DNA of 64,000 nt from Alphaproteobacteria bacterium. GTDB lineage: Bacteria; Pseudomonadota; Alphaproteobacteria; JAOXRX01. A program made the translations under genes and the position numbers. The stretch lies in the NCBI GenBank assembly GCA_025800285.1, contig JAOXRX010000097.1, positions 1 to 64,000 on the forward strand, in the 5' to 3' direction. This document shows, piece after piece, positions 1-64,000 of the stretch. How positions within the stretch are numbered: the first letter of the stretch is position 1; the number at the start of each line of letters is the position of its first letter. The notes below the pieces were generated by a model. The model had not been told where the DNA came from. It saw only the letters and a list, made by a program, of their open reading frames with translations, and did no database searches.

Positions 1-78
1 GGTCAAAATAACTTAGGTAAAATACTTATGAATGTTAGAAGCAAACTTCAGGAACAAACAAGTAGTTTGACATTATAA
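1..78 (+). CDS. C-terminal end of a gene running in from the left
   Basis: Only frame 1 is open from the window edge; it gives 25 codons ending in TAA at 76-78, while the other two plus frames stop within the first 15 bases. The visible tail is polar and ends S-S-L-T-L. Too little remains to name a family. It converges on the amidotransferase-like gene that ends seven bases later, and no terminator hairpin separates them. It could also be chance open frame, so confidence is moderate. Confidence 0.45.
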   Translation, partial: GQNNLGKILMNVRSKLQEQTSSLTL

Positions 79-84
79 TTTTTT

Positions 85-1080
85 TTAAGCCTTTGGAGGC
101 TTAGGAGATTGCAAAGGTTGTTGCTTAGGTTTTTCAGATGGAGCTGGAGTTTGAGATTCTACTTTAGGAGATGTAGATATTGCCTCTGTTGGATTAGATC
201 CTTTCATTTTAGATAACTGTTCATTTAGTTCTTTAGCTTTGCTAGTGTTTTCTAAATCTAATTTTTTATCTAAAGATATATACTTATCAAGCATATGCTT
301 TAAAACTACAGTTCTACTAAAATGATCTAAATCTCTTTGTTGTTCGGGTGTGGTATCATTTATCTTTTCGCTTAAAAAGGGAACATTTTCTAATTGACTT
401 GCTTTAAATTCAGGATGAACACCAGAAACAACCACTTTACCTCTTCCATAATTATTTTCCGCTACAGCAACTTCTCCTTCATATATATCAGCATATATTC
501 CTTTTGGATTGATTCCGTCTTTTAAATTTGTTAAATAAGGACCTCTATTATAATAAACTTGAACAAATTTATCTTTTCTGTTGTTATCGTATTTAACTTT
601 TACTTGACACCCATCTTTAATTTTAGCTTCTTTCAAATGTTCATGAGGCTCAGATGTTGCCATTACATAATTTACTCCTAGAACTTCATCTTGCTCTGAA
701 GATAATTCTATTTTATTTCCAGTTTTAGGGTTTTCATAATAAAACAATTCAGAAGCAAAATAAGCACCAGCACATATACCTTGAAAAATTCCCCCATCTT
801 GAACAAAATCTCTTATTTTTTGAATACTTTCGCCTTTTAGATCTTTGCTATATTTAGTAGCATTGCCTCCAGGCATGAAAAGAACATCAGGCTTTTCATT
901 TTTTAAAGCATCATTTTCAACTTCTTCTGAAGTAATTCTTTTTATTTTATATGCTATATTTGATTGTGTATTAGTTTCATTAAGATATTTTCTTAACCAA
1001 TCTTCTGTATTCTCAATACAGCTTGCCTCTGCGCCATCTCCAGCATATAAATAAATCAACATTTCTTTTTTTTGAGGCAT
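85..1080 (-). CDS. BPL_N-type glutamine-amidotransferase-like protein
   Basis: A 331-residue protein resembling the biotin-protein-ligase N-terminal domain family (BPL_N), a class I glutamine-amidotransferase-like fold. Visible landmarks are MPGGNATKYSKDL near residue 69, the nucleophile elbow GICAGAYFAS with Cys103, and a His-Pro-Glu triad element at 222-224 (GVHPEF). Thus the Cys/His/Glu triad appears intact. In this family the domain often stands alone, and its substrate is not established. The last 50 or so residues are a Pro/Ser/Lys-rich tail that looks disordered. There is no signal peptide. It lies 15 bp downstream of an unknown gene on the same strand and may be cotranscribed with it. 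Function beyond the fold is not known. Confidence 0.75.
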   Translation of the reverse strand: MPQKKEMLIYLYAGDGAEASCIENTEDWLRKYLNETNTQSNIAYKIKRITSEEVENDALKNEKPDVLFMPGGNATKYSKDLKGESIQKIRDFVQDGGIFQGICAGAYFASELFYYENPKTGNKIELSSEQDEVLGVNYVMATSEPHEHLKEAKIKDGCQVKVKYDNNRKDKFVQVYYNRGPYLTNLKDGINPKGIYADIYEGEVAVAENNYGRGKVVVSGVHPEFKASQLENVPFLSEKINDTTPEQQRDLDHFSRTVVLKHMLDKYISLDKKLDLENTSKAKELNEQLSKMKGSNPTEAISTSPKVESQTPAPSEKPKQQPLQSPKPPKA

Positions 1081-1095
1081 ATATTTTTAATTCTC

Positions 1096-1581
1096 TTATA
1101 AACTAATTCCAATAGGATTATATTTTCTCATTGCTTCCCTTGACTTTTTAGGATCTTTATGATCAGGAATAGGAAGAGATTTAAAGCTCTTAGGTTCAAA
1201 TAAACTTAAATCACAAAATTCTGTTTTACCTGAAATTCTTTCATAATAATTAGTTGAAAAATAACCATATCTTTCGTCTTTTTCAAAAGTTAAAACTTCT
1301 TTTCCATTTTGTAAAAACCAAGCATCTACATAGTTATCTATTTTATCACTCTTAACAATTTTTTCTAAAAGCTTACCATATAAAGATTCTGCTTCTTCCT
1401 GAGAGCTGTCATTATCAATTTCAAAAAGCATAATCTCACCAAGTTTTCCTTGTACTTCTCTATAAGAGTCGCTTTCTATAACATGCTGAAGCATAGAAAC
1501 TAAAGTATCTTCATTTCCTTCTAACTCTTTATTTTGGCGTTCTTTTGTCTCGGTATTCTTCTTTACCATTGTAATTTTCAT
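1096..1581 (-). CDS. Hypothetical protein, 161 aa
   Basis: I do not recognise this protein. It is charged and mostly helical at the N-terminal half (TETKERQNKELEGNED), with a more mixed C-terminal half. It has no signal peptide, membrane segment or cysteine pair. The ATG at 1581 is preceded by AAGGGG about eight bases upstream, a good ribosome binding site, which supports it as a real gene. It is followed closely by the BPL_N-type gene, so the two may form a small operon. It may be a lineage-specific gene of the kind scattered through this window. Confidence 0.6.
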   Translation of the reverse strand: MKITMVKKNTETKERQNKELEGNEDTLVSMLQHVIESDSYREVQGKLGEIMLFEIDNDSSQEEAESLYGKLLEKIVKSDKIDNYVDAWFLQNGKEVLTFEKDERYGYFSTNYYERISGKTEFCDLSLFEPKSFKSLPIPDHKDPKKSREAMRKYNPIGISL

Positions 1582-1692
1582 AACAAAACCCCTTGTTTTT
1601 AATATATAAATATATTTTATATTAAAGTTTGTTAAATTGCAAGTATTTATGAAAAAACATAAAAATATCTTTTCTTTCTAAAGCTATTATAT

Positions 1693-2907
1693 TTATATTG
1701 AAAACTTAGATATTATATTATCTAATCTCCTTAATAAATCATCATAAGTAAGAATGTCTATAACATTTGCATATTTTCTTTTCATAATTTCAAAATCAAA
1801 TAACTGCTCATCTGTAAAACATTTATCTCTACCTAATATAATTATTCCTTTTGGATTTGTTATTTTGATTTTAATTTCATTATTAAATTTATCAGCATAT
1901 TTTTTGTTAAGATATTCCTCTCCTTTTAAGCCCCATTTATTTAAATGGAATAAATATTTCTCTATTTGCATAACCGTTCCAGAAAGCTCTTTCTTAGGTG
2001 TATAATTATCTCTATATTTACCTGACGATATAATACTATTACCAGTTGGCTTTTTAATTTCTATAATATCAACATTACCATTACTATCTAATAAAGCAAT
2101 ATCTATATATCTATTTGTAGTTTTTTTGGGATTTGAATAAAAATCCTTTATATTTACATTATCTAAAACCCCTATATATTTAGGATAAATAATTAGTAAA
2201 AACTCAATCATTAAATTTTGCCATTGTTTTTCAGAATATCTATTTGGATTTCTAAGCATCTTTTTAATCTCTTCAGATATATAAACATATTTTTTAAGCT
2301 CATACTTATCAAAATTTACTATATTATTACTTTTCTCCACAAGATTTTTTTTATTTAAAAAATTTTGTAATTTTTTATCAGAATCTTCCATCGTATCAAA
2401 GTACTCACTTAAAACATTAGTAATTCTGGCATGAGAATATAGTGTTAGTTCAGTTTTATTGGGAAATTTTTGCACAAAATTTTTAAAATCTTTTATTGGA
2501 ATAGAATTTTCTAATTTACCACCAATTATTATAGGCTCATCAACTAATTTATTTATTTTTTTAAAAATAGATATTTTATATTGATTAGGATTTTCAGAAT
2601 AAAAATCGTTTTTCCAAATCTCCATACTTTTTTCTATTAATAAATTAAAGTCAATATCTAATATACGTTTATCTATTACATAATAAGAATTTTTTAATTC
2701 TCCTAATATAAAAGTATATTCTTTTTCATCTTGATATAAATGTTCATCTTCATCCCTATCTATTAATCCTTCTATGCAATCACTATCTTTAAATGTAAAG
2801 GTCCTACATATGGTTACCTTATTTTCTTTCTCTAATTTATTCTGCACCCAAGAATTAGTCTGATATTTTAAAAGCAGTTTGTTATCATTTTTCACAATGT
2901 AAATCAT
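1693..2907 (-). CDS. sduA: Shedu-family anti-phage nuclease (SduA, DUF4263)
   Basis: A 404-residue protein with the C-terminal PD-(D/E)XK-like domain of Shedu defence proteins. Seen in the sequence: the helix EKQWQNLMIEFLL near 226-238, strand RYIDIALLDS with Asp269, then DIIEIKKPTG carrying Glu283-x-Lys285, then GTVMQIEKYL with Gln314, and a final strand GIIILGR. This order is typical of the family, whose single protein protects against phages by nucleic-acid cleavage. The N-terminal half is variable in the family and probably senses or regulates. I chose the ATG at 2907, six codons inside the longest frame, because GAAAGG lies just upstream. Neither neighbour looks like a partner, as expected for this one-gene system. 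It sits beside a duplicated tRNA-fMet end. Confidence 0.82.
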   Translation of the reverse strand: MIYIVKNDNKLLLKYQTNSWVQNKLEKENKVTICRTFTFKDSDCIEGLIDRDEDEHLYQDEKEYTFILGELKNSYYVIDKRILDIDFNLLIEKSMEIWKNDFYSENPNQYKISIFKKINKLVDEPIIIGGKLENSIPIKDFKNFVQKFPNKTELTLYSHARITNVLSEYFDTMEDSDKKLQNFLNKKNLVEKSNNIVNFDKYELKKYVYISEEIKKMLRNPNRYSEKQWQNLMIEFLLIIYPKYIGVLDNVNIKDFYSNPKKTTNRYIDIALLDSNGNVDIIEIKKPTGNSIISSGKYRDNYTPKKELSGTVMQIEKYLFHLNKWGLKGEEYLNKKYADKFNNEIKIKITNPKGIIILGRDKCFTDEQLFDFEIMKRKYANVIDILTYDDLLRRLDNIISKFSI

Positions 2908-3041
2908 ATTTTTTCCTTTCAACACTCATATAAGATATATTTATATATAAATACTATAAGTAAAACAATAATACAAGATTATATAGTAAATTTTAACATA
3001 ACTTAATCTCAAAAGTAGTAAATAGATAGCAAACGGAAAAA

Positions 3042-3078
3042 CAAAAAAGGACTTAGATTTCTCTAAGTCCTTGTTTTT
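3042..3078 (-). terminator. Intrinsic terminator, bidirectional
   Basis: A 10-bp stem (AAGGACTTAG with CTAAGTCCTT, 3047-3056 and 3063-3072) with a short loop is flanked by an A-run on the left and T-run on the right, so it can end transcription either way. On the minus strand it directly follows the tRNA-fMet remnant, mirroring the arrangement at the intact tRNA. Confidence 0.75.
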
Positions 3079-3100
3079 ATTGGTTGCGGGAATAGAATTT
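3079..3100 (-). pseudogene. tRNA-fMet 3'-end remnant
   Basis: These 22 bases match 21 of 22 bases at 3302-3323, which are the CCA end, acceptor arm and start of the T arm of the intact tRNA-fMet. The similarity stops abruptly inside the T arm. A duplicated tRNA 3' end, 223 bp from the intact copy, is the usual scar left by an integrating element, or by duplication of a tRNA-terminator unit. Confidence 0.65.
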
Positions 3101-3263
3101 ACTTTTATCAGGGCTTTTAGCCCTTCAAAAGTTGCAATTTCTAACATTTCCTGCGATAGCCCCTCGACAAGCTCAGAGAACTATCTTGGGAAATGAAGAA
3201 CAATTGTGAACCTCTTTCTTCGTTATCACTCGAAAGTACGGGGCAACTCATATCCTCATAATA

Positions 3264-3297
3264 AATAAAAAAAAGATCGAACTTTGTTCGACCTTTT
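3264..3297 (-). terminator. Terminator of tRNA-fMet
   Basis: Read on the minus strand, AGGTCGAAC and GTTCGATCT form a 9-bp stem with one G-U pair and an AAA loop, followed by seven T. On the plus strand the wobble becomes an A-C mismatch, so it works better leftward, just after the tRNA. Confidence 0.75.
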
Positions 3298-3303
3298 CTT
3301 TAT

Positions 3304-3380
<77 letters not shown>

Positions 3381-3553
3381 ATAATATAATAATTCTTATA
3401 TTCTTTCTGAATATTTCGAATTTATAACATGCTACTTTAACTTTGTCAAGCTATTTTAATCTTTTTTGTTGAAAAAACATTTTTTATCATATATAAAAAC
3501 AATTATTATACAAAAAGGGGAGGGATAAGCTTTTAATAAATAAGGATTGTCTC

Positions 3554-4474
3554 ATGAGAGTATATATAACTGGAGCTTCCGGTCTAGTAGGGAGAAATGT
3601 ATTAGAAAAAGCTCCAAATAATGTGGAGTTATTAACTCCAACATCAAAAGATTTAAATCTTTTAAATTATAGAGATATAATCTCTTTTTTAAAAGAGCAT
3701 AAACCAGATTTAATAATACACACCGCAGGAAAAGTCGGAGGTATTAAGGCTAACAAAGAAGATATGTTTGGATTTCTTGTAGATAACTCTATCATAGGCT
3801 TAAATCTAATAAGAGCAGCAAAAGAGGCAGGTATTAAAAATTTAATTAATCTATCCACTTGTTGTGCTTATCCTGTTGAGTCTAACAATCCATTAAAAGA
3901 AGAATACCTCTTCACCGGAGCTCTTGATAAAGACTGTGAGGGATATGCTCTAGCGAAAAACTCAGCCTTAAAAGCTTGTGATTTTGCTAGCAAACAATAC
4001 TCTGTAAACTATAAAACTATAATCCCCGTTAACCTTTATGGCAAATACGATAAGTTCGATATAGAAAAATCTCATTTTATGCCGGCTGTAATTAAAAAAA
4101 TATATAATGCAATCAAAAACAATGAGGAATCTGTAGAAATATGGGGAACTGGTAAGAATAGACGAGAAATATTCTATGCTGGAGATTTAGCTGATTTTAT
4201 TTGGTACTGTGCAAATAATATACATAGTATGCCTCAAATTGTTAATTGCTCTTGGGGTAAAGATTATAGTATTAATGAAATTTATCAAATTACGACTAAT
4301 ATTTTGGGTTATAAAGGTAAATTTCATCACAATTTAGATAAGCCAGAGGGGATAACCGCAAAGTTAACATGTAATCAAAAAATGGTGAATTTTGGTTGGG
4401 AGCCAAAAATCTCATTGGAAAAAGGTATAAAAGAAACCGTTTTATTTTATAAGGAAAATATAGATAGTGAATAA
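3554..4474 (+). CDS. fcl: GDP-L-fucose synthase
   Basis: A 306-residue short-chain dehydrogenase/reductase of the extended type that epimerises and reduces GDP-4-keto-6-deoxymannose to GDP-L-fucose with NADPH. The Rossmann fingerprint TGASGLVG is at 6-13, the TAGKVGG loop follows near 57, and the catalytic Tyr131-x-x-x-Lys135 (YALAK) is present. The C-terminal part has the family's FYAGDLADF and NCSWGKDYSI segments. Length is normal for the family. The gene overlaps gmd by 8 bp, so the two are translated together and make GDP-fucose for surface glycans. In most genomes gmd comes first; here the order is reversed. Confidence 0.92.
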   Translation: MRVYITGASGLVGRNVLEKAPNNVELLTPTSKDLNLLNYRDIISFLKEHKPDLIIHTAGKVGGIKANKEDMFGFLVDNSIIGLNLIRAAKEAGIKNLINLSTCCAYPVESNNPLKEEYLFTGALDKDCEGYALAKNSALKACDFASKQYSVNYKTIIPVNLYGKYDKFDIEKSHFMPAVIKKIYNAIKNNEESVEIWGTGKNRREIFYAGDLADFIWYCANNIHSMPQIVNCSWGKDYSINEIYQITTNILGYKGKFHHNLDKPEGITAKLTCNQKMVNFGWEPKISLEKGIKETVLFYKENIDSE

Positions 4475-5480
4475 AAGAAAAGTAGCATTAATAACAGGAA
4501 TAACAGGGCAAGATGGGTCTTATTTATCAGAACTATTAATAGAAAAAGGTTATGAAGTTCATGGACTTATAAGGAAATCATCAAGTTGTAATAAAGCTAG
4601 AATACTTCACTTGTTAGATGATATAACTCTACATTATGGAGATGTGTCTGATAGCTTTAATTTATTAAAAGTAATCAAGAATATCAAACCAACCGAAGTT
4701 TATAACCTTGCAGGACAATCTCATGTAAAAGTAAGTTTTGAGAAACCTGAGTACACTACAGATGTAAATGCTCTAGGTTGCTTAAGATTATTAGAAGCTA
4801 TAAAACTGTCTGAGCTGGATATAAAATTCTATCAAGCATCTAGCTCTGAAATTTTTGGCAACACAGAAAGTAAGTTTCAGAATGAAAAAGCTAACTTTGC
4901 TCCTAAATCACCCTATGGAATTGCAAAGTTAGCAGCATATTTCACAACGAAAATATATAGGGAAAGCTATAATATATTCGCTGCAAACGGAATATTATTT
5001 AATCATGAAAGCCCAAGAAAAGATAAAATGGGAGTAGGGCATAAAATAACATCGACAGTAGCAAGAATACATAACGGGAGCAATGAAGTATTAAAATTAG
5101 GAAATTTAAATGCAAAAAGAGACTGGGGATACTCTAAAGATTATGTTGAAGCAATGTGGAAAATCTTACAGCACAAAGAAGCAGATGATTTTGTAATTGC
5201 TACAGGAGTTTCCCACTCTGTAAGAGATTTTGCCGAAGAAGCTTTTAAAGCAATCGGAATTAATATAAAATGGCAAGGCAAAGATGAAAATGAAATTGGG
5301 ATTTGCTCTACAACTGGTAAAACTTATGTCCAGATAGATTTGGACTTATTTAGACCAATAGATGTTCATCACCTAAAAGGAGACTCTTCAAAAGCTAAGG
5401 AACTATTGGATTGGGAACCTAAAACTAGCTTTAAAGAATTGGTTGAAAAAATGGTGAAAGAAGATATTAGATCCATATAG
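4467..5480 (+). CDS. gmd: GDP-mannose 4,6-dehydratase
   Basis: A 337-residue extended SDR enzyme that converts GDP-mannose to GDP-4-keto-6-deoxymannose, the precursor for the neighbouring fucose synthase. Visible are the NAD(P) motif GITGQDGSYL (11-20), the IRKSS loop near 35, ASSSEIFG at 124-131 and Tyr150-x-x-x-Lys154 (YGIAK), plus the conserved FNHESPRK segment near 188. The start is GTG at 4467, with AAGGAA about ten bases upstream inside the end of fcl, which indicates translational coupling. No glycosyltransferase is adjacent, so the acceptor glycan is not visible here. Confidence 0.95.
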   Translation: MNKRKVALITGITGQDGSYLSELLIEKGYEVHGLIRKSSSCNKARILHLLDDITLHYGDVSDSFNLLKVIKNIKPTEVYNLAGQSHVKVSFEKPEYTTDVNALGCLRLLEAIKLSELDIKFYQASSSEIFGNTESKFQNEKANFAPKSPYGIAKLAAYFTTKIYRESYNIFAANGILFNHESPRKDKMGVGHKITSTVARIHNGSNEVLKLGNLNAKRDWGYSKDYVEAMWKILQHKEADDFVIATGVSHSVRDFAEEAFKAIGINIKWQGKDENEIGICSTTGKTYVQIDLDLFRPIDVHHLKGDSSKAKELLDWEPKTSFKELVEKMVKEDIRSI

Positions 5481-5556
5481 TAGTTTTATCTTTACAAAAC
5501 AGATATAATTTGTTATTTCTTTTAATATAATAAATATAAAATAAGGGAGCTAAAAT

Positions 5557-6309
5557 ATGAAAAAAATACTATTAACAGCTGTTGCTGTATTTGCAATTAC
5601 AACAAATGCAAATGCTATGATGAAATCAGCAAAAGAAAACATAACAAGAAGTATATCTACAAAAGGGACTTGTATTGCTAAAGTAAAGAGCGATAAAATT
5701 AAAGTAAGTATAAAAATATCTAGCTTTGATAAAGCATCATCTCAAAACTCTTTAGAGAAGACAAAGTCTAAGAATTTATCTCTGGAACAATATATAAAAT
5801 CTCTTAGTGTATCTGGCTTAGAAATGGATACAAATAATATATCTGTTTTTGAAGATAAATATTGGGATGAAAAAGACAGAAAATATAAAAGAAATGGGTT
5901 TAAAGCTGAAATTACTCTAGATGTTGTAATACCAATGCAAGAAAAAGACTATGCTGGTATAATAATAACTAAAGCAACAACTTTTGAAGAAGTATCTATT
6001 AATAATTTCTATACATACATCTCAACAAAAAAACTAGAAGATTCAAAAATGTCTTGCTTAGGTAAAGCAGTATCAAATGCTAAAGCTAAAGCTGATATTA
6101 TAGCTACTTCTGCTGGATTGAAAGTAGCTAAAATGCTAACAGCTAACGACAACACCTCATTTAGCCAGCCAGCCCCTTACTATATGAACAGATCTGCTGT
6201 TATGAGTATGGCTAAAAGCGATATGATGGAAGATAGTTCTCCTATTAACATACAAACTAAAGACGAAGAAGTTAAAGTAAATATCTCTACATCTTGGGAA
6301 GTTAAATAG
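5557..6309 (+). CDS. SIMPL-domain (DUF541) secreted protein
   Basis: A 250-residue protein with an N-terminal signal peptide (Lys-Lys, hydrophobic core, cleavage probably after TNANA). The rest matches the SIMPL domain: SISTKGTCIAKVKSDKI early, a central charged segment, and SNAKAKADIIATSAGLKV near residue 168, the repeated Ala/Lys helix typical of these proteins. Members sit in the periplasm or outer membrane of Gram-negatives and are linked to stress responses, but no biochemical activity is settled. GGGAG lies nine bases before the ATG. It is monocistronic, closed by the terminator at 6338-6382. Confidence 0.8.
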   Translation: MKKILLTAVAVFAITTNANAMMKSAKENITRSISTKGTCIAKVKSDKIKVSIKISSFDKASSQNSLEKTKSKNLSLEQYIKSLSVSGLEMDTNNISVFEDKYWDEKDRKYKRNGFKAEITLDVVIPMQEKDYAGIIITKATTFEEVSINNFYTYISTKKLEDSKMSCLGKAVSNAKAKADIIATSAGLKVAKMLTANDNTSFSQPAPYYMNRSAVMSMAKSDMMEDSSPINIQTKDEEVKVNISTSWEVK

Positions 6310-6337
6310 CATTTTATTCTTAACTTATTTTAAAAGA

Positions 6338-6382
6338 TTAAAACCCCATTGCAATACTTAAATGTATAGCGAGGGGTTTTAA
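6338..6382 (+). terminator. Intrinsic terminator after the SIMPL gene
   Basis: AAAACCCC at 6340-6347 pairs with GGGGTTTT at 6373-6380 around a 25-base loop. The T-run lies within the stem end. It closes the SIMPL gene. Confidence 0.6.
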
Positions 6383-6471
6383 CTTTCATCTAAATTAATT
6401 TAAAATACTATTTTAGTTATTTGTATTAGTTGATTCATCAACCTTTGCCTAAGCTAAAATATAATATAAAT

Positions 6472-6500
6472 TTGACATAAGGCAAAATATATACTATTTA
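6472..6500 (+). promoter_or_regulatory. Probable sigma-70 promoter for GNAT/RNHCP genes
   Basis: TTGACA at 6472-6477, a 17-base spacer, then TATTTA at 6495-6500. It lies 31 bases before the GNAT start and is the only near-consensus pair in this gap. Confidence 0.5.
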
Positions 6501-6531
6501 TAATAAAAAAATAATAATTAAGAATTGAAAT

Positions 6532-7125
6532 ATGTTAAGAAAACCATTTAGAAAGATTATTAAAGGAGAGAGAATTATTCTCCGCAAATTAGACTGCTCA
6601 GAAGAACAAGCTAAGGTTTTATTCTCTAAAATTGAGAAAAACCGTCAACATTTGTTACCTTGGATACAATGGGTTCATTATAATAAAACATATAAAGATA
6701 ATTATAACTTTTTAAAGGGCAAAGAAGAAGATTGGGCAAATAAAACTGATGCTTTGTATGGAATCTATTTAAAAAAAGAGCTTATAGGAGTTATCGAATT
6801 AAGAAAAATAAATTATGTAAGAGATTCTGGTGAACTTGGATACTGGATAGACTCTGAATATGCTGGCAATGGTTATATGACAGAAGCAGTTAAAGTTATA
6901 GAAGACATCTTTTTTAACAGAGGCTTAAATAGAATGGTAATTAAAGCCGATGTAGATAATTATGCATCAATATCTGTTGCTGAAAAGAACGACTACACTT
7001 TCGAGGGGGTGTTAAGGCAGGCTTCATATTATATGGAAGGGGAAGGCGAGTTTAGAAATATAGCAGTTTACTCCAAACTATATTATGAATGGGAAGACAA
7101 TAGAGGTGATATATCTTATGAGTAA
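6532..7125 (+). CDS. RimJ/RimL-type GNAT N-acetyltransferase
   Basis: A 197-residue GNAT protein of the RimJ/RimL group. The order GERIILRKLD near 12, LYGIYLKKELIGVIELRKI near 83, the acetyl-CoA loop region GELGYWIDSEYAGNGYMTEA around 102-121 and the NYASISVAEKNDY element near 143 is the standard layout. Such enzymes acetylate protein N-termini or small amines; the substrate here is unknown, and a ribosomal protein or aminoglycoside-like target cannot be told apart. It overlaps the next gene by 8 bp (ATGAGTAA), so the two are co-translated. Confidence 0.85.
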   Translation: MLRKPFRKIIKGERIILRKLDCSEEQAKVLFSKIEKNRQHLLPWIQWVHYNKTYKDNYNFLKGKEEDWANKTDALYGIYLKKELIGVIELRKINYVRDSGELGYWIDSEYAGNGYMTEAVKVIEDIFFNRGLNRMVIKADVDNYASISVAEKNDYTFEGVLRQASYYMEGEGEFRNIAVYSKLYYEWEDNRGDISYE

Positions 7126-7423
7126 AAAATTTACTAGAGTCATTGAAGATTTTGAATGTGGAAATTGTGGAGCAACTGTAAAAGGTAATGGATATACAAA
7201 CCATTGTCCTAACTGTTTATACTCTAAGCATGTTGATATAAACCCAGGTGATAGAGCTTGCAACTGTCATGGATTAATGAAACCTACTTCTGTAGAGCAA
7301 ACTAGAGATGGATTCGTAATTATTCAAGAATGTCAAAAATGCGGACATATTCGCAGACAGAAATCATCTCCAGATGATAACTTTGAAACAATGCTAAAAA
7401 TAAACAAAAATAGAATAAAATAA
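7118..7423 (+). CDS. RNHCP-domain zinc-ribbon protein
   Basis: A 101-residue protein of the RNHCP domain family. It starts with MSKKFTRVIEDFECGNCG and contains CGNCG (15-19), then NHCPNCLYSKHVD, the family signature, then PGDR, CNCHG and a final CQKCGH. The eight cysteines and several histidines probably bind two zinc ions. The role of the family is unknown. I chose ATG 7118, because a ribosome binding site (AGAGGTGAT) precedes it and the longer frame would add residues unlike the family. It is coupled to the GNAT gene by overlap and ends just before the ilv leader. Confidence 0.82.
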   Translation: MSKKFTRVIEDFECGNCGATVKGNGYTNHCPNCLYSKHVDINPGDRACNCHGLMKPTSVEQTRDGFVIIQECQKCGHIRRQKSSPDDNFETMLKINKNRIK

Positions 7424-7465
7424 AATGTTGACTTTTCCATTTATTTATTTATAATGTTGTTTGTT

Positions 7466-7531
7466 ATGAGAAAAAAGAATGCAACAATTACAAATTTACT
7501 AGTCCTATTTAAGCAGAGCTTGTATAGGTAG
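7466..7531 (+). CDS. ilvL: ilv leader peptide (attenuator control peptide)
   Basis: A 21-residue frame begins ATG 7466 and stops TAG 7529. The peptide includes I-T-N-L-L-V-L-F, that is four Leu/Val codons and one Ile codon within eight codons, all three branched-chain amino acids. It sits 82 bp before ilvB and just upstream of a terminator and competing helix. This is the classical layout for ribosome-mediated attenuation: when charged Leu/Val/Ile tRNA is short, the ribosome stalls on these codons and the terminator is prevented. The annotation is inference from position, codon content and RNA structure. Confidence 0.72.
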   Translation: MRKKNATITNLLVLFKQSLYR

Positions 7532-7588
7532 TTTTTCTATTTTTCAAAAACAAAATGCAAGCGAGCCAATAAAAGAGCTCGTTTTTTT
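7518..7588 (+). promoter_or_regulatory. ilvBN transcription attenuator
   Basis: The terminator stem CGAGC (7562-7566) with GCTCG (7577-7581) is followed by seven T. An alternative helix pairs GCTTGTA (7518-7524) with TGCAAGC (7556-7562), one G-U pair, and shares the base of the terminator's 5' arm. A ribosome reaching the leader stop codon at 7529 would cover 7518-7524 and let the terminator form. A ribosome stalled at the Leu-Leu-Val-Leu codons (7496-7507) leaves it free to form the antiterminator. Confidence 0.7.
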
Positions 7589-7613
7589 AATAAAAACAAA
7601 AAAGGAAGATTTT

Positions 7614-9326
7614 ATGAACGGAGCAGAATTACTATTAAAAACACTTGAAGATTGTGGAGTAGATACTATATTTGGTTACCCTGGTGGTAGAGTTATAAAA
7701 ATATACGATGAATTATTTAAACAAAATAAAATCAAACACATTCTCCCAAGACATGAACAAGGTGCTGTGCATATGGCTCAAGGATATGCTAGAACTAGTG
7801 GTAAAGTTGGTTGTGTTTTAGTAACCTCTGGACCGGGATCAACAAATACTATAACAGGAATAAATGATGCTTATATAGATTCTACACCTCTTGTTTGCAT
7901 AACAGGGCAAGTAAGCAGGAACCTAATAGGTACTGATGCTTTCCAAGAAGCTGACACAGCAGGAATCACAAGATCTATCGCTAAACATAACTATTTAGTT
8001 ACTGATGTGAATGATTTAGAGCACATTATAAAAGAAGCTTTCCATTTAGCATCTACAGGAAGACCTGGACCTGTTTTAATTGATATACCATCTGACTTAC
8101 AAGTAGAAGAAGTTAATTATCAAAATATTGAATACTCTTCTAGAAAGTCTTATAAAACTAATAAAGAGCTAGATGCTATATCTAAAGCTCAAATCAAAGA
8201 AGCTATTGATTTGCTTAAGAGCTCTAAAAAGCCAGTAATATATGCTGGAGGAGGGGTTATTAACTCTGGCCCTAAAGCTTGTCAAGTTTTACAAGATTTC
8301 TCTAATACTTTAAATATTCCAACTACTCTTACTTTAATGGGATTAGGAGCTTATCCAGCAAGAGGTAAAAACTTCTTAGGAATGTTAGGTATGCATGGAA
8401 CATATGAAGCAAATATGGCTATGCATGAAGCAGATTTAATCTTAGCAATTGGATCAAGATTCTCGGATAGAATTACTGGTAAATTGGATAAATTTGCTCC
8501 TAATGCAAAAATTATACACATTGATATCGATCCAGTATCAATCAATAGAGTTGTTCCAGCATATCTAGGTATTGTAGGAGATGTTTATGAAACTCTTCAA
8601 CATATTATGGAAGAAATCAATATAAATGATTTTGACACTAACCGTAAAGATTGGTGGTCAAAAATTGAAGAGTTCAAAGCTAAAGATAGCCTGTATTATG
8701 ATAAAAAATCTGAAATTATAAAACCAGAATATGTTATAGAAAAAATATCTGATATAACTTATGAAAAAAATATAGATACAGTTGTTTCTACAGATGTTGG
8801 ACAACATCAAATGTGGACTGCTCAATACTTCAAAATAGACAAGCCAAACCACTGGTTAAGCTCTGGAGGTTTTGGAACTATGGGCTTTGGATTACCAGCT
8901 TGTATTGGAGGGGCATTTGCAAAACCAAATTCAGCAAACATATGCTTCACTAGTGAAGGTTCTTTCCAAATGAATATACAAGAAATAGCAACTGCTGTTA
9001 ACTATGGATTACCAATCAAAATTGTTCTTTTAAATAATTCTAGATTAGGGATGGTTAGACAATGGCAAGAACTTATGTTTGAAGAAAGATATTCAGAAAC
9101 TGAATTTGATACATCCACTCTACCTGATTTTCAAGCACTAGCTAAAGCATACCATGCTGATGGAGCTCTTATCTGCACAAAAGAAGAGCTAGAAGAGGGT
9201 ATTGAAAAAATGTTAAGCTCTGACAAGCCATTTATATTAGAAGTTATGGTAGATCCTGCTGAAAATGTATTACCAATGATTCCTCCAGGGAAAGGTCATA
9301 ATGAAATGATTATAAGAGAGAAATAA
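7614..9326 (+). CDS. ilvB: Acetolactate synthase large subunit
   Basis: A 570-residue thiamine-diphosphate enzyme that condenses two pyruvates to acetolactate, or pyruvate with 2-ketobutyrate, the first common step of branched-chain amino acid synthesis. It has the PYR domain with catalytic Glu48 (RHEQGAVHMAQGYAR), the GPGSTNTITG segment near 82, the central FAD-binding-like domain, and the ThDP motif region running from GSFQMNIQEI to NNSRLGMVRQWQ near 450-480. Length is typical. AAGGAAG precedes ATG 7614. The regulatory subunit ilvN follows after an unusual 219-bp spacer, and the operon is probably controlled by the leader-peptide attenuator. Confidence 0.95.
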   Translation: MNGAELLLKTLEDCGVDTIFGYPGGRVIKIYDELFKQNKIKHILPRHEQGAVHMAQGYARTSGKVGCVLVTSGPGSTNTITGINDAYIDSTPLVCITGQVSRNLIGTDAFQEADTAGITRSIAKHNYLVTDVNDLEHIIKEAFHLASTGRPGPVLIDIPSDLQVEEVNYQNIEYSSRKSYKTNKELDAISKAQIKEAIDLLKSSKKPVIYAGGGVINSGPKACQVLQDFSNTLNIPTTLTLMGLGAYPARGKNFLGMLGMHGTYEANMAMHEADLILAIGSRFSDRITGKLDKFAPNAKIIHIDIDPVSINRVVPAYLGIVGDVYETLQHIMEEININDFDTNRKDWWSKIEEFKAKDSLYYDKKSEIIKPEYVIEKISDITYEKNIDTVVSTDVGQHQMWTAQYFKIDKPNHWLSSGGFGTMGFGLPACIGGAFAKPNSANICFTSEGSFQMNIQEIATAVNYGLPIKIVLLNNSRLGMVRQWQELMFEERYSETEFDTSTLPDFQALAKAYHADGALICTKEELEEGIEKMLSSDKPFILEVMVDPAENVLPMIPPGKGHNEMIIREK

Positions 9327-9358
9327 GTTATTAAGTAATCTACGACCACTAGAATGTA

Positions 9359-9414
9359 TCGTAGGTGCGACTACTCGAAAGAGATTTGAACAAAAATAAA
9401 AGGAAAAAGATATG
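9359..9414 (+). repeat. 56-bp direct repeat, copy 1 (between ilvB and ilvN)
   Basis: Identical to 9493-9548 except one base (A/C). Each copy ends with an AAGGAAAAAGAT ribosome site and an ATG. In copy 1 the ATG at 9412 opens a 28-codon frame ending TAG 9496-9498; in copy 2 the ATG is the ilvN start. The copies are 134 bp apart. Confidence 0.85.
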
Positions 9415-9492
9415 GAGATGCAAATATATACACCAAGTTTTAAAAGGCTTTTTCATAAGATTTTTTCTTTTAGATTGAGAAAATCGAGTGTG

Positions 9493-9548
9493 TCGTAGGT
9501 GCGACTACTCGAACGAGATTTGAACAAAAATAAAAGGAAAAAGATATG
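9493..9548 (+). repeat. 56-bp direct repeat, copy 2 (carries the ilvN start)
   Basis: Second copy of the repeat; it contains the ilvN ribosome binding site and start codon, so duplication of the gene's own translation start, or insertion of a 134-bp unit, explains the wide ilvB-ilvN spacer. Confidence 0.85.
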
Positions 9549-10037
9549 AAAAAGAAGAATAATACAATATCTATTATTGTTGACAACGAACCAGGAGTTC
9601 TAAGCCGTGTAGTAGGTTTATTTTCAGCTCAAGGATATAACATAGATAGCTTAAATGTTGATACTGCTAATATTGAGGATACCTTGTCTAGGATAACTAT
9701 AACTACTGCTGTAACAGAAATTGAAGCTAAACAAATGATATCTAAAGTTGAAAAAATCATTCCTGTGCATTCAGCTAAAGAGCTACATGAAGAAAATGGA
9801 TTTTACTCTGAGCTTGCTTATATCAAAACAAAAGATACAGAAAATGCTCATAGTATAGCTGATAAGTATGATGCTATACAAATTGATAAAACAGATGGTC
9901 TAGTTATATTTAAATTAATAGATGATCATCACATAATATCTAAATTTGGAGAAGAATTAGAAACTGATTTTGTAGAGACTGCTCGTAGTGGTTTAGTTGC
10001 TATAGAGAAGGGTAATAATGCTTTAATCGCGGAATAG
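9546..10037 (+). CDS. ilvN: Acetolactate synthase small (regulatory) subunit
   Basis: A 163-residue regulatory subunit. The N-terminal ACT domain is clear: TISIIVDNEPGVLSRVVGL at 7-25, then GYNIDSLNVD and SRITITT; the C-terminal half matches the small-subunit domain. It binds valine and gives feedback inhibition while stimulating IlvB. Start ATG 9546 follows AAGGAAAAAGAT. It is separated from ilvB by 219 bp holding a 56-bp direct repeat, which is unusual because the pair is normally nearly contiguous. No terminator is seen between them, so cotranscription remains likely. Confidence 0.93.
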   Translation: MKKKNNTISIIVDNEPGVLSRVVGLFSAQGYNIDSLNVDTANIEDTLSRITITTAVTEIEAKQMISKVEKIIPVHSAKELHEENGFYSELAYIKTKDTENAHSIADKYDAIQIDKTDGLVIFKLIDDHHIISKFGEELETDFVETARSGLVAIEKGNNALIAE

Positions 10038-10064
10038 CTCTACTATTGGTTCTTGCTTTCCCCA

Positions 10065-10305
10065 TCATTCTGAGTGTAAGGAAGAATCTTTTCATGCTTG
10101 TGGAATATTAATTTACATCCAGTAGCACAGTGAGATTCTTCTTCACTATTCTCATAAGAGTGACCGGCTGAGGAAAATAGTAATGTCATTTTGAGCGACT
10201 GCAAGGAGTCGAAAAATCTTTTCATGCTTGTGTAATCTTAATTTATATCCAGTAGCACAATGAGATTCTTCACCACCACACAAGTGTGTCCGTTCAGAAT
10301 GACGG
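10065..10305. repeat. Interspersed palindromic repeats, two tandem units
   Basis: Two related units of about 120 bp. Each begins with a CATTCTGAG or CATTTTGAG-like edge, continues with AATCTTTTCATGCTTGTG, then an AATTTA-ATCCAGTAGCACA segment and ends in TGAGATTCTTC. The outer end at 10293-10304 (TTCAGAATGACG) is the inverse of the start, so the array is bounded by inverted termini. Related copies lie at 19247-19490. There is no credible gene here. This fills the gap between the convergent ilvN and holA genes. Confidence 0.8.
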
Positions 10306-10372
10306 AATAGAAAGAGGGGAAGTAACAAACAGGTATAATCAAGAATACACAGAAATAATATAAATAAAAACC

Positions 10373-11392
10373 TTATCTTCTAGCTATTTTTGCGATTGAA
10401 TGCAATGTATGAGAACAAACAATCTCTGTAGGATATCCTGTTTTTTTACACAATGTTTCAGCTTTTATTAACCCATTTATAGCAGACATTATTCTTTTAG
10501 AGCTCCACTTATTTAAGTGTCCTAAAAACACAGGCTTATCTTTAAAGAAAAGAGGCGGTCTCAATGATTTTAGAGCCTCATCTACAGATTTACCTTCTTC
10601 AATCTGGCTCTTAACTAAATGAAGTTTCTTAAAATAGTTTTGAGAAACTCTTAATATTGCAACAGATGTAATACCTTCTGCAAAACTCTTTGCTAAATCT
10701 TTTTCTAAACCAGAGAAATCACCTCCGGCAGCTTTTTGAGCTATCTTTTCAATAGAAACATCTGAGCTATCAATAATACAAGCTTTTGCATCTTCTAGAG
10801 TAATTAATTTATTATCTCCAGCATAAATAGCCAGCTTTTCTAATTGAGAACTAACAGATCCAGAATCTCCAACTAAACAAGAGCTCAAATACTGAACAGC
10901 ATCTCTTTCCAATGTTTTACCTAATTTAGACATTATTTTAGGTATTGAATAGCTCAAATTTCTTTCATCTTGAATATAGCAAGCTAAAGAAGCCATATTT
11001 TTTGAAGTCTCAAACATTTTTCTTACAAGTGAAGAGGGTGATAACTCTTTACCTTCAATTATAAGAAAATTATCTCCATCATAATCAGCTAATGCATTTT
11101 CAATAGATGATTTTAAAGATTTATCGGCTCCACCTATTCTAATTAGCTTTCTACCTCCCATTAGAGACATAGAGTTCATTTCATCAGATATTCTAGCTCC
11201 ACTATCACAAGCTTCTGCTGAAGTAATATCCACAACATTAAAAGGATCACTTAAATCTTCCACTATTAATTTAGATATAGTGTGTATTTTTTCTCTAACC
11301 TGACCTTCATCTGGACCATAAACTAACACTGCTTTTATATTTGCAGGTATGCTTTTTAAAAAACTATCTGTATTCTTGTAATCTAATTTCAT
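10373..11392 (-). CDS. holA: DNA polymerase III delta subunit
   Basis: A 339-residue clamp-loader delta subunit, the part that opens the beta clamp. It starts MKLDYKNTDSFLKSIP and soon shows VLVYGPDEGQVREK near 22-35, the degenerate P-loop region typical of HolA. The middle carries LIIEGKELSPSSLVRK and later SGSVSSQLEKLAIYAG, which matches the alphaproteobacterial form. It has no intact Walker A lysine, as expected since delta does not hydrolyse ATP. It stands alone on the minus strand, convergent with ilvN across the repeat array, with no operon partner visible. Confidence 0.88.
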   Translation of the reverse strand: MKLDYKNTDSFLKSIPANIKAVLVYGPDEGQVREKIHTISKLIVEDLSDPFNVVDITSAEACDSGARISDEMNSMSLMGGRKLIRIGGADKSLKSSIENALADYDGDNFLIIEGKELSPSSLVRKMFETSKNMASLACYIQDERNLSYSIPKIMSKLGKTLERDAVQYLSSCLVGDSGSVSSQLEKLAIYAGDNKLITLEDAKACIIDSSDVSIEKIAQKAAGGDFSGLEKDLAKSFAEGITSVAILRVSQNYFKKLHLVKSQIEEGKSVDEALKSLRPPLFFKDKPVFLGHLNKWSSKRIMSAINGLIKAETLCKKTGYPTEIVCSHTLHSIAKIARR

Positions 11393-11447
11393 ACTTTATC
11401 TTATATATTAATTAAATTAATTAATCAAGATATAATATTTTGCTAAT

Positions 11448-11476
11448 TTGATTTATTAAATTAATAGTGCTATCAT
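11448..11476 (+). promoter_or_regulatory. Probable promoter of the 53-residue gene
   Basis: TTGATT at 11448-11453, 17-base spacer, TATCAT at 11471-11476, placed 22 bases before the start codon of the small gene. Confidence 0.45.
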
Positions 11477-11498
11477 AACAAAATAGGAGGATAGCATT

Positions 11499-11660
11499 AT
11501 GAGCAGAAAAAGACACAATAAAAAAACAGGACTAGGGAAAATAATTGATGCAAATCGTATCGATGAGATTTTAACTGAAGAAAATAAAAAACATGCGGAA
11601 GATATTCATATAAAACATACAGAGTCAAAAAACACATCAGATGAAAAGCCTGAATATTAA
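11499..11660 (+). CDS. Small basic/acidic protein, 53 aa
   Basis: A short gene below usual ORF cut-offs. ATG 11499 is preceded by a near-perfect AGGAGG eight bases upstream and by a -35/-10 pair, and the frame ends exactly at a strong terminator. The protein opens with a basic stretch (MSRKRHNKKTGLGK) and continues with an acidic, helical, His-containing part (IDEILTEENKKHAEDIHIKH). No signal peptide or cysteine is present. Promoter, ribosome site and terminator together make expression likely; function is unknown. The start resembles small nucleic-acid-binding proteins, but that is only a composition argument. Confidence 0.7.
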   Translation: MSRKRHNKKTGLGKIIDANRIDEILTEENKKHAEDIHIKHTESKNTSDEKPEY

Positions 11661-11692
11661 AAAAGCACTCTTTTAAAAGAGTGCTTTTTATT
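11659..11692 (+). terminator. Intrinsic terminator, bidirectional
   Basis: A near-perfect stem of about 14 bp (AAAAGCACTCTTTT with AAAAGAGTGCTTTT) sits between the 53-residue gene and the convergent rubrerythrin gene and has A- and T-tracts on both sides. Confidence 0.85.
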
Positions 11693-11713
11693 AAAAATAT
11701 ATAATTTAATTCT

Positions 11714-12298
11714 TTAGAAATCTCTTATTGCAATTTCAAAATGAGCTTTTGGATGGTTGCAAGCAGGGCATTTCTCTGGAGCTTCGTTCATCATATCAGT
11801 TGTATGATAACCACAGTTTCTACATTTCCAAACAACAGCTTCTTCAGCTTTAAACATAGACCCTTCATCTACTTTCTTTTGCAAAGCTCTAAATCTTCTT
11901 TCATGGTATTTTTCTGCTTCAGCAATTGCTAAGAAAATACTTGCTATTTCCTCTAATCCTTCTTCTTTTGCAACTTTTGCAAAATCAGGATACATTTCAG
12001 AGTTTTCATGATGTTCACCTTCAGCAGAAGCTTTAAGGTTAGTAGATGTATCACCAAAAACAGTAGGTTGAGCTCCACCTTCAATCACGATATCATCTCC
12101 ATCTCTTTCTAAAAGCTTAAATAATCTTTTAGCATGCTCTTTCTCATGGTTAGCTGTTTCTTCAAATACTGCTTGAATCTTTTTATACCCTTCTTTACCA
12201 GCAACACTAGCATAATATGTATATCTATTACGAGCTTGTGATTCTCCAACGAATGCAGCCATAATATTTTTCTCTGTTTGAGTTCCTTTTAAATTCAT
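11714..12298 (-). CDS. Rubrerythrin
   Basis: A 194-residue peroxide-reducing protein of anaerobes. The ferritin-like diiron domain has the Glu ligands in AAFVGESQARNRYTYYA (14-30) and FEETANHEKEHAKRLF (45-60), with the second helix pair at FLAIAEAEKYHERRFRAL near 122-139. The C-terminal rubredoxin-like domain carries CRNCGYH near 158 and CPACNHPKAHFEI near 178, giving four Cys for one iron. It reduces hydrogen peroxide to water in the cytosol. A GGGAG-like site precedes the ATG. Together with the flavodiiron protein further right, it indicates oxidative-stress handling in an anaerobe or microaerophile. Confidence 0.95.
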   Translation of the reverse strand: MNLKGTQTEKNIMAAFVGESQARNRYTYYASVAGKEGYKKIQAVFEETANHEKEHAKRLFKLLERDGDDIVIEGGAQPTVFGDTSTNLKASAEGEHHENSEMYPDFAKVAKEEGLEEIASIFLAIAEAEKYHERRFRALQKKVDEGSMFKAEEAVVWKCRNCGYHTTDMMNEAPEKCPACNHPKAHFEIAIRDF

Positions 12299-12456
12299 AT
12301 TAATTTCTCCCTAATATTTAGTTTTACTTTTTGACATTAAATATCTTAACAAAAAAATATTAAAATAATCAAGAATAAAAAAACAAATGATTTAATTGAT
12401 TTTTTAATAAAACATGATATAAAGAGAATAACGAATCAATATAAAGGAGGAAGTTA

Positions 12457-12924
12457 ATGAAAAAAATCATACTTAGCACAGCTTTATTGTTATCAGGTTG
12501 CACATCAATTTATACAGGTCATATTACTGATGCTTATCCCATTAAAATAAAAGAGAAAAAAAGCCACACAGGGCTAGCTGTAGGTACTGGAACAGGGCTT
12601 GTAACAGGGCTTGTAGTAACTAAAAATAGTCGTCATACAGAGAAAAAAGTTGGTGGGACTGTTGCAGTAACAGCTATAGGAGCTTTCATTGGTAATGAAA
12701 TTGACAATAGAGAAAGCAACATAAGAATGGTTAACGGTACTCAATACAAGGTAAGTGTAGATAAAGACGGAGATCTTGAAAAAGTTATCATCAACGAAAA
12801 AGATTACGAAAATCCAGCAAACTATGACAAAGGGGATACTGTTAAAGTAAAAATGAGATGGCTTGGATTGGTAAAGCCTGAAATAGTTGGTAAAGAGGCT
12901 AAAGAATTAACTCCAAATCCATAA
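12457..12924 (+). CDS. Glycine-zipper lipoprotein, 155 aa
   Basis: The protein has a lipoprotein signal (MKKIILSTALLLSGC) with the lipidated Cys at residue 15. It is followed by a Gly-rich segment GLAVGTGTGLVTGLVVTK and later GTVAVTAIGAFIGNEIDN, the repeated small-residue spacing of glycine-zipper proteins such as the SlyB/17-kDa antigen type. The C-terminal part is a small beta-rich region. It is probably anchored in the outer membrane. AGGAGG lies just before the ATG, and an extended -10-like TGATATAAA is at 12415-12423. Family assignment beyond the glycine zipper is uncertain. Confidence 0.72.
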   Translation: MKKIILSTALLLSGCTSIYTGHITDAYPIKIKEKKSHTGLAVGTGTGLVTGLVVTKNSRHTEKKVGGTVAVTAIGAFIGNEIDNRESNIRMVNGTQYKVSVDKDGDLEKVIINEKDYENPANYDKGDTVKVKMRWLGLVKPEIVGKEAKELTPNP

Positions 12925-12961
12925 ATAGCATATATATTTGATATATCTGATTAAAAATACT

Positions 12962-13002
12962 AAAAATCAAGTAAAAAACTTTCCTTTTTTTACTTGATTT
13001 TT
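12962..13002 (+). terminator. Intrinsic terminator
   Basis: AAAATCAAGTAAAAAA pairs with TTTTTTACTTGATTTT around a 6-base loop, with further T residues. It closes the lipoprotein gene. The following 207 bp up to ppdK hold only AT-rich leader sequence, including TATAAT-like hexamers near 13176. Confidence 0.8.
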
Positions 13003-13209
13003 TACTCTATATAGTATAAAAGGTTAGTGTTAAGAGATAAGTTCTTAATTTAAAAGAGTTATTTAAAATAATAATATCGATAAGCAAATAGCCTGTCGAT
13101 GTTTTATTTTCTCTTTTTTATAAGGACTTTTTTTAAAATTAAAGATTATTATTTAATATGTGCTTTCATATTTTATAATAATACAAAAAGAAAAGGAAAA
13201 ATATAAAAA

Positions 13210-15885
13210 ATGACTAAATGGGTATACACATTCGGTCCTGGAATTTCAGAAGGCGAATCTTCAAAAGAATTCATAAATTTACTTGGTGGTAAAGGTGCAA
13301 ACCTTGCTGAAATGAGTAAAATTGGACTTCCAGTTCCTCCAGGATTTACAGTAACAACAGAAGTTTGTACTGCTTACTACGAAAACGATAAAAACTATCC
13401 AGCAGAACTAGATTCTCAAGTTGTAGCAGCTATCGCTAAAGTTGAAGAAGTTACAGGTAAAAAATTCGGTTGTACTGAAGGTAATCCTCTACTTTTATCA
13501 GTTAGATCAGGTGCTAGAGCTTCTATGCCAGGTATGATGGATACAGTTCTAAACTTAGGTTTAAACGACATTGCTGTTAAAGCTGTTGCGGAAAAAGCTG
13601 GTGCAAGATTTGCATATGACTCATATAGAAGATTCATCACAATGTTCTCAGATGTTGTTATGGGTCTAGAACACCATGACTTCGAAGCTATGTTAGAAGC
13701 TAAAAAAGAAGCTAAAGGTGTTGAATTTGATACAGAATTAACTGCTGAAGATTTAGCAGAATTATGTGAAGAATACAAAGCTTACTATGAAAAAGAAACA
13801 GGTAAATCATTCCCACAAGATCCTAAAGAACAACTTTGGGCTGCTATCGGAGCTGTTTTCGGTTCTTGGATGACAGAAAGAGCTGTATTCTACAGAAGAC
13901 TAAATGATTTCGATGATGCATGGGGAACAGCTGTTAATGTTCAAACTATGGTATTCGGTAACATGGGTGAAGACTGTGCAACTGGTGTTGCTTTCACAAG
14001 AAACCCATCTACAGGTGAAAACTACTTCTACGGTGAGTACTTAGTAAATGCTCAAGGTGAAGATGTTGTTGCTGGTATTAGAACTCCTCATCAATTAGAT
14101 GAAATCGGAAAACAAAAAGCTGGTTGTGATCTTCCTTCAATGGAAACAGAAATGCCAGAAACTTATGCACAATTAAACGATATTAGACATAAACTAGAGC
14201 AACATTATACAGATGTTCAAGATATTGAGTTCACAATGGAGCAAGGTAAACTTTACATGCTACAAACAAGAACTGGTAAAAGAACAGCTGCTGCTGCTTT
14301 AAAAATTGCTATCGATATGGTTAACGAAGGTCTAATTTCTAAAGAAGAAGCTATTCTAAGAGTAGATCCAGCTTCTCTAGATCAATTACTTCACCCAACA
14401 CTAGATCCAAATGCTGAAAAAGTAGTATTAACAAAAGGTCTTCCAGCATCTCCAGGTGCTGCTAACGGTATCTTAGTTCTATCTGCTGAAGAAGCTGAAG
14501 AAAAAGCTGCTGAAGGAATTAATGTAGTTCTATGTAGAGTTGAAACATCTCCAGAAGACATCACAGGTATGCATGCTTCTAAAGGTGTTATCACAGCTAA
14601 AGGTGGTATGACATCTCATGCTGCTGTTGTTGCTAGATCTATGGGTTGTCCTTGTGTTGCTGGTGCTGGTGAAATCTCTATCGACTATGCTGGTAGAAAA
14701 ATTACAGTTAACGGAACAGTTATAAATGCTGGTGAAGTTATCACTATTGATGGTGGAACTGGTGAAGTTATGGCTGGTGAAGTAGCTACTCTAGAACCAG
14801 AACTAACAGGTGATTTCGGAACTCTAATGGGATGGGCTGATGAAATCAGAACTCTTAAAGTTAGAACAAATGCTGAAACTCCAGTTGATGCTGCTACAGC
14901 TAGAAAATTCGGAGCTGAAGGAATTGGTCTTGCAAGAACAGAACACATGTTCTTCGATACTGAAAGAATTATCGCAGTTAGAGAAATGATTCTTGCTGAA
15001 GATTTAGAAGGTAGAAAAGCTGCTCTAGCTAAATTACTACCAATGCAAAAAGCTGACTTCGTAGAACTATTCAAAATTATGGAAGGTCTTCCTGTAACAA
15101 TTAGATTACTAGATCCTCCTCTACATGAATTCTTACCACATACAGATGCTGAACAAGCTGAACTAGCTTCAGTTATGGGTGTTGATGTAAGTGTTGTTAA
15201 AGCTAAAATGGAACAACTACATGAATCTAACCCTATGTTAGGTCATAGAGGTTGCCGTCTTGGTGTAACATATCCAGAAATTTCAGAAATGCAAGCAAGA
15301 GCTATCTTTACAGCTGCTGCTGATGTTATGAAAGAAACTGGCTCTACAATCATCCCTGAAGTTATGGTTCCATTAGTATCTATGACTGGTGAATTTGAAA
15401 CAATTAAAGCTGTTGTTGATGCTGTAGCTAAAGAAGTTATGACAGAAACAGGAACTGAATTTGAATACCTAGTAGGTACAATGATTGAGCTTCCAAGAGC
15501 TGCTTTAATGGCTGATAAAATTGCTGAAGCTGGTGCTGAGTTCTTCTCATTCGGAACTAACGACTTAACTCAAACAACATTCGGTATCTCTAGAGATGAT
15601 GCTGGTATGTTCTTACCTGAATATAAAGAGAAAAAAGTTATCGCTAAAGATCCTTTTGTAGCTCTTGATCAAGATGGTGTTGGACAATTAGTTGCTATGG
15701 GTAAAGAAAAAGGTAGATCTGTAAGAGAAGGTATGAAAGTTGGTATCTGTGGTGAACACGGTGGTGAACCTTCTTCTATTGACTTCTGTCATAGAACAGG
15801 ATTAACATATGTATCATGTTCTCCATTCAGAGTTCCAATTGCAAGACTTGCAGCTGCTCATGCAACATTAAAAAATAAAAAATAA
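13210..15885 (+). CDS. ppdK: Pyruvate, phosphate dikinase
   Basis: An 891-residue enzyme that interconverts pyruvate, ATP and phosphate with phosphoenolpyruvate, AMP and pyrophosphate. Landmarks in order: N-terminal ATP-grasp domain with GGKGANLAEM near 27 and SVRSGARASMPGMMDT near 97; the swivelling phosphohistidine domain with GGMTSHAAVVARSMG in the middle; and the C-terminal PEP-binding barrel with GTNDLTQTTFG and GICGEHGGEPSSI, containing the catalytic Cys. Length is normal. Codon use is noticeably uniform (GCT, GGT and GAA preferred), typical of a highly expressed gene. It is monocistronic with its own terminator and fits PPi-dependent glycolysis in a fermenter. Confidence 0.97.
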   Translation: MTKWVYTFGPGISEGESSKEFINLLGGKGANLAEMSKIGLPVPPGFTVTTEVCTAYYENDKNYPAELDSQVVAAIAKVEEVTGKKFGCTEGNPLLLSVRSGARASMPGMMDTVLNLGLNDIAVKAVAEKAGARFAYDSYRRFITMFSDVVMGLEHHDFEAMLEAKKEAKGVEFDTELTAEDLAELCEEYKAYYEKETGKSFPQDPKEQLWAAIGAVFGSWMTERAVFYRRLNDFDDAWGTAVNVQTMVFGNMGEDCATGVAFTRNPSTGENYFYGEYLVNAQGEDVVAGIRTPHQLDEIGKQKAGCDLPSMETEMPETYAQLNDIRHKLEQHYTDVQDIEFTMEQGKLYMLQTRTGKRTAAAALKIAIDMVNEGLISKEEAILRVDPASLDQLLHPTLDPNAEKVVLTKGLPASPGAANGILVLSAEEAEEKAAEGINVVLCRVETSPEDITGMHASKGVITAKGGMTSHAAVVARSMGCPCVAGAGEISIDYAGRKITVNGTVINAGEVITIDGGTGEVMAGEVATLEPELTGDFGTLMGWADEIRTLKVRTNAETPVDAATARKFGAEGIGLARTEHMFFDTERIIAVREMILAEDLEGRKAALAKLLPMQKADFVELFKIMEGLPVTIRLLDPPLHEFLPHTDAEQAELASVMGVDVSVVKAKMEQLHESNPMLGHRGCRLGVTYPEISEMQARAIFTAAADVMKETGSTIIPEVMVPLVSMTGEFETIKAVVDAVAKEVMTETGTEFEYLVGTMIELPRAALMADKIAEAGAEFFSFGTNDLTQTTFGISRDDAGMFLPEYKEKKVIAKDPFVALDQDGVGQLVAMGKEKGRSVREGMKVGICGEHGGEPSSIDFCHRTGLTYVSCSPFRVPIARLAAAHATLKNKK

Positions 15886-15994
15886 TTTTTGTGAAAAATA
15901 TGCGGTAGAAATTTCGCTAAAGTAGTATTATCTATAACAAGCTTAATTTCTATTCGCCTATTTTCTAACATAAATCGTTTTTTAAAAAATTAAG

Positions 15995-16027
15995 AAAACC
16001 TAGTGAGAATTTCACTAGGTTTTTTTA
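15995..16027 (+). terminator. Terminator of ppdK
   Basis: AACCTAGTGA and TTCACTAGGTT form the stem, followed by seven T. It lies about 110 bp after the stop; the stretch between has an AT-rich imperfect inverted repeat (TAGAAATT near 15906, AATTTCTA near 15943). Confidence 0.85.
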
Positions 16028-16100
16028 TTATTTTAGTCTTTACATTTTTTTATAAAAATACTATGTTTAAATTAGTTTAATATAAAAAGGAGGCAATATT

Positions 16101-16829
16101 ATGGGATTTATAGTTTTACTATTTCCAGTATTCATGGTTTTAATTAGTGGTTTCAGGCTAGTTATGCAATACGAAAAAGGTGTAGTTTTTACTCTAGGTA
16201 AATACTCTCAAACTAAAGAGGCTGGGCTAAGATGGATTATACCAGGAATACAAACAATGAAAAAAGTTGATGTTAGAATTATCACAACAGACATACCTAA
16301 ACAAGAAGTTATGACAAAAGATAACATTCCTGTAAACATTAATGCTGTTGTTTATTTCAAGGTTAAAAGACCTGAAGATGCTGTAATTAAAATTAGCAAT
16401 TATTTCTTTGCTGTTACTCAATTAACTCAATCAGCACTTAAAGATGTGATTGGGACAAATGATTTAGATACAACTCTAAGTGAAAGAAAGAGAATAGGGG
16501 AAGAAATTAAGCAAATAGTTGATGAAGCAACCGATAAATGGGGTATTGATGTAGAGTCAATTAATGTTCAAGAAGTAGAACTTCCAGAAGATATGAAAAG
16601 AGCTATGGCTAAACAAGCAGAAGCAGAGAGAAATCGTAGAGCTCTTGTAATTGCTGCATCAGGTGAGGTTGAAGCATCCAAAAAAATGCTAGAAGCTGCT
16701 CAAACACTAGAACAAAGCCCTATTACAGTACAGCTTAAAACTCTACAAACAATCAAAGATATTTCTTCTTCTCCATCACAGAAAATAATTTTATTTCCTA
16801 GTGAGTTGAGTAATCTACTAAAAAAATAA
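16101..16829 (+). CDS. Slipin-type SPFH/Band 7 membrane protein
   Basis: A 242-residue stomatin-like protein. It has one N-terminal hydrophobic anchor (GFIVLLFPVFMVLISGF), then the SPFH domain: VMQYEKGVVFTLGKY near 22, GLRWIIPGI, VDVRIITTDIPKQEVMTKDN and PVNINAVVYFKV near 73-85, ending with the Ala/Glu-rich coiled coil KRAMAKQAEAERNRRALV. Proteins of this family form oligomers in membrane microdomains. Many slipins sit next to an NfeD-like partner; none is visible here, so this is a solo slipin. AGGAGG precedes the ATG. It is monocistronic. Confidence 0.9.
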   Translation: MGFIVLLFPVFMVLISGFRLVMQYEKGVVFTLGKYSQTKEAGLRWIIPGIQTMKKVDVRIITTDIPKQEVMTKDNIPVNINAVVYFKVKRPEDAVIKISNYFFAVTQLTQSALKDVIGTNDLDTTLSERKRIGEEIKQIVDEATDKWGIDVESINVQEVELPEDMKRAMAKQAEAERNRRALVIAASGEVEASKKMLEAAQTLEQSPITVQLKTLQTIKDISSSPSQKIILFPSELSNLLKK

Positions 16830-16860
16830 ATAGAGAGATCTATTTTAGAAAATTTTAAGT

Positions 16861-16889
16861 CTCTGGAATTAATTTCCAGAGATTTTTTC
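16861..16889 (+). terminator. Terminator of the slipin gene
   Basis: CTCTGGAA and TTCCAGAG form an 8-bp stem around a short TAAT-type loop, followed by a T-run. Confidence 0.85.
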
Positions 16890-16955
16890 TATTGCCTTTT
16901 TTATATTTTTAGTTTATATTCTTAGAGCAAATAAGATATAGAAAAGAGAAAACAA

Positions 16956-18134
16956 ATGAACACAATTGAAATTAAAAAAGACATACATTGGGTTGGAGCA
17001 AGAGACTGGAACATCAGAAACTTTCACGGTTATGAAGTTGCAAGAGGAACAAGCTATAATGCTTATCTAATAATGGATGAAAAAATAACTCTTGTTGACA
17101 CAGTAAAAGAACCTTTTTCTAATGACTTAATAGATAGAGTTAAATCTTTAGTTAATTTAGAAGATATTGATTATTTAGTTTGTAACCATGTGGAAATGGA
17201 TCACTCTGGAGCAATGCCTGAAGTTTTAAAACTTGCAAAAAATGCTACAGTAGTAACAAATATGGCAGCCTCTATGGGGTTAAAAGAACACTATAATGTA
17301 GCTGATTGGAAAATCCAAACTGTTAAATCTGGAGATACTCTAAACATTGGTAAAAGAAATTTAACATTTGTACAAACTCCAATGTTGCATTGGCCGGATT
17401 CAATGGTTACATATGTAGCAGAAGATAAACTATTGCTATCTAACGATGGTTTTGGTCAACATATAGCTACAGATAAACTATTCGCTAAAGATAACCCTAT
17501 AGATATAGTTTATGATGAAGCAAAAAGATACTATGCAAATATTTTGTATCCATTCGCTAGACAAGCTGGTAAAGCTCTAGAAGCTTTAAGTGGTTTAGAA
17601 ATAGAAATGATTGCACCATCTCATGGATGTGTATGGCAAGGTGAAGAAGTTGCAAAAATAATTTCTCTGTATGATAGCTGGGCAAAAGCTGAATATAAAA
17701 ACAAAGCTGTTGTAATATATGATAGTATGTGGGGATCTACAGAAAAACTTGCTAGATTTGCAGTTGAAGAGCTAGAAGAGCAGGGCATTGGAACAATTCT
17801 AAGAGATGTAAAGGTAAATCATATATCAGATCTAATTAGCGATATAATTGATGCCAAATATGTTTTAATAGGTAGCCCTACACTTAATAATCAAATTATG
17901 CCTAACATTGCAGCTTTCTTATGCTATATGAAAGGACTAGCTCCTCATAATAAAATTGGATTTGCATTCGGATCTTATGGCTGGGCGGCAGGAGCTATAA
18001 AAGATATTGAAGATGTATTTAATCATTTAAAATGGGAAGTTCCTGTCGATAAATATTGTGTAAAGTATATTCCAAATGGAAACCATAAAGAAGAAATAAA
18101 AGAAAAAATTAGAGAACTAGTAAACTCTAACTAG
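16956..18134 (+). CDS. fprA: Flavodiiron protein (A-type)
   Basis: A 392-residue cytosolic O2/NO reductase. The N-terminal metallo-beta-lactamase-like domain holds the diiron site: His78-x-Glu80-x-Asp82-His83 (NHVEMDHSG), LHWPDSM with the next His near 146, DGFGQH, and PSHGCVW near 227. The C-terminal flavodoxin domain begins with the FMN phosphate loop YDSMWGSTEKLAR near 253 and contains GSPTLNNQIMP and FGSYGWAAGA. It receives electrons from rubredoxin and reduces oxygen or nitric oxide to harmless products. Length equals the simple class A form with no extra domains. With rubrerythrin, it forms a typical anaerobe oxygen defence. Confidence 0.95.
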   Translation: MNTIEIKKDIHWVGARDWNIRNFHGYEVARGTSYNAYLIMDEKITLVDTVKEPFSNDLIDRVKSLVNLEDIDYLVCNHVEMDHSGAMPEVLKLAKNATVVTNMAASMGLKEHYNVADWKIQTVKSGDTLNIGKRNLTFVQTPMLHWPDSMVTYVAEDKLLLSNDGFGQHIATDKLFAKDNPIDIVYDEAKRYYANILYPFARQAGKALEALSGLEIEMIAPSHGCVWQGEEVAKIISLYDSWAKAEYKNKAVVIYDSMWGSTEKLARFAVEELEEQGIGTILRDVKVNHISDLISDIIDAKYVLIGSPTLNNQIMPNIAAFLCYMKGLAPHNKIGFAFGSYGWAAGAIKDIEDVFNHLKWEVPVDKYCVKYIPNGNHKEEIKEKIRELVNSN

Positions 18135-18146
18135 TATTACACTATA

Positions 18147-18186
18147 AAAAACACCTCCTCTTTAATAGAGGAGGTGTTTTTTTATT
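18147..18186 (+). terminator. Terminator of fprA
   Basis: AACACCTCCTC and GAGGAGGTGTT form a perfect GC-rich stem with a 7-base loop and a T-run of eight. Confidence 0.9.
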
Positions 18187-18202
18187 TATTATATTTTTAA
18201 TA

Positions 18203-18547
18203 CTATATAGATGTTATTTCTGTTTCTTCTATATAGTCTTCTGGATTATTATCTATTGAATCTTCAGCTTTCTTAATTTCGTTTTTTAATAACTTAATCC
18301 ATTCTTCCATCTCAGCTTTTGTTGGCTATCTACCTGCCGACTTAAGTTTTCCATCAACAATCACACCAGGAGCTAATACAACACCATGTTTTAAAAATTC
18401 TAACAACTCTTGGCTTTGAACAACCTCTATTTTATCTTGAACATCTCTAGAAATAGTTAAATCTCTCAAATAATCTTTTAAATTTTTATTCTCATCAACA
18501 AAAGCCATACCTAAAACAACTATTTTTTTCTTACGAAGCTTAAGCAT
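18203..18547 (-). pseudogene. Thioredoxin_3-like gene with in-frame stop and no CxxC
   Basis: The frame from ATG 18547 codes 73 residues to a TAG at 18326-18328, ending in APGVIVDGKLKSAGR. The same frame then continues for 40 more codons (PTKAEMEEWIKLLKNE onward) to TAG at 18203. In small thioredoxin-like proteins the GR is normally followed by P-(S/T)-x-E-E-(I/M) and a final helix, so the stop falls inside the domain and the continuation is homologous. The usual Cys-x-x-Cys after the first strand is also absent: it reads VVLGMAFVDENKN. Both losses point to a decayed gene; a functional shortened protein or stop readthrough are alternatives. It has a GGAG-like site before the ATG. Confidence 0.65.
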
Positions 18548-18700
18548 AAAGAGTTCTCCTTTTTATATAAAATTCATTATTTAATAAAAACTATAAAGAC
18601 AAAAAAAGCAAAAAACAAGCTTTTTTATTTTTTTTAGAAAAAAAAGTTGCATTTTTAAAAAAAGTATAGTATAAAATCTCTCTATAAGACATTAGTCATC

Positions 18701-18870
18701 ATTATAGAGAGGTGGCAGAGCGGTTGAAAATTCGCTTAGGTTTTAAAGAGAGCGAAGCGAACGAATAAAACCTTAGTCTTTTACCCGAATACGAGCCTGT
18801 AAAGGCGAAGTCATGAGGGAATGCTCCAGTCTTAGAAAACAAAGTTTTCTTTGGCGGGGGATGCAAGAGG
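18701..18870 (+). pseudogene. tRNA-Ser copy broken by palindromic inserts
   Basis: 18701-18727 repeats the first 22 nt of the intact tRNA-Ser plus five upstream bases with one change. A 91-nt insert (18728-18818) follows, with nested inverted repeats (ATTCG/CGAAT outside, GGTTTTA/TAAAACC inside). The tRNA then resumes with GAATGCTCCAGTCTT at 18819-18833 and is broken again by a small hairpin (AGAAAAC, AAA, GTTTTCT). No functional cloverleaf is possible without splicing out both inserts. Confidence 0.75.
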
Positions 18871-18895
18871 TTTAACAATTTCTTGTTTACATTAT

Positions 18896-18985
18896 GGAGA
18901 GGTGGCAGAGCGGTTGAATGCTCCAGTCTTGAAAACTGGCGTGGGGGCAACTCCACCGGGGGTTCGAATCCCTCCCTCTCCGCCA
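18896..18985 (+). tRNA. tRNA-Ser (UGA)
   Basis: A 90-nt class II tRNA with encoded CCA. Acceptor stem GGAGAGG pairs with CCTCTCC, discriminator G73. The anticodon stem CCAGT/ACTGG encloses CTTGAAA, anticodon TGA. A long variable arm (GTGGGGGCAACTCCAC) identifies the serine family, and the T arm reads GGGTTCGAATCCC. It is the only intact copy of three in a row. Confidence 0.95.
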
Positions 18986-18993
18986 TATAAAAG

Positions 18994-19017
18994 ACGACCT
19001 TTTAGGTCGTTTTTTTT
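18994..19017 (+). terminator. Terminator of tRNA-Ser
   Basis: ACGACCT and AGGTCGT form a 7-bp stem with a TTT loop, followed by seven T. Confidence 0.88.
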
Positions 19018-19042
19018 ATGACATAGGGGTTTGAACCCAAGT

Positions 19043-19172
19043 AGGGGGTTCGAAATGAAGATAAGTTTGACAGACATTTATGTCGCATCAAACTGTAGCG
19101 AAAGGAAAGGGCTCCCAATTTTATGAATACAATGAATAAAATTAGGGATAATCAATCCCTCCCTCTCCGCCA
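19043..19172 (+). pseudogene. tRNA-Ser 3' half broken by a palindromic insert
   Basis: AGGGGGTTCGAA (19043-19054) matches the T arm of the intact tRNA-Ser. About 100 nt later ATCCCTCCCTCTCCGCCA (19155-19172) supplies the rest of the T arm, the acceptor and CCA. The insert holds a clean palindrome at 19064-19094 (AGTTTGA/TCAAACT outside, GACAT/ATGTC inside) and a second inverted repeat (CCCAATTTTAT with ATAAAATTAGGG). The 5' half of this copy is missing. Confidence 0.75.
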
Positions 19173-19180
19173 TAAATAAA

Positions 19181-19207
19181 AAAGTCGTGCATAGCACGGC
19201 TTTTTTG
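19181..19207 (+). terminator. Terminator after the third tRNA-Ser copy
   Basis: AAGTCGTGC and GCACGGCTT pair (one G-U) around a short loop, followed by T residues, the same layout as after the intact tRNA. Confidence 0.8.
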
Positions 19208-19246
19208 TTTATAGGAGCTAAAAACAACATTCTCATTTTTATAAAA

Positions 19247-19490
19247 TATTAATTTAAACCCAGCTGCACAATGAGATTATTCTTCGCTTCACTCATCAGA
19301 ATGACGAGCTGGGGATACGATAGTGTGTATTTTCTTTTCTCGTCATTTTGAGCGACTATAAGGAGTCGAAAAATCTTTTTGTTATGTCTTTTATTTCTTT
19401 GTCATTCTGAACACAGTGAAGAATCTTTTCGTGCTTGTGTAATGTTGATTTATATCCAGCTGCACAATGAGATTACCGCTTTCGCGGCAA
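19247..19490. repeat. Interspersed palindromic repeats, second cluster
   Basis: Related to the array at 10065-10305. Shared blocks include CAGCTGCACAATGAGATT (19261 and again near 19458), GTCATTTTGAGCGACT-AAGGAGTCGAAAAATCTTTT (near 19344) and GTCATTCTGAACACAGTGAAGAATCTTTTC-TGCTTGTGTAAT (near 19401). Units appear in both orientations (CAGAATGACG near 19296). The stretch from here to the cupin gene holds nothing else except its upstream region. Confidence 0.8.
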
Positions 19491-19586
19491 TGGTGGAGAA
19501 AGTCCAGATATATGTTTTGTTGAAAATGGAAAAAAGTAGAGGTAAGAAAAAATAATAAATACCATCTATAAAAATATTGTTTTTTT

Positions 19587-19598
19587 CATATGCATATG
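19587..19598. promoter_or_regulatory. Possible operator, 12-bp perfect palindrome
   Basis: CATATGCATATG lies in a 17-base spacer between TTGTTT (19577-19582) and TATTTA (19600-19605), 50 bases before the cupin gene. Such placement suits a repressor site, but AT-rich DNA makes short palindromes frequent. Confidence 0.35.
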
Positions 19599-19647
19599 TT
19601 ATTTATATAATATAACGTAATATAATAGATACGAAATAATATAAATA

Positions 19648-20025
19648 ATGATAATAAAAACAGAAAATAAAAATAACAATATAAAAATAGACACATTATT
19701 GAAATCAATAAAAAGTTGGGAAGGGCAAACACTGCCTAAATATCCATCTGGTCAACCTGAAATCACCATATTCAGAGTTAATATACCTCCTAAAACAAAA
19801 TTAATTGAACACTCTCATCCAGGAATTAATATGGGAGTTATAACAAAAGGTGAATTAACAATAATAAATGAAGAAGGATATGAAGAAATTTTTAAACAAG
19901 GCGAGGTTGTAGTAGAGTCCGTTAACAAAATTCATTCTGGAGAAAACAGAGCAGAAACAGATTTAGAAATCCTTGTTTTTTCTGTTGGGGTTGAAGGTAA
20001 TTCTTTAAGCTTTTATAAAGATTAG
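19648..20025 (+). CDS. Cupin-domain protein, 125 aa
   Basis: A single conserved cupin barrel. The first metal motif is recognisable as LIEHSHPGINMGVITKGELTI (His residues at 55 and 57, later Glu), and the second as VNKIHSGENRAETDLEILVF with His near 98. The protein therefore probably binds one divalent metal. Substrate cannot be told: small cupins include sugar epimerase-like, dioxygenase-like and sensor proteins. There is no signal peptide. The ribosome binding site is weak. It is convergent with the smr gene, ending eight bases before it, without a hairpin between them. Confidence 0.75.
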   Translation: MIIKTENKNNNIKIDTLLKSIKSWEGQTLPKYPSGQPEITIFRVNIPPKTKLIEHSHPGINMGVITKGELTIINEEGYEEIFKQGEVVVESVNKIHSGENRAETDLEILVFSVGVEGNSLSFYKD

Positions 20026-20033
20026 AGATATAT

Positions 20034-20591
20034 CTATCTTTTTCTTTTTAAAAACACATAGAAAGCACCACTACCACCATCTTTTTTAATAGCAGGTGAG
20101 AAAGATAGTATCTTTGGTCTTATGTCTGGATAATTAATCCATTTAGGAAAACTCTTTTTTAACACAGCTTTACTTTTGCCAAATGTTCCTTTACCTGTAA
20201 TCACAACAACACATCTTTTACCAGTAGAATAAGATCTATTTATAAAAGAGATTAATTCTTTCAAGGCTTGTTCTTGAGTCATACCATGCATATCTAATCT
20301 AGCTTCTATAGGCATTTTACCAGAGGTAAATTTCTTATTAGTATTCTTATCTATTCCCGCAGACTTCTCTCCGAGCACTAAATCAGGTAGGGCTATCAAA
20401 TCCTCTTTAACATCTCCTCTAAATCTAAGTATCTCTTCTTTACTAAGCTTTAAATTGAGGAAGTCTTCTTCTTCATCCTCAACTTCATTTGATATATTCT
20501 TATGAATCTCTAATTTTGCCTTATTCTTTAAATCTTTTGTTTGATTTCTCCAAAAGCTTAAGTCATCTTTATTAAATTTAAAGTGTTTCAT
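20034..20591 (-). CDS. Smr-domain protein
   Basis: A 185-residue protein with a charged, helical N-terminal part (HFKFNKDDLSFWRNQTKDL) and a C-terminal Smr domain. The domain shows RLDMHGMTQEQALKELI near 110, equivalent to the family LDLHG motif, and VVVITGKGTFGKSKAVLK with the TGKG motif near 146. Smr domains are nucleases acting on DNA or RNA, some on stalled ribosomes. I chose ATG 20591; the longest frame starts at TTG inside the upstream gene and adds 16 unrelated residues. It follows the Tim44-like gene, an arrangement common in Alphaproteobacteria. Confidence 0.85.
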   Translation of the reverse strand: MKHFKFNKDDLSFWRNQTKDLKNKAKLEIHKNISNEVEDEEEDFLNLKLSKEEILRFRGDVKEDLIALPDLVLGEKSAGIDKNTNKKFTSGKMPIEARLDMHGMTQEQALKELISFINRSYSTGKRCVVVITGKGTFGKSKAVLKKSFPKWINYPDIRPKILSFSPAIKKDGGSGAFYVFLKRKR

Positions 20592-20611
20592 AATATTTTT
20601 CTTTATATTGA

Positions 20612-21307
20612 TTAAGATTGACTCTCTACTAGACTCCAATTAGGATTTTTAGACTTTGAATCTCTTGCAAATGTCCAAACATCAGTAACCTCATTAACTT
20701 GCTCAGGATCTCCTTTTAGAACTTGACCGTTTTCATCTCTTATTGCATTTGTTTGCTCTGAAACAAATTTAACAGTTATATACATCATTGTTCCTGTAAG
20801 CTTAGCTTTCATTACTTTTATTACATTAATTTTTTCTATTTTATTATCAATAAATTCTTTTTTATTCCTTTTAGATATATCTTCTTTAAAAGCCTCAAAC
20901 ATATCATCATTTAACATAGTTTTCAAAACAACTAAATTACCTCTAGAATATGCTAGAACAATCATGCCAAAAGCACTTATAACCCCTTTAATAAAATTTT
21001 CTAAATCAAAACTTTTATCAGCTTTTTTAAAGCTCTCTATCCCAGCATCAACTGTTTTAGTTACTTCTAGAGATTTATTATAAACAGCTTTAGATATTTC
21101 TAAAAAGCTCACATCTTTAGAGTTATTTTTAGCCATCTCTTGCTGTTTTTTTGCTAAATCAACTATTTTATTTAAGTTTTCTTGCTTTTGTTTAGAGATT
21201 CCTCTTAATTTATCCTTACCTTCTTTCCCTATAATAGAGTTGAATTGCAATAGAAGCACAACTGCTAAAATTACAAAAAATATTACATCCGCTGGTATAT
21301 TGTTCAT
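20612..21307 (-). CDS. Tim44-like inner-membrane protein (TimA)
   Basis: A 231-residue protein with one N-terminal transmembrane helix (VIFFVILAVVLLLQF), a charged linker, and a C-terminal Tim44-like domain: FIKGVISAFGMIVLAYSRGNL near 105 and KAKLTGTMMYITVKFVSEQ near 167, ending with DVWTFARDSKSKNPNWSL. The bacterial homologue of the mitochondrial import motor anchor; its bacterial role is unsettled. It is divergent from fxsA with 72 bp between, and cotranscribed with smr, as seen in many alphaproteobacteria, which supports both the name and the lineage. Confidence 0.87.
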   Translation of the reverse strand: MNNIPADVIFFVILAVVLLLQFNSIIGKEGKDKLRGISKQKQENLNKIVDLAKKQQEMAKNNSKDVSFLEISKAVYNKSLEVTKTVDAGIESFKKADKSFDLENFIKGVISAFGMIVLAYSRGNLVVLKTMLNDDMFEAFKEDISKRNKKEFIDNKIEKINVIKVMKAKLTGTMMYITVKFVSEQTNAIRDENGQVLKGDPEQVNEVTDVWTFARDSKSKNPNWSLVESQS

Positions 21308-21379
21308 TTTTTTCCTCTTGAATTAATTTATAATAGTTATTATGTATAATATATACAATCTTTATAAGGAAAAAGCAAT

Positions 21380-21853
21380 ATGCAACATTTATTTTTTATT
21401 TTAATTTTAATACCTTTTGTAGAAATCTTTACTTTTATTAAAGTAGGACAGCTAATAGGAGCTATGACTGCAATATCTATTACCATAGTGTCAGCCATAA
21501 TCGGTATATATTTAGTTAAGCAAGAGGCAAATAATGAGCAAATAAAAGCAATCAAAAAAATGAACTCGGGTAAAGCTCCAGTTAAAGAAGCAATTTCAGG
21601 ATTATATTTATTAATAGCAGGGATATTACTATTAATTCCAGGCTTAGTATCTGACTTTATAGGGGTAATCTTATTAATCCCTATATTTAGAAATTACTTC
21701 ATAAAAAACACTATATCAAGATTAAATTCTGAAATAAATACAAAAACAGAGCGAACAACTATAATCATAAATGGTAAGAATTTTAAACATAAATATCATA
21801 AAGATTATGTAGATGCGGAATTTTCAGAAAAAAACCATCATAATGACAATTAA
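21380..21853 (+). CDS. fxsA: FxsA family membrane protein
   Basis: A 157-residue membrane protein with the FxsA profile: an N-terminal segment FFILILIPFVEIFTFIKVG, a second hydrophobic segment AMTAISITIVSAIIGIYLV, a cytoplasmic charged link, and a third helix LYLLIAGILLLIPGLVSDF with the invariant IPG and SDF. The tail is hydrophilic. FxsA was first described as a cytoplasmic-membrane protein affecting phage F exclusion; its housekeeping role is unclear. Start ATG 21380 follows AAGGAAAAAGCAAT. It diverges from the Tim44-like gene. Confidence 0.87.
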   Translation: MQHLFFILILIPFVEIFTFIKVGQLIGAMTAISITIVSAIIGIYLVKQEANNEQIKAIKKMNSGKAPVKEAISGLYLLIAGILLLIPGLVSDFIGVILLIPIFRNYFIKNTISRLNSEINTKTERTTIIINGKNFKHKYHKDYVDAEFSEKNHHNDN

Positions 21854-21867
21854 TACATATTATCGCC

Positions 21868-21896
21868 TTGTTTTTTATACTTTTTTATGATATACT
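21868..21896 (+). promoter_or_regulatory. Extended -10 promoter of HNH-like gene 1
   Basis: TTGTTT (21868-21873), 17-base spacer ending TTTATGA, TATACT (21891-21896). The TG one base before the -10 makes it an extended -10. The same spacer end is found before three other orphan genes. Confidence 0.6.
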
Positions 21897-21938
21897 ATTT
21901 CAGTTATTGTAATAAAAGTATAAAAGGCGGTATTGAAG

Positions 21939-23138
21939 ATGAGCAAAAATAGTAATAAAAATAAAAAAATAAACTTCGTAACAAAAGCTCTAGAAATACT
22001 AAGAACTGATGACTATAAATTAGAAAAAAGACAAGTAAAATATATACAATATAACAAAAGTAATTATAAAAACAAAATTAATAAATACTTGAATAAATTA
22101 CATCAAGATCATCCAGACATTAAAGATGTTTTCCTTTATGTAAAAACAGCTATGTATATGCTTAAAAGATCAAGATTAAATGAAGACTGGGATAAAATAA
22201 CTCAAAGCATTGAGGATAAGTTTAAAAATACAAAAAATAATACAAGTAAAAGCTCATTTAATTATTTCAGATGGGCTAAAGATGAGCTAAAAGAAAGTGA
22301 CTTCATACTACACGAAAGAGCATGTAATATACCTAAAGATGTTGTTAACAAGATGAATAAGGCAATGAATAACTTAACTACTGAATCTAATTACTTGGTT
22401 AAATCAAAAAATATAGATTTAAAAAAAGTTTTTCTTATAAACTTAAGAGCTATTTTAAGACATAAAGAGACTTTTAAAATTTTATCAAAAAAAATACCTG
22501 ATTTTATGAAATTTAGACTTGAAACAAATAAATATACAGATCCAGATAGTTTAAAAACTTACAGAAATGAATATAGAGAAAATTTACTAAAACCTAGACT
22601 GTTAATACATATAGCTAAAAACAGCAGTGTGCTTAAAGATGTCTATGGAATAAGAATATCTGATATACACCTTACTTATAGAAAGGCTCTAGAAGAAAAA
22701 GGGTTGTTTAATAAAAAGTATGCATCTAAATATCATCTAAATAGAAAATCTGCCTACATATTATCAAATGTTTTAACAGTTGATCATATTTCTGAAATAT
22801 CTGCTTTTGGAGTAATAAAAGATAGTAAATCAAAAAATTATGATCCTGTATTTAAACAAGATTTATATGAAATAAATTCTTCAAGTAACTTATGTTTAAT
22901 AGAGCATGACCTAAATCAGCAAAAAGCAGATTTAAAAAACATACAAAGTAAAAATGCTAAGAAGACCAATATGTTATTCTTAAATTTAGTTCCAATTAGA
23001 GATCCAAGAAGAAACAGCTTCATGGCTAACCATAAAATTAGAGAAGAGGAAGAAAGACCTAAATTCAAAAGAAGAAAAACTGTCAAGCCTCAACATACTT
23101 TAGCTGCAGCACAAAAAAGAAATGCAGCTATTGCATAA
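21939..23138 (+). CDS. HNH-like orphan protein 1, 399 aa
   Basis: An unrecognised, very basic, mainly helical protein. The C-terminal third contains VDHISEISAFG near 275, then NLCLIEHDLNQQK about 40 residues later, which follows the spacing of ββα-metal HNH nucleases (DH-I … N-L … LN-x-x-K), and ends FLNLVPIRDPRRNSFMANH. It is clearly paralogous to the next gene. ATG 21939 is chosen over TTG 21933 because AAGGCGG lies eight bases before it. There is no signal peptide. A nuclease role is inference from the motif alone; the N-terminal 260 residues match nothing I know. Confidence 0.6.
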   Translation: MSKNSNKNKKINFVTKALEILRTDDYKLEKRQVKYIQYNKSNYKNKINKYLNKLHQDHPDIKDVFLYVKTAMYMLKRSRLNEDWDKITQSIEDKFKNTKNNTSKSSFNYFRWAKDELKESDFILHERACNIPKDVVNKMNKAMNNLTTESNYLVKSKNIDLKKVFLINLRAILRHKETFKILSKKIPDFMKFRLETNKYTDPDSLKTYRNEYRENLLKPRLLIHIAKNSSVLKDVYGIRISDIHLTYRKALEEKGLFNKKYASKYHLNRKSAYILSNVLTVDHISEISAFGVIKDSKSKNYDPVFKQDLYEINSSSNLCLIEHDLNQQKADLKNIQSKNAKKTNMLFLNLVPIRDPRRNSFMANHKIREEEERPKFKRRKTVKPQHTLAAAQKRNAAIA

Positions 23139-23166
23139 TGTAAAATAAATACTTAGGATTTTATAT

Positions 23167-24357
23167 ATGAAAAAAAACAATCAAAAAAAAATAAATTTTA
23201 TTAAAACAGCACTAGAAAGACTAAGATCAAAAGACTTAGATGATCGCTCTAAAAGAATTATAAAATATAATAAAAAAAATATGAAAAATGATATAAATAA
23301 ATTCTTAAATAACTTAAGATCTGAGCATCCAGAAATAAAAGACCCTTTTATTTATGTAAAAATTGCTATTAATATGTTAAGGATAGGGCAATTAAGTGAA
23401 AGATGGTATGAGATAACACAAGATATTGAAAAGAAGTTTGAAAAAAATAAGAATAAGAATTTCAACAAATATTTTAATTATTTCAAATGGGCTCAAACTA
23501 AATTAAAAGAAAGCGATTTATGTTTATATAATAAATCTTGCAAACTACCTAAGGAAAGTGTTAAAAAGCTAAACAATGCTATGAACAATCTCAGTAGTGA
23601 AGTAACTTACTTAATAAACAACAAAGATATAGATTTAAAACAAGTTTTTCTAACAAATTTAACAGATATGTTAGAAGAGGATAAAGCTTATAAAACCATA
23701 AAAAACATTCCTCACTTTATGAGGCTTAAATTAGAACGAAACATTCACACTGATGCGAAAAGCTTAGAAGAATATAGAAATGAATTTAATAAGAAGGCAT
23801 TAAAGCCATTATTATTAATTCATATTGCAAAAAACAGTTCTATATTAGAAGATGTGTATGGAATAAAGCTTTCTGATATACATCTAAATTATAGATTAAG
23901 ACTGAAATCTGTAGATTGTTATGACTCTAAATACGATTCTAAAGAATATAAATTATCGAATGAAGCTTCAAGAATAATGAGGGAAAGATTCACTATCGAT
24001 CATATTTCTGAAATATCTGCTTTTGGATCAAAGAGCAATGGTAAAATAAAAGTTTTTGATAATATTTTCCAGCAAAAATTACATACTGTAAACTTATCAG
24101 ATAATCTCTGCATTATAGATAAAGAACTAAATTTCCAAAAAGAGGAAATTAAAAAAGCTCAAAGTCAAAGTATTTCATCAACTCATTTCCTATTTTTAAA
24201 TTTAGTTCCTACAGAAGATCCTGCTAAAAATAATTTCTTCGCTAATCATAATGTTAAATTAGATGAATCAAGAAGACCAAGTGTTAAAATTAAGTCTGTT
24301 CAAAAGATTAAAAACAGAAAAATAAAAGTTAACCAACAAACAATGCAAGTGTGTTAA
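23167..24357 (+). CDS. HNH-like orphan protein 2, 396 aa
   Basis: A tandem paralogue of the preceding gene, starting 28 bp after it. Conserved blocks include FNYFKWAQTKLKESDL, LLLIHIAKNSSILEDVYG-KLSDIHL-YR and the HNH-like IDHISEISAFGS … NLCIIDKELNFQKEEI … FLFLNLVPTEDP-KNNFFANH. By eye about half of the residues are shared, so the duplication is not recent. Gene 2 has no terminator or promoter between it and gene 1 and is probably cotranscribed. It starts ATG 23167 with AGGA upstream. Substrate and purpose are unknown. Confidence 0.6.
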   Translation: MKKNNQKKINFIKTALERLRSKDLDDRSKRIIKYNKKNMKNDINKFLNNLRSEHPEIKDPFIYVKIAINMLRIGQLSERWYEITQDIEKKFEKNKNKNFNKYFNYFKWAQTKLKESDLCLYNKSCKLPKESVKKLNNAMNNLSSEVTYLINNKDIDLKQVFLTNLTDMLEEDKAYKTIKNIPHFMRLKLERNIHTDAKSLEEYRNEFNKKALKPLLLIHIAKNSSILEDVYGIKLSDIHLNYRLRLKSVDCYDSKYDSKEYKLSNEASRIMRERFTIDHISEISAFGSKSNGKIKVFDNIFQQKLHTVNLSDNLCIIDKELNFQKEEIKKAQSQSISSTHFLFLNLVPTEDPAKNNFFANHNVKLDESRRPSVKIKSVQKIKNRKIKVNQQTMQVC

Positions 24358-24382
24358 GGTTTTCAGCATTTATCGTTATATA

Positions 24383-26150
<1,768 letters not shown>

Positions 26151-26245
26151 CTAAAATAGTTATTTTTATTCTAAGAGCCTTATAACATACTTTATAAAAA
26201 AACACAACTTGATATAATCAGTTTATTTTTAACTTATCAAATATA

Positions 26246-26923
26246 TTAGAAATCTAAGTTATTATAGTTTGAGCTAGGAATAATATTGCCAATTCGGTCT
26301 TCTAATAATTCTCTGAAAGATGGTCTAGATTTTATTTTAACATACCAATCTTTAGCATTAGGATACTCATTCCACCTTATATCTCCTAAGTAATCTAATA
26401 TTGATAAATGAGAGGCAACACATATATCTGCCATAGAAAAGCTATTCCCAGCCATCCATTTTCTTTTAGATGTTAAGTAATCTAAATACTCCATATGGTA
26501 GCTTAAGTTATCATATGCAGACTTAATTTCTATAGAATTAGGGAACTCTCTGTTTTTTATCCTCTTAATAATCTTTTCTTCTATCAGCTTTGAAGAAACT
26601 GTATTAAAGAAATCTACATCCATCCACGAAACTATCCTTCTAATTTCAGCATTAATAAATACAGAGCCATCATATAAAAGAGTCTCTTTGTTAATATCCT
26701 CTAAATATTCATATATAGAAGGAGTAGAGAATATATTAATCTTTTTGTTACCTTCTAACTCCTCAACTATCATAGGTATATTAGAAACAGAGCTAACAAC
26801 AATATTATCATCAAAACTTTCCCAAGGATTTATATTATCTAATGAAAATGAAATTTGCTTCTCTAAAAGAGCTATTCTTGATGCTCTGGAAAATGGGCAA
26901 AAATTATAATAAACTAATTTCAT
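26246..26923 (-). CDS. Glutathione S-transferase family protein
   Basis: A 225-residue protein with a thioredoxin-like N-terminal domain starting KLVYYNFCPFSRASRIALLE, in which the CPFS segment at residues 8-11 occupies the active-site position, followed by the cis-Pro region SNIPMIVEELE and the all-helical C-terminal domain with RKWMAGNSFSMADICVAS near 160-177, the N-capping box of GSTs. Substrate unknown. It lies upstream of obgE on the same strand, separated by 107 bp. Similar GSTs are found beside obgE in alphaproteobacteria. Confidence 0.87.
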   Translation of the reverse strand: MKLVYYNFCPFSRASRIALLEKQISFSLDNINPWESFDDNIVVSSVSNIPMIVEELEGNKKINIFSTPSIYEYLEDINKETLLYDGSVFINAEIRRIVSWMDVDFFNTVSSKLIEEKIIKRIKNREFPNSIEIKSAYDNLSYHMEYLDYLTSKRKWMAGNSFSMADICVASHLSILDYLGDIRWNEYPNAKDWYVKIKSRPSFRELLEDRIGNIIPSSNYNNLDF

Positions 26924-27168
26924 TAAATATAATCCTCTCTTCGTTTGTTAGTCTTTCGTAATAATTAACACAATTTAAAAAAAAAGACAAGACATCTTTT
27001 GATAAATATAGAATCGCAAAAACACTATATTTTAAGCATTACAAAATAATAAAAATAAATTCAAGTATTTGATTAATAAGGATTTATAAAAAAAGTTCTT
27101 GGTATAATCAATAAAAATAAATTATAATAGCTCTTAATTACTAACAAACATTAAGGAGAAAAAATTAA

Positions 27169-27555
27169 ATGGCTAGAATTACAGTTGAAGATTGTTTATC
27201 AAAAGTTGATAATCATTTTGATTTAGTAATAGTTGCTGCTAAAAGAGCAAGACAAATATCAAACGGAGCTTTTGTTGATTATGATGGAGAATTTGTATCA
27301 AAAGAAGATAAAGCTGCTATTATTGCTCTAAGAGAAATTGCTCATGACTTAGTATCAGTAGATGAACTAAAAGAAAATGTTATTAAAGGATACAGAAAAA
27401 TATCTGAAATTGAAGAAGCTAATGACTTTGAAGAAGATATCGAGTTTGATAGCTTCGACGATCCTGAAATGATATCAGCTAATGTAGAGGAAGAAATCAA
27501 AGAAGACGAACTATCTATATTAGATGAAATAACAGAGGAAGCTGATAAAGCTTAA
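27169..27555 (+). CDS. rpoZ: RNA polymerase omega subunit
   Basis: A 128-residue omega subunit that helps beta-prime fold. The first 65 residues match the family: MARITVEDCLSKVDNHFDLV, AAKRARQI and EDKAAIIALREIA. The remainder is an acidic tail, longer than in E. coli, as is common in Alphaproteobacteria. AAGGAG lies 12 bases before the ATG, and TTGGTATAAT at 27102-27111 is a likely -10 with extended TG. In this clade spoT/rel often follows; here acpS follows directly, so this is the first gene of a rpoZ-acpS-lepB-rnc operon. Confidence 0.93.
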   Translation: MARITVEDCLSKVDNHFDLVIVAAKRARQISNGAFVDYDGEFVSKEDKAAIIALREIAHDLVSVDELKENVIKGYRKISEIEEANDFEEDIEFDSFDDPEMISANVEEEIKEDELSILDEITEEADKA

Positions 27556-27560
27556 TTACC

Positions 27561-27941
27561 ATGATATTGGGGATAGGTACAGATATAGTAAACATATCAA
27601 GAATAGAAGAATCAATCAATAAATTTGGGGATTCTTTTATAAAGAGATGTTTTACTGAATCGGAAATAGCTGAGTCCAATAAGAAAAAAGAAAGAGCCTG
27701 CTTTTTTGCAAAGAGATTTGCAGCTAAAGAGGCTTTTTTCAAAGCATTAGGGACAGGATTTACTCATAGAGTATCTTGGCAAGATGTAAACATTAGCAAT
27801 AATGAATATGGAAAACCAGAAATAGAAATATCAGGAACATCTAAAGATATTTTAGAAAAAATTTCTAAAGATGCTAAAATATTTATATCTATGAGTGATG
27901 ATGCTCCTTATGCAACAGCTACTATTATAATTGAGGGATAG
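27561..27941 (+). CDS. acpS: Holo-[acyl-carrier-protein] synthase
   Basis: A 126-residue phosphopantetheinyl transferase that moves the pantetheine arm from CoA to acyl carrier protein. It begins MILGIGTDIVNISRIEES, with the metal-binding Asp8, and carries FAKRFAAKEAFFKALGTG near 49-66, with the catalytic Glu/Lys helix. Length is normal. It lies five bases after rpoZ and three before lepB, in one operon. Confidence 0.94.
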   Translation: MILGIGTDIVNISRIEESINKFGDSFIKRCFTESEIAESNKKKERACFFAKRFAAKEAFFKALGTGFTHRVSWQDVNISNNEYGKPEIEISGTSKDILEKISKDAKIFISMSDDAPYATATIIIEG

Positions 27942-27944
27942 GTA

Positions 27945-28715
27945 ATGAAACACAAAACTAATAGCTCCAGCAATATAAAGCAAAAAATTAATGAAAACTT
28001 TAAAGCGATAACTTTTGCTTTAATTGCAGCATTAACCATAAGAACATTTGCTTTTGAGCCCTTTAAAATACCTTCTTCATCAATGGAGCCAACACTATTA
28101 ATTGGAGATTATTTATTTGTTTCCAAATTTTCATATGGCTACAGTAATATAGCTTCTTTCTTTGGATTTAATATAATAGACAAAAACACTAGAATATTTA
28201 CATCTAAATCTCACATGCCTAGAAGAGGTGATGTAACCGTTTTTAAACTACCATCAAACCCTAAGATTAATTATATAAAAAGAATCATGGCTATACCTGG
28301 CGATAAAATCCAAATAAAAAATCAAGTTGTTTATATTAATGACAAACCTTTAAAAAAAGAAATGCAGGGAGTGTTTTTTAATGAAAAAGGAGAGAAATTC
28401 AATAAATATAAAGAAACAACTTTATCTGGCAAAACATATAATACTCTTGAATACATAGAAAATGAATTATATGATAACACTGAAGAATTTTATGTTCCTG
28501 AAGGTCATTATTTTGTAATGGGTGATAATAGAGATAGATCCGCTGATAGTAGAACACCTCAAATATCATATCCTTTTGTACCTTTTGAAAACCTGGTAGG
28601 TAGAGCAGAGGTATTATTCTTCTCTATAAATAATAATGATAAAAGCAATAAAACATCTATATTTGGAGTTAAATTAAATAGGCTATTTAACTTAATAAAC
28701 AAAGAAAGAATCTAA
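27945..28715 (+). CDS. lepB: Signal peptidase I
   Basis: A 256-residue membrane protease that cleaves signal peptides of exported proteins. It has one transmembrane helix around residues 20-38 and then the catalytic Ser46 (PSSSMEP), Lys112 (YIKRIMAIPGD) and the conserved GDNRDRSADSR box near 190. The peptide substrates include the SIMPL, cyclophilin and pilus proteins of this window. It sits three bases after acpS and one base before rnc. Length is close to the alphaproteobacterial norm. Confidence 0.94.
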   Translation: MKHKTNSSSNIKQKINENFKAITFALIAALTIRTFAFEPFKIPSSSMEPTLLIGDYLFVSKFSYGYSNIASFFGFNIIDKNTRIFTSKSHMPRRGDVTVFKLPSNPKINYIKRIMAIPGDKIQIKNQVVYINDKPLKKEMQGVFFNEKGEKFNKYKETTLSGKTYNTLEYIENELYDNTEEFYVPEGHYFVMGDNRDRSADSRTPQISYPFVPFENLVGRAEVLFFSINNNDKSNKTSIFGVKLNRLFNLINKERI

Positions 28716-28716
28716 T

Positions 28717-29382
28717 ATGGAAAACTTAGAAGCTAAATTAAAATACAACTTTATAAACAAAGAGCTATTAATTAATGCATTGATACATTCAAGCTCAAAG
28801 AAGAAGAAAAATTCTAAAGATAATGAGAGATTAGAGTTTTTAGGAGATAGAGTTCTTGGACTTATTATAGCAGAAAGACTATTAGAGAAATTCCCTAATG
28901 AAAAAGAAGGAGATATTGCAAAAAGACACACATCTTTAGTTTGCAAGGGAGCTTTAGCAAAAATTGCTAACAACTTGAATTTAGGGGATTTTATAACTAT
29001 GTCAGAAGGAGAGCTCCGTGAAGGTGGCGATAAAAATGACTCAATATTAGCTGATGCCATGGAAGCTATTTTAGGGGCTATTTATCTAGATTCCAACATA
29101 GATTCTGCAAAAGATGTTATTGATAGATTTTGGGACTTTGATGCAAACATAAAACCTCCTGTAGATGCTAAAACAGCATTACAAGAATGGGCTCAAAGCA
29201 AAAAGCTAGGATTACCAATATATAAAATGGTTGGGAGAAGTGGATCCGAACATAGTCCTGTCTTTGAAATAGAAGTATCCGTAAAGAATTTCAAAACAAG
29301 CAAAGGGCAGGGCAAGAACAAAAAAGAAGCTCAAAAAAATGCTGCTCAAAACTTATTAAATTTAATAGAAAATATAAAATAA
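28717..29382 (+). CDS. rnc: Ribonuclease III
   Basis: A 221-residue double-stranded RNA endonuclease that processes rRNA and many mRNAs. The catalytic domain has ERLEFLGDRVLGL near 38, with Glu and Asp metal ligands, and DAMEAILGAIYLD near 110. The double-stranded RNA-binding domain covers residues 150-220 with KTALQEWAQSKK at its start and KGQGKNKKEAQKNAA near the end. In most alphaproteobacteria era follows rnc; here the next gene is ileS, so era must be elsewhere. Confidence 0.95.
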   Translation: MENLEAKLKYNFINKELLINALIHSSSKKKKNSKDNERLEFLGDRVLGLIIAERLLEKFPNEKEGDIAKRHTSLVCKGALAKIANNLNLGDFITMSEGELREGGDKNDSILADAMEAILGAIYLDSNIDSAKDVIDRFWDFDANIKPPVDAKTALQEWAQSKKLGLPIYKMVGRSGSEHSPVFEIEVSVKNFKTSKGQGKNKKEAQKNAAQNLLNLIENIK

Positions 29383-29488
29383 TTTTTAGAGATAAATTAC
29401 AAAGCATTATCTATTGACTTTTATATAAATATAAGCTAATATCTCGCTATTATGAAATTTAATAAACAAATTATTATACGAATTATAA

Positions 29489-29523
29489 ACCCGACTTCCT
29501 TATAATCTAAAAAGGAGGCGGGT
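29489..29523 (+). promoter_or_regulatory. Leader hairpin enclosing an anti-SD/SD pair, upstream of ileS
   Basis: ACCCG (29489-29493) pairs with CGGGT (29519-29523) and CTTCCTT (29495-29501) with AAGGAGG (29512-29518), one A-G mismatch and one G-U pair, ten-base loop. There is no T-run, so it is not a terminator. A full Shine-Dalgarno sequence is buried in the stem; a TTG about 12 bases later opens only an eight-codon frame. The rest of the 240-bp gap is AT-rich and featureless. Confidence 0.45.
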
Positions 29524-29622
29524 CAAAACTTGGAACAGCATAAAAGCTTTCAATAAAAAAAATCAAGAACAAGTATTATTTACATATAAATTTTATCGAT
29601 ATAAAGGAAAAAGATAGAGAAA

Positions 29623-32436
29623 ATGGAAAAAGATTATAAAAATTCGGTAATCCTACCAAAAACAGACTTCCCAATGAGAGCAGGGCTTGCAAAAAAAGAA
29701 CCTGAAATACTAGAAAAATGGGCAAAAATAAATCTTCAAAAAAGAATGCAAGAAGATTTTAAAGATAGACCTAAGTTTTACTTACATGATGGACCTGCAT
29801 ATGCAAACGGGCATATCCATATGGGACATGCATTAAATAAAACTCTAAAAGATGCTGTAAATAAATACCAACAAGTAATTGGTAAAGATGCTTCTGATTA
29901 TGTTGTAGGTTTTGATTGCCACGGACTTCCTATAGAATGGAAGGTTATGGAAAACTATAAAACAAAAGGTATTGAACCTGAAGATGTAGATACTCTTGAA
30001 TTCAGAAAAGTTTGTAGAGAGTTCGCTACAAAATATGTTGGACTACAAACAGATGACTCTGTTAGACTTGGTGTTTTCGCTGACTGGGAGAAATATTATA
30101 CAACAATGGATGGAGTTGCTGACTCTAATATCGTTAAAAATATTCATAAATTCTTATTAAGCGGATCTTTATATAAAGGTGTTAAGCCAGTTATGTGGGC
30201 AATTCCTGAAAGATCAGCTCTTGCAGAAGCAGAAGTTGAATACTTAGAACATAAATCAACTACTATATGGGTGAGATTTACTGTTAAACAAACAAATTGT
30301 GAAGCTATTGATGGAGCAGATATAGTTATTTGGACAACTACTCCATGGACAATGCCTGGAAATAGAGCAGTAGCATGCCATCCAGATTTTGAATATGGTG
30401 TTTATGAGGTAAAAGCTGTTGATGACAGTCAAGCAACAGCGATAGCAGGAGATAAACTAGTATTATTAAAAGAATTAGCAGAGGCTACAAAAATAAGTGC
30501 AGGAATCACAGAAATGGAAGAAATCGCAACTGTTAAAGGTAGCGATATTGTTGGAAGCATTTGCTCTCATCCTTTTGCTGCTGAAGGAGAATACTATCAA
30601 TTTGATGTCCCTGTACTAGAAGCTGATTTTGTTACAGCAGATACAGGTACTGGTTTCGTACATATCGCACCGGGACATGGTCCAGACGATTACTTCTTAG
30701 GGCTAGCAAACAAAATTGAAATTCCTGATACAGTTGGTGAAGATGGTAAATTCCTACCTCACATCCCAGTATTTGCAGGAGAACCAGTTTATACAGCCGA
30801 GGGTAAAGAAGGAACTGCTAACGGAATATCTATCAGAACACTATTTGCAAACAGAAAATTACTTGCTAAAGGGTCTGTAAGACATGAATATCCTCACTCA
30901 TGGAGATCTAAATCACCAGTAATATTTAGAACAACTCCACAATGGTTTATCTCTATGGAAGAAAATGGCTTAAGAGACAAAGCTATGAAAGAAATAGATA
31001 ATGTTAAGTGGTATCCAGAACAAAGCATTAATAGAATTAAATCTTTTGTTGGTAATAGACCAGACTGGTGTATTTCTAGACAGAGAAAATGGGGAGTTCC
31101 TCTATCTTTATTTGTTAATAAAGAAACTGGTGAAGTCCTAAGAGATCAAGAAGTTTGTGATAGAATTGCTAAAGCTTATGCAGAAGGAACTTCTGATGTA
31201 TGGTTCTCTACAGACAAACAAGAATTCTTAGGAGATAAATACAAACTTGGAGACTATGATGTAATAAATGACTTAGTTGATGTTTGGTTTGATAGTGGAT
31301 CTACATGGAGTTTTGTAATGGAGTCAAGAAACCCACAATCTTTCCCTTGTGACTTATACCTAGAGGGCTCAGATCAACATAGAGGTTGGTTCAACTCATC
31401 AATGATTGTTTCTGTTGGAAACAGAGGAGTATCTCCATTTAAAGCTTGTTTAACAAATGGCTTTACAGTTGATGAAAAAGGCTTAAAAATGTCTAAATCT
31501 GGTGGAAACTCTGTATCTCCATTAAAAGTTATGGATGAGCAGGGAGCTGATATTCTAAGAACATGGGCTGTAAACTGTGATTACTGTGAAAATACAAAAA
31601 TCGGTAGAGATATTCTTAAACAACAATCAGATGTTTACAGAAAAATTAGAAACACTCTAAGATTCTTATTAGGTAACTTAAATGGATACACTTCTGCTGA
31701 AGAAGTAGCATTTAACGATATGCCTGAATTAGAGAAATGGGTGTTAAACAGAATGACAACTCTTGATGCAGAATTAAGAGAAGACACAAAAACATACAAC
31801 ATGAAAGGTGCCTTCGAAAAAACATATAATTTCTGTATAAATGAACTATCATCTTTCTACTTAGATATCAGAAAGGATTCTTTATACTGTGATTCTGAGA
31901 GCGATATTAAGAGAAGAGCTTGTAGGACTGTATTAAATAAATTATTTGATTTCCTATGCATCTGGTTATCTCCTGTAATTTCTTTCACTGCTGAGGAAGC
32001 TTGGGGTCAAAGATATGGAAATGATAATGATTCTGTATTTTTACATGCTGCTGCAGAATCTCCAGCAGAATGGAGAAATGAAGAACTTGAAGCTAAATGG
32101 AATAAGATTAGAGAAGTTAGAAAAGCAATTACACCTCAAATCGAACTTCTTAGAGCAGAAAAAACAATAGGGTCTTCTTTACAAGCTAAACCTATTGTAA
32201 AAGTTTACAGTGAAGAATTATTCAAAACTCTATCATCTGTTGATATGGCAGAAATCTGCATCACATCAACTTGTGAGCTAGTTGAAGCAGAATTAGATGG
32301 AGTTGAAGAAAAAAACTTCGATATAGCTATAGAAACCGCATCTGGAGACAAATGTGAAAGATGCTGGAAAGTTCTAGAAGAGGTTGGTAGCCAAGGTGAA
32401 CCAATCTGCAATAGATGTAAAGATGCTTTAAAATAA
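29623..32436 (+). CDS. ileS: Isoleucyl-tRNA synthetase
   Basis: A 937-residue class I synthetase. The HIGH motif is in PAYANGHIHMGHALNK near 58-73, the Ile/Val editing domain lies between about 190 and 400 with TTTPWTMPGNRA and GTGFVHIAPGHG, and the KMSKS loop is GLKMSKSGGN near 622. The C-terminal zinc finger has CERCWK and CNRC near 908-932. This is the typical bacterial-type enzyme that is sensitive to mupirocin. It starts ATG 29623 after AAGGAAAAAG. It is monocistronic and ends at a terminator. Confidence 0.97.
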   Translation: MEKDYKNSVILPKTDFPMRAGLAKKEPEILEKWAKINLQKRMQEDFKDRPKFYLHDGPAYANGHIHMGHALNKTLKDAVNKYQQVIGKDASDYVVGFDCHGLPIEWKVMENYKTKGIEPEDVDTLEFRKVCREFATKYVGLQTDDSVRLGVFADWEKYYTTMDGVADSNIVKNIHKFLLSGSLYKGVKPVMWAIPERSALAEAEVEYLEHKSTTIWVRFTVKQTNCEAIDGADIVIWTTTPWTMPGNRAVACHPDFEYGVYEVKAVDDSQATAIAGDKLVLLKELAEATKISAGITEMEEIATVKGSDIVGSICSHPFAAEGEYYQFDVPVLEADFVTADTGTGFVHIAPGHGPDDYFLGLANKIEIPDTVGEDGKFLPHIPVFAGEPVYTAEGKEGTANGISIRTLFANRKLLAKGSVRHEYPHSWRSKSPVIFRTTPQWFISMEENGLRDKAMKEIDNVKWYPEQSINRIKSFVGNRPDWCISRQRKWGVPLSLFVNKETGEVLRDQEVCDRIAKAYAEGTSDVWFSTDKQEFLGDKYKLGDYDVINDLVDVWFDSGSTWSFVMESRNPQSFPCDLYLEGSDQHRGWFNSSMIVSVGNRGVSPFKACLTNGFTVDEKGLKMSKSGGNSVSPLKVMDEQGADILRTWAVNCDYCENTKIGRDILKQQSDVYRKIRNTLRFLLGNLNGYTSAEEVAFNDMPELEKWVLNRMTTLDAELREDTKTYNMKGAFEKTYNFCINELSSFYLDIRKDSLYCDSESDIKRRACRTVLNKLFDFLCIWLSPVISFTAEEAWGQRYGNDNDSVFLHAAAESPAEWRNEELEAKWNKIREVRKAITPQIELLRAEKTIGSSLQAKPIVKVYSEELFKTLSSVDMAEICITSTCELVEAELDGVEEKNFDIAIETASGDKCERCWKVLEEVGSQGEPICNRCKDALK

Positions 32437-32462
32437 TAACTAAAAGCATTTACAATTATAAG

Positions 32463-32500
32463 AAACTCTGAGGTTACAATAAACCTTAGAGTTTTTTTAT
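32463..32500 (+). terminator. Terminator of ileS
   Basis: AAACTCTGAGGTT pairs with AACCTTAGAGTTT around a short loop, with one internal mismatch, followed by a T-run. Confidence 0.88.
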
Positions 32501-32521
32501 ACAAATAATCAAAAAGTTAAG

Positions 32522-32550
32522 TTGAAAAAGGTGTTTTTTTATGATATACT
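32522..32550 (+). promoter_or_regulatory. Extended -10 promoter of the orphan gene at 32586
   Basis: TTGAAA (32522-32527), 17-base spacer ending TTTATGA, TATACT (32545-32550). Same layout as the promoters at 21868, 39939 and 44660. Confidence 0.65.
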
Positions 32551-32585
32551 AATTTAATAATTTTAAATCAAAGGGCGGCAATCCT

Positions 32586-33530
32586 ATGAAACAACATATC
32601 AAATCAATTTACAAAGAGATTTTTAAGGTCATTTATCCTAATAAAAAGAATTTACTTTACTTCTTTAATATGAACAAAGAAGTTAAAGCTGTATTAGAAT
32701 CTATAACAGCGAAAGATATAGATAAACTTTTAGAAAAAATGACAACTAGTTATAAGTTTAAAAAAGACATACGAACATCTTCAAAAATTTTAAGAAATTT
32801 AATAACAGCTCCTAATTTTGGAGAAAGTCATATTAATACTTTACTAGATAACAATTTAGCATTCTTTAATGTTGTCACAGATTCTCCAGAGTTTAAACCT
32901 TACCAATCTAATGAGTTTATAGAACAATGCCCATGTGAAATGGACTCTGTCCACTATTTATTACTATTCTTAGAAAGAAAAAGAAAGAATAGGGGGCTAT
33001 TAGGGAAAAAACAAATAGATTTACTATTAGAGAAGTCTATTGAATCATTAAAAATAGAAAGAACAACAAAAAATGATCTACATTTTTGGAAATTTGTAAA
33101 TAATATCAGTCATTGTCCTAACTTTACACAAGAGCATCATGATTATATTATTGATAATCTTAGATATGGATATACAAGAACACCAAACATTATAGAAACA
33201 TTTAAAAAGCATACTAAGATATTTAAAATGACACAAGCGAGAAAAAATACTTTATTAAAAGTAACTACCCATCCTCAAAGATTGAAAGTTAAAAACATGC
33301 TAAATGGAATAAATACTCATACTTGTAACTTTACAGATTCTCGCATATTAAAGAAAATAACTCCTATCAACTGTTCAAATAACAGTAAATGTATTTGTAA
33401 TTTATTAGATCCTACAAATAGCAATAAAAAGAAAGCTACAGATACAAGTAAAATTAAAATTATAATTAGAAAAAAAGAAAAACTTAAAAGAGAAGTTATT
33501 TTGTCAGCAAAAACAGTTCCATCAATATAG
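32586..33530 (+). CDS. Orphan helical protein, 314 aa
   Basis: Not recognised. The protein is basic and nearly all alpha-helical, with repeating helix-loop-helix units (for example KIDLLLEKSIESLKIERT and HYIIDNLRYGYTRTP-like blocks), suggesting an alpha-solenoid. The last 80 residues change character: a short cysteine cluster (CNNSKCICN near 276) is followed by a Lys/Arg tail. There is no signal peptide. GGGCGGC lies eight bases before the ATG. It has its own promoter and terminator. It resembles the other orphan genes of this window in style, not clearly in sequence. Confidence 0.6.
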   Translation: MKQHIKSIYKEIFKVIYPNKKNLLYFFNMNKEVKAVLESITAKDIDKLLEKMTTSYKFKKDIRTSSKILRNLITAPNFGESHINTLLDNNLAFFNVVTDSPEFKPYQSNEFIEQCPCEMDSVHYLLLFLERKRKNRGLLGKKQIDLLLEKSIESLKIERTTKNDLHFWKFVNNISHCPNFTQEHHDYIIDNLRYGYTRTPNIIETFKKHTKIFKMTQARKNTLLKVTTHPQRLKVKNMLNGINTHTCNFTDSRILKKITPINCSNNSKCICNLLDPTNSNKKKATDTSKIKIIIRKKEKLKREVILSAKTVPSI

Positions 33531-33553
33531 TAAATATACATACATATAATGAT

Positions 33554-33587
33554 AAAAAACCCACCATTTAGGTGGGTTTATTTTTTA
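33554..33587 (+). terminator. Intrinsic terminator, bidirectional
   Basis: AAACCCACC and GGTGGGTTT form the stem, ATTTA loop, flanked by A- and T-runs. It separates the orphan gene from the LysM lipoprotein gene on the opposite strand. Confidence 0.88.
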
Positions 33588-33641
33588 GAAATTAATTAAA
33601 ATCCCAAGGATTTATAGCAAATTTGGAATTTTTAATCTCTA

Positions 33642-33914
33642 TTAATTTTTTTTTACTGTTTCTGGCAGTTTAATCATTTGATTTGGGTAAATCATATGAG
33701 GATTCTTAATTGTATCTTTATTTAGATCATAAATATGAACCCAATCACTTTTACTACCATATTCTCTAGCAGCAATAGATTGCAAGCTTTCACCAGATTT
33801 TACTCTATACATATCATAAGACATGTCTGCAGGTTTTGTAGCTGTTGTTGCAGCACAAGCTTGTAATAATAGAGCAGAAGCTAGTAGTACAGCCATTTTT
33901 TTAGTTTTAAGCAT
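33642..33914 (-). CDS. LysM-domain lipoprotein, 90 aa
   Basis: A small lipoprotein: signal MLKTKKMAVLLASALLLQAC with the lipidated Cys at residue 20, a short linker, then one LysM domain (YRVKSGESLQSIAAREYGS … WVHIYDLNKDTIKNPHMIYPNQMIKLP) covering residues 35-85. LysM binds N-acetylglucosamine in peptidoglycan, so the protein is probably a cell-envelope tether in the outer or inner membrane. A GGAG-type site precedes the ATG. It is monocistronic. Confidence 0.85.
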   Translation of the reverse strand: MLKTKKMAVLLASALLLQACAATTATKPADMSYDMYRVKSGESLQSIAAREYGSKSDWVHIYDLNKDTIKNPHMIYPNQMIKLPETVKKN

Positions 33915-34783
33915 AATATTTCTCCTTTTTTATAAAAAATTAATTACCGAACACAAAACAAAGAAGAAGTTTAATTCCTTCCTTACTTAAGTTAAGTTTA
34001 AAACAAGAAACCATAAAAAGCAATGAAAAACTTTCTTTAAGCAAAAACATATCATAAAACAAGATAAAATATTAAAACACTTTTGAGATTAGAACACAGC
34101 CCCCCATAAAACCACCAACTTTATTTAACATAATATATCTTATCCGACAAAATCTATAATCAAAACATCACTTTAAACACCCTTTTCCACACAACTAAAG
34201 CATTGAAAAATAATGCTTTTTATAGCAAGTGTGGATAACTATGTTAGTTATTAAAGCTCCGCTTAAAGAAGCTAATTACCCTGTGGATAAAAATTTTAAT
34301 CATTTTTTAGAACCATTTTCATGATGCTTTTTATATAATCACCCAATAAACACTCTTTTTAGCCCTATTTAGCACTCTTTTTGTTAAATTATACATCATT
34401 ATACAACCGTTAAAAAACCCTCTAAAACCAAGGTTTTAGAGACCATCTTCCCTGTTTCACAAAATAAATTAATAAATTAACTTATTTGTTTAACCTATTG
34501 TTTATAAAGAAATATATACTTAAAGTTAAAGCTTGTATTTACATCGTGAAGAAAAAAGAGATAATCAAAGGTGGTAAGGTGAAAAATTACTATTTTAAAG
34601 CACCTTTTTATAAATATTAAAATTTGTCAATTTTCCTTAACTTTTGCAAAAAACTCATTTTCAGGCCTCAAATTATTTTTCTAGACACAAATCCCCTTCC
34701 CTAACCTTAAAAATTGACTTTACTTTTAAAGCAAACTATTTTATAGTTTTTAGTAGAGTAATTAAAAAACATAGGAAAAACTC
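33915..34783. other. Gene-free region with DnaA boxes: candidate origin of replication
   Basis: 869 bp without a credible gene, the longest such stretch here outside the tRNA-linked regions. It holds two exact inverted DnaA boxes TGTGGATAA (34230-34238, 34282-34290, 52 bp apart) and one near match TTTTCCACA (34183-34191). A CtrA-like site TTAA-N7-TTAA is at 33987-34001. A perfect 10-bp inverted repeat (CTCTAAAACC/GGTTTTAGAG, 34420-34441) and a hairpin AAGCATT/AATGCTT between the boxes (34198-34220) are also present, followed by very AT-rich DNA. This pattern resembles alphaproteobacterial oriC. Neighbouring genes are not diagnostic, so regulatory DnaA boxes remain possible. Confidence 0.45.
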
Positions 34784-35899
34784 GTGAAAAAATTATTTTT
34801 TATACTATATATAGTGTCAGCTTTATTAATATCAAATAACTCAAAAGCTGAAACACTAAAACAAACACCTCACATTACAGTGTCTGTAAATGCCTCAACA
34901 CCAGAGCAAAAAGAAAAATTAGCTAATTTTCTAAAAGAATACTCTAATGAAGAAAGCTTTTCTAAAAAAAATACAAATAGAAACAATCAAAGCATAATAT
35001 CAAAAGAGAATATAAAACGAATCTTTGAATCAAATCTATTTAAAGATTTTGGTAAAAAGTTAGTAAAAATAATATTGATAATAACAATAATTAGCTTCAT
35101 CAAAAAAGTGATTAAAGCTACAATGAGAATAACAATAACAAATATAGATAAACAAAAGAAAATAACAGCTAAACAAAAACAAAAAGCTCATACAATACTG
35201 CCATTAATAAACAATACATTAAATATAATATTCTTTATATTAACTCTTTTAATAGTTTTATCAGAACTAGGGATAGATATAGCTCCATTGCTTGCTGGTG
35301 CTGGGGTAATCGGTTTAGCTATTGGTTTTGGAGCTCAAACTCTTGTAAAAGACTTTATAACAGGATTCTTTATACTACTAGAAAACACTATTTCTGTTGG
35401 AGATATAATATCAATAGGAGGTTTATCAGGTAAAGTTGAATCTCTATCTATAAAATCAGTCGTATTAAGAGACCTACATGGAACAGTTCACACAATACCG
35501 TTCAGTGAAGTAACTACAATATCAAATAAAACTAAAGACTTTTCATTTGCTGTTTTTGAAATAGGAGTTGCATACAGAGAAAGCATTGACCAAGTATTAA
35601 AAGAAATCAATAAGATAGCAAAACAAATGTTTAAGGATAGTGAAATATCTAAAAACTTATTAGGCAAAGAAGTAGAAATATTTGGGGTAGAATCTTTAGC
35701 AGATAGCTCTGTTATTATAAAAGGCAGATTTAAAACTAAAGCAGGTCGCCAATGGGATGTAAACAGAGAGTTTAATAGAAGAGTAAAATCTAAGTTCGAT
35801 GAATTAGGAATAGAAATACCCTTCCCTCACACAACAATATACTTTGGAGAAGACAAAGAAGGTAGTTCTCCAGCTTTAAATGTAAAGGTAAATAAATAA
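34784..35899 (+). CDS. MscS-family mechanosensitive channel
   Basis: A 371-residue protein with a signal peptide (to about residue 22), a periplasmic helical stretch, transmembrane helices around 75-95 and 130-160, and the pore-lining TM3 with APLLAGAGVIGLAIGFGAQTL near 165-186, the Gly/Ala-rich signature. The MscS beta domain follows (VGDIISIGGLSGKVESLSIKS) and then the alpha/beta vestibule. It releases solutes on hypo-osmotic shock. It starts a run of four closely packed genes (mscS-like, deacetylase, birA, comEC). Confidence 0.92.
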   Translation: MKKLFFILYIVSALLISNNSKAETLKQTPHITVSVNASTPEQKEKLANFLKEYSNEESFSKKNTNRNNQSIISKENIKRIFESNLFKDFGKKLVKIILIITIISFIKKVIKATMRITITNIDKQKKITAKQKQKAHTILPLINNTLNIIFFILTLLIVLSELGIDIAPLLAGAGVIGLAIGFGAQTLVKDFITGFFILLENTISVGDIISIGGLSGKVESLSIKSVVLRDLHGTVHTIPFSEVTTISNKTKDFSFAVFEIGVAYRESIDQVLKEINKIAKQMFKDSEISKNLLGKEVEIFGVESLADSSVIIKGRFKTKAGRQWDVNREFNRRVKSKFDELGIEIPFPHTTIYFGEDKEGSSPALNVKVNK

Positions 35900-36759
35900 T
35901 GATAAAAATAAACAAACAAGATGTAATTAAATATCTAGGATTTACAGCTTATCTAATATTAATACTAGCTGTATCATGTTGCTCAGCCTATATGAGAATG
36001 AAATTCAAACAAGAGTTACAAAAAAAACAAGCCCCTGTAATTCTTAAAAAAAATGAAGACAACTCATTAACACCAAAAAAAGCAAAAGAGGAAGAAATAC
36101 ATAATTCTATAGCTATTGTAATAGACGACTGCGGCATAGAAAAAGATAACACTCTCTATATATCTAATAATTTCCCTAAAGAAATATCTCTATCTTTTTT
36201 ACCTTATGCCAATGATTTACAAGAGCAAGTAGATATAGCAGCAGCTAATCAGCACGAAATAATGCTACATCTACCTATGGAAGCTATTTCTTATAATGAA
36301 AAAGGAATACAAACACTAAGAGAAACATGGGATGATGATAAACTTTTAAAAGAAACTATTAACCATCTAGATAGCTTTGAAGGATATAGATCTGTCAACA
36401 ACCATACAGGGAGTAAATTAACTCAAAATCATGATAAGATGTTAGTTGTACTTAATGAACTAAAAAGAAGAAATCTACCTTTTCTAGATTCTGTTACTAT
36501 CAGCTCTTCAATAGCATATGAGACAGCACAGGAAATAGGTTTACCAACAGCAGAAAGAAATGTATTTATAGACCACAAAAATGATATAGAGTACATAATA
36601 AAACAGCTAGAAAAAGCTGAAAAAATCGCTAAAAACAATGGGTTAGCTATAATCATAGGACATCCAAGAGATAATACAGTTGTTGCTTTAGAGGCATGGT
36701 TAAAAACTATAGCAGAAAGAAATATTAATTTGATACCTGTATCAAAAGTATATAACTAA
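35899..36759 (+). CDS. Divergent polysaccharide deacetylase family protein
   Basis: A 286-residue protein with an N-terminal membrane anchor (FTAYLILILAVSCCSAYM) and a divergent polysaccharide deacetylase domain. Recognisable are IAIVIDDCGI near 73 with the metal-binding Asp pair, HEIMLHLPMEA near 114, NNHTGSKLTQN near 157 with the second His, LPFLDSVT, and GHPRDNTVVAL near 252. The substrate, a surface or peptidoglycan-linked polymer, is unknown. It overlaps the channel gene by one base and lies one base before birA. Confidence 0.87.
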   Translation: MIKINKQDVIKYLGFTAYLILILAVSCCSAYMRMKFKQELQKKQAPVILKKNEDNSLTPKKAKEEEIHNSIAIVIDDCGIEKDNTLYISNNFPKEISLSFLPYANDLQEQVDIAAANQHEIMLHLPMEAISYNEKGIQTLRETWDDDKLLKETINHLDSFEGYRSVNNHTGSKLTQNHDKMLVVLNELKRRNLPFLDSVTISSSIAYETAQEIGLPTAERNVFIDHKNDIEYIIKQLEKAEKIAKNNGLAIIIGHPRDNTVVALEAWLKTIAERNINLIPVSKVYN

Positions 36760-36760
36760 A

Positions 36761-37465
36761 ATGATTATAATTCAGAAAAAAACAATATCTTCTACAAATA
36801 ATAAAGCTCTAGAATTAACAAATTCAAGCAAAAAACCAGAATTTGGCACAATGATAATAGCAGAGGAGCAAACTAAAGGCAGAGGAAGATATCAAAGAAA
36901 ATGGGTATCAAATAAAGGAAACCTATTCTGCTCTATTATACTAAATTATAAAAATTGTTTTGAACAAATAAATCAAGTATCTTTTGCTAGCTCTATTGCA
37001 ATATTAAAAACACTAGAAAAATTTGGTGTTGAAAATATTTCGCTAAAATGGCCAAACGATGTTTTAGTAAATGGCAAAAAGATTTCTGGAGTACTTATTG
37101 AAACCAACGGTAAAGCAGATGGATCTATGATTGTAGGTATTGGAGTTAATTTAATTCATTATCCTAAAGAACAAATACATTATTCCGCAACTTCACTATT
37201 AAATGAAACAAATAAAAAAGTTGCTCCTATAGATTTTGCTATTACCCTTAGAGAAAACCTAATTAAATATTCCGAATTAAGCAATATAAATGAAGAATGG
37301 TTTAAATATGCAGCAAATAAAAACAAACCTATAACAGTTAATTTAAAAGATAAAACAATTAAAGGGATTTTTACAACAATAGATGAGCAAGGACATCTAA
37401 TCTTAATCAATGATAAACAAGAAAAAATTAAGATATCTTCAGGAGATGTTTTCTTAAATGATTAA
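36761..37465 (+). CDS. birA: Biotin--[acetyl-CoA-carboxylase] ligase
   Basis: A 234-residue monofunctional biotin ligase. It carries SSTNNKALEL near 9, the biotinyl-AMP loop GRGRYQRKWVSNKGNLFCSI near 41-60, and WPNDVLVNGKKISGVLIE near 99-116. The C-terminal SH3-like domain ends it. There is no N-terminal helix-turn-helix, so it modifies biotin carrier protein but does not act as a repressor. It lies one base after the deacetylase gene and overlaps comEC by eight bases. Confidence 0.94.
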   Translation: MIIIQKKTISSTNNKALELTNSSKKPEFGTMIIAEEQTKGRGRYQRKWVSNKGNLFCSIILNYKNCFEQINQVSFASSIAILKTLEKFGVENISLKWPNDVLVNGKKISGVLIETNGKADGSMIVGIGVNLIHYPKEQIHYSATSLLNETNKKVAPIDFAITLRENLIKYSELSNINEEWFKYAANKNKPITVNLKDKTIKGIFTTIDEQGHLILINDKQEKIKISSGDVFLND

Positions 37466-39365
37466 AAAAGCAATAGACATTATAAAAAGATCTCTTTTAG
37501 ATGAGGTTAGCAATCTATTTTTACTTACACCTGTATTTGTAGCCTTGGGAATTCATATTTATTTTAAATATTTCTTTAAGAGTTTTTTTATACAACCTAT
37601 ATACATATGCATAGTATTTGCTTACCTATCTGCTATATGCAGAAAAAAACATTACTTAAACTTAATAAACATAGCTATCTTTTTATTTACTCTGGGGTTT
37701 TCTTTAATACAGATTGAAGCTATATCTAAGCATAGCCTTGCAATATCAGAAAGAAAAGTTGAGGCCTATGTTGAAGGCAGAGTCAAACAAGTTAAACAAA
37801 AAACCAACTCTACAAGCATTATAGTAAACTTAAATCAAGAATCTATACAAGACATCCCTAACTCTCCATTAATAGGAATTAAAAATGTATCAGTTAAAAT
37901 AACTAGCAAGTCTGAGATTCCTCAAGTAAATGATGAGATATATTTAAAAGCCATACTAAATCCACCTACTCCGCCTGCCATGAAGGGAGCTTATAACTTC
38001 GCAAGAGCATCATATTTTGATGAGATAGGTGCAACAGGATATGCAATAAGTAGATTATACTTTATAAATAAAAATCCTCAAACATCGCCTCTTCAAAAAG
38101 TTAAAAATAAAATAAAAACAGATACAAAAAAGTATTCTAGCAACAATGACAATTACACTTTAATAAATAGCTTTATGCTAGGAGAAAAAAAATCAATTAC
38201 AAAAAAAGCAAAAGATCTTTTTAGGCACTCAGGAATATCTCATCTTTTATCAATATCAGGATTACACATATATCTAATATTTGGTTTTATTTTCTATTTT
38301 TTCAGATATTTATTTAGTATAAGCGAAACAATTACTTTAAATATAAACATTAAAAAAATAGCAGCTTTTATATCCATAATAAGTACATTATTATATATAA
38401 TATTAATTGGATTCCCTCTTCCAGCCATACGATCTTTTATAATGATATTCATAGTACTTTTAGGCATATTATTTGACAGAAGAGCTATATCAATGAGAAG
38501 CATAGCAATAGCAGCAACTGTTATATTATTAATATATCCAGAAAGTCTAATTTCTGTTAGTTTTCAAATGTCATTTGCAGCCGTAACCGCTCTTGTAGCT
38601 TTTTATGAATTCATTAAAAACAATAACAAACTAAGATCTAAAGGTGCGAAGAGGTATATTTTAGGAATTATTACCACATCAATTATAGCTACTTTAGCTA
38701 CAAGTCCAATATCAATATATCACTTCCAAAACTTAACACCTTATGGAGTTATAACAAATCTACTGGTAATTCCCTTAGTATCTTTCATATTAATGCCATC
38801 TATAATATTATCATATATTTTAATTCCTTTTAAGTTATCATTTATAACCCTAAGCTTGTCTGATAAAGTCATGAGCATTATAATGGATATAGCTAACTAT
38901 ATAACAAATTTAGAGCACTCTTATATAATTGTAGCAAAGCAATCAGAGCTATCATTCACTATATTTATTTTAGGGGGATTATTTGCTTGTTTGTTTAAAG
39001 AGAAGATAAGAATAATCGGAATTATAATGCTATTTACATCACTCCTATTAAGCTTTATACACACTGATAAGCCAGATATTATTATATCTCCATTTGCAGA
39101 TATAATAGCTATTAGAAGAAGTGATAATAAATTAACATTTTCAAGCACTCGCAAGCACTCATTTACATCTAATATAATAGCTCATATAAACGGGCAAACA
39201 GAAATACTTCCATTTTCTGAAAACAATTTAATAAAATGTAATAATCACAAATGCTATTATACAAAAAACAATATATCTATTGACATAGAATCCCTAAAAG
39301 GGAAAAGATATGCTCAACAAATATATATTAAAAATGATGTTGTAGAAACAAAAGCTATAAAGTAA
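37458..39365 (+). CDS. comEC: ComEC/Rec2 DNA-uptake channel protein
   Basis: A 635-residue polytopic membrane protein. An N-terminal OB-like soluble segment (GRVKQVKQKTNSTSIIVN) lies after the first helices, and the competence domain follows with SGISHLLSISGLHIYLIFG near 259-277 and several further transmembrane helices to about 530. The C-terminal part is short and not a complete metallo-beta-lactamase domain, as in many alphaproteobacterial ComEC proteins. It conducts single-stranded DNA across the inner membrane during natural transformation. A type IVb pilus operon is nearby, but a link is only possible. Confidence 0.88.
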   Translation: MIKKAIDIIKRSLLDEVSNLFLLTPVFVALGIHIYFKYFFKSFFIQPIYICIVFAYLSAICRKKHYLNLINIAIFLFTLGFSLIQIEAISKHSLAISERKVEAYVEGRVKQVKQKTNSTSIIVNLNQESIQDIPNSPLIGIKNVSVKITSKSEIPQVNDEIYLKAILNPPTPPAMKGAYNFARASYFDEIGATGYAISRLYFINKNPQTSPLQKVKNKIKTDTKKYSSNNDNYTLINSFMLGEKKSITKKAKDLFRHSGISHLLSISGLHIYLIFGFIFYFFRYLFSISETITLNINIKKIAAFISIISTLLYIILIGFPLPAIRSFIMIFIVLLGILFDRRAISMRSIAIAATVILLIYPESLISVSFQMSFAAVTALVAFYEFIKNNNKLRSKGAKRYILGIITTSIIATLATSPISIYHFQNLTPYGVITNLLVIPLVSFILMPSIILSYILIPFKLSFITLSLSDKVMSIIMDIANYITNLEHSYIIVAKQSELSFTIFILGGLFACLFKEKIRIIGIIMLFTSLLLSFIHTDKPDIIISPFADIIAIRRSDNKLTFSSTRKHSFTSNIIAHINGQTEILPFSENNLIKCNNHKCYYTKNNISIDIESLKGKRYAQQIYIKNDVVETKAIK

Positions 39366-39903
39366 ACTCTCTTATACTTAATGCCCCTTGTTTATTAGTC
39401 ATTTCACCATTTCTAAGCTTTTCTTTAGCTAAATGAGCAGAAATCCTAGCATCAGTAGCATATAACACTTCTCGTATATGAGAGTTTTTCTTAAAGTCAG
39501 CTGGTAAATTTTTCTTCATCTCATTAAATGACGGGATACTTAAAGATCGCACCATATGTTGAAAGATACTATTATCTCTCTTCAATATTTTCTGGGGGAT
39601 ATTATCAATTACTTTTCTTAGGTAATTATCATAATTAGGATGATCGCTAACCATTGCTTTAGTAGATATATAATAAAACATTTTTTCATATGTTTCTATA
39701 TTATTTTCATTTATATCTGCTTTTTCTTTTATAACATTAGCTAATTTATCTAGTTTATTTACATCACATTTTCTAATTGAATCAAAAAGCATTTTATTTG
39801 TCAGTCTATCATTATCAATTAGATATTCAATAAAATTTGGCATTTGTTCTGGAGTGCTTTTTTCAAATCTAGAAACTGTGATTAAAAAAATATTATTTCC
39901 CAT
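39355..39903 (-). CDS. Orphan helical protein, 182 aa
   Basis: Not recognised. It looks like a chain of short helices (alpha-solenoid style): LIDNDRLTNKMLFDSIRK, DKLANVIKEKADIN, YLRKVIDNIPQKIL and MKKNLPADFKK. No signal peptide or cysteines apart from one. It overlaps the end of comEC by 11 bp in convergent orientation, with no terminator between. The promoter upstream is consensus, so the gene is likely well transcribed. Confidence 0.6.
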   Translation of the reverse strand: MGNNIFLITVSRFEKSTPEQMPNFIEYLIDNDRLTNKMLFDSIRKCDVNKLDKLANVIKEKADINENNIETYEKMFYYISTKAMVSDHPNYDNYLRKVIDNIPQKILKRDNSIFQHMVRSLSIPSFNEMKKNLPADFKKNSHIREVLYATDARISAHLAKEKLRNGEMTNKQGALSIREFTL

Positions 39904-39938
39904 GTTTTTTTCTCTTTTCTTATTTAAGTTAATGAGGC

Positions 39939-39967
39939 ATTATATCATAAAAAAGCAATATTGTCAA
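39939..39967 (-). promoter_or_regulatory. Consensus promoter of the 182-residue orphan gene
   Basis: On the minus strand TTGACA (39967-39962), 17-base spacer ending TTTATGA, TATAAT (39944-39939). Both hexamers are exact consensus, with an extended -10 TG. Confidence 0.8.
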
Positions 39968-39995
39968 AAGGTTGCATAAGCAACTTCCACAAACA

Positions 39996-40025
39996 AAAAA
40001 AGCTCTCCTTATCAGAGAGCTTTTT
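39996..40025 (-). terminator. Terminator of the cyclophilin gene
   Basis: AAAAAGCTCTC and GAGAGCTTTTT with a seven-base loop; on the minus strand it follows the cyclophilin stop by 20 bases. Confidence 0.88.
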
Positions 40026-40045
40026 AATTATAAAATTATTGTGAA

Positions 40046-40555
40046 TTAATCTATAACTTCCATTTTAATAATTTTATCTGGGTTCACAGGAGGCTCACCT
40101 CTTTTGATATTATCAACAAATTCCATACCTTCAGTTACTTCACCCCAAACAGTATATTGACCGTTTAAGAAATATGCAGGTTTAAAACAAATAAAGAATT
40201 GGCTGTTAGCAGAGTTAGGCATTTGAGATCTAGCCATACCAACAGTTCCTCTGTTAAACTTAACATGATTAAATTCTGCTTTTAAGTCTGGCTTATCACT
40301 ACCACCCATTCCTGTTCCAGTTGGATCACCTGTTTGAGCCATAAACCCATCTATAACTCTATGGAATACGATACCATCATAAAACCCTGATTCTGCTAGT
40401 TCTTTAATTCTAGCAACATGTTCTGGAGCAACTTCTGGTAAAAGTTTAATTACCACATCTCCATCTTTTAGAGTCATTTTAATTGACTCTGCTTTTGCAT
40501 TTTCTGACATTAATAGTCCTCCAATAATTGTTAATACATATAATATTTTTTTCAT
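40046..40555 (-). CDS. ppiA: Periplasmic cyclophilin-type peptidyl-prolyl isomerase
   Basis: A 169-residue cyclophilin with a signal peptide (MKKILYVLTIIGGLLMSENAKA), so it works in the periplasm. The catalytic barrel shows GIVFHRVIDGFMAQTGDPTG near 60-79, GTVGMARSQMPNSANSQFFI near 98-117 with the Gln-Phe-Phe motif, and LNGQYTVWGEV near 128. It lacks the Trp of cyclosporin-sensitive forms at the usual place, as bacterial ones often do. It follows fabD on the same strand with a 44-bp gap. It may assist folding of envelope proteins. Confidence 0.9.
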   Translation of the reverse strand: MKKILYVLTIIGGLLMSENAKAESIKMTLKDGDVVIKLLPEVAPEHVARIKELAESGFYDGIVFHRVIDGFMAQTGDPTGTGMGGSDKPDLKAEFNHVKFNRGTVGMARSQMPNSANSQFFICFKPAYFLNGQYTVWGEVTEGMEFVDNIKRGEPPVNPDKIIKMEVID

Positions 40556-40599
40556 CGTTCTTTCCCTTTATTATCATCGTTAAAAAAAGTAAAAAAGAA

Positions 40600-41538
40600 T
40601 TAAATTTCAAATTTTTCTATATCTGATACAGATCCTACTGCTACACCTTTGATAGATTTATTAATTCTTCTCACAAGACCAGAAAGAACTTTACCAGAAC
40701 CAATTTCAATTTGTCTTTCAACACCTTGCTCTGCCATAAACTGAACAGATTCTCTCCATCTAACTCTACCTGTAATTTGCTCTAAAAGAAGTTTTTTAAT
40801 TTCTTCAGGCTCTGTAACTGGAGAAGCTGTAACATTTGAAATAACAGGAACTACTGGAGCATTAAACTCCGTATTCATAATAGCTTCTGTAAGCTCTTCT
40901 TTAGCTTTTTCCATCATTGGACTATGGAAAGGTCCACTAACTGAAAGAATAACATATCTTTTTGCACCTTTATCTAGAGCGATTTCCTCACCTCTTTTAA
41001 TTGCATTTACATGACCTGATATAACAATTTGCCCATCAGAATTATCATTAGCTATTGTGCAAACCTCTTCTCCTTCACTAGCTTCAGTAACAACTTCTGC
41101 TACTTGCTCTGGAGTCATCCCAATAACAGCGGCCATACCACCTAAACCATTTGGAACCGCTCTTTCCATAGCTTCACCACGAAGTCTAAGTAATTTAGCA
41201 GCATCTGTAATAGATAAAACACCCGCAGCACATAAAGCACAGTATTCACCTAATGAATGCCCCGCTACAAACTCTGCATCATCTTCTATATCAACACCCT
41301 TTTCAAGTTGTAAAACTTTTAAAGTAGCCATAGACATAGCTAATAGTGCTGGTTGAGCATTAACTGTTTTTGTTAACTCTTCTTGTTCCCCATTGAATAT
41401 AAGTTCTGATAACTTCTCACCAAGAGCTTCATTAACTGTGTCAAAAACTTCTTTTGCTTCTTCAAAATTATCATATAAGTCTTTTCCCATACCTATTACT
41501 TGAGATCCTTGTCCTGGGAACACGAAAGCATTTTTCAT
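40600..41538 (-). CDS. fabD: Malonyl-CoA:ACP transacylase
   Basis: A 312-residue enzyme that loads malonyl groups on acyl carrier protein at the start of fatty acid synthesis. The oxyanion-hole motif FPGQGSQVIGMG is at 6-17, the nucleophile Ser in GHSLGEYCALCAAG is near residue 93, and the catalytic His in SGPFHSPMM near 200. Length is normal. Neither fabG nor acpP is adjacent, unlike in many bacteria; the neighbour downstream is the cyclophilin gene. Confidence 0.94.
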   Translation of the reverse strand: MKNAFVFPGQGSQVIGMGKDLYDNFEEAKEVFDTVNEALGEKLSELIFNGEQEELTKTVNAQPALLAMSMATLKVLQLEKGVDIEDDAEFVAGHSLGEYCALCAAGVLSITDAAKLLRLRGEAMERAVPNGLGGMAAVIGMTPEQVAEVVTEASEGEEVCTIANDNSDGQIVISGHVNAIKRGEEIALDKGAKRYVILSVSGPFHSPMMEKAKEELTEAIMNTEFNAPVVPVISNVTASPVTEPEEIKKLLLEQITGRVRWRESVQFMAEQGVERQIEIGSGKVLSGLVRRINKSIKGVAVGSVSDIEKFEI

Positions 41539-41679
41539 ATATTAATTCTCCTTTTAAATTGTTTATCTTATTTAATATAATGTTATTTATAATGATTACA
41601 ACTTTTATATAATGATGTCAAACAAAAATATCTTTTTTTAATTAACATTATTCTCAAAAAAGATACAGCATAATAATTA

Positions 41680-41708
41680 TTGATTTTTAACATAAAATAT
41701 ATTATATT
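41680..41708 (+). promoter_or_regulatory. Probable promoter of the 197-residue orphan gene
   Basis: TTGATT (41680-41685), 17-base spacer, TATATT (41703-41708), 34 bases before the start codon. Confidence 0.5.
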
Positions 41709-41741
41709 ATTACTTAATAATACGAGAAAAAGGTGTAAAAA

Positions 41742-42335
41742 ATGGAAAATAAAACTTATTACGAAATAAATTTTAAAGCTGTAAAAAGTGATTTAACAAA
41801 AGAAATATCAACTTACCTATCTAAAGCACAAATCAAAAACAATCCAAATTTAAACAAGCTTTACTATCAAAAACAATTAATTAATGATTTTAGCATTGAT
41901 TTCTTACTATCAGCAACAAATTGTAAAATTAAAGCTGACAGTTTTTCAGAAACTTACTTGAAAAAATTACTCATAAATACTCCAGAAGTAAAAAGCTTAA
42001 AAGACGGCAATAACTCTGAAGAGGATAAACGAAAAGTATTGCAACTAATTGATAAATCTGTATCAAACAGCTTTAGTTATAACAAAGCATTGTCTCCTGA
42101 AAGAATTGCATATGAGCTAACAGCTAATATATTAATAAATGAGTGTCGAGACACAGCTCTAGAACCTGAAATTATAAAAAGACAAGAAAGTGCTAGAAAA
42201 TCTTATAAAAAAGCTAAAATTCAACTACAAGAGAACAATACAGAAGCTAACAGAGCAGGTATTGGAAGAGAAGCAATTCACTTAAGAAATACAATTTCCT
42301 TTAAAAGTATATTTGAAGAGCAATACTCTATTTAG
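41742..42335 (+). CDS. Orphan protein, 197 aa
   Basis: Not recognised. It is a charged, helical protein with a Glu/Lys-rich C-terminal third (ESARKSYKKAKIQLQENN). Two cysteines (residues 67 and 144 or so) are far apart. It has no signal peptide. AAGGTG lies eight bases before the ATG. It converges on dut, which ends five bases later. It is another single-gene unit with its own promoter. Confidence 0.55.
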   Translation: MENKTYYEINFKAVKSDLTKEISTYLSKAQIKNNPNLNKLYYQKQLINDFSIDFLLSATNCKIKADSFSETYLKKLLINTPEVKSLKDGNNSEEDKRKVLQLIDKSVSNSFSYNKALSPERIAYELTANILINECRDTALEPEIIKRQESARKSYKKAKIQLQENNTEANRAGIGREAIHLRNTISFKSIFEEQYSI

Positions 42336-42339
42336 AACT

Positions 42340-42765
42340 CTATAAACCAGAACTTCCGAAACCTTTAGAACCTCTTGTAGTTTCATCGTGTTCATCTACT
42401 GTGATAAAATTAGCTGTATAAACAGGACGAATTTCTCCTTGAGCAATTCTATCATACTGTTTAATTTCAAAATCATCATTAGAATGATTAAATAAAACTA
42501 TTTTTATCTCTCCTCTATAATCACAATCAATAACTCCAGCACCTGTATCTATAGCGAATTTTGCTGCCAAACCACTTCTAGGCTTAACTTGCATCATATA
42601 TCCCACAGGTATCTCCATATACACACCCGTAGAAATAATAGCTTTTCCCTTAGCAGGTACAATAGCATCCTCATTAGACTGTATATCAAAGCAAGCATCT
42701 GTTGAGTGATTACATTTCCATTCCAATTCTGGATTATCTTTTTTAATTTTTATATCTATTTGCAT
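42340..42765 (-). CDS. dut: dUTP diphosphatase
   Basis: A 141-residue trimeric dUTPase that hydrolyses dUTP to dUMP and keeps uracil out of DNA. The family motifs are present in order: SAGDACFDIQ-equivalent near 22 (TDACFDIQSNEDA), PRSGLAAKFAIDTGAGVIDCDYRGEI split over 62-82, YDRIAQGEIRP near 103, and the C-terminal TTRGSKGFGSSG that closes the active site. It follows ffh with no gap (ffh stop directly precedes its ATG), an operon. Confidence 0.94.
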   Translation of the reverse strand: MQIDIKIKKDNPELEWKCNHSTDACFDIQSNEDAIVPAKGKAIISTGVYMEIPVGYMMQVKPRSGLAAKFAIDTGAGVIDCDYRGEIKIVLFNHSNDDFEIKQYDRIAQGEIRPVYTANFITVDEHDETTRGSKGFGSSGL

Positions 42766-44154
42766 TTATAACTCCTTATTTAGCCTTTTAATATCTGATA
42801 CACTAGGCATACCACCATTACCCATTAAAGGAGCAAATTGTCTCATCATTCCTCCCATACCCATCTTTTTGAATTTCTTCATCATATTTTGAGTTTGTTT
42901 AAATTGTTTAAGCAGTTGATTAACTTGAGAAACTTGCACCCCTGCTCCATTTGCTATTCTTATTTTTCTTGAAGCCTTAATTATATCAGGGTTTAACCTC
43001 TCTTTTATAGTCATAGAAGATATTATAGCTTTTTGTTTTGAGATAATATCGTTTCCTAAGTTATTACCTTCCATGGCCTTTTGCAACTTACCAGCACCAG
43101 GCAACATCTTCATAACTCCGGAGACTCCCCCTATTCTCTCCATTTGTGTCATCTGAGAATAAAAGTCATTTAAATCAAACTTACCTTCTTGCATTCTGTC
43201 ACTCATTCTTTGAGCTTCATTTACATCAATGTTTTCTATTGTTTTCTCTACAAAAGAAACAACATCCCCCATATCTAACACTCTATTAGCTATTCTATCT
43301 GGATGAAAAAACTCTAAGTTTTCAATTTTTTCACCAACACCAATAAATTTTATAGGAACATTAGTTATGTGTCTCATTGATAAAGCAGCACCACCTCTAG
43401 AATCACCATCTACTCTAGTTAAAACAGTACCAGTTATACCTACTGCTTCATTAAAATTTTTAGCAGTGTTAACAGCATCTTGTCCCGTCATAGCATCAAG
43501 CACTAATAGTGTTTCTGCAGGATTTGCCACCTTGTGTATAGATTTGATTTCTGACATCATTTCTGCATCTATTGACAATCTACCAGCTGTATCTAATATT
43601 AACACATCACATGCAGTGTTTTTTGCTTCCTTAATAGCTCTTTTAGCTATATCTTCTGGTTTTTGTCCTTCAACTATCTCTAAACTATTAACCCCTATTT
43701 GTTCAGCTAGAATCTCTAATTGTTTTTGAGCAGCTGGTCTATAAATATCCAGAGAAGCTAATAATACTTTTTTATCTTTTTTCAACAAGTTAGCTAATTT
43801 AGCTGAAGTTGTAGTTTTACCAGAGCCTTGCAAACCAACCATAAGAACAATGGCTGGGGGAGCAACATTTAAGTTAAGTCCTTCCGATTTTTCTCCTAGT
43901 TTTTTTACCAACTCATCATTAACTAGTTTTATAACTTGCTGACCAGGGTTTATACCTTTAATTAAATTTTGCCCTATAGCTTTTTCTTTTACCGATTTTA
44001 CAAAATCTTTAGCAACGGGCAAAGCAACATCAGCCTCTAAAAGAGCTATTCTAACCTCTCTTAAAGCTTTTGTAACATCTTCTTCTTTTAAAACTCCTTT
44101 GGCTTTTAGAGAAGAAAAAACATCTTGCAGTTTATCTGAAAGCTTATTAAACAT
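42766..44154 (-). CDS. ffh: Signal recognition particle protein Ffh
   Basis: A 462-residue SRP54 GTPase that brings ribosomes making membrane proteins to the membrane. The N domain is followed by the G domain with GLQGSGKTTTSAKLA near 107-121, DTAGRLSID near 189 and TRVDGDSRGGAALS near 247. The C-terminal M domain is Met-rich (MKKFKKMGMGGMMRQFAPLMG). Length is typical. It lies between gcrA and dut on the minus strand, in a likely three-gene operon. Confidence 0.96.
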   Translation of the reverse strand: MFNKLSDKLQDVFSSLKAKGVLKEEDVTKALREVRIALLEADVALPVAKDFVKSVKEKAIGQNLIKGINPGQQVIKLVNDELVKKLGEKSEGLNLNVAPPAIVLMVGLQGSGKTTTSAKLANLLKKDKKVLLASLDIYRPAAQKQLEILAEQIGVNSLEIVEGQKPEDIAKRAIKEAKNTACDVLILDTAGRLSIDAEMMSEIKSIHKVANPAETLLVLDAMTGQDAVNTAKNFNEAVGITGTVLTRVDGDSRGGAALSMRHITNVPIKFIGVGEKIENLEFFHPDRIANRVLDMGDVVSFVEKTIENIDVNEAQRMSDRMQEGKFDLNDFYSQMTQMERIGGVSGVMKMLPGAGKLQKAMEGNNLGNDIISKQKAIISSMTIKERLNPDIIKASRKIRIANGAGVQVSQVNQLLKQFKQTQNMMKKFKKMGMGGMMRQFAPLMGNGGMPSVSDIKRLNKEL

Positions 44155-44170
44155 GAAGTTAAAAACCTAT

Positions 44171-44581
44171 CTATCTTTTATTAGGAACCTGATATGCCTC
44201 TGTAGCATGCTTATCACAATAAGGACACCCTTCTAGAGCTTTTCTACCACAAAAATGAAAGTCTTCATCTTGAGGATCTCCTAAAGGCCATCTACACATT
44301 CCCTCTTTTATATCTAAAATAGAGAACGATTTTGCATCCATTAAATCCGAAACATCATCTAAAGAGTCATTATCTACCACTACACTTTTTTTAGTAGTTT
44401 TTGCTTTCTTTATAGGAGATGGTCTTTTTTCAAGCCCTAGCCTATTAGCTTTACCAATAACAGAGTTCCTTGTTATTCCACCAAGAGCTTCTGCTATATC
44501 AGCAGCTGTTTTACCTTCATCCCACATCTTTGTAAGCAATGCAACATTTGCATCATTCCAAATATTTTCTTTTTTTGCCAT
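44171..44581 (-). CDS. gcrA: Cell-cycle regulator GcrA
   Basis: A 136-residue alphaproteobacterial transcription factor that binds methylated GANTC sites and RNA polymerase. The N-terminal helix-turn-helix is clear: WNDANVALLTKMWDEGKTAADIA, GGITRNSVIGKANRLGL near 30-46; the linker is basic; the C-terminal sigma-binding part has CRWPLGDPQDEDFHFCG and CPYCDKH. I chose ATG 44581, because AAGGAAGAG precedes it and the upstream extension of 12 residues is unlike the family. Its presence implies a CcrM-type DNA methylase and CtrA-like control elsewhere in the genome. Confidence 0.93.
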   Translation of the reverse strand: MAKKENIWNDANVALLTKMWDEGKTAADIAEALGGITRNSVIGKANRLGLEKRPSPIKKAKTTKKSVVVDNDSLDDVSDLMDAKSFSILDIKEGMCRWPLGDPQDEDFHFCGRKALEGCPYCDKHATEAYQVPNKR

Positions 44582-44659
44582 AACTCTTCCTTTTAAAAAA
44601 ATTTTATATACATACATTTAGCATAATTTTTGGCTTTTTGCAACAACAAATAAAACATT

Positions 44660-44688
44660 TTGACATGTTGTTTGTTTTATGATATTAT
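44660..44688 (+). promoter_or_regulatory. Extended -10 promoter of the orphan gene at 44730
   Basis: TTGACA (44660-44665), 17-base spacer ending TTTATGA, TATTAT (44683-44688). It lies in the gcrA/orphan divergent gap. Confidence 0.72.
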
Positions 44689-44729
44689 TAGTAATATTTT
44701 TATAAAAAAACCAATTAGAAGGAAACAAA

Positions 44730-45734
44730 ATGCTTAAGTACTGGAAAGAAAAAAGACTAGTAAAATCGTTAGAGTCTAAAAAGACAAGTATAGAAGAAAA
44801 ATATAAAATAATATGTAAACTTAACTTAGGTTATAAAAACTCTCATAGAGCCTGTTTGGATTTTATGAGTGACCAAATGAGAACTCCTAACAAATGGTAT
44901 ACTTTTGTTTCCTCATTTGGAATTAATGATATTATATATCAAGATGCTTTAAAAGAAGAAGGCGAGCCTATAGGTATAATATCTCTACCTGCTCTTTTAA
45001 TGCGAGAGGCGATTAGTAAAAAAGAGAACATAATAGACATCCAGGGGCTTATAAGCTCAAGTAAAAAAAGAGCATTTATTATGAACCTTATAAAAAACTG
45101 CAATCAAGATTCAGAAAGAGAAATAGATACATTAATAAACTTTGCAAAGACTCCAGAATTCAGTTATTTTATACCTGATGTATTAGAGAAATTAGCAAAA
45201 GATCAAAAAAATACGAACAAGATTATAAGCTTAATCCCAAACTCTAAGACTCCGGACAACTTAAAAACAATTTTAAAAGCAATTAATGAAGCAGCTCATA
45301 TTAAAGATAAAAAACATTATAGAAAACTCAATTTATCATTAATGGATTCTTTATTCGAGATAGATAAAAATACAAGCGAAGCAGAACAAGAAGAGTTTTG
45401 CGATATAGCTTTCAATGAATTAGCTAAATGCGATAATAAAGGTATAGTTAAAGCATCTATGGCTTTATTAGAAATATCTTCGAATAAATCTGTTAAGAAA
45501 AGAGCTATACTGCATAAAATAATACATAAGAATATTAATGAACACTCAGAAAGCGATATTCTTTTTGTTTCTAAAATTATAACATCTAAAGAACATAACA
45601 ATAATTTTAAAAATCAAGCTATACTAGCTCTTAACAAGATGAAAGTAGAGCATAAAGAACAAACTGTTGGCAGAATTGTTTTAGATATATCATCTAAAGC
45701 TAAAAAAGCTAAACCAGCAATGCAATACAACTAA
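44730..45734 (+). CDS. Orphan alpha-solenoid protein, 334 aa
   Basis: Not recognised. The protein reads as a series of paired helices of about 35-40 residues, resembling HEAT/ARM repeats (for example DKNTSEAEQEEFCDIAFNEL, VKASMALLEISSNKSVKKRA, FKNQAILALNKMKVEHKEQ). Such scaffolds bind proteins or nucleic acids. It has no signal peptide or catalytic motif. AGAAGGAAAC precedes the ATG. It has its own consensus promoter and a strong bidirectional terminator. Confidence 0.62.
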   Translation: MLKYWKEKRLVKSLESKKTSIEEKYKIICKLNLGYKNSHRACLDFMSDQMRTPNKWYTFVSSFGINDIIYQDALKEEGEPIGIISLPALLMREAISKKENIIDIQGLISSSKKRAFIMNLIKNCNQDSEREIDTLINFAKTPEFSYFIPDVLEKLAKDQKNTNKIISLIPNSKTPDNLKTILKAINEAAHIKDKKHYRKLNLSLMDSLFEIDKNTSEAEQEEFCDIAFNELAKCDNKGIVKASMALLEISSNKSVKKRAILHKIIHKNINEHSESDILFVSKIITSKEHNNNFKNQAILALNKMKVEHKEQTVGRIVLDISSKAKKAKPAMQYN

Positions 45735-45766
45735 AAAAAAGCCCTTATCAATAAGGGCTTTTTTAA
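45735..45766. terminator. Intrinsic terminator, bidirectional
   Basis: AAAAGCCCTTAT and ATAAGGGCTTTT form a 12-bp stem with a two-base loop, flanked by A- and T-runs; it serves the orphan gene and the convergent ldhA. Confidence 0.9.
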
Positions 45767-45787
45767 ATATTGTAATACAAAACATTA

Positions 45788-46774
45788 TTAAACTAAGTTT
45801 AGGCACTCTTCACCTAATGATAGCTTGTGTAAGTTATCATATGTAGTTTTTGCAATATTTGTCAAAGCTGTTTCTGTAAAGAAAGCTTGATGTCCTGTAA
45901 TAACAACATTTGAGAATGTTTGCAATCTTGCAAAAGCATCATCTTCAATAATTGTATCTGATAAATCTTTAAAGAATATAGATTTTTCATACTCATAAAC
46001 ATCTAATCCAAGATACCCTATTTTCTTAGATTTAAGACCTTCGATTACATCTCCTGTATGGATTAAAGCTCCTCTAGAGGTATTAACAATCATTACTCCA
46101 TCTTTCATCTTAGCAATTGAATCTTTATTAATTATATGCTTTGTTGATGGGAACAGTGGACAATGTAAAGATATAATATCTGATTGAGCATAAATATCAT
46201 CTAAACTAGCATAAGAGAAATTTTCTAAGCCAAGCAACTCTTCATTTTCTTTAACATCGTATGCCATAACTTTACAACCTAGACCTAGCATTATTTTACA
46301 GAATTTTGCTCCGATAGCACCTGTTCCGATAACACCAACAGTAGAGCCAAAGATGTCAAAACCTAATAAACCTGACAACCTAAAGTCATCTTCTCTAATT
46401 CTCATATATGATCTATGAGTTTTTCTGTTAAGAGTCATAATTAAAGCTAAAGAAAACTCTGCTACAGCATTTGGTGAGTATTGAGGAACTCTACAAACAT
46501 TGATACCGATTTCTTTTGCATAGTCTGTATCAACATTATTAAACCCTGCACATCTAAGAGCTATATGTTTAACTCCCATTTCTTTAAGACCATCTAAAAC
46601 TTCTTTATTTACATCATCATTAACAAACACACAAACAGCATCACAGCCCTCTGCTAGCTTCAAACTATCTAAATCTAGAGGATTGCGATAAAAGTGCAAT
46701 TCAAATTCTTTACTATTCTCTTGTTCAAAAAACTTTTTATCATATGAATGATAACTGAAAAAAGCAATTTTCAT
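45788..46774 (-). CDS. ldhA: D-lactate dehydrogenase (fermentative)
   Basis: A 328-residue D-2-hydroxyacid dehydrogenase that reduces pyruvate to D-lactate with NADH. It has VGVIGTGAIGAKFCKIMLGLG near 145-165 for NAD, the conserved Arg in IVNTSRGALIHTGDV near 233, a Glu near 262 (GLDVYEYEKSIFF), and the catalytic His in ITGHQAFFT near 296. LDVYEYEKSIFF is characteristic of LdhA rather than of glyoxylate reductases. It regenerates NAD+ during fermentation, consistent with ppdK and the anaerobe oxygen-defence genes. Confidence 0.93.
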   Translation of the reverse strand: MKIAFFSYHSYDKKFFEQENSKEFELHFYRNPLDLDSLKLAEGCDAVCVFVNDDVNKEVLDGLKEMGVKHIALRCAGFNNVDTDYAKEIGINVCRVPQYSPNAVAEFSLALIMTLNRKTHRSYMRIREDDFRLSGLLGFDIFGSTVGVIGTGAIGAKFCKIMLGLGCKVMAYDVKENEELLGLENFSYASLDDIYAQSDIISLHCPLFPSTKHIINKDSIAKMKDGVMIVNTSRGALIHTGDVIEGLKSKKIGYLGLDVYEYEKSIFFKDLSDTIIEDDAFARLQTFSNVVITGHQAFFTETALTNIAKTTYDNLHKLSLGEECLNLV

Positions 46775-46897
46775 TATATTTTCTCTCCTTATATTTTTAT
46801 ATATTATTTTCCGCTTGCACTATAAATTAAAATGCGATATAAAACAAGTAGTTTAATAAAAAAAAGTTAATTATTTTTAACAATGAAAGGAATTATA

Positions 46898-47350
46898 ATG
46901 GAAAGAACTTTTTCTATAATCAAACCAGATGCAACAGAACAGAATATAACAGGAGAAATAAATCGTAGAATTGAAGAGGCAGGACTAAGAATTATTGCTC
47001 AAAAAAGAATCCTAATGACTGAAGAGCAAGCTGTAAAAATGTATGGACATGTTGCAGAAGCTCATGGTCAAGAAGCTTACGACTTTACTGTTAACTTAAT
47101 GACATCTGGACCTATCGTAGTACAAGTTTTACAAGGAGAAAATGCTGTTAAAAATTATAGAGATGTTATAGGTTCAACATACCCTAACAAAGCAGCTGAA
47201 GGCACTATAAGAAAAGATTTTGGGTACCAAAAAGATTTTGATGATGGTAGAGCTCCTGAAATCAAAAACTGTGTTCACGGATCAGGAAGCACAGATGAAG
47301 CAGAAGATGAAATTAAAATATTTTTCACAGAAGCAGAAATTGTAGGTTAA
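46898..47350 (+). CDS. ndk: Nucleoside diphosphate kinase
   Basis: A 150-residue NDP kinase that balances nucleoside triphosphate pools. MERTFSIIKPDATEQN is the standard start, and the active-site His is in NCVHGSGSTDEAEDEI near 118. I chose ATG 46898 over the upstream ATG 46883, since GAAAGGA lies six to seven bases before it and all family members begin at this MERT. The last segment EDEIKIFFTEAEIVG is normal. It is followed two bases later by the Nudix gene. Confidence 0.95.
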   Translation: MERTFSIIKPDATEQNITGEINRRIEEAGLRIIAQKRILMTEEQAVKMYGHVAEAHGQEAYDFTVNLMTSGPIVVQVLQGENAVKNYRDVIGSTYPNKAAEGTIRKDFGYQKDFDDGRAPEIKNCVHGSGSTDEAEDEIKIFFTEAEIVG

Positions 47351-47352
47351 TT

Positions 47353-48000
47353 ATGAGTAATGAGCTTTTAGATGTATATGATGAAAATGAGAACTTTTTA
47401 GAAGCATTACCTAGAGATTTAGTGCATGAAAAAGGTCTTTGGCACAAAACAACTCACTGTTGGCTAATAAAAAAGCCTAACATCTTAATGTTTCAAATGA
47501 GAGCTAAAACTTTAAATGATAATCCTGGGAAGCTATACACCACAGCAAGTGGACATGTAGCAGCAGGAGAATCTTTAAAAGATGCTCTTAAAAGAGAGGT
47601 TCAAGAAGAACTTGGAGCCAATATAAACACAGAAAAAGCTGAATTAATACATAAAGGTCAATATAAAGCTGACTTTATTACAAAAAATGGTAAAGAGTTT
47701 CATGATAGAGCTCTTTACCATATATTTCTGCTAGAAACAGATAGAAACTTAAATGAATTTAACTTTCAAGATGAAGAATTAGAAGGAGTTTTTGAATTAC
47801 CAGTTAATGAAACTCTAGAGATAATTAAAAAAGAAAAAGGCTCTATAAAAGCATTAGGTTCTTATAAAGAAGACAATACAGTTAAAACTAAAGAGTTTTT
47901 AATAGATATTAATGATTTTTTAGTTTTAAATCATGAAACTCCTTATGAGAAATTTGGTTTAATATTAGAAGAAGCAAAGAAATATTTAGAAAGAGTATAA
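47353..48000 (+). CDS. Nudix hydrolase (IPP isomerase-like subgroup)
   Basis: A 215-residue protein beginning ELLDVYDENENFLEALPRD, a lead typical of Nudix proteins close to isopentenyl-diphosphate isomerase. The Nudix box is in full: GHVAAGESLKDALKREVQEE then LGANI near 74-98. The substrate, probably a nucleotide or an isoprenoid diphosphate, cannot be told. It lies between ndk and sufS in a tight operon. Confidence 0.87.
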   Translation: MSNELLDVYDENENFLEALPRDLVHEKGLWHKTTHCWLIKKPNILMFQMRAKTLNDNPGKLYTTASGHVAAGESLKDALKREVQEELGANINTEKAELIHKGQYKADFITKNGKEFHDRALYHIFLLETDRNLNEFNFQDEELEGVFELPVNETLEIIKKEKGSIKALGSYKEDNTVKTKEFLIDINDFLVLNHETPYEKFGLILEEAKKYLERV

Positions 48001-48006
48001 TAAATC

Positions 48007-49191
48007 ATGAAAAATAATTTTCCTATATTTAAAAACAATCCTGAATTAGTGTTTTTAGATTCTGCTGCTAGCTCTCAAAAGCCACAGTGTGTAATTGATG
48101 CTATGACAGAAACAATGGAAAATTATTATGCAAACATACATAGAGGCATATATCCTCTATCTCAAAAATCAACTAAAAAATACGAAGAAGCTAGAAATAA
48201 AGTAGCTAACTTTATTAATGCAAAAGAAATATCCGAAGTAATCTTTACTAAAGGAGCAACGGAAAGTATTAATTTAATAGCTCAGACTTGGGGTAAAGCT
48301 AACTTAAAGCAAGGTGATGAGGTCATCATATCAATACTAGAACACCATGCAAATATAGTTCCTTGGCAGATTTTAGAAAAAGAAATAGGTATAAAAATTA
48401 AAGTTATTACTTGTAACAATGCAGGAGAGCTTGATTTTAATAACTTTAAAAAGCTTATAAACTCTAAAACTAAGCTTTTATCTTTAAGCGGGATGTCTAA
48501 TGTATTAGGCATCAAAACAGATATTAAGCAGTTTATAAATGAAGCTAAAAAGCATAACATCACAACTATAATTGATGCTTGCCAACTTATAGTGCATGAA
48601 AAACTTAATGTTCAAGATTTAGATTGTGATTTTATGGTGTTTTCTGCACACAAGCTATATGGACCAACAGGTATAGGAGTGTTATATGGGAAATATCACC
48701 TATTAGAAAACATGCCACCTTATCAAACAGGTGGAGACATGATAAAAAGAGTTTCTTTTGAAAAAGGAACTACATTTAACACCCCTCCCTCTCGCTTCGA
48801 AGCAGGGACTCCTGCTATCGTTGAAGCTATAGGTTTTGGCTCAGCTATAGATTTCTTAAATAAAATAGAAAACCAAAATTATAAAGAGCAAGCATTAACA
48901 GAAAAGCTTATTAAAATATTAACAAATATTGATGGAGTTAAAATAATAGGGGAAAATCAATGTGGCATAGTATCTTTTACTACGGACTGGGGATCTCCTG
49001 AGGATGTCGCAACACTTTTGAGCCATCAACATATAGCTGTAAGAATAGGACATCACTGTGCTATGCCTCTAATGGAACACTTAAATATACCCTCAGGGAC
49101 GATTAGAGTGTCTATCGGTATTTATAATGATCAAACTGATATAGATAAATTAGAAAAAGCTTTAAACAAATGTAAAGAAATGCTTAGTTAA
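48007..49191 (+). CDS. sufS: Group II cysteine desulfurase (SufS/CsdA type)
   Basis: A 394-residue PLP enzyme that takes sulfur from cysteine for Fe-S cluster assembly. It shows DSAASSQKPQCV near 18, NIHRGIYPLSQKSTKKYE near 43, the PLP Lys in FSAHKLYGPTGIGVLYG near 219, and the sulfur-accepting Cys in RIGHHCAMPLM near 354. HHCAMP is the group II signature. It follows the Nudix gene by six bases. No sufBCD or sufU/E is adjacent, so this is a dispersed suf gene or CsdA; the symbol is chosen on length. Confidence 0.9.
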   Translation: MKNNFPIFKNNPELVFLDSAASSQKPQCVIDAMTETMENYYANIHRGIYPLSQKSTKKYEEARNKVANFINAKEISEVIFTKGATESINLIAQTWGKANLKQGDEVIISILEHHANIVPWQILEKEIGIKIKVITCNNAGELDFNNFKKLINSKTKLLSLSGMSNVLGIKTDIKQFINEAKKHNITTIIDACQLIVHEKLNVQDLDCDFMVFSAHKLYGPTGIGVLYGKYHLLENMPPYQTGGDMIKRVSFEKGTTFNTPPSRFEAGTPAIVEAIGFGSAIDFLNKIENQNYKEQALTEKLIKILTNIDGVKIIGENQCGIVSFTTDWGSPEDVATLLSHQHIAVRIGHHCAMPLMEHLNIPSGTIRVSIGIYNDQTDIDKLEKALNKCKEMLS

Positions 49192-49219
49192 TAAAATATA
49201 AATTAATTTTAAATATATA

Positions 49220-49252
49220 AAAAGTCCTCGTAAAAACGAGGACTTTTTATAA
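49220..49252. terminator. Intrinsic terminator, bidirectional
   Basis: AAAAAGTCCTCGT and ACGAGGACTTTTT form a 13-bp stem with an AAAA loop; it ends both the sufS operon and the leftward pilus operon. Confidence 0.92.
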
Positions 49253-49271
49253 TATAGATTAATAAATTAAA

Positions 49272-49829
49272 TCATTTAAATACAAAATACATAGTTCCAT
49301 TATTCAAATTCTCACACATAGGTCTAGCTCTTGAGATTTTTATCATATCTGGAACACAAGTTTTTGTATATTTATCACACCCACTAACATTACTTATGTA
49401 ATCAGCACCTATATAAGATGTAAGAAGCCTATAACAAACCTCTTTATCCACTCCAGGATATGAGATTTCAAAAGCTGCATCCTCTGCAGTATTAACATCA
49501 GAAGAAATGATATTTACCTGACCAGCAAAATAATTTATTATACCATCTTCATTCTTATTAATCATATCAACAGGAACAGCTCCCATTCTTATTAAATTAT
49601 TTGCACTAATCTTATCTATATCCTTATACACAGCCTTATTTGCATGTAAGGATTTAATATTCGAAGCTAAAGTTACAAGTTGTCTTCTCGCTTCATAAGT
49701 TTTAACCATTGTATTAGCATTATCATAAAGTCTTAAGCTACTTGTCATAATAATAGCTATAAGAGATAAAACCAATAAAGTTTCTAAAAGAGTAACACCT
49801 CTTTGCATTTTATACTTTAAACATTTCAT
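49272..49829 (-). CDS. pilS: Type IVb prepilin, second copy (PilS-like)
   Basis: A 185-residue type IV prepilin with the class III signal: cleavage after Gly in MQRG, then VTLLETLLVLSLIAIIM with Glu at mature position 5. The rest resembles R64 PilS. Four cysteines in the last 55 residues (CYRLL, SGCDKY, KTCVPD and PMCENL) could form two disulfides. It shares most landmarks with the neighbouring prepilin (GAVPVDMI against GAVPQDMV) but is clearly different in sequence. It probably acts as a minor pilin or as an alternative subunit. It lies last in the leftward pilus operon, after a terminator. Confidence 0.85.
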   Translation of the reverse strand: MKCLKYKMQRGVTLLETLLVLSLIAIIMTSSLRLYDNANTMVKTYEARRQLVTLASNIKSLHANKAVYKDIDKISANNLIRMGAVPVDMINKNEDGIINYFAGQVNIISSDVNTAEDAAFEISYPGVDKEVCYRLLTSYIGADYISNVSGCDKYTKTCVPDMIKISRARPMCENLNNGTMYFVFK

Positions 49830-49888
49830 TATAAGCCCCCTTATCGTTATAAATACAGAATAAACCTTATTATTTATTTTTGCAAGAA

Positions 49889-49918
49889 AAAACCCCGCTA
49901 AAAAGAAAGCGGGGCTTG
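49889..49918 (-). terminator. Terminator between the two prepilin genes
   Basis: On the minus strand GCCCCGCT and AGCGGGGT pair, followed by six T. It would end most transcripts of the upstream prepilin and reduce expression of the second one. Confidence 0.85.
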
Positions 49919-49943
49919 TTTTTGTATTTATAACTAATAAATT

Positions 49944-50510
49944 TTAGTTATATGTAAAGAATAATGATTCTGAAGCATTCAAACTACCACAAATATTTGC
50001 AGCATCTGTTAAATCAGCACCTTTATCTAAACATGTAGCTGTAGTAGATGTACAACCTGTAGCATTAGATACAAATTCTGAAGCTAATTCTGCAGTTACA
50101 ATTTTGTAACAAACTTCTTCAGGAACACCTTGGAATTCAATTTCAAATGAAGAGTTTGCAATCCCAGAAGCACCAGCAACTGAACTTAGATTAACAATTC
50201 CACCAAAAGCATTTCTAATAGCAGCAGCACCAGCAACCATATCTTGAGGCACAGCACCAGCTGAAATTAAATCATCATTACCAGCATTACCATCTATATC
50301 ACTATAGTCAGCAGCTGAAGTAAATAGTTGTCTGATATTAGTTGAAAAAGCTGACACTTGTTGAATAGCTCTATTAGCTTTCACACCATTGTTAGCATTG
50401 TTATAAAGATTAAGACCACCAACCATGATGATAGCAATCAATGATAAAACCAAGATAGTTTCTAGTAGAGTAACACCAGCTTGATTTGATTTTTTTACTA
50501 ATTTAAGCAT
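49944..50510 (-). CDS. pilS: Type IVb prepilin, major (PilS-like)
   Basis: A 188-residue prepilin. The leader MLKLVKKSNQAG is cut after Gly12, giving VTLLETILVLSLIAIIMVGG with Glu5. The remainder is Ala/Ser/Gly-rich, as for abundant surface pilins, and ends in a TcpA/PilS-like region with cysteines (EVCYKIV, TGCTSTTATC, ICGSL) able to form disulfides. AAGGAAGG lies upstream of the ATG at 50510. Its 5' leader contains the 117-bp tandem repeat. Low complexity and its own terminator fit a high-copy structural gene. Confidence 0.88.
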   Translation of the reverse strand: MLKLVKKSNQAGVTLLETILVLSLIAIIMVGGLNLYNNANNGVKANRAIQQVSAFSTNIRQLFTSAADYSDIDGNAGNDDLISAGAVPQDMVAGAAAIRNAFGGIVNLSSVAGASGIANSSFEIEFQGVPEEVCYKIVTAELASEFVSNATGCTSTTATCLDKGADLTDAANICGSLNASESLFFTYN

Positions 50511-50520
50511 TTTATTTTCC

Positions 50521-50637
50521 TTCCTTAAATTTTTTTCACATTAAAGCGGTTCTTATTGAACCAGGGAAACAAACCAGATTTTCTAAATTCCTCGCTAACA
50601 ACGCTTCGTCATTAATAAAAACTTCGTTTGTCTTCCT
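50521..50637 (-). repeat. 117-bp tandem repeat, unit 1
   Basis: Nearly identical to 50638-50754. Each unit contains the block GAACCAGGGAAACAAACCAG, then TTTTCTAAATTCCTCGCTAAC and an ACTTCGTTTGTCTTCC end. As minus-strand RNA, unit 1 can form a hairpin GGTTC-AATAA-GAACC. It lies in the leader of the major prepilin gene. Confidence 0.88.
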
Positions 50638-50754
50638 TCCTTAATTTTTTTTACATATTTAAGCAGTTCTTCTCGAACCAGGGAAACAAACCAGATTTTC
50701 TAAATTCCTCGCTAACAACACTTCGTCATTAATAAAAACTTCGTTTGTCTTCCT
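50638..50754 (-). repeat. 117-bp tandem repeat, unit 2
   Basis: Second unit, about ten bases different from unit 1, clustered in the first 40 bp; the rest is almost unchanged, so the last ~75 bp appear to be under selection or recently converted. It lies 36 bp from the end of pilR. Confidence 0.88.
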
Positions 50755-50790
50755 TCCTTAAACTTCCTTTTTCTTAACAAGAAACAAGCT

Positions 50791-51876
50791 CTAGCCACTA
50801 GCTCCTGTTGACTGTGTGATTTGGTTAACAATGGCATATAAACCAGAGAATAACCAAGCGATAACACCAAATAAGCAGAACAAAGCTACACCGTTAAGTA
50901 TTTTAGTTTGTTTACTTACCTTATCTGTAGTGTCAGTTAACCACTCTTTTCCTAAAATGTCAAGCATTTCTGAAAAAGAAGGTAAATCAGCATAAACTAC
51001 TAAATCTTCAATAAGTTCTCTATCTGGATAATCGTAACCAGCTCTTCTTAAAGCCTTACCAACATTTAAACCAGAATAAACATATTTAAGAGTAGCAGAA
51101 ATTCTTTCTCTTAACCATGGGTTAGCATGTCTATTTATTTTTTCAAGAGCCTTAGATGTTTGCACACCTGAATTAATTAAAGCACCTAAAGACATTAAAA
51201 AACCTGCTCCTGAAATAAGTCTATAAATAGACCATGGCGGAATTCTGTCAAAATAAACTCGATATTTGCCAGTCCACTTAGGTAAAGATAAAGTTACTAT
51301 TACAAAGAAAACTACTGTTGCTATAACAACTAATAATAAATAGTTTTCTACAAAATGAGCTAGTCCAGCCATTGAAGATGCAAGACCCACCCATTGTTCC
51401 ATTGGGAAAACACTATCAAATGCAGGAAATACTCTTTGAGAAAACAAGAATAAAACACCACAGATAAATCCTAATAAAACTATAGGATATATAATACCTC
51501 CCATAACAGTGCTTTTAATATTTCTCATACCTTGAGTAATTTTAACCAGATCATCTAAAGCATCTGACATTGATTGACTTTCTTCACCAGCCTCTATCAT
51601 CATTCTTTCATTATCTGGAACCCAAGAAGATACTGCCACAGACAAAGTATGACCATTTTTAATATCTCTAATCCAAGATTGCATAATTATAGCCATATTA
51701 TTTTTAGGGTTTTTTCCATTATTAGATGCTTGCATATAAAGCATTTCAAGCACTCTCTGCATAGGAATACCATATCTAATCATTGTAGATATCTTACGAT
51801 AAACTCTTAATCTTAATTTAGAGTTAAAAGCTATTTTTCTTAAAGTTTTTTTAACTTCTTCTGTATTTATTAGCAT
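50791..51876 (-). CDS. pilR: Type IVb pilus inner-membrane platform protein (PilR/GspF family)
   Basis: A 361-residue platform protein. It has two T2SSF-type repeats separated by transmembrane helices: VYRKISTMIRYGIPMQRVLEM near 24, the first TM pair near 135-155 and 176-196, a second repeat with ISGAGFLMSLGALINSGVQT near 221, and a final TM near 330-350. It holds the pilus machine in the inner membrane and couples with PilQ. Its first seven bases overlap the end of pilQ, indicating coupled translation. Confidence 0.88.
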   Translation of the reverse strand: MLINTEEVKKTLRKIAFNSKLRLRVYRKISTMIRYGIPMQRVLEMLYMQASNNGKNPKNNMAIIMQSWIRDIKNGHTLSVAVSSWVPDNERMMIEAGEESQSMSDALDDLVKITQGMRNIKSTVMGGIIYPIVLLGFICGVLFLFSQRVFPAFDSVFPMEQWVGLASSMAGLAHFVENYLLLVVIATVVFFVIVTLSLPKWTGKYRVYFDRIPPWSIYRLISGAGFLMSLGALINSGVQTSKALEKINRHANPWLRERISATLKYVYSGLNVGKALRRAGYDYPDRELIEDLVVYADLPSFSEMLDILGKEWLTDTTDKVSKQTKILNGVALFCLFGVIAWLFSGLYAIVNQITQSTGASG

Positions 51877-53585
51877 AAGTTATATTCCTCCAGTTTAACA
51901 TTTTTATCTAACTCAATAGCCCCAACTACTCTTTCTATTTCTGTAGGGGATATTTCCCCCGAAAGAGCCTTTAGAAGACCATGTGTCATCATAGTCATAC
52001 CATTTAGTTCTTTTATCCAATATTCTTTTGCTTCAATAAGTTTTTCATGCTTCATAAGATCCATAAACATGTCATCTGGAGATATTATCTCTGCGACCAC
52101 AGTTCTTCCTGTATATCCTTTTCCATCTCCACAAGATGAGCACCCTCCTCCACTGAAGAATAAATCTTTTGCTCTATCTCCTAAAGTAGCATCTATCCTT
52201 TTTTGCAGTTTTTCATCTACAAGCCCTTTTTGAAGAGCTTCTGCATAAGGGATTCTACATTTTTCACATAATGTTCTTGTTAACCTTTGAGCAACTAGTC
52301 CAAAAATTAATCCTGATGTATAAAGATTATAATCTGGAACACCAATATCTCTTAATCTATTCAATATCATAAGAGCATCATTAGCATGAACAGTAGTCCA
52401 AACTTGGTGACCAGTCATTGCCGCTTTAACAGCCAATCCAGCTGAAGCTGCATCTCTAACCTCACCAATCATAATTGTATCTGGATCAGATCTCATAGCT
52501 GCAGAAATAGCTTGTATAAATTTGATATCTCTCTCTTCTGGTGTAGGAGCATTCATAACAGGCATTTGTTTTGCTCCATCAATAGGTCTTTCTGGAGGAT
52601 CTTCAATAGTTATCACATTTCTTTCGTTATGACACTCATCCATAACTTTTGTCAAGACATGATATAATGTTGTTGACTTACCAGAGCCCGTAGGACCAGA
52701 TATGACACAAATACCAACTGGCTTTTGACTCATTTTATCTAATAATTCTGTTTGATAGCTATGATAACCTAAATGAGATACACCTTTTTTAATATCACCC
52801 GATTTACTATTATAAAGCAATCTAGCAATCATATATCTACCACCATATGCAAGTGGATTAAATTGTAATCTTAATGCTTGAACTTCAATTGGCAAATCAA
52901 TTGTAGCATTAGAAATCCTAGCCGCTTGATATTCTGTTGGATTATAGTTAGAGTCACTTGCATCAGCCATAGCAAAACAAGCCGCACAGAAGTCATGACC
53001 ATAAGAGCTTTGCCATTCAATAGTTTGAGTAAGAACACCATTTTTTCTCATTTCTACAACAGCAGAAACATCTGTAGCAATAATATGAATATCTGAAACA
53101 TCATTTTTAACCGCTATCTTTATTAAATCCACAATATCTTTCTGCATATGTGTCAAATTAGAGCTTGCAGAGCTGTTAAGAGAGTTTTTTACACTTGCTC
53201 TTTTATAAGCATCTCTAATAGTTTCTAAAGAAACTGGTATTTTCCTAATAATTTTTATATCTCTAAGTCTAGCATAAGTCTCTAATTTTAAAACGTAAGG
53301 ATCTGACATATGAGACTTAGAAACAAGAAAAACTCCGTTTTCATACAGAGCCATTATTTCTTGCTGTTCTTGAGGACGATGTAAAAAACCGCCATCAGCA
53401 GTTAAAATTTTAAGATTACTTTCAAAAAGATTTTGTATCAGTTTATTTTCATCAGTCTCCAATTCTTCTTCTACTACAACATCTGATGATGTGTTTGTTT
53501 CAACAGCATCATCAACTTTTTCATTATCTAATTCTTCTTTATTCTTCTTATTAATAGATAAAATCACTGAACAACTCTCTTTCAA
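51870..53585 (-). CDS. pilQ: Type IVb pilus assembly ATPase (PilQ)
   Basis: A 571-residue GspE/PilB-type ATPase. The N-terminal part is variable. The ATPase core has Walker A SGPTGSGKSTTLYH near 297-310, the Asp box VITIEDPPERPI, Walker B MIGEVRDAASAGLAVKAAMTG near 370 and the His box TTVHANDA. A zinc motif follows (CEKC … CSSCGDGKGYTGR). In the R64 nomenclature PilQ is the ATPase, not the secretin. It powers pilus extension; no retraction ATPase PilT-type is present in the window. Confidence 0.92.
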   Translation of the reverse strand: MKESCSVILSINKKNKEELDNEKVDDAVETNTSSDVVVEEELETDENKLIQNLFESNLKILTADGGFLHRPQEQQEIMALYENGVFLVSKSHMSDPYVLKLETYARLRDIKIIRKIPVSLETIRDAYKRASVKNSLNSSASSNLTHMQKDIVDLIKIAVKNDVSDIHIIATDVSAVVEMRKNGVLTQTIEWQSSYGHDFCAACFAMADASDSNYNPTEYQAARISNATIDLPIEVQALRLQFNPLAYGGRYMIARLLYNSKSGDIKKGVSHLGYHSYQTELLDKMSQKPVGICVISGPTGSGKSTTLYHVLTKVMDECHNERNVITIEDPPERPIDGAKQMPVMNAPTPEERDIKFIQAISAAMRSDPDTIMIGEVRDAASAGLAVKAAMTGHQVWTTVHANDALMILNRLRDIGVPDYNLYTSGLIFGLVAQRLTRTLCEKCRIPYAEALQKGLVDEKLQKRIDATLGDRAKDLFFSGGGCSSCGDGKGYTGRTVVAEIISPDDMFMDLMKHEKLIEAKEYWIKELNGMTMMTHGLLKALSGEISPTEIERVVGAIELDKNVKLEEYNLC

Positions 53586-54176
53586 TTATTTTCTAGCTGA
53601 TAAAGCTATAGTTTCTATATCTCCTTTTGCATTTTCCATAGTTACAGTTTTCTTTGATATTTTAACCACTTTAAATCCATTACTTAAAACATCACCTTCT
53701 CTAACCATTTCTGTACCAACACCTTCGTTAACTACTGTAGCCATTAGATTACCTTGCAATCCTTTAATTGAGCTAATATGCATATTTAAAGATGCTTCTT
53801 CTTCATATGAATCAACAACTACTGGAGCCACTGGAGCTATATTAGACACAGGAATAAATCTATCTAATATAGATTTCTCCTGTTTTTTTTCCACTACTTC
53901 CTCTTTTTCTTCAACAGGAGGATTTAGTAATAAATCTAATTTTTTATTTTGTTCTTGAACTTTATATTCAAGTTCTTTCTCTCTTAATTCTAATTGCATT
54001 TTTGTGATATTTTTTTGCATATCTTCAATATCTGATAAATATCCATCATCTTTTGCCATTAGAGGATGTTCAACGCTTGTATTTGCGAAGTTGCTGAACA
54101 TACTATCATCTTGAGCATTTGCTTTAAAAGAAACTAAAGCAAGCCCTAAAAGTAATATTGTTGTAGTTTTCTTCAT
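53586..54176 (-). CDS. pilP: Type IVb pilus biogenesis protein PilP
   Basis: A 196-residue protein with a signal peptide (MKKTTTILLLGLALVSFKANA). Residues 45-80 form a coiled coil (DIEDMQKNITKMQLELREK), then an acidic Pro-containing linker, and a C-terminal domain (VSNIAPV to the end) with LQGNLMATVVNEG and VREGDVLSNGFKVVKISKK, like the PilP/GspC homology region. It joins the inner-membrane complex to the secretin. It lies directly before pilQ on the minus strand and after pilO by 18 bp. Confidence 0.85.
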   Translation of the reverse strand: MKKTTTILLLGLALVSFKANAQDDSMFSNFANTSVEHPLMAKDDGYLSDIEDMQKNITKMQLELREKELEYKVQEQNKKLDLLLNPPVEEKEEVVEKKQEKSILDRFIPVSNIAPVAPVVVDSYEEEASLNMHISSIKGLQGNLMATVVNEGVGTEMVREGDVLSNGFKVVKISKKTVTMENAKGDIETIALSARK

Positions 54177-54194
54177 TTTTTTCTCCTTACTATA

Positions 54195-55469
54195 CTATTT
54201 TTGATAAACATTTCCTGAAATTTCCCAAGACAGAGTTCTTCCTATTTGCAATGTAACATTGTTAACTGATAAAGCAGGGAAAGATACTAAGTACTTTTTC
54301 CAAGCTTCAATAGGATATTTTGTCTTAAAAGAAAACTTAACAGGTTTATAAATTGGTGGAAGAGTAACTGTATTACCATCTCCATCTTTCATAATTCTAG
54401 GCTGAGCTTCTTTCAGAGATACTCCTGAAAGTTTAACATCAACGCCAACTTTTGTTTTTAAATCTAAGAATTGCTGAGAAATTTTAGATCCAGATAATAA
54501 CTCTTCACCTGTAGCAAATTTAAATCTACTATCCATTTTATCTAGAGTTTTTTTCAAAACAGCATTTTCACCTGTAGCACTAAGTGCTAATGAAAATTCT
54601 CCTTGGCTAGCTTTTGCTTCAATATCATAAATATAACCACCTGATTTCTCAGCAAAAGCTGTAATAACCTTACCGTCACAAGCAACCTTATTTATGGACC
54701 AGCCAAAGATATTGAAAGGCAATGAAGTAATTGCTTTTGAACAGTTATCTATGAAAACACTAGCCTCTGGCATTTTTTTCCATGGATCAATTTCTTTTTT
54801 CGCAGCTTCTAATTGCTGTTCTCTACTAATTCTAATTTTTTCAGCTTTTTGCCTTTTATCATCAAAATGATTAAAAGCCATGTAACCACCTATTCCTAGA
54901 ACTGCTGCTAATAATAAGTAATCCTTATATCTAGCTAATAATGAATCAGCTGAAGCCAATTTAACTTTAGAAAAGTTTGTTATTAAAACATCTAAATCAG
55001 TTTCTTTACTATTATCTATATTCCAAGAAGCTGGAGCGAATTTGATAAAATCTCCTCTAATATCAGCAGAGAATTTCATCATCACTTCTTTTGCTTCTTC
55101 TTCTGTATCATAGAAGGCATCTCCATATGGCATAATCATATCATTTTTAGTCATACCAAACCACCATCTGTCACCAAGATTAAAAGCACCTATAAAGTTA
55201 CTTCCAACATTTTCTGTAACAGCGATAGCCAAAGATCTCATACCAGCTCTATGTCCAGCAGATTTCCAGCCTAAACCATACTGAGGTGGAGTACTTTGTC
55301 TAATACAGAAAAAATCAGCACCAACCCCTTCGCTTTTAGCTACATTGCAAGCCTCTTGCATAGCATGACTAGGGTCATCAACAGGATCCCACATCAAACC
55401 AACAGCAAAAAATGTGCCATTTACTTTTGTGACTCCTGATTTTTTTATTCTATCTATTTCGTTTAACAT
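54195..55469 (-). CDS. pilO: Type IVb pilus protein PilO2
   Basis: A 424-residue protein matching the PilO2 family of R64-like pili. The N-terminal 150 residues form a soluble domain (GLMWDPVDD, FFCIRQSTPPQYGLGW, GDRWWFGMTKNDMIMPYG), one transmembrane helix lies near 185-202 (YLLLAAVLGIGGYMAFN), and a long coiled-coil/periplasmic domain follows. It corresponds to the PilM/N-type platform of type IVa machines fused in one chain. It sits between pilN and pilP. Confidence 0.85.
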   Translation of the reverse strand: MLNEIDRIKKSGVTKVNGTFFAVGLMWDPVDDPSHAMQEACNVAKSEGVGADFFCIRQSTPPQYGLGWKSAGHRAGMRSLAIAVTENVGSNFIGAFNLGDRWWFGMTKNDMIMPYGDAFYDTEEEAKEVMMKFSADIRGDFIKFAPASWNIDNSKETDLDVLITNFSKVKLASADSLLARYKDYLLLAAVLGIGGYMAFNHFDDKRQKAEKIRISREQQLEAAKKEIDPWKKMPEASVFIDNCSKAITSLPFNIFGWSINKVACDGKVITAFAEKSGGYIYDIEAKASQGEFSLALSATGENAVLKKTLDKMDSRFKFATGEELLSGSKISQQFLDLKTKVGVDVKLSGVSLKEAQPRIMKDGDGNTVTLPPIYKPVKFSFKTKYPIEAWKKYLVSFPALSVNNVTLQIGRTLSWEISGNVYQK

Positions 55470-55500
55470 AATAAACGCCCTATCTTTGTTAGTTTAAACC

Positions 55501-57087
55501 TTACTCTATAACTCTTGGAGTTATCATAATTACTAATACTTCTTTAGCTATGTTTCCGTATTTTCCACCACCGAATAAATAATTATTTGGGTTTCCTGTA
55601 CCTGATCTTTCTGAAGCATTAATAATTTTATCATAACCAGCTAATACTAAAGTATTTCCTGATTTTAGTTTAATATTTTGCAAGAAATCTCTTGAAACAA
55701 CTGTAGGAAGTTGTATAAATGAAGGTGAATCTTTATCTCCAAATTCAACAACTTTTAAACCAGATCTCTCAGAAATTGACATTGAATATTGCATCATGAT
55801 TTCACCATTAGCTAAAATTCTTGGCAAAACATTCATTACAAAACCAGTTGTTATATCTCCTGGCGTTGCTGACGATGTAACAACACCATCATCTACAGAT
55901 TGTTCAACTTTTCTTACATAAGCTTCTCTTGTAATAATTTGTAGAGGAACAGTATGGTTATTAAGAGTTGTAACTGTAGAGTTTGTTACTTGTGATTTAT
56001 CAAATTTTTCTGACAAAGCCTTTAAGATAATATTTGCTGTATTTTCTCCTGAGTTTGAAGAAAATTTTGATGTCATAGAGCTTAACCCTGTTACTTCTGT
56101 TAAGTTTCCTTTTGGACCAGACCATTCAAAGCTAAACTTATCAGATACATTCTTAAGAGCAGCTGTAAAGTCAGTTTGGAAAGTATCTAGCTCACTTGTA
56201 ACTATAGACATAACATTTACATCAATTACAACTTGTCTTGATAAAATCTCGTTTTGTTTTTTAACCAAGTTTTCAACTTTTCTAATTGCTAGAGGAGAAG
56301 ATGTAATAGTTAAAGTTCCTGTTGATGGAGACATTGCATAAGTTGACCCCTCTGGAACCATTGACTTAATCACTTCTTCAATTTCTTCCCAAACACTTAG
56401 AGAGGCTGTAACCTCTACAGTGTTATCTGTTCCTGATTGAGAGCTCTCACCTCCACTACCTTTTCCAGTTGATGCTTCTGAACTATCAGACTCTGATGTA
56501 ATTTCAGAATTCACTTCTGTTTTTGAAGGTAAAGAGTATAGAGCTAATGTTCTTGTTACATATTTAGATAAGTAAATTACATTTTCTCTGTGTTCCCAAA
56601 AAACATCAAATTTTGTAGATAATTGGTTTAAAAGCCCCACAAAATCACCACTATAAGAAATAGTCATGCTTTTTGATGAGCTATCTGCAGATGATAAATC
56701 TAAAGCCTCATCTGAACTATCACTTGAAGATGTTGTACTTTCTGCATCTCTTACAACAAATCTCATACCTGTCATACCAGACAAATCAGAAGCAATCTCA
56801 TTAAGAGTTTGTTCTTCTGTACTCATATAAGTTATGTTACTATATTTATTAGGTAGAGGATCTCCATTTTGCTGACGGTAACCTCTTGATCCCAACCATA
56901 CTCTATCAGAATGTCTTACAGAGCTTACATTTTTATAAGCATCTGAAGCATCTCTGTATTTTTTTAATCTTTGTGCAGCAACAGTATCTTGACTGCTTAC
57001 ACTTGATTTAGCTCTTTTTTGCAAATCTGAGCACCCTGTTGTTGCTAATAAAACGCAACTTAATGCTATAATACTTTTCTTAATCAT
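55501..57087 (-). CDS. pilN: Type IVb pilus outer-membrane secretin (PilN)
   Basis: A 528-residue lipoprotein secretin through which the pilus leaves the cell. The lipobox is LLATTGC with Cys19. N0/N1-type domains lie in the first 250 residues, with a low-complexity Ser/Gly/Glu linker near 200-220 (SESDSSEASTGKGSGG). The secretin domain has IDVNVMSIVTSEL, AYVRKVE, GFVMNVLPRILANGEIMMQ and the last strand VLVIMITPRVIE. Length is typical. It lies one base before the TcpQ-like gene's stop, cotranscribed. Confidence 0.9.
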   Translation of the reverse strand: MIKKSIIALSCVLLATTGCSDLQKRAKSSVSSQDTVAAQRLKKYRDASDAYKNVSSVRHSDRVWLGSRGYRQQNGDPLPNKYSNITYMSTEEQTLNEIASDLSGMTGMRFVVRDAESTTSSSDSSDEALDLSSADSSSKSMTISYSGDFVGLLNQLSTKFDVFWEHRENVIYLSKYVTRTLALYSLPSKTEVNSEITSESDSSEASTGKGSGGESSQSGTDNTVEVTASLSVWEEIEEVIKSMVPEGSTYAMSPSTGTLTITSSPLAIRKVENLVKKQNEILSRQVVIDVNVMSIVTSELDTFQTDFTAALKNVSDKFSFEWSGPKGNLTEVTGLSSMTSKFSSNSGENTANIILKALSEKFDKSQVTNSTVTTLNNHTVPLQIITREAYVRKVEQSVDDGVVTSSATPGDITTGFVMNVLPRILANGEIMMQYSMSISERSGLKVVEFGDKDSPSFIQLPTVVSRDFLQNIKLKSGNTLVLAGYDKIINASERSGTGNPNNYLFGGGKYGNIAKEVLVIMITPRVIE

Positions 57088-57088
57088 A

Positions 57089-57916
57089 CTAATTCACCTC
57101 TCCATTTGAAGTTGTTTCTATTACTAATGTATTGTTTTTATAAAAAGTTCCCACTACAGGAGGATCAGCTTTTTCAAAAGCTGTGATTAGCTCTGAAGCA
57201 GCATCAACGAAAGAACCTGAGAAAACAATTTCTGATTGGATATTAAAATCTCTATCAGACTCCCAAACAACATTCCATTCAGCTTTATCCCCCCAAGATT
57301 TAATTGTTTCTTGTAGAGTATATCCTTTTTTAACTTCCCATTTAGGTTCTACTTTAACCATTTCTTTAACAACAGGAGTTGACTTAACTTCCGCAACAGT
57401 CTCCACTTCTACAGCTTCATATTTAATAGCTTTAACTGGTTGTTTTACTTCTGGCATAATTTCTACAACAGGAGTATTAATCATCATTTCGACTTTTTCT
57501 TCAACCATAGGAGCTTCAACTTCTTTTATTTTAGATACCTGTTCAACAACTGTCGTTTTAACTTCCTCAACAGCTTTTGCAGGCCTTGCAGACATAAAGT
57601 CTTGAGCATTTGCAATATTTATTACATTCTCTACAACACTATAACCAAGACCTAAATCAGATAAAAGAGAACTTAGAGTCTCTGACCAACTTTCTTTATA
57701 TTCATAAGAAACTAACTTTCCTAAATCTTGATCTGTCTGAAAGGAAAAATCATAATCCACTGGAACAATTTTTCTCAATGCAACAACTAAAGGGATTGAA
57801 TCCACCTTAATAGTTTCTTTTGCTCCGGAAATCTCGAACTGGGCTTCAGAAGGAGAAGTCACTCCTAAAGACACCAAAAAACCTAAAACAGTTACTTTTA
57901 ACATTCTACTTAACAT
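57089..57916 (-). CDS. pilL: TcpQ/PilL-like pilus protein
   Basis: A 275-residue protein with a signal peptide (VTVLGFLVSLGVTSPSEA), a first domain ending near residue 105 (KIVPVDYDFSFQTDQDLGKL, a secretin N0-like fold), a Val/Glu/Pro-rich linker of about 90 residues, and a C-terminal TcpQ domain (WEVKKGYTLQETIKSWGDK … WNVVWESDRDFNIQSE). TcpQ/PilL proteins help place the secretin in the outer membrane. It is the first gene of the leftward pilus operon; 131 bp separate it from mutL. Confidence 0.82.
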   Translation of the reverse strand: MLSRMLKVTVLGFLVSLGVTSPSEAQFEISGAKETIKVDSIPLVVALRKIVPVDYDFSFQTDQDLGKLVSYEYKESWSETLSSLLSDLGLGYSVVENVINIANAQDFMSARPAKAVEEVKTTVVEQVSKIKEVEAPMVEEKVEMMINTPVVEIMPEVKQPVKAIKYEAVEVETVAEVKSTPVVKEMVKVEPKWEVKKGYTLQETIKSWGDKAEWNVVWESDRDFNIQSEIVFSGSFVDAASELITAFEKADPPVVGTFYKNNTLVIETTSNGEVN

Positions 57917-58047
57917 TTTTAAACAGTACTCCTTATACTCTTTGTTAAAAAAACAACCAATTTGCTTTAACTAAAACAAGTCCTTACTTATAGTAAACAA
58001 TCTTTTTTTGCATAAAGCAAGCTTTTTTCATATTTTTTTAATTTTTT

Positions 58048-59856
58048 CTATCTGTTAAATAACTTTTCTATATCTTTTAGAGTTAATTTAACATATGTTG
58101 GTCGTCCATGGTTACATTGTTGAATGTTTTTACATTTTTCCATTTGTCTTAATAATTCATTCATTTCAGTAATGGACAAAACTCTTCCTGATCTAACAGA
58201 ACCATGACATGCAATGGTTGCACATACTTCATATAACTTAGTCTCTAATAAGTCGCTTTCACCTAAACTTAACAACTCATCAGCTAAATCATTAACCAAT
58301 TGTTTTATGTCTACTTTATTTTTCAACAAAGCAGGTACAGACCTAACAACAACAGCACCTTCCCCAAAACTTTCAATTTCTAAGCCTAATTTATATAAAT
58401 CACTTTGCTTATTTAATAAAATATTTATAGATTCGTCTTTTAACTCCACAACTTCAGGTATTAAAAGGTTTTGAGCAGAAACACCACCGCTTTTTAAATT
58501 ATCCTTAATGCTTTCATATACTATTCTCTCATGCACAGCATGCTGATCTATTAAGAAAACAGCATCTTCTGTTTGCGAAATTATATAATTTTTATGAAGT
58601 TGAGCCTTAGCACTACCCATAGGATATAAGTCAATTGAAGAAGGATGTTCTTCCATTAACTCTTCATTAACCATTTCTGCTTTTACCGAAGGAGCAACCT
58701 CCATTAAATCATTTTGCCTTAAAGGTTTTTCAAATTCTTTATAATCAGAGTAATTTATTTTTGAAAATTTAGGTTCTCCAAAACTCCTGTTTGAGAACAT
58801 CTTACTCTTATCAACAGCTTTATAACCAGTATCAAACTTACTTTTAATTTCAAAGATACCCTGAGTATCTTCTCCTCTATTATTCTCTATTGCCTCTCTA
58901 ATAGAATGAACCAAAGCCCCTCTTATAACACGATTATCTTTAAACCTAACCTCTGTCTTAGCTGGATGAACATTTACATCAACATCCTTAGGAGGTAATT
59001 TAATAAACAATACAACTACAGGATATCTACCGTGCTCTATTACATCCATATACCCCGCTCTAATCGCCCCCATAATAAATTTATCTTTTATTGGACGACC
59101 ATTTACATATACATATTGATATAAGCTATTAGCTTTATTAAAAGATGGAACTCCTATAAACCCTGATATTTCAATTTCATTAACATTTGATTTAATCTCT
59201 ATAGATTTTTCTGAGAACTCTTTACCGACAATATCATAGATCTTATCTTGTAAATCAGAGGATACAAAATTAAACACTTTCTTATCATTATTAACCAGCG
59301 ATATCGACACTTCAGGATTAGCCATAGCTATTTTTTCTACAACTTCCTTGATATATCTTGTTTCTGTAGAATCCGCTTTTAAAAACTTCAATCTAGCAGG
59401 AGTAGCAAAGAATAAATCCCTTATTTCTATCTTTGTGCCCTCATTTAAGGCTGTAGGCTTTATCTCGACATTCTTACCACCTTCTACTTTTAATTCCCAA
59501 GCTTCTGCATTACCATCTTTCTTAGATTTAATAGAGACTCTAGCTATTGAGGATATTGAAGCCAGAGCCTCACCTCTAAAACCAAATGTATTTATAGCAA
59601 ATAAATCTTCACTCTCCATTTTAGAAGTAGCATGTCTTTGAATAGACATAGACAAATCATCTTTATCCATACCACAACCGTTATCGCTTACAGAAATAAA
59701 ACTAGCCCCACCATTTCTCACAGAGACATCAATTTTAGTTGCTCCAGCATCTATAGAGTTTTCAACTAGCTCTTTAATTACAGAAGCTGGTCTTTCAACG
59801 ACCTCTCCTGCTGCGATTTGATTTACAATATTGTCTGGTAATAATTTAATAGTCAT
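58048..59856 (-). CDS. mutL: DNA mismatch repair protein MutL
   Basis: A 602-residue MutL. The GHKL ATPase domain has ELVENSIDAGATKIDV near 29-44, DNGCGM at 58-63 and GFRGEALASI at 92-101. The linker is variable from 340 to 410. The C-terminal domain carries DQHAVHERIVYE (437-448), the DQHA-x2-E-x4-E endonuclease motif, plus ACHGSVRSG and CNHGRPT. This MutL can therefore nick DNA itself, as expected in a bacterium without MutH. Monocistronic, on the minus strand upstream of the pilus operon. Confidence 0.96.
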   Translation of the reverse strand: MTIKLLPDNIVNQIAAGEVVERPASVIKELVENSIDAGATKIDVSVRNGGASFISVSDNGCGMDKDDLSMSIQRHATSKMESEDLFAINTFGFRGEALASISSIARVSIKSKKDGNAEAWELKVEGGKNVEIKPTALNEGTKIEIRDLFFATPARLKFLKADSTETRYIKEVVEKIAMANPEVSISLVNNDKKVFNFVSSDLQDKIYDIVGKEFSEKSIEIKSNVNEIEISGFIGVPSFNKANSLYQYVYVNGRPIKDKFIMGAIRAGYMDVIEHGRYPVVVLFIKLPPKDVDVNVHPAKTEVRFKDNRVIRGALVHSIREAIENNRGEDTQGIFEIKSKFDTGYKAVDKSKMFSNRSFGEPKFSKINYSDYKEFEKPLRQNDLMEVAPSVKAEMVNEELMEEHPSSIDLYPMGSAKAQLHKNYIISQTEDAVFLIDQHAVHERIVYESIKDNLKSGGVSAQNLLIPEVVELKDESINILLNKQSDLYKLGLEIESFGEGAVVVRSVPALLKNKVDIKQLVNDLADELLSLGESDLLETKLYEVCATIACHGSVRSGRVLSITEMNELLRQMEKCKNIQQCNHGRPTYVKLTLKDIEKLFNR

Positions 59857-59939
59857 AATAAATAGTTTATAATTTATTTAGCTAAAATTGTCAATTAAAT
59901 AGAGAAAATAAAAAAAATGAAAAAAAGTGTTTTTAGGGG

Positions 59940-59968
59940 TTGACAATTTAAAAATGTTACTGTATATT
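59940..59968 (+). promoter_or_regulatory. Promoter of tRNA-Asn
   Basis: TTGACA (59940-59945), 17-base spacer, TATATT (59963-59968), 24 bases before the tRNA. Confidence 0.75.
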
Positions 59969-59992
59969 TCCAACTCAATGGTTAAATATTAA

Positions 59993-60068
59993 TCCCCGAT
60001 AGCTCAGTTGGTAGAGCAAATGACTGTTAATCATTGGGTCGCTGGTTCGAGCCCGGCTCGGGGAGCCA
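59993..60068 (+). tRNA. tRNA-Asn (GUU)
   Basis: A 76-nt cloverleaf with encoded CCA. Acceptor stem TCCCCGA pairs with TCGGGGA, discriminator G. The anticodon stem AATGA/TCATT encloses CTGTTAA, anticodon GTT. D arm AGCTCAGTTGGTAGAGC and T arm CTGGTTCGAGCCCGG are standard. Its last 46 bases plus eight flanking bases are repeated exactly at 61503-61556, marking it as an integration site. Confidence 0.96.
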
Positions 60069-60076
60069 TTTAAAAA
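60023..60076 (+). repeat. att-like direct repeat, copy 1 (in tRNA-Asn)
   Basis: 54 bp identical to 61503-61556; runs from the anticodon loop of tRNA-Asn through CCA into the downstream TTTAAAAA. This is the usual attL position for elements that use tRNA genes. Confidence 0.9.
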
Positions 60077-60090
60077 AGGTAATAAAAACA

Positions 60091-60112
60091 ACGGCTTAGA
60101 GCCGTTTTTATG
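60091..60112 (+). terminator. Terminator of tRNA-Asn
   Basis: ACGGCT and AGCCGT with a TAG loop, followed by TTTT. The sequence to 60500 then has no gene; it holds TTTGTAG repeats and a 13-base inverted piece of tRNA-Asn. Confidence 0.75.
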
Positions 60113-60507
60113 CAAAAAACTCAGAAACATTGGCAAATTTTTACTACAAAATCGACTTTTTGTAGTGTTGTTTGTAGATAGATTTTAAAAAATAATAATT
60201 TTAAGACCCCAAAAACAACTTTTGAGACCCAATGATTATAAATCATTCGTGCGATGAGAACAACCCATTGTTTTTATTATAAAAGCAACTTATTTACATT
60301 ACTTTTTTGTATTGATTTTGTAGATAAATTGACAACATTAAAAAAGCCTTTATTCCTTATCAGAATTGACTTTCAAAGAGATTTATACTTTTTTTATAAA
60401 AAAATATATTTTTAGCTGGACTTTATATTTTTTTGTTCGTAAAGCTGTGTTTAAGCATTAAAAAGCTCGTCTTTAATGCTTAGTATATTGGATATTTGGA
60501 GCAACTT

Positions 60508-60539
60508 GATTGTAGGGATTTATCCCTACAATCTTTTTT
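60508..60539 (+). terminator. Strong hairpin at the end of the ATPase fragment
   Basis: GATTGTAGGGA and TCCCTACAATC form an 11-bp stem with a TTTA loop, followed by TTTTTT on the plus strand. On the minus strand, where the ATPase fragment runs, there is no T-run, so its direction does not match the neighbouring gene. Confidence 0.7.
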
Positions 60540-61200
60540 ATGATTGCTTATCTATAAAATATTTATTTTCTCTTTTTATAAAAGCTTGTTCTGAACCTTC
60601 CAATAAAAGTAAATTCTCTTTTTTTGCTATATCACAAACATCTTCAATTGCCATTTGAGACACTTCTGTTTTATTACCTTCTTGTTTTAAAACATATATT
60701 TGATCCGCATCAGCATTTATAACAATGTTCGCATTATGTGTCGCAAAAATAAGTTGCCTATTTTTTTTGACTTTTTTGATAATCTCAACAAGTTCTTCAG
60801 AAATCATTTTCTGATCCAGATGTGTTTCAGGCTCATCAATAATTAATGGTGAATTTCCTAATATAATTAAAACCAAGACTATTGCAGTTGCTCTTTGACC
60901 AAATGATAAATTTTCTAAAGTTTTATCTTTATAAAGAATTTCAAAAGAAGTATATTTTGTGCAGTTATATTTTGATAACATATGATATAAATCATATAAC
61001 CTTTTATTTCTTTCATTTTGTTCAAAATACTTTATTAATTTTTCAGATGTTTTCAATTTTAAGTTTTCTTTGCAAAGATTTTCTAGTTTTTCAGCTACAG
61101 GAATTCCACTCCTCGGGTTTTGCCTATCTAAAAGAGACCTAAAGTCATTTTCCGCACCCCCTGTTTCATTGTTGATAAATTTAAAAAAATCATTTGTGCT
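60538..61200 (-). pseudogene. 5'-truncated SMC/RecF-like AAA ATPase
   Basis: The frame is open from 61200 down to 60538 (about 220 codons) but has no ATG at its start and lacks any Walker A. It starts with KFINNETGGAENDFRSLLDR-like coiled sequence and holds the ABC/SMC signature LSFGQRATAIV, Walker B LIIDEPETHLDQ, and the switch IFATHNANIVINADADQI. It ends with LLEGSEQAFIKRENKYF, close to the C-terminus of large defence-type ATPases. So only the C-terminal third remains. A TAA at 61201-61203 closes the frame upstream, marking the truncation point. Confidence 0.7.
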
Positions 61201-61284
61201 TTAGAATAAAAAACAGCTCTAAAACAGAGTGAAAAAATACAGAAAAAAATCATCATATTTTGATATATTTTTTAACAACAATGT

Positions 61285-61423
61285 TTAATACAGCTTAATA
61301 GAGGTTAATGTGATTTAAGGAAGTTTAAAGAATTTTAAGGAAAGTTAAGATTTTGTAGTTACTTTGTAGTTAGATTCCTTAAATTTCCCTAATTTTCCTT
61401 AAATTTGCTTAACTTTTCTTAAA
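61285..61423. repeat. 10-bp-phased TTAA arrays in inverted halves
   Basis: On the plus strand TTAA begins at 61285, 61295, 61305, 61315, 61325, 61335 and 61345: seven units of exactly 10 bp, tending towards TTAAGGAAAG. After TTTTGTAGTTACTTTGTAGT, a second array with TTAA at 61379, 61399, 61409 and 61419 (CTAA at 61389) reads TTAAGGAAAN on the minus strand. So two phased arrays face each other around a tandem TTTGTAGTTA. A 10-bp period is not coding; it puts every unit on the same face of the helix. Confidence 0.8.
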
Positions 61424-61502
61424 CTTTGACTCTTTTTGAAGCTCGCAGAAAACCTAGCTAAATCGTTGTATTAATGAGAAAATAAAAAATATTTTACACT
61501 TA

Positions 61503-61556
61503 ACTGTTAATCATTGGGTCGCTGGTTCGAGCCCGGCTCGGGGAGCCATTTAAAAA
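61503..61556 (+). repeat. att-like direct repeat, copy 2 (tRNA-Asn 3' part)
   Basis: Identical over 54 bp to 60023-60076. It lacks the 5' half of the tRNA, hence is not a functional tRNA. A terminator-like hairpin (GCAACT/AGTTGC, 61561-61576, with seven or eight T) follows it, a position equal to that after the intact tRNA. Confidence 0.92.
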
Positions 61557-61640
61557 TACGGCAACTAAAAGTTGCTGTTTTTTTATGCCCAAGCAACGGT
61601 GTGTGCGGGCTTCAGGCAATAACTTTGCCTTTGAAAATCA
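61543..61640. repeat. Island module repeat, copy A
   Basis: GAGCCATT, AAAATACG, a hairpin with T-run, TATG-CCAAGC-ACGGTGTGTGCGGGCTTC and AATAACTTTGCCTTTG: the same order is found at 63219-63320 with only small differences, apart from the hairpin arms, which differ but keep pairing. Confidence 0.85.
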
Positions 61641-61656
61641 ATTTTATTTCTAACTT

Positions 61657-61728
61657 TTAGGGGGTTGCTAAAATTTCATAATTAGCATCATTTACAAAAT
61701 CAGACAATCTTTCTATTTTATATTCCAT
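61657..61728 (-). pseudogene. N-terminal stub of a truncated gene, 23 codons
   Basis: ATG 61728 has a strong AAGGAG site six bases upstream, and the frame (MEYKIERLSDFVNDANYEIL) reads well but stops at 61657, exactly where the island module repeat begins. It is best read as the start of a gene cut off by recombination at the repeat. It could also be a real micro-protein. Confidence 0.45.
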
Positions 61729-61839
61729 ATCAAACTCCTTTATTAATAGATATTCAGCATAACTTTATAATATTCTATACTCTCATTATTTATTTCTCTA
61801 TTAATTTTTTTATAAAAACTTTAAATCTTATTTTAACTA

Positions 61840-61876
61840 AAAAAAGCCGTTCAACTTAATGAACAGCTTTATTTTA
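61840..61876 (-). terminator. Terminator of the 87-residue gene
   Basis: On the minus strand AAAGCTGTTC and GAACGGCTTT pair (one G-U) around ATTAAGTT, followed by a T-run, 20 bases after the stop codon. Confidence 0.82.
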
Positions 61877-61896
61877 ATCAATCTGTAATATAAAAA

Positions 61897-62160
61897 TTAC
61901 ATCCCAGGCTTTTTTAACTTAGATGCGTTATTCTTTTTCATCATTTTTTGAACTTGCTTATTAAAAGCTTCTTCATCAACTTCATTCGTGTCGATATTAT
62001 CTTTCTCAAGCTTTTCCCAATAAGAATGATTCAAATCGAACTCTCCTGTTTTCCAGTTTAGAGCATAAATTCCTCTTTCAAGCCCTTCTTCATCTTTTTT
62101 AACTTTTACAGGTCTTTGACCAACTATATAATAATCATATGTAAATTTTTCTTCTGTCAT
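61897..62160 (-). CDS. Hypothetical protein, 87 aa
   Basis: Not recognised. It starts MTEEKFTYDYYIVGQRPVKV and has a beta-rich first half with Trp/Tyr residues (YALNWKTGEFDLNHSYWEKL), then a charged, Lys-rich helix ending KKPGM. No signal peptide. A GAAAGG ribosome site precedes the ATG, and a proper terminator follows, so it appears intact although it lies among gene fragments. The 39-codon frame just upstream may be part of the same transcript. Confidence 0.5.
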   Translation of the reverse strand: MTEEKFTYDYYIVGQRPVKVKKDEEGLERGIYALNWKTGEFDLNHSYWEKLEKDNIDTNEVDEEAFNKQVQKMMKKNNASKLKKPGM

Positions 62161-62175
62161 TTTCTATACCTTTCT

Positions 62176-62295
62176 CTAATTAAAACCTTTTGGCTTTGGT
62201 TTTTGAATATCTTTCTTTGGAGTTGCTAAATTCTGTTGTGAGACAACTACATTGTTTTTAGTAGCGATAGATTCTCTAACATCCCCATTATTCAT
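62176..62295 (-). pseudogene. 39-residue frame, probably a C-terminal gene fragment
   Basis: From ATG 62295 it reads 39 codons ending in KPKPKGFN, with the frame open further upstream to 62382 without any start codon. The Lys/Pro tail is like that of cytosolic helical proteins. It ends 15 bases before the 87-residue gene. With no ribosome binding site at the ATG, a C-terminal fragment of a lost gene is likely. Confidence 0.35.
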
Positions 62296-62444
62296 TGAAT
62301 TTAATTTATTTGCTAAAGATTTAGTAGAAAATCTTCGAGAAAAAGAAGATAGTATAAAGAGAAAACTTAAAGTAATATTATCTTAAAGAATCATCAAATT
62401 CCATTTTTTTGAGCTCTTTTTCTTCATATTTTTTCTTTAGAGCC

Positions 62445-63053
62445 TCATAGATTTTTAAACAGCTCAATATCAGCGGTAGTAAAATCTTTATATAAATATC
62501 CCTTGATTCCACAACTATTTGCAACTTTAATATTATCATTAACATCATCTATAAATAGAGATTCATCAAAATCAATATCTGTATTATGTTTAATATAATT
62601 CCAAAAATGTTTAGATTTCTTTCTATAACCTATTCCTGCAGAATAAAAAATACCTTCAAATATTTTTTCAAAGTTATACTTATTGCAGAGGTAATTCATT
62701 TTGATATGTGATTGATCTGTTGCTAAATAAATTTTAAACCCCTTGCCTTTTAAATCATCTATTACTTTTAATACTCTACTATCTATAAAGTATCTGTTCT
62801 CTAACCAAAAATTAATTAGACTATTTGTAGTTAGATCCTTTCTCTTCATATCTTCAATAGCTTTAATAAGGATAGGCTTCACAGGTTTTTTGCCAACCAT
62901 AGCATATATATGCCAATCTTCCTTATCAAAAAAATATTTTTTAAAATCTGATTGACATATATCCAATTTTTCCTTTATTAAAACATCATAGTTTTTATTT
63001 TTTAATAAAATCACACCATCAATGTCAAAAAATATTACACCTTTGTTCTTCAT
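62445..63053 (-). CDS. HAD-superfamily hydrolase, 202 aa
   Basis: A haloacid-dehalogenase-like phosphatase. Motif I is VIFFDIDGVILL with the nucleophile Asp10-x-Asp12; motif II is the Thr/Ser in IYLATDQSH near 119; motif III Lys follows near 150 (GYRKKSKHFW); and motif IV is SLFIDDVNDNIKVA near 172. The cap is helical, as in class I HADs. I chose ATG 63053, because GGAGGG lies upstream of it and the longer frame adds hydrophobic residues unlike the family. Substrate unknown. It sits at the right end of the island and looks intact. Confidence 0.8.
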   Translation of the reverse strand: MKNKGVIFFDIDGVILLKNKNYDVLIKEKLDICQSDFKKYFFDKEDWHIYAMVGKKPVKPILIKAIEDMKRKDLTTNSLINFWLENRYFIDSRVLKVIDDLKGKGFKIYLATDQSHIKMNYLCNKYNFEKIFEGIFYSAGIGYRKKSKHFWNYIKHNTDIDFDESLFIDDVNDNIKVANSCGIKGYLYKDFTTADIELFKNL

Positions 63054-63218
63054 TCTCAATACACCCTCCATATTAATATAATATATCATACAATAAAAGA
63101 TTATATATTACAAGATGATTTATCTAGCATATAAGACAAAATAAATTTAATTTTCTCTGTAAATTAGGTGTTATGCACCCTATTCTTGCAAGGAGTTGTT
63201 GCGATAACATCAAATCCT

Positions 63219-63320
63219 GAGCCATTAAAAAATACGATCACTTAAAGTGGTCGTTTTTTTATGACCAAGCCACGGTGTGTGCGGGCTTCGGCCAATAACT
63301 TTGCCTTTGCAAGTATTTTT
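63219..63320. repeat. Island module repeat, copy B (third att-like copy)
   Basis: Begins with GAGCCATT, the last bases of tRNA-Asn plus flank, and then repeats the 61543-61640 module. The hairpin here is ACGATCACTT/AAGTGGTCGT with seven T (63234-63257). Between 63090 and 63218, and from 63321 to the promoter at 63422, I see no genes. Confidence 0.8.
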
Positions 63321-63421
63321 TTCTACGAACTTTTAGTGATTTTTAGCCCATTCCATGTTTTGCCCCGTTTCCAAAAGGCAAAGTTAGATATATAATTAAT
63401 AATATTTATAACAATATAAGT

Positions 63422-63450
63422 TTGTATTTATGTGCAATACATGTTATAAT
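63422..63450 (+). promoter_or_regulatory. Promoter of the 151-residue orphan gene
   Basis: TTGTAT (63422-63427), 17-base spacer, TATAAT (63445-63450), 33 bases before the start codon. Confidence 0.65.
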
Positions 63451-63482
63451 ATGACTACAAAGAAACACGGAAGGATTATATT

Positions 63483-63938
63483 ATGACAGAAAAGCATACA
63501 GACTCTTTAGAAATTATAGAAAAGGCTAGTCCAAAAGATTTAATGAACCTTTTTCTGAAATGTTTAAGAATGAATGAGATCCAGAAAGACGGTATATCTG
63601 CGTTGAAAGATTTAGAATTATTAGAGCAAGCCGCAAATAAATTAAATGCATCAAACACCCAATATCAAGAAGAATTTGTTGAATCCTTTTCTACTGTTAT
63701 GAGAGATAGAAGGGATGAGGCCGTAGCAATAGTGGATTTAAAAACTCTATTGACATCTTGTGCTTATTTAAAAGTTGATACAAAAATAGCTCTACAATGT
63801 TCAGAGAAATTTTTTGAGCATCATGCTGACTTAAACAAAGATGCCGCAGATGAAGTTGCCGATTACAAAGATACTGTTCTAAAAAGAAAAGGCTATGCTT
63901 GCATAACCCACCCCAAAATACCGTGTACACCATGTTAA
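63483..63938 (+). CDS. Orphan helical protein, 151 aa
   Basis: Not recognised. A helical, acidic protein in the style of the other orphan genes (DLELLEQAANKLNASN, EEFVESFSTVMRDRRDE, LQCSEKFFEHHADLNKD). The C-terminus carries a small cysteine group (GYACITHPKIPCTPC), which could bind a metal or form disulfides. GGAAGG lies about ten bases before the ATG, and the gene has its own promoter and terminator. Confidence 0.6.
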   Translation: MTEKHTDSLEIIEKASPKDLMNLFLKCLRMNEIQKDGISALKDLELLEQAANKLNASNTQYQEEFVESFSTVMRDRRDEAVAIVDLKTLLTSCAYLKVDTKIALQCSEKFFEHHADLNKDAADEVADYKDTVLKRKGYACITHPKIPCTPC

Positions 63939-63943
63939 ATAAA

Positions 63944-63971
63944 AAAGCTCTTAGCAATAAGAGTTTTTTTA
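63944..63971 (+). terminator. Terminator of the 151-residue orphan gene
   Basis: AAAAGCTCTTA and TAAGAGTTTT (one G-U) form the stem with a short loop and T-run. Confidence 0.8.
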
Positions 63972-64000
63972 CACTGGTTCATTATTTTAATTTTTTTGAT

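What the first reader, a model, noticed from the sequence alone, without database searches (positions are those of the whole stretch)
7466..7588. Leader-peptide attenuator of ilvBN with Leu/Val/Ile codons
Seen: a 21-codon frame with I, L-L, V, L within eight codons, then a terminator (7562-7588) and a competing helix (7518-7524 with 7556-7562) that shares the terminator's base. The stop codon is placed so that a ribosome there would cover the antiterminator's 5' arm. Known: ilv operons in enterics and some others use this scheme; the sequence here is unrelated and very short, in an AT-rich alphaproteobacterium.
Basis: partly seen in the sequence, partly recalled or inferred. Interest (0 to 1): 0.7.

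Follow-up and report, generated by a model that had tools for sequence, protein, structure and literature searches.

The report
Leucine/valine-sensing switch before ilvB
Just before the gene for the first enzyme of branched-chain amino acid synthesis lies a tiny 21-codon reading frame followed by two competing RNA hairpins, which most likely switches the gene on only when leucine or valine runs short; this kind of switch is already known in related bacteria, so it is a divergent but ordinary example.

Summary
A near-consensus promoter (7428-7455) is followed by a 21-codon frame, MRKKNATITNLLVLFKQSLYR (7466-7531), an 8-bp antiterminator (7518-7525 with 7555-7562) and a terminator (7559-7588), then ilvB (7614) and ilvN. 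In the window it is the only short frame with four consecutive Ile/Leu/Val codons plus a terminator plus a 2:3 helix. Synonymous recoding matches its pairing about once in 5,000. No close relatives are held, so conservation within the lineage could not be tested. But 37 of 131 other ilvB loci, nearly all named or class-level Alphaproteobacteria, share the layout: Ile/Leu/Val run 7-9 codons before the stop, terminator 24-35 nt after it, ORF tail pairing with the strand beside the terminator. The window has 7 codons and 27 nt. Rhizobiales versions are Rfam 'sRNA' Atu_C8. Alphaproteobacterial ilvBN attenuation is published (Caulobacter 1994; comparative genomics 2004). Verdict: ordinary ribosome-mediated attenuator, a sequence-divergent new member of a known kind, probably with an almost leaderless leader ORF. 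Odd side-note: the 97%-complete genome seems to lack ilvC, ilvD, leuB and leuC.

The parts
7428..7455 (+). Promoter-like site TTGACT-16-TATAAT
   Evidence: 11 of 12 consensus matches; TTGAC promoters at similar distance precede the leader ORF in Rhizobiales relatives. Transcript start inferred, not measured.
7466..7531 (+). Leader ORF, 21 codons, MRKKNATITNLLVLFKQSLYR*
   Evidence: Translation; same run-to-stop distance as in alphaproteobacterial ilvB leaders. No Shine-Dalgarno; predicted near-leaderless.
7496..7507 (+). Control codons TTA CTA GTC CTA (Leu-Leu-Val-Leu)
   Evidence: Sequence; GTC is rare in this genome (2 per 1000 codons).
7504..7528 (+). 1:2 hairpin (7504-7514 with 7518-7528), 10 bp, -8.2 kcal/mol
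   Evidence: Fold; 2 of 5000 synonymous recodings as stable. Not a shared feature of relatives.
7518..7525 (+). Antiterminator 5' arm (region 2), GCTTGTAT
   Evidence: 8-bp helix with 7555-7562, -10.9 kcal/mol.
7555..7562 (+). Antiterminator 3' arm (region 3), ATGCAAGC; overlaps the terminator base by 4 nt
   Evidence: same placement as in Rhodobacterales leaders, where it overlaps by 2-4 nt.
7559..7588 (+). Intrinsic terminator (3:4 hairpin plus seven-U tract)
   Evidence: Fold -9.4 kcal/mol; terminator starts 27 nt after the leader stop.
7614..9326 (+). ilvB, acetolactate synthase large subunit (regulated gene)
   Evidence: TIGR00118 772 bits, cut-off 538; catalytic Glu and cofactor motif intact.
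9546..10037 (+). ilvN, acetolactate synthase small subunit (probably same operon)
   Evidence: TIGR00119 85 bits, cut-off 57.

Best explanation
A ribosome-mediated transcription attenuator of ilvBN. Transcription starts 2-5 nt before the AUG, and a ribosome begins the 21-codon frame on the new transcript. If charged tRNA-Leu or tRNA-Val is short, it stalls at codons 11-14 (7496-7507) and covers arm 1. Arm 2 (7518-7525) then pairs with 7555-7562, which takes away the base of the terminator, and polymerase goes on into ilvB. If the ribosome runs on to the stop codon (7529-7531), it covers arm 2 and the terminator 7559-7588 forms. With no ribosome, the 1:2 hairpin holds arm 2 and termination again prevails. 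Shown by sequence and computation: the arms, their energies, the geometry and its recurrence upstream of ilvB in relatives. Inferred: transcription start, translation of the frame, stalling, and the change in readthrough.
For: Four-arm architecture with the predicted fold in each ribosome state. Joint chance about 1 in 5000 or less. Only such element in the window. Layout shared by 37 of 131 other ilvB loci, with 0 in reverse-complement controls and 0-3 in shuffles. Arm 2 and arm 3 complementary in all 38, with 17 different arm-2 sequences. Rfam Atu_C8 covers the Rhizobiales versions, with the arm 2:arm 3 helix and terminator in its consensus. Published precedent: Caulobacter ilvBN attenuation (PMC4117421 citing Tarleton et al. 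1994) and an alphaproteobacterial ilvB leader peptide (PMC1273637 citing Vitreschak et al. 2004).
Against: No relative closer than class is held, so conservation within the lineage is untested. The I/L/V run is short (4) and total I/L/V content is not enriched. Antiterminator-terminator overlap is only 4 nt. The arm-2 recoding test has no power in GC-rich relatives (median p 0.47), and those relatives do not show the 1:2 hairpin. The RNA has no Rfam match, Atu_C8 included, and the peptide tail differs from the common GxRMGR ending. The rest of the pathway seems absent from the assembly.
Confidence: 0.9

Rival explanations
1. A plain intrinsic terminator of the upstream genes (GNAT acetyltransferase 6532-7125 and zinc-ribbon protein 7085-7423); the short frame and alternative helix are coincidence and ilvB has another promoter or reads through.
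For: The terminator does lie downstream of co-oriented genes, and AT-rich DNA yields many short frames (52 with an I/L/V run of at least 4 in the window).
Against: The best promoter in the region lies between those genes and the leader; only 25 nt separate the U-tract from the ilvB start; joint chance of 1:2 and 2:3 pairing about 1 in 5000; the same layout recurs upstream of ilvB.
Confidence: 0.06
2. A leader whose main product is a trans-acting small RNA or peptide (as rnTrpL/peTrpL in Sinorhizobium), with attenuation secondary.
For: The terminated leader would be a small near-leaderless mRNA like rnTrpL (PMC7298713); the Rhizobiales counterpart is listed in Rfam as sRNA Atu_C8.
Against: No target or conservation of the peptide can be shown here; the cis architecture is complete and sufficient.
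Confidence: 0.03
3. A ligand-binding riboswitch or T-box-like element controlling the terminator.
For: Structured leader with a terminator upstream of a biosynthetic gene.
Against: No Rfam family matches at gathering score, and nothing relevant even at E up to 10; the pairing arms lie inside a reading frame with Leu/Val codons.
Confidence: 0.01

Closest known systems
Alphaproteobacterial ilvBN attenuator (Caulobacter crescentus ilvBN, Tarleton et al. 1994; ilvB leader peptides of Vitreschak et al. 2004)
   Same: Short leader ORF with branched-chain codons, competing antiterminator and terminator upstream of ilvBN; in the loci found here the same 7-9 codon and 24-35 nt spacings.
   Different: Peptide ends FKQSLYR instead of the common GxRMGR; AT-rich; shorter control run; own 1:2 hairpin inside the frame.
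Rfam RF02502 Atu_C8 (Rhizobiales sRNA)
   Same: Lies directly upstream of ilvB, begins 2 nt inside the leader start codon, holds the arm 2:arm 3 helix followed by a terminator.
   Different: Window does not match the model; in Rhizobiales the helix ends 3-7 nt before the terminator instead of overlapping it.
Escherichia coli ilvB/ilvG and leu leaders (from general knowledge)
   Same: Ribosome stalling at Leu/Val/Ile codons chooses antiterminator over terminator.
   Different: Unrelated sequence, far fewer control codons.
Sinorhizobium meliloti rnTrpL/peTrpL
   Same: Alphaproteobacterial attenuator whose transcript starts at the leader AUG (PMC7298713).
   Different: Tryptophan operon; here leaderlessness is only predicted.

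Membership tests
Ribosome-mediated attenuator of ilvBN (alphaproteobacterial) | Short leader ORF directly upstream with a run of codons for the pathway's end products | tested here: met
   LLVL at codons 11-14; run-to-stop 7 codons against 7-9 in relatives
Ribosome-mediated attenuator of ilvBN (alphaproteobacterial) | Intrinsic terminator between leader ORF and first structural gene | tested here: met
   7559-7588, -9.4 kcal/mol
Ribosome-mediated attenuator of ilvBN (alphaproteobacterial) | Alternative antiterminator helix with its 5' arm in or near the ORF end and its 3' arm at the terminator's ascending strand | tested here: met
   7518-7525 with 7555-7562; overlap only 4 nt, similar to Rhodobacterales
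Ribosome-mediated attenuator of ilvBN (alphaproteobacterial) | Regulated genes are ilvB and ilvN | tested here: met
   TIGR00118 and TIGR00119 above cut-off
Ribosome-mediated attenuator of ilvBN (alphaproteobacterial) | Conservation of frame and pairing in close relatives | not testable with these tools
   Only genome held of its order; nearest IlvB 56% identical
Ribosome-mediated attenuator of ilvBN (alphaproteobacterial) | Starvation-dependent readthrough and translation of the leader | not testable with these tools
   Needs RNA and reporter experiments
Rfam RF02502 Atu_C8 | Match to the covariance model | tested here: not met
   No match at gathering score or at E up to 10; hits in six Rhizobiales loci serve as positive control

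The most novel reading that the evidence does not exclude
The attenuator is kept under selection in a genome-reduced bacterium that has lost ilvC, ilvD, leuB and leuC, so that a leucine/valine-sensing switch now governs acetolactate production for something other than its own branched-chain amino acid synthesis (for example exchange with a host or partner).
Probability: 0.12. Interest if true: 0.5.

Novelty: new member of a known kind. Interest (0 to 1): 0.25.

Why it matters
It extends ilvBN attenuation to an AT-rich, genome-reduced alphaproteobacterial lineage with no held relatives and shows that spacing and pairing logic persist where the RNA is no longer recognisable by sequence. It also indicates that the Rfam 'sRNA' Atu_C8 is the terminated ilvB leader of Rhizobiales. 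Neither changes the textbook picture.

Tried and rejected
Rfam at gathering score and at E up to 10: no meaningful match for the leader. Searching the order for relatives: only the own genome is held. Overall I/L/V enrichment as evidence: rejected, not significant. Synonymous recoding as a positive control in 37 relatives: no power in GC-rich genomes (median p 0.47), and their in-frame 1:2 hairpin is if anything weaker than expected, so the hairpin is not used as a shared trait. Swapping arms between loci: the window's region 3 pairs best with its own arm 2 among 38, but the window's arm 2 pairs as well or better with several GC-rich foreign regions, so the swap test is only half supportive. 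A leader upstream of leuA in the same genome: the 100-nt tyrS-leuA spacer has a terminator, but no convincing leader peptide. A covariance model of the relatives' leaders was not built.

Full report
What is there. The region upstream of ilvB was read directly. The frame 7466-7531 reads MRKKNATITNLLVLFKQSLYR*. A TTGACT-16-TATAAT promoter-like site lies at 7428-7455 and matches 11 of 12 consensus positions. No Shine-Dalgarno sequence is present. If that promoter is used, the transcript begins about 2-5 nt before the AUG. The longer in-frame start at 7454 would lie inside the -10 box, so 7466 is the better start. ilvB (7614-9326) and ilvN (9546-10037) pass the curated NCBIfam cut-offs TIGR00118 and TIGR00119. 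The catalytic glutamate and the cofactor motif of IlvB are as in relatives.

Folding. The full leader folds with a 1:2 hairpin (7504-7514 with 7518-7528, -8.2 kcal/mol alone) and the terminator (7559-7566 with 7577-7584, -9.4), the 'off' state. If everything up to 7517 is masked, as by a ribosome stalled at the Leu/Val codons, the RNA up to 7567 folds into the antiterminator 7518-7525 with 7555-7562 (-10.5; duplex -10.9). If everything up to 7531 is masked, as by a ribosome at the stop codon, only the terminator forms. The antiterminator and terminator share four nucleotides, so exclusion is partial. In the stalled-state fold of the complete leader the antiterminator coexists with a stem shortened to four main pairs and separated from the U-tract. 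Rhodobacterales leaders show a similar small overlap of 2-4 nt.

Chance. Total I/L/V content (6 of 21) is not enriched. A run of four has P about 0.04 at this genome's frequencies, and one of its codons, GTC, is rare at 2 per 1000. The RNA pairing is the stronger evidence. Among 5000 synonymous recodings of the same peptide, 2 reach the hairpin energy, 6 the 2:3 duplex energy and 1 both. Codon permutation and random coding give 0 of 5000 for both. The metrics were chosen after seeing the structure, so these figures are somewhat optimistic. Over the whole window, both strands, 52 short frames carry four or more consecutive I/L/V; two have a terminator within 110 nt and only this one also has a 2:3 helix.

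Relatives. The genome (1.1 Mb, 97% complete, 117 contigs) is the only one of its order held; the nearest IlvB is 56% identical. The direct test in close relatives could not be made. I therefore compared the upstream regions of 131 other ilvB loci from class-level genomes and GTDB contigs. Thirty-seven have an ATG frame with at least four consecutive I/L/V codons, 7-9 codons between run and stop, and a terminator starting 24-35 nt after the stop. The window has 7 codons and 27 nt. The same search gives 0 on the reverse complement and 0-3 on shuffled sequence. The named ones are nearly all Alphaproteobacteria. Typical peptides are MATLVVIVGKKRMGR (Rhodobacterales) and MKNSIVLIVVGKRMGRMV (Rhizobiales). 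In all, the codons after the run contain an arm (mostly GCGCATGGG; 17 distinct sequences among the 38) complementary to a stretch beside the terminator (mostly CCCATGCGC); the window uses GCTTGTAT and ATGCAAGC. The helix was searched for, so complementarity as such is partly built in; the constant placement with changing sequence is the informative part.

Controls that did not help. The recoding test applied to the 37 relatives has no power in GC-rich genomes (median p 0.47), and their in-frame hairpin is weak, so the 1:2 hairpin is a feature of the window and not of the group. In the arm-swap test the window's region 3 pairs best with its own arm 2 of 38, but its arm 2 pairs equally or better with several foreign GC-rich regions.

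What is known. Rfam RF02502 'Rhizobiales sRNA Atu_C8' matches six Rhizobiales leaders here and starts 2 nt inside the leader start codon; its consensus holds the same helix and a terminator. So this sRNA looks like the terminated ilvB leader, and a start at the AUG fits the 8-nt distance from the -10 box to the AUG in many Rhizobiales. The leader transcript of the Sinorhizobium trp attenuator also starts at its AUG (PMC7298713). Attenuation of Caulobacter ilvBN with tandem Ile and Val codons is described in PMC4117421, citing Tarleton et al. 1994. PMC1273637 refers to a previously described alphaproteobacterial ilvB leader peptide, citing Vitreschak et al. 2004. I have not read the 1994 and 2004 papers themselves. 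The window is not detected by Rfam, so membership rests on architecture, position and regulated genes, not on sequence similarity.

Physiology. In the same assembly leuA (TIGR00973) and a branched-chain-type aminotransferase gene are present, but no match was found for ilvD, ilvC (only a glycerol-3-phosphate-dehydrogenase-like hit), leuC/aconitase, leuB/isocitrate dehydrogenase, acetolactate decarboxylase, trpE or hisG. Several of these could be one missing cluster in a fragmented assembly, so I do not build on this. If true, the switch would control acetolactate production in an organism unable to finish the pathway.

Verdict.

Noticed in passing
window 9352-9414 and 9486-9548: A 63-nt direct repeat (95% identical, 134 nt apart) in the ilvB-ilvN spacer carries a small palindromic stretch (TCGTAGGTGCGACTACTCGA), a ribosome-binding site and an ATG; the first copy opens a short frame of about 28 codons (9412), the second is the start of ilvN.
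   Followed up: partly
whole genome G000 (contigs C59, C63, C97): ilvB, ilvN, leuA and a branched-chain-type aminotransferase are present but ilvC, ilvD, leuB, leuC/aconitase, trpE and hisG were not found in a 97%-complete assembly: either an odd truncated pathway or a missing cluster.
   Followed up: partly
L040:2814-2934, L049:2810-2933, L059:2787-2908: Rfam 'sRNA' Atu_C8 (RF02502) coincides with the ilvB leader of Rhizobiales from the leader start codon to the terminator, so it is probably the attenuated ilvB transcript and not an independent sRNA.
   Followed up: yes
L039-L083 (Rhizobiales loci): TTGAC promoters whose -10 box ends about 8 nt before the leader ATG suggest leaderless ilvB leader peptides in Rhizobiales, whereas many Rhodobacterales leaders have a Shine-Dalgarno sequence and a longer 5' end.
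   Followed up: partly
L134:2322-2423 (minus strand): A strong terminator (AAACGGTGGCT...AGCCACCGTTTTTTT) lies between tyrS and leuA in the 100-nt spacer, with a small ATG frame MIILYSHRFFIK in its loop and 3' arm; possibly a second control site.
   Followed up: no
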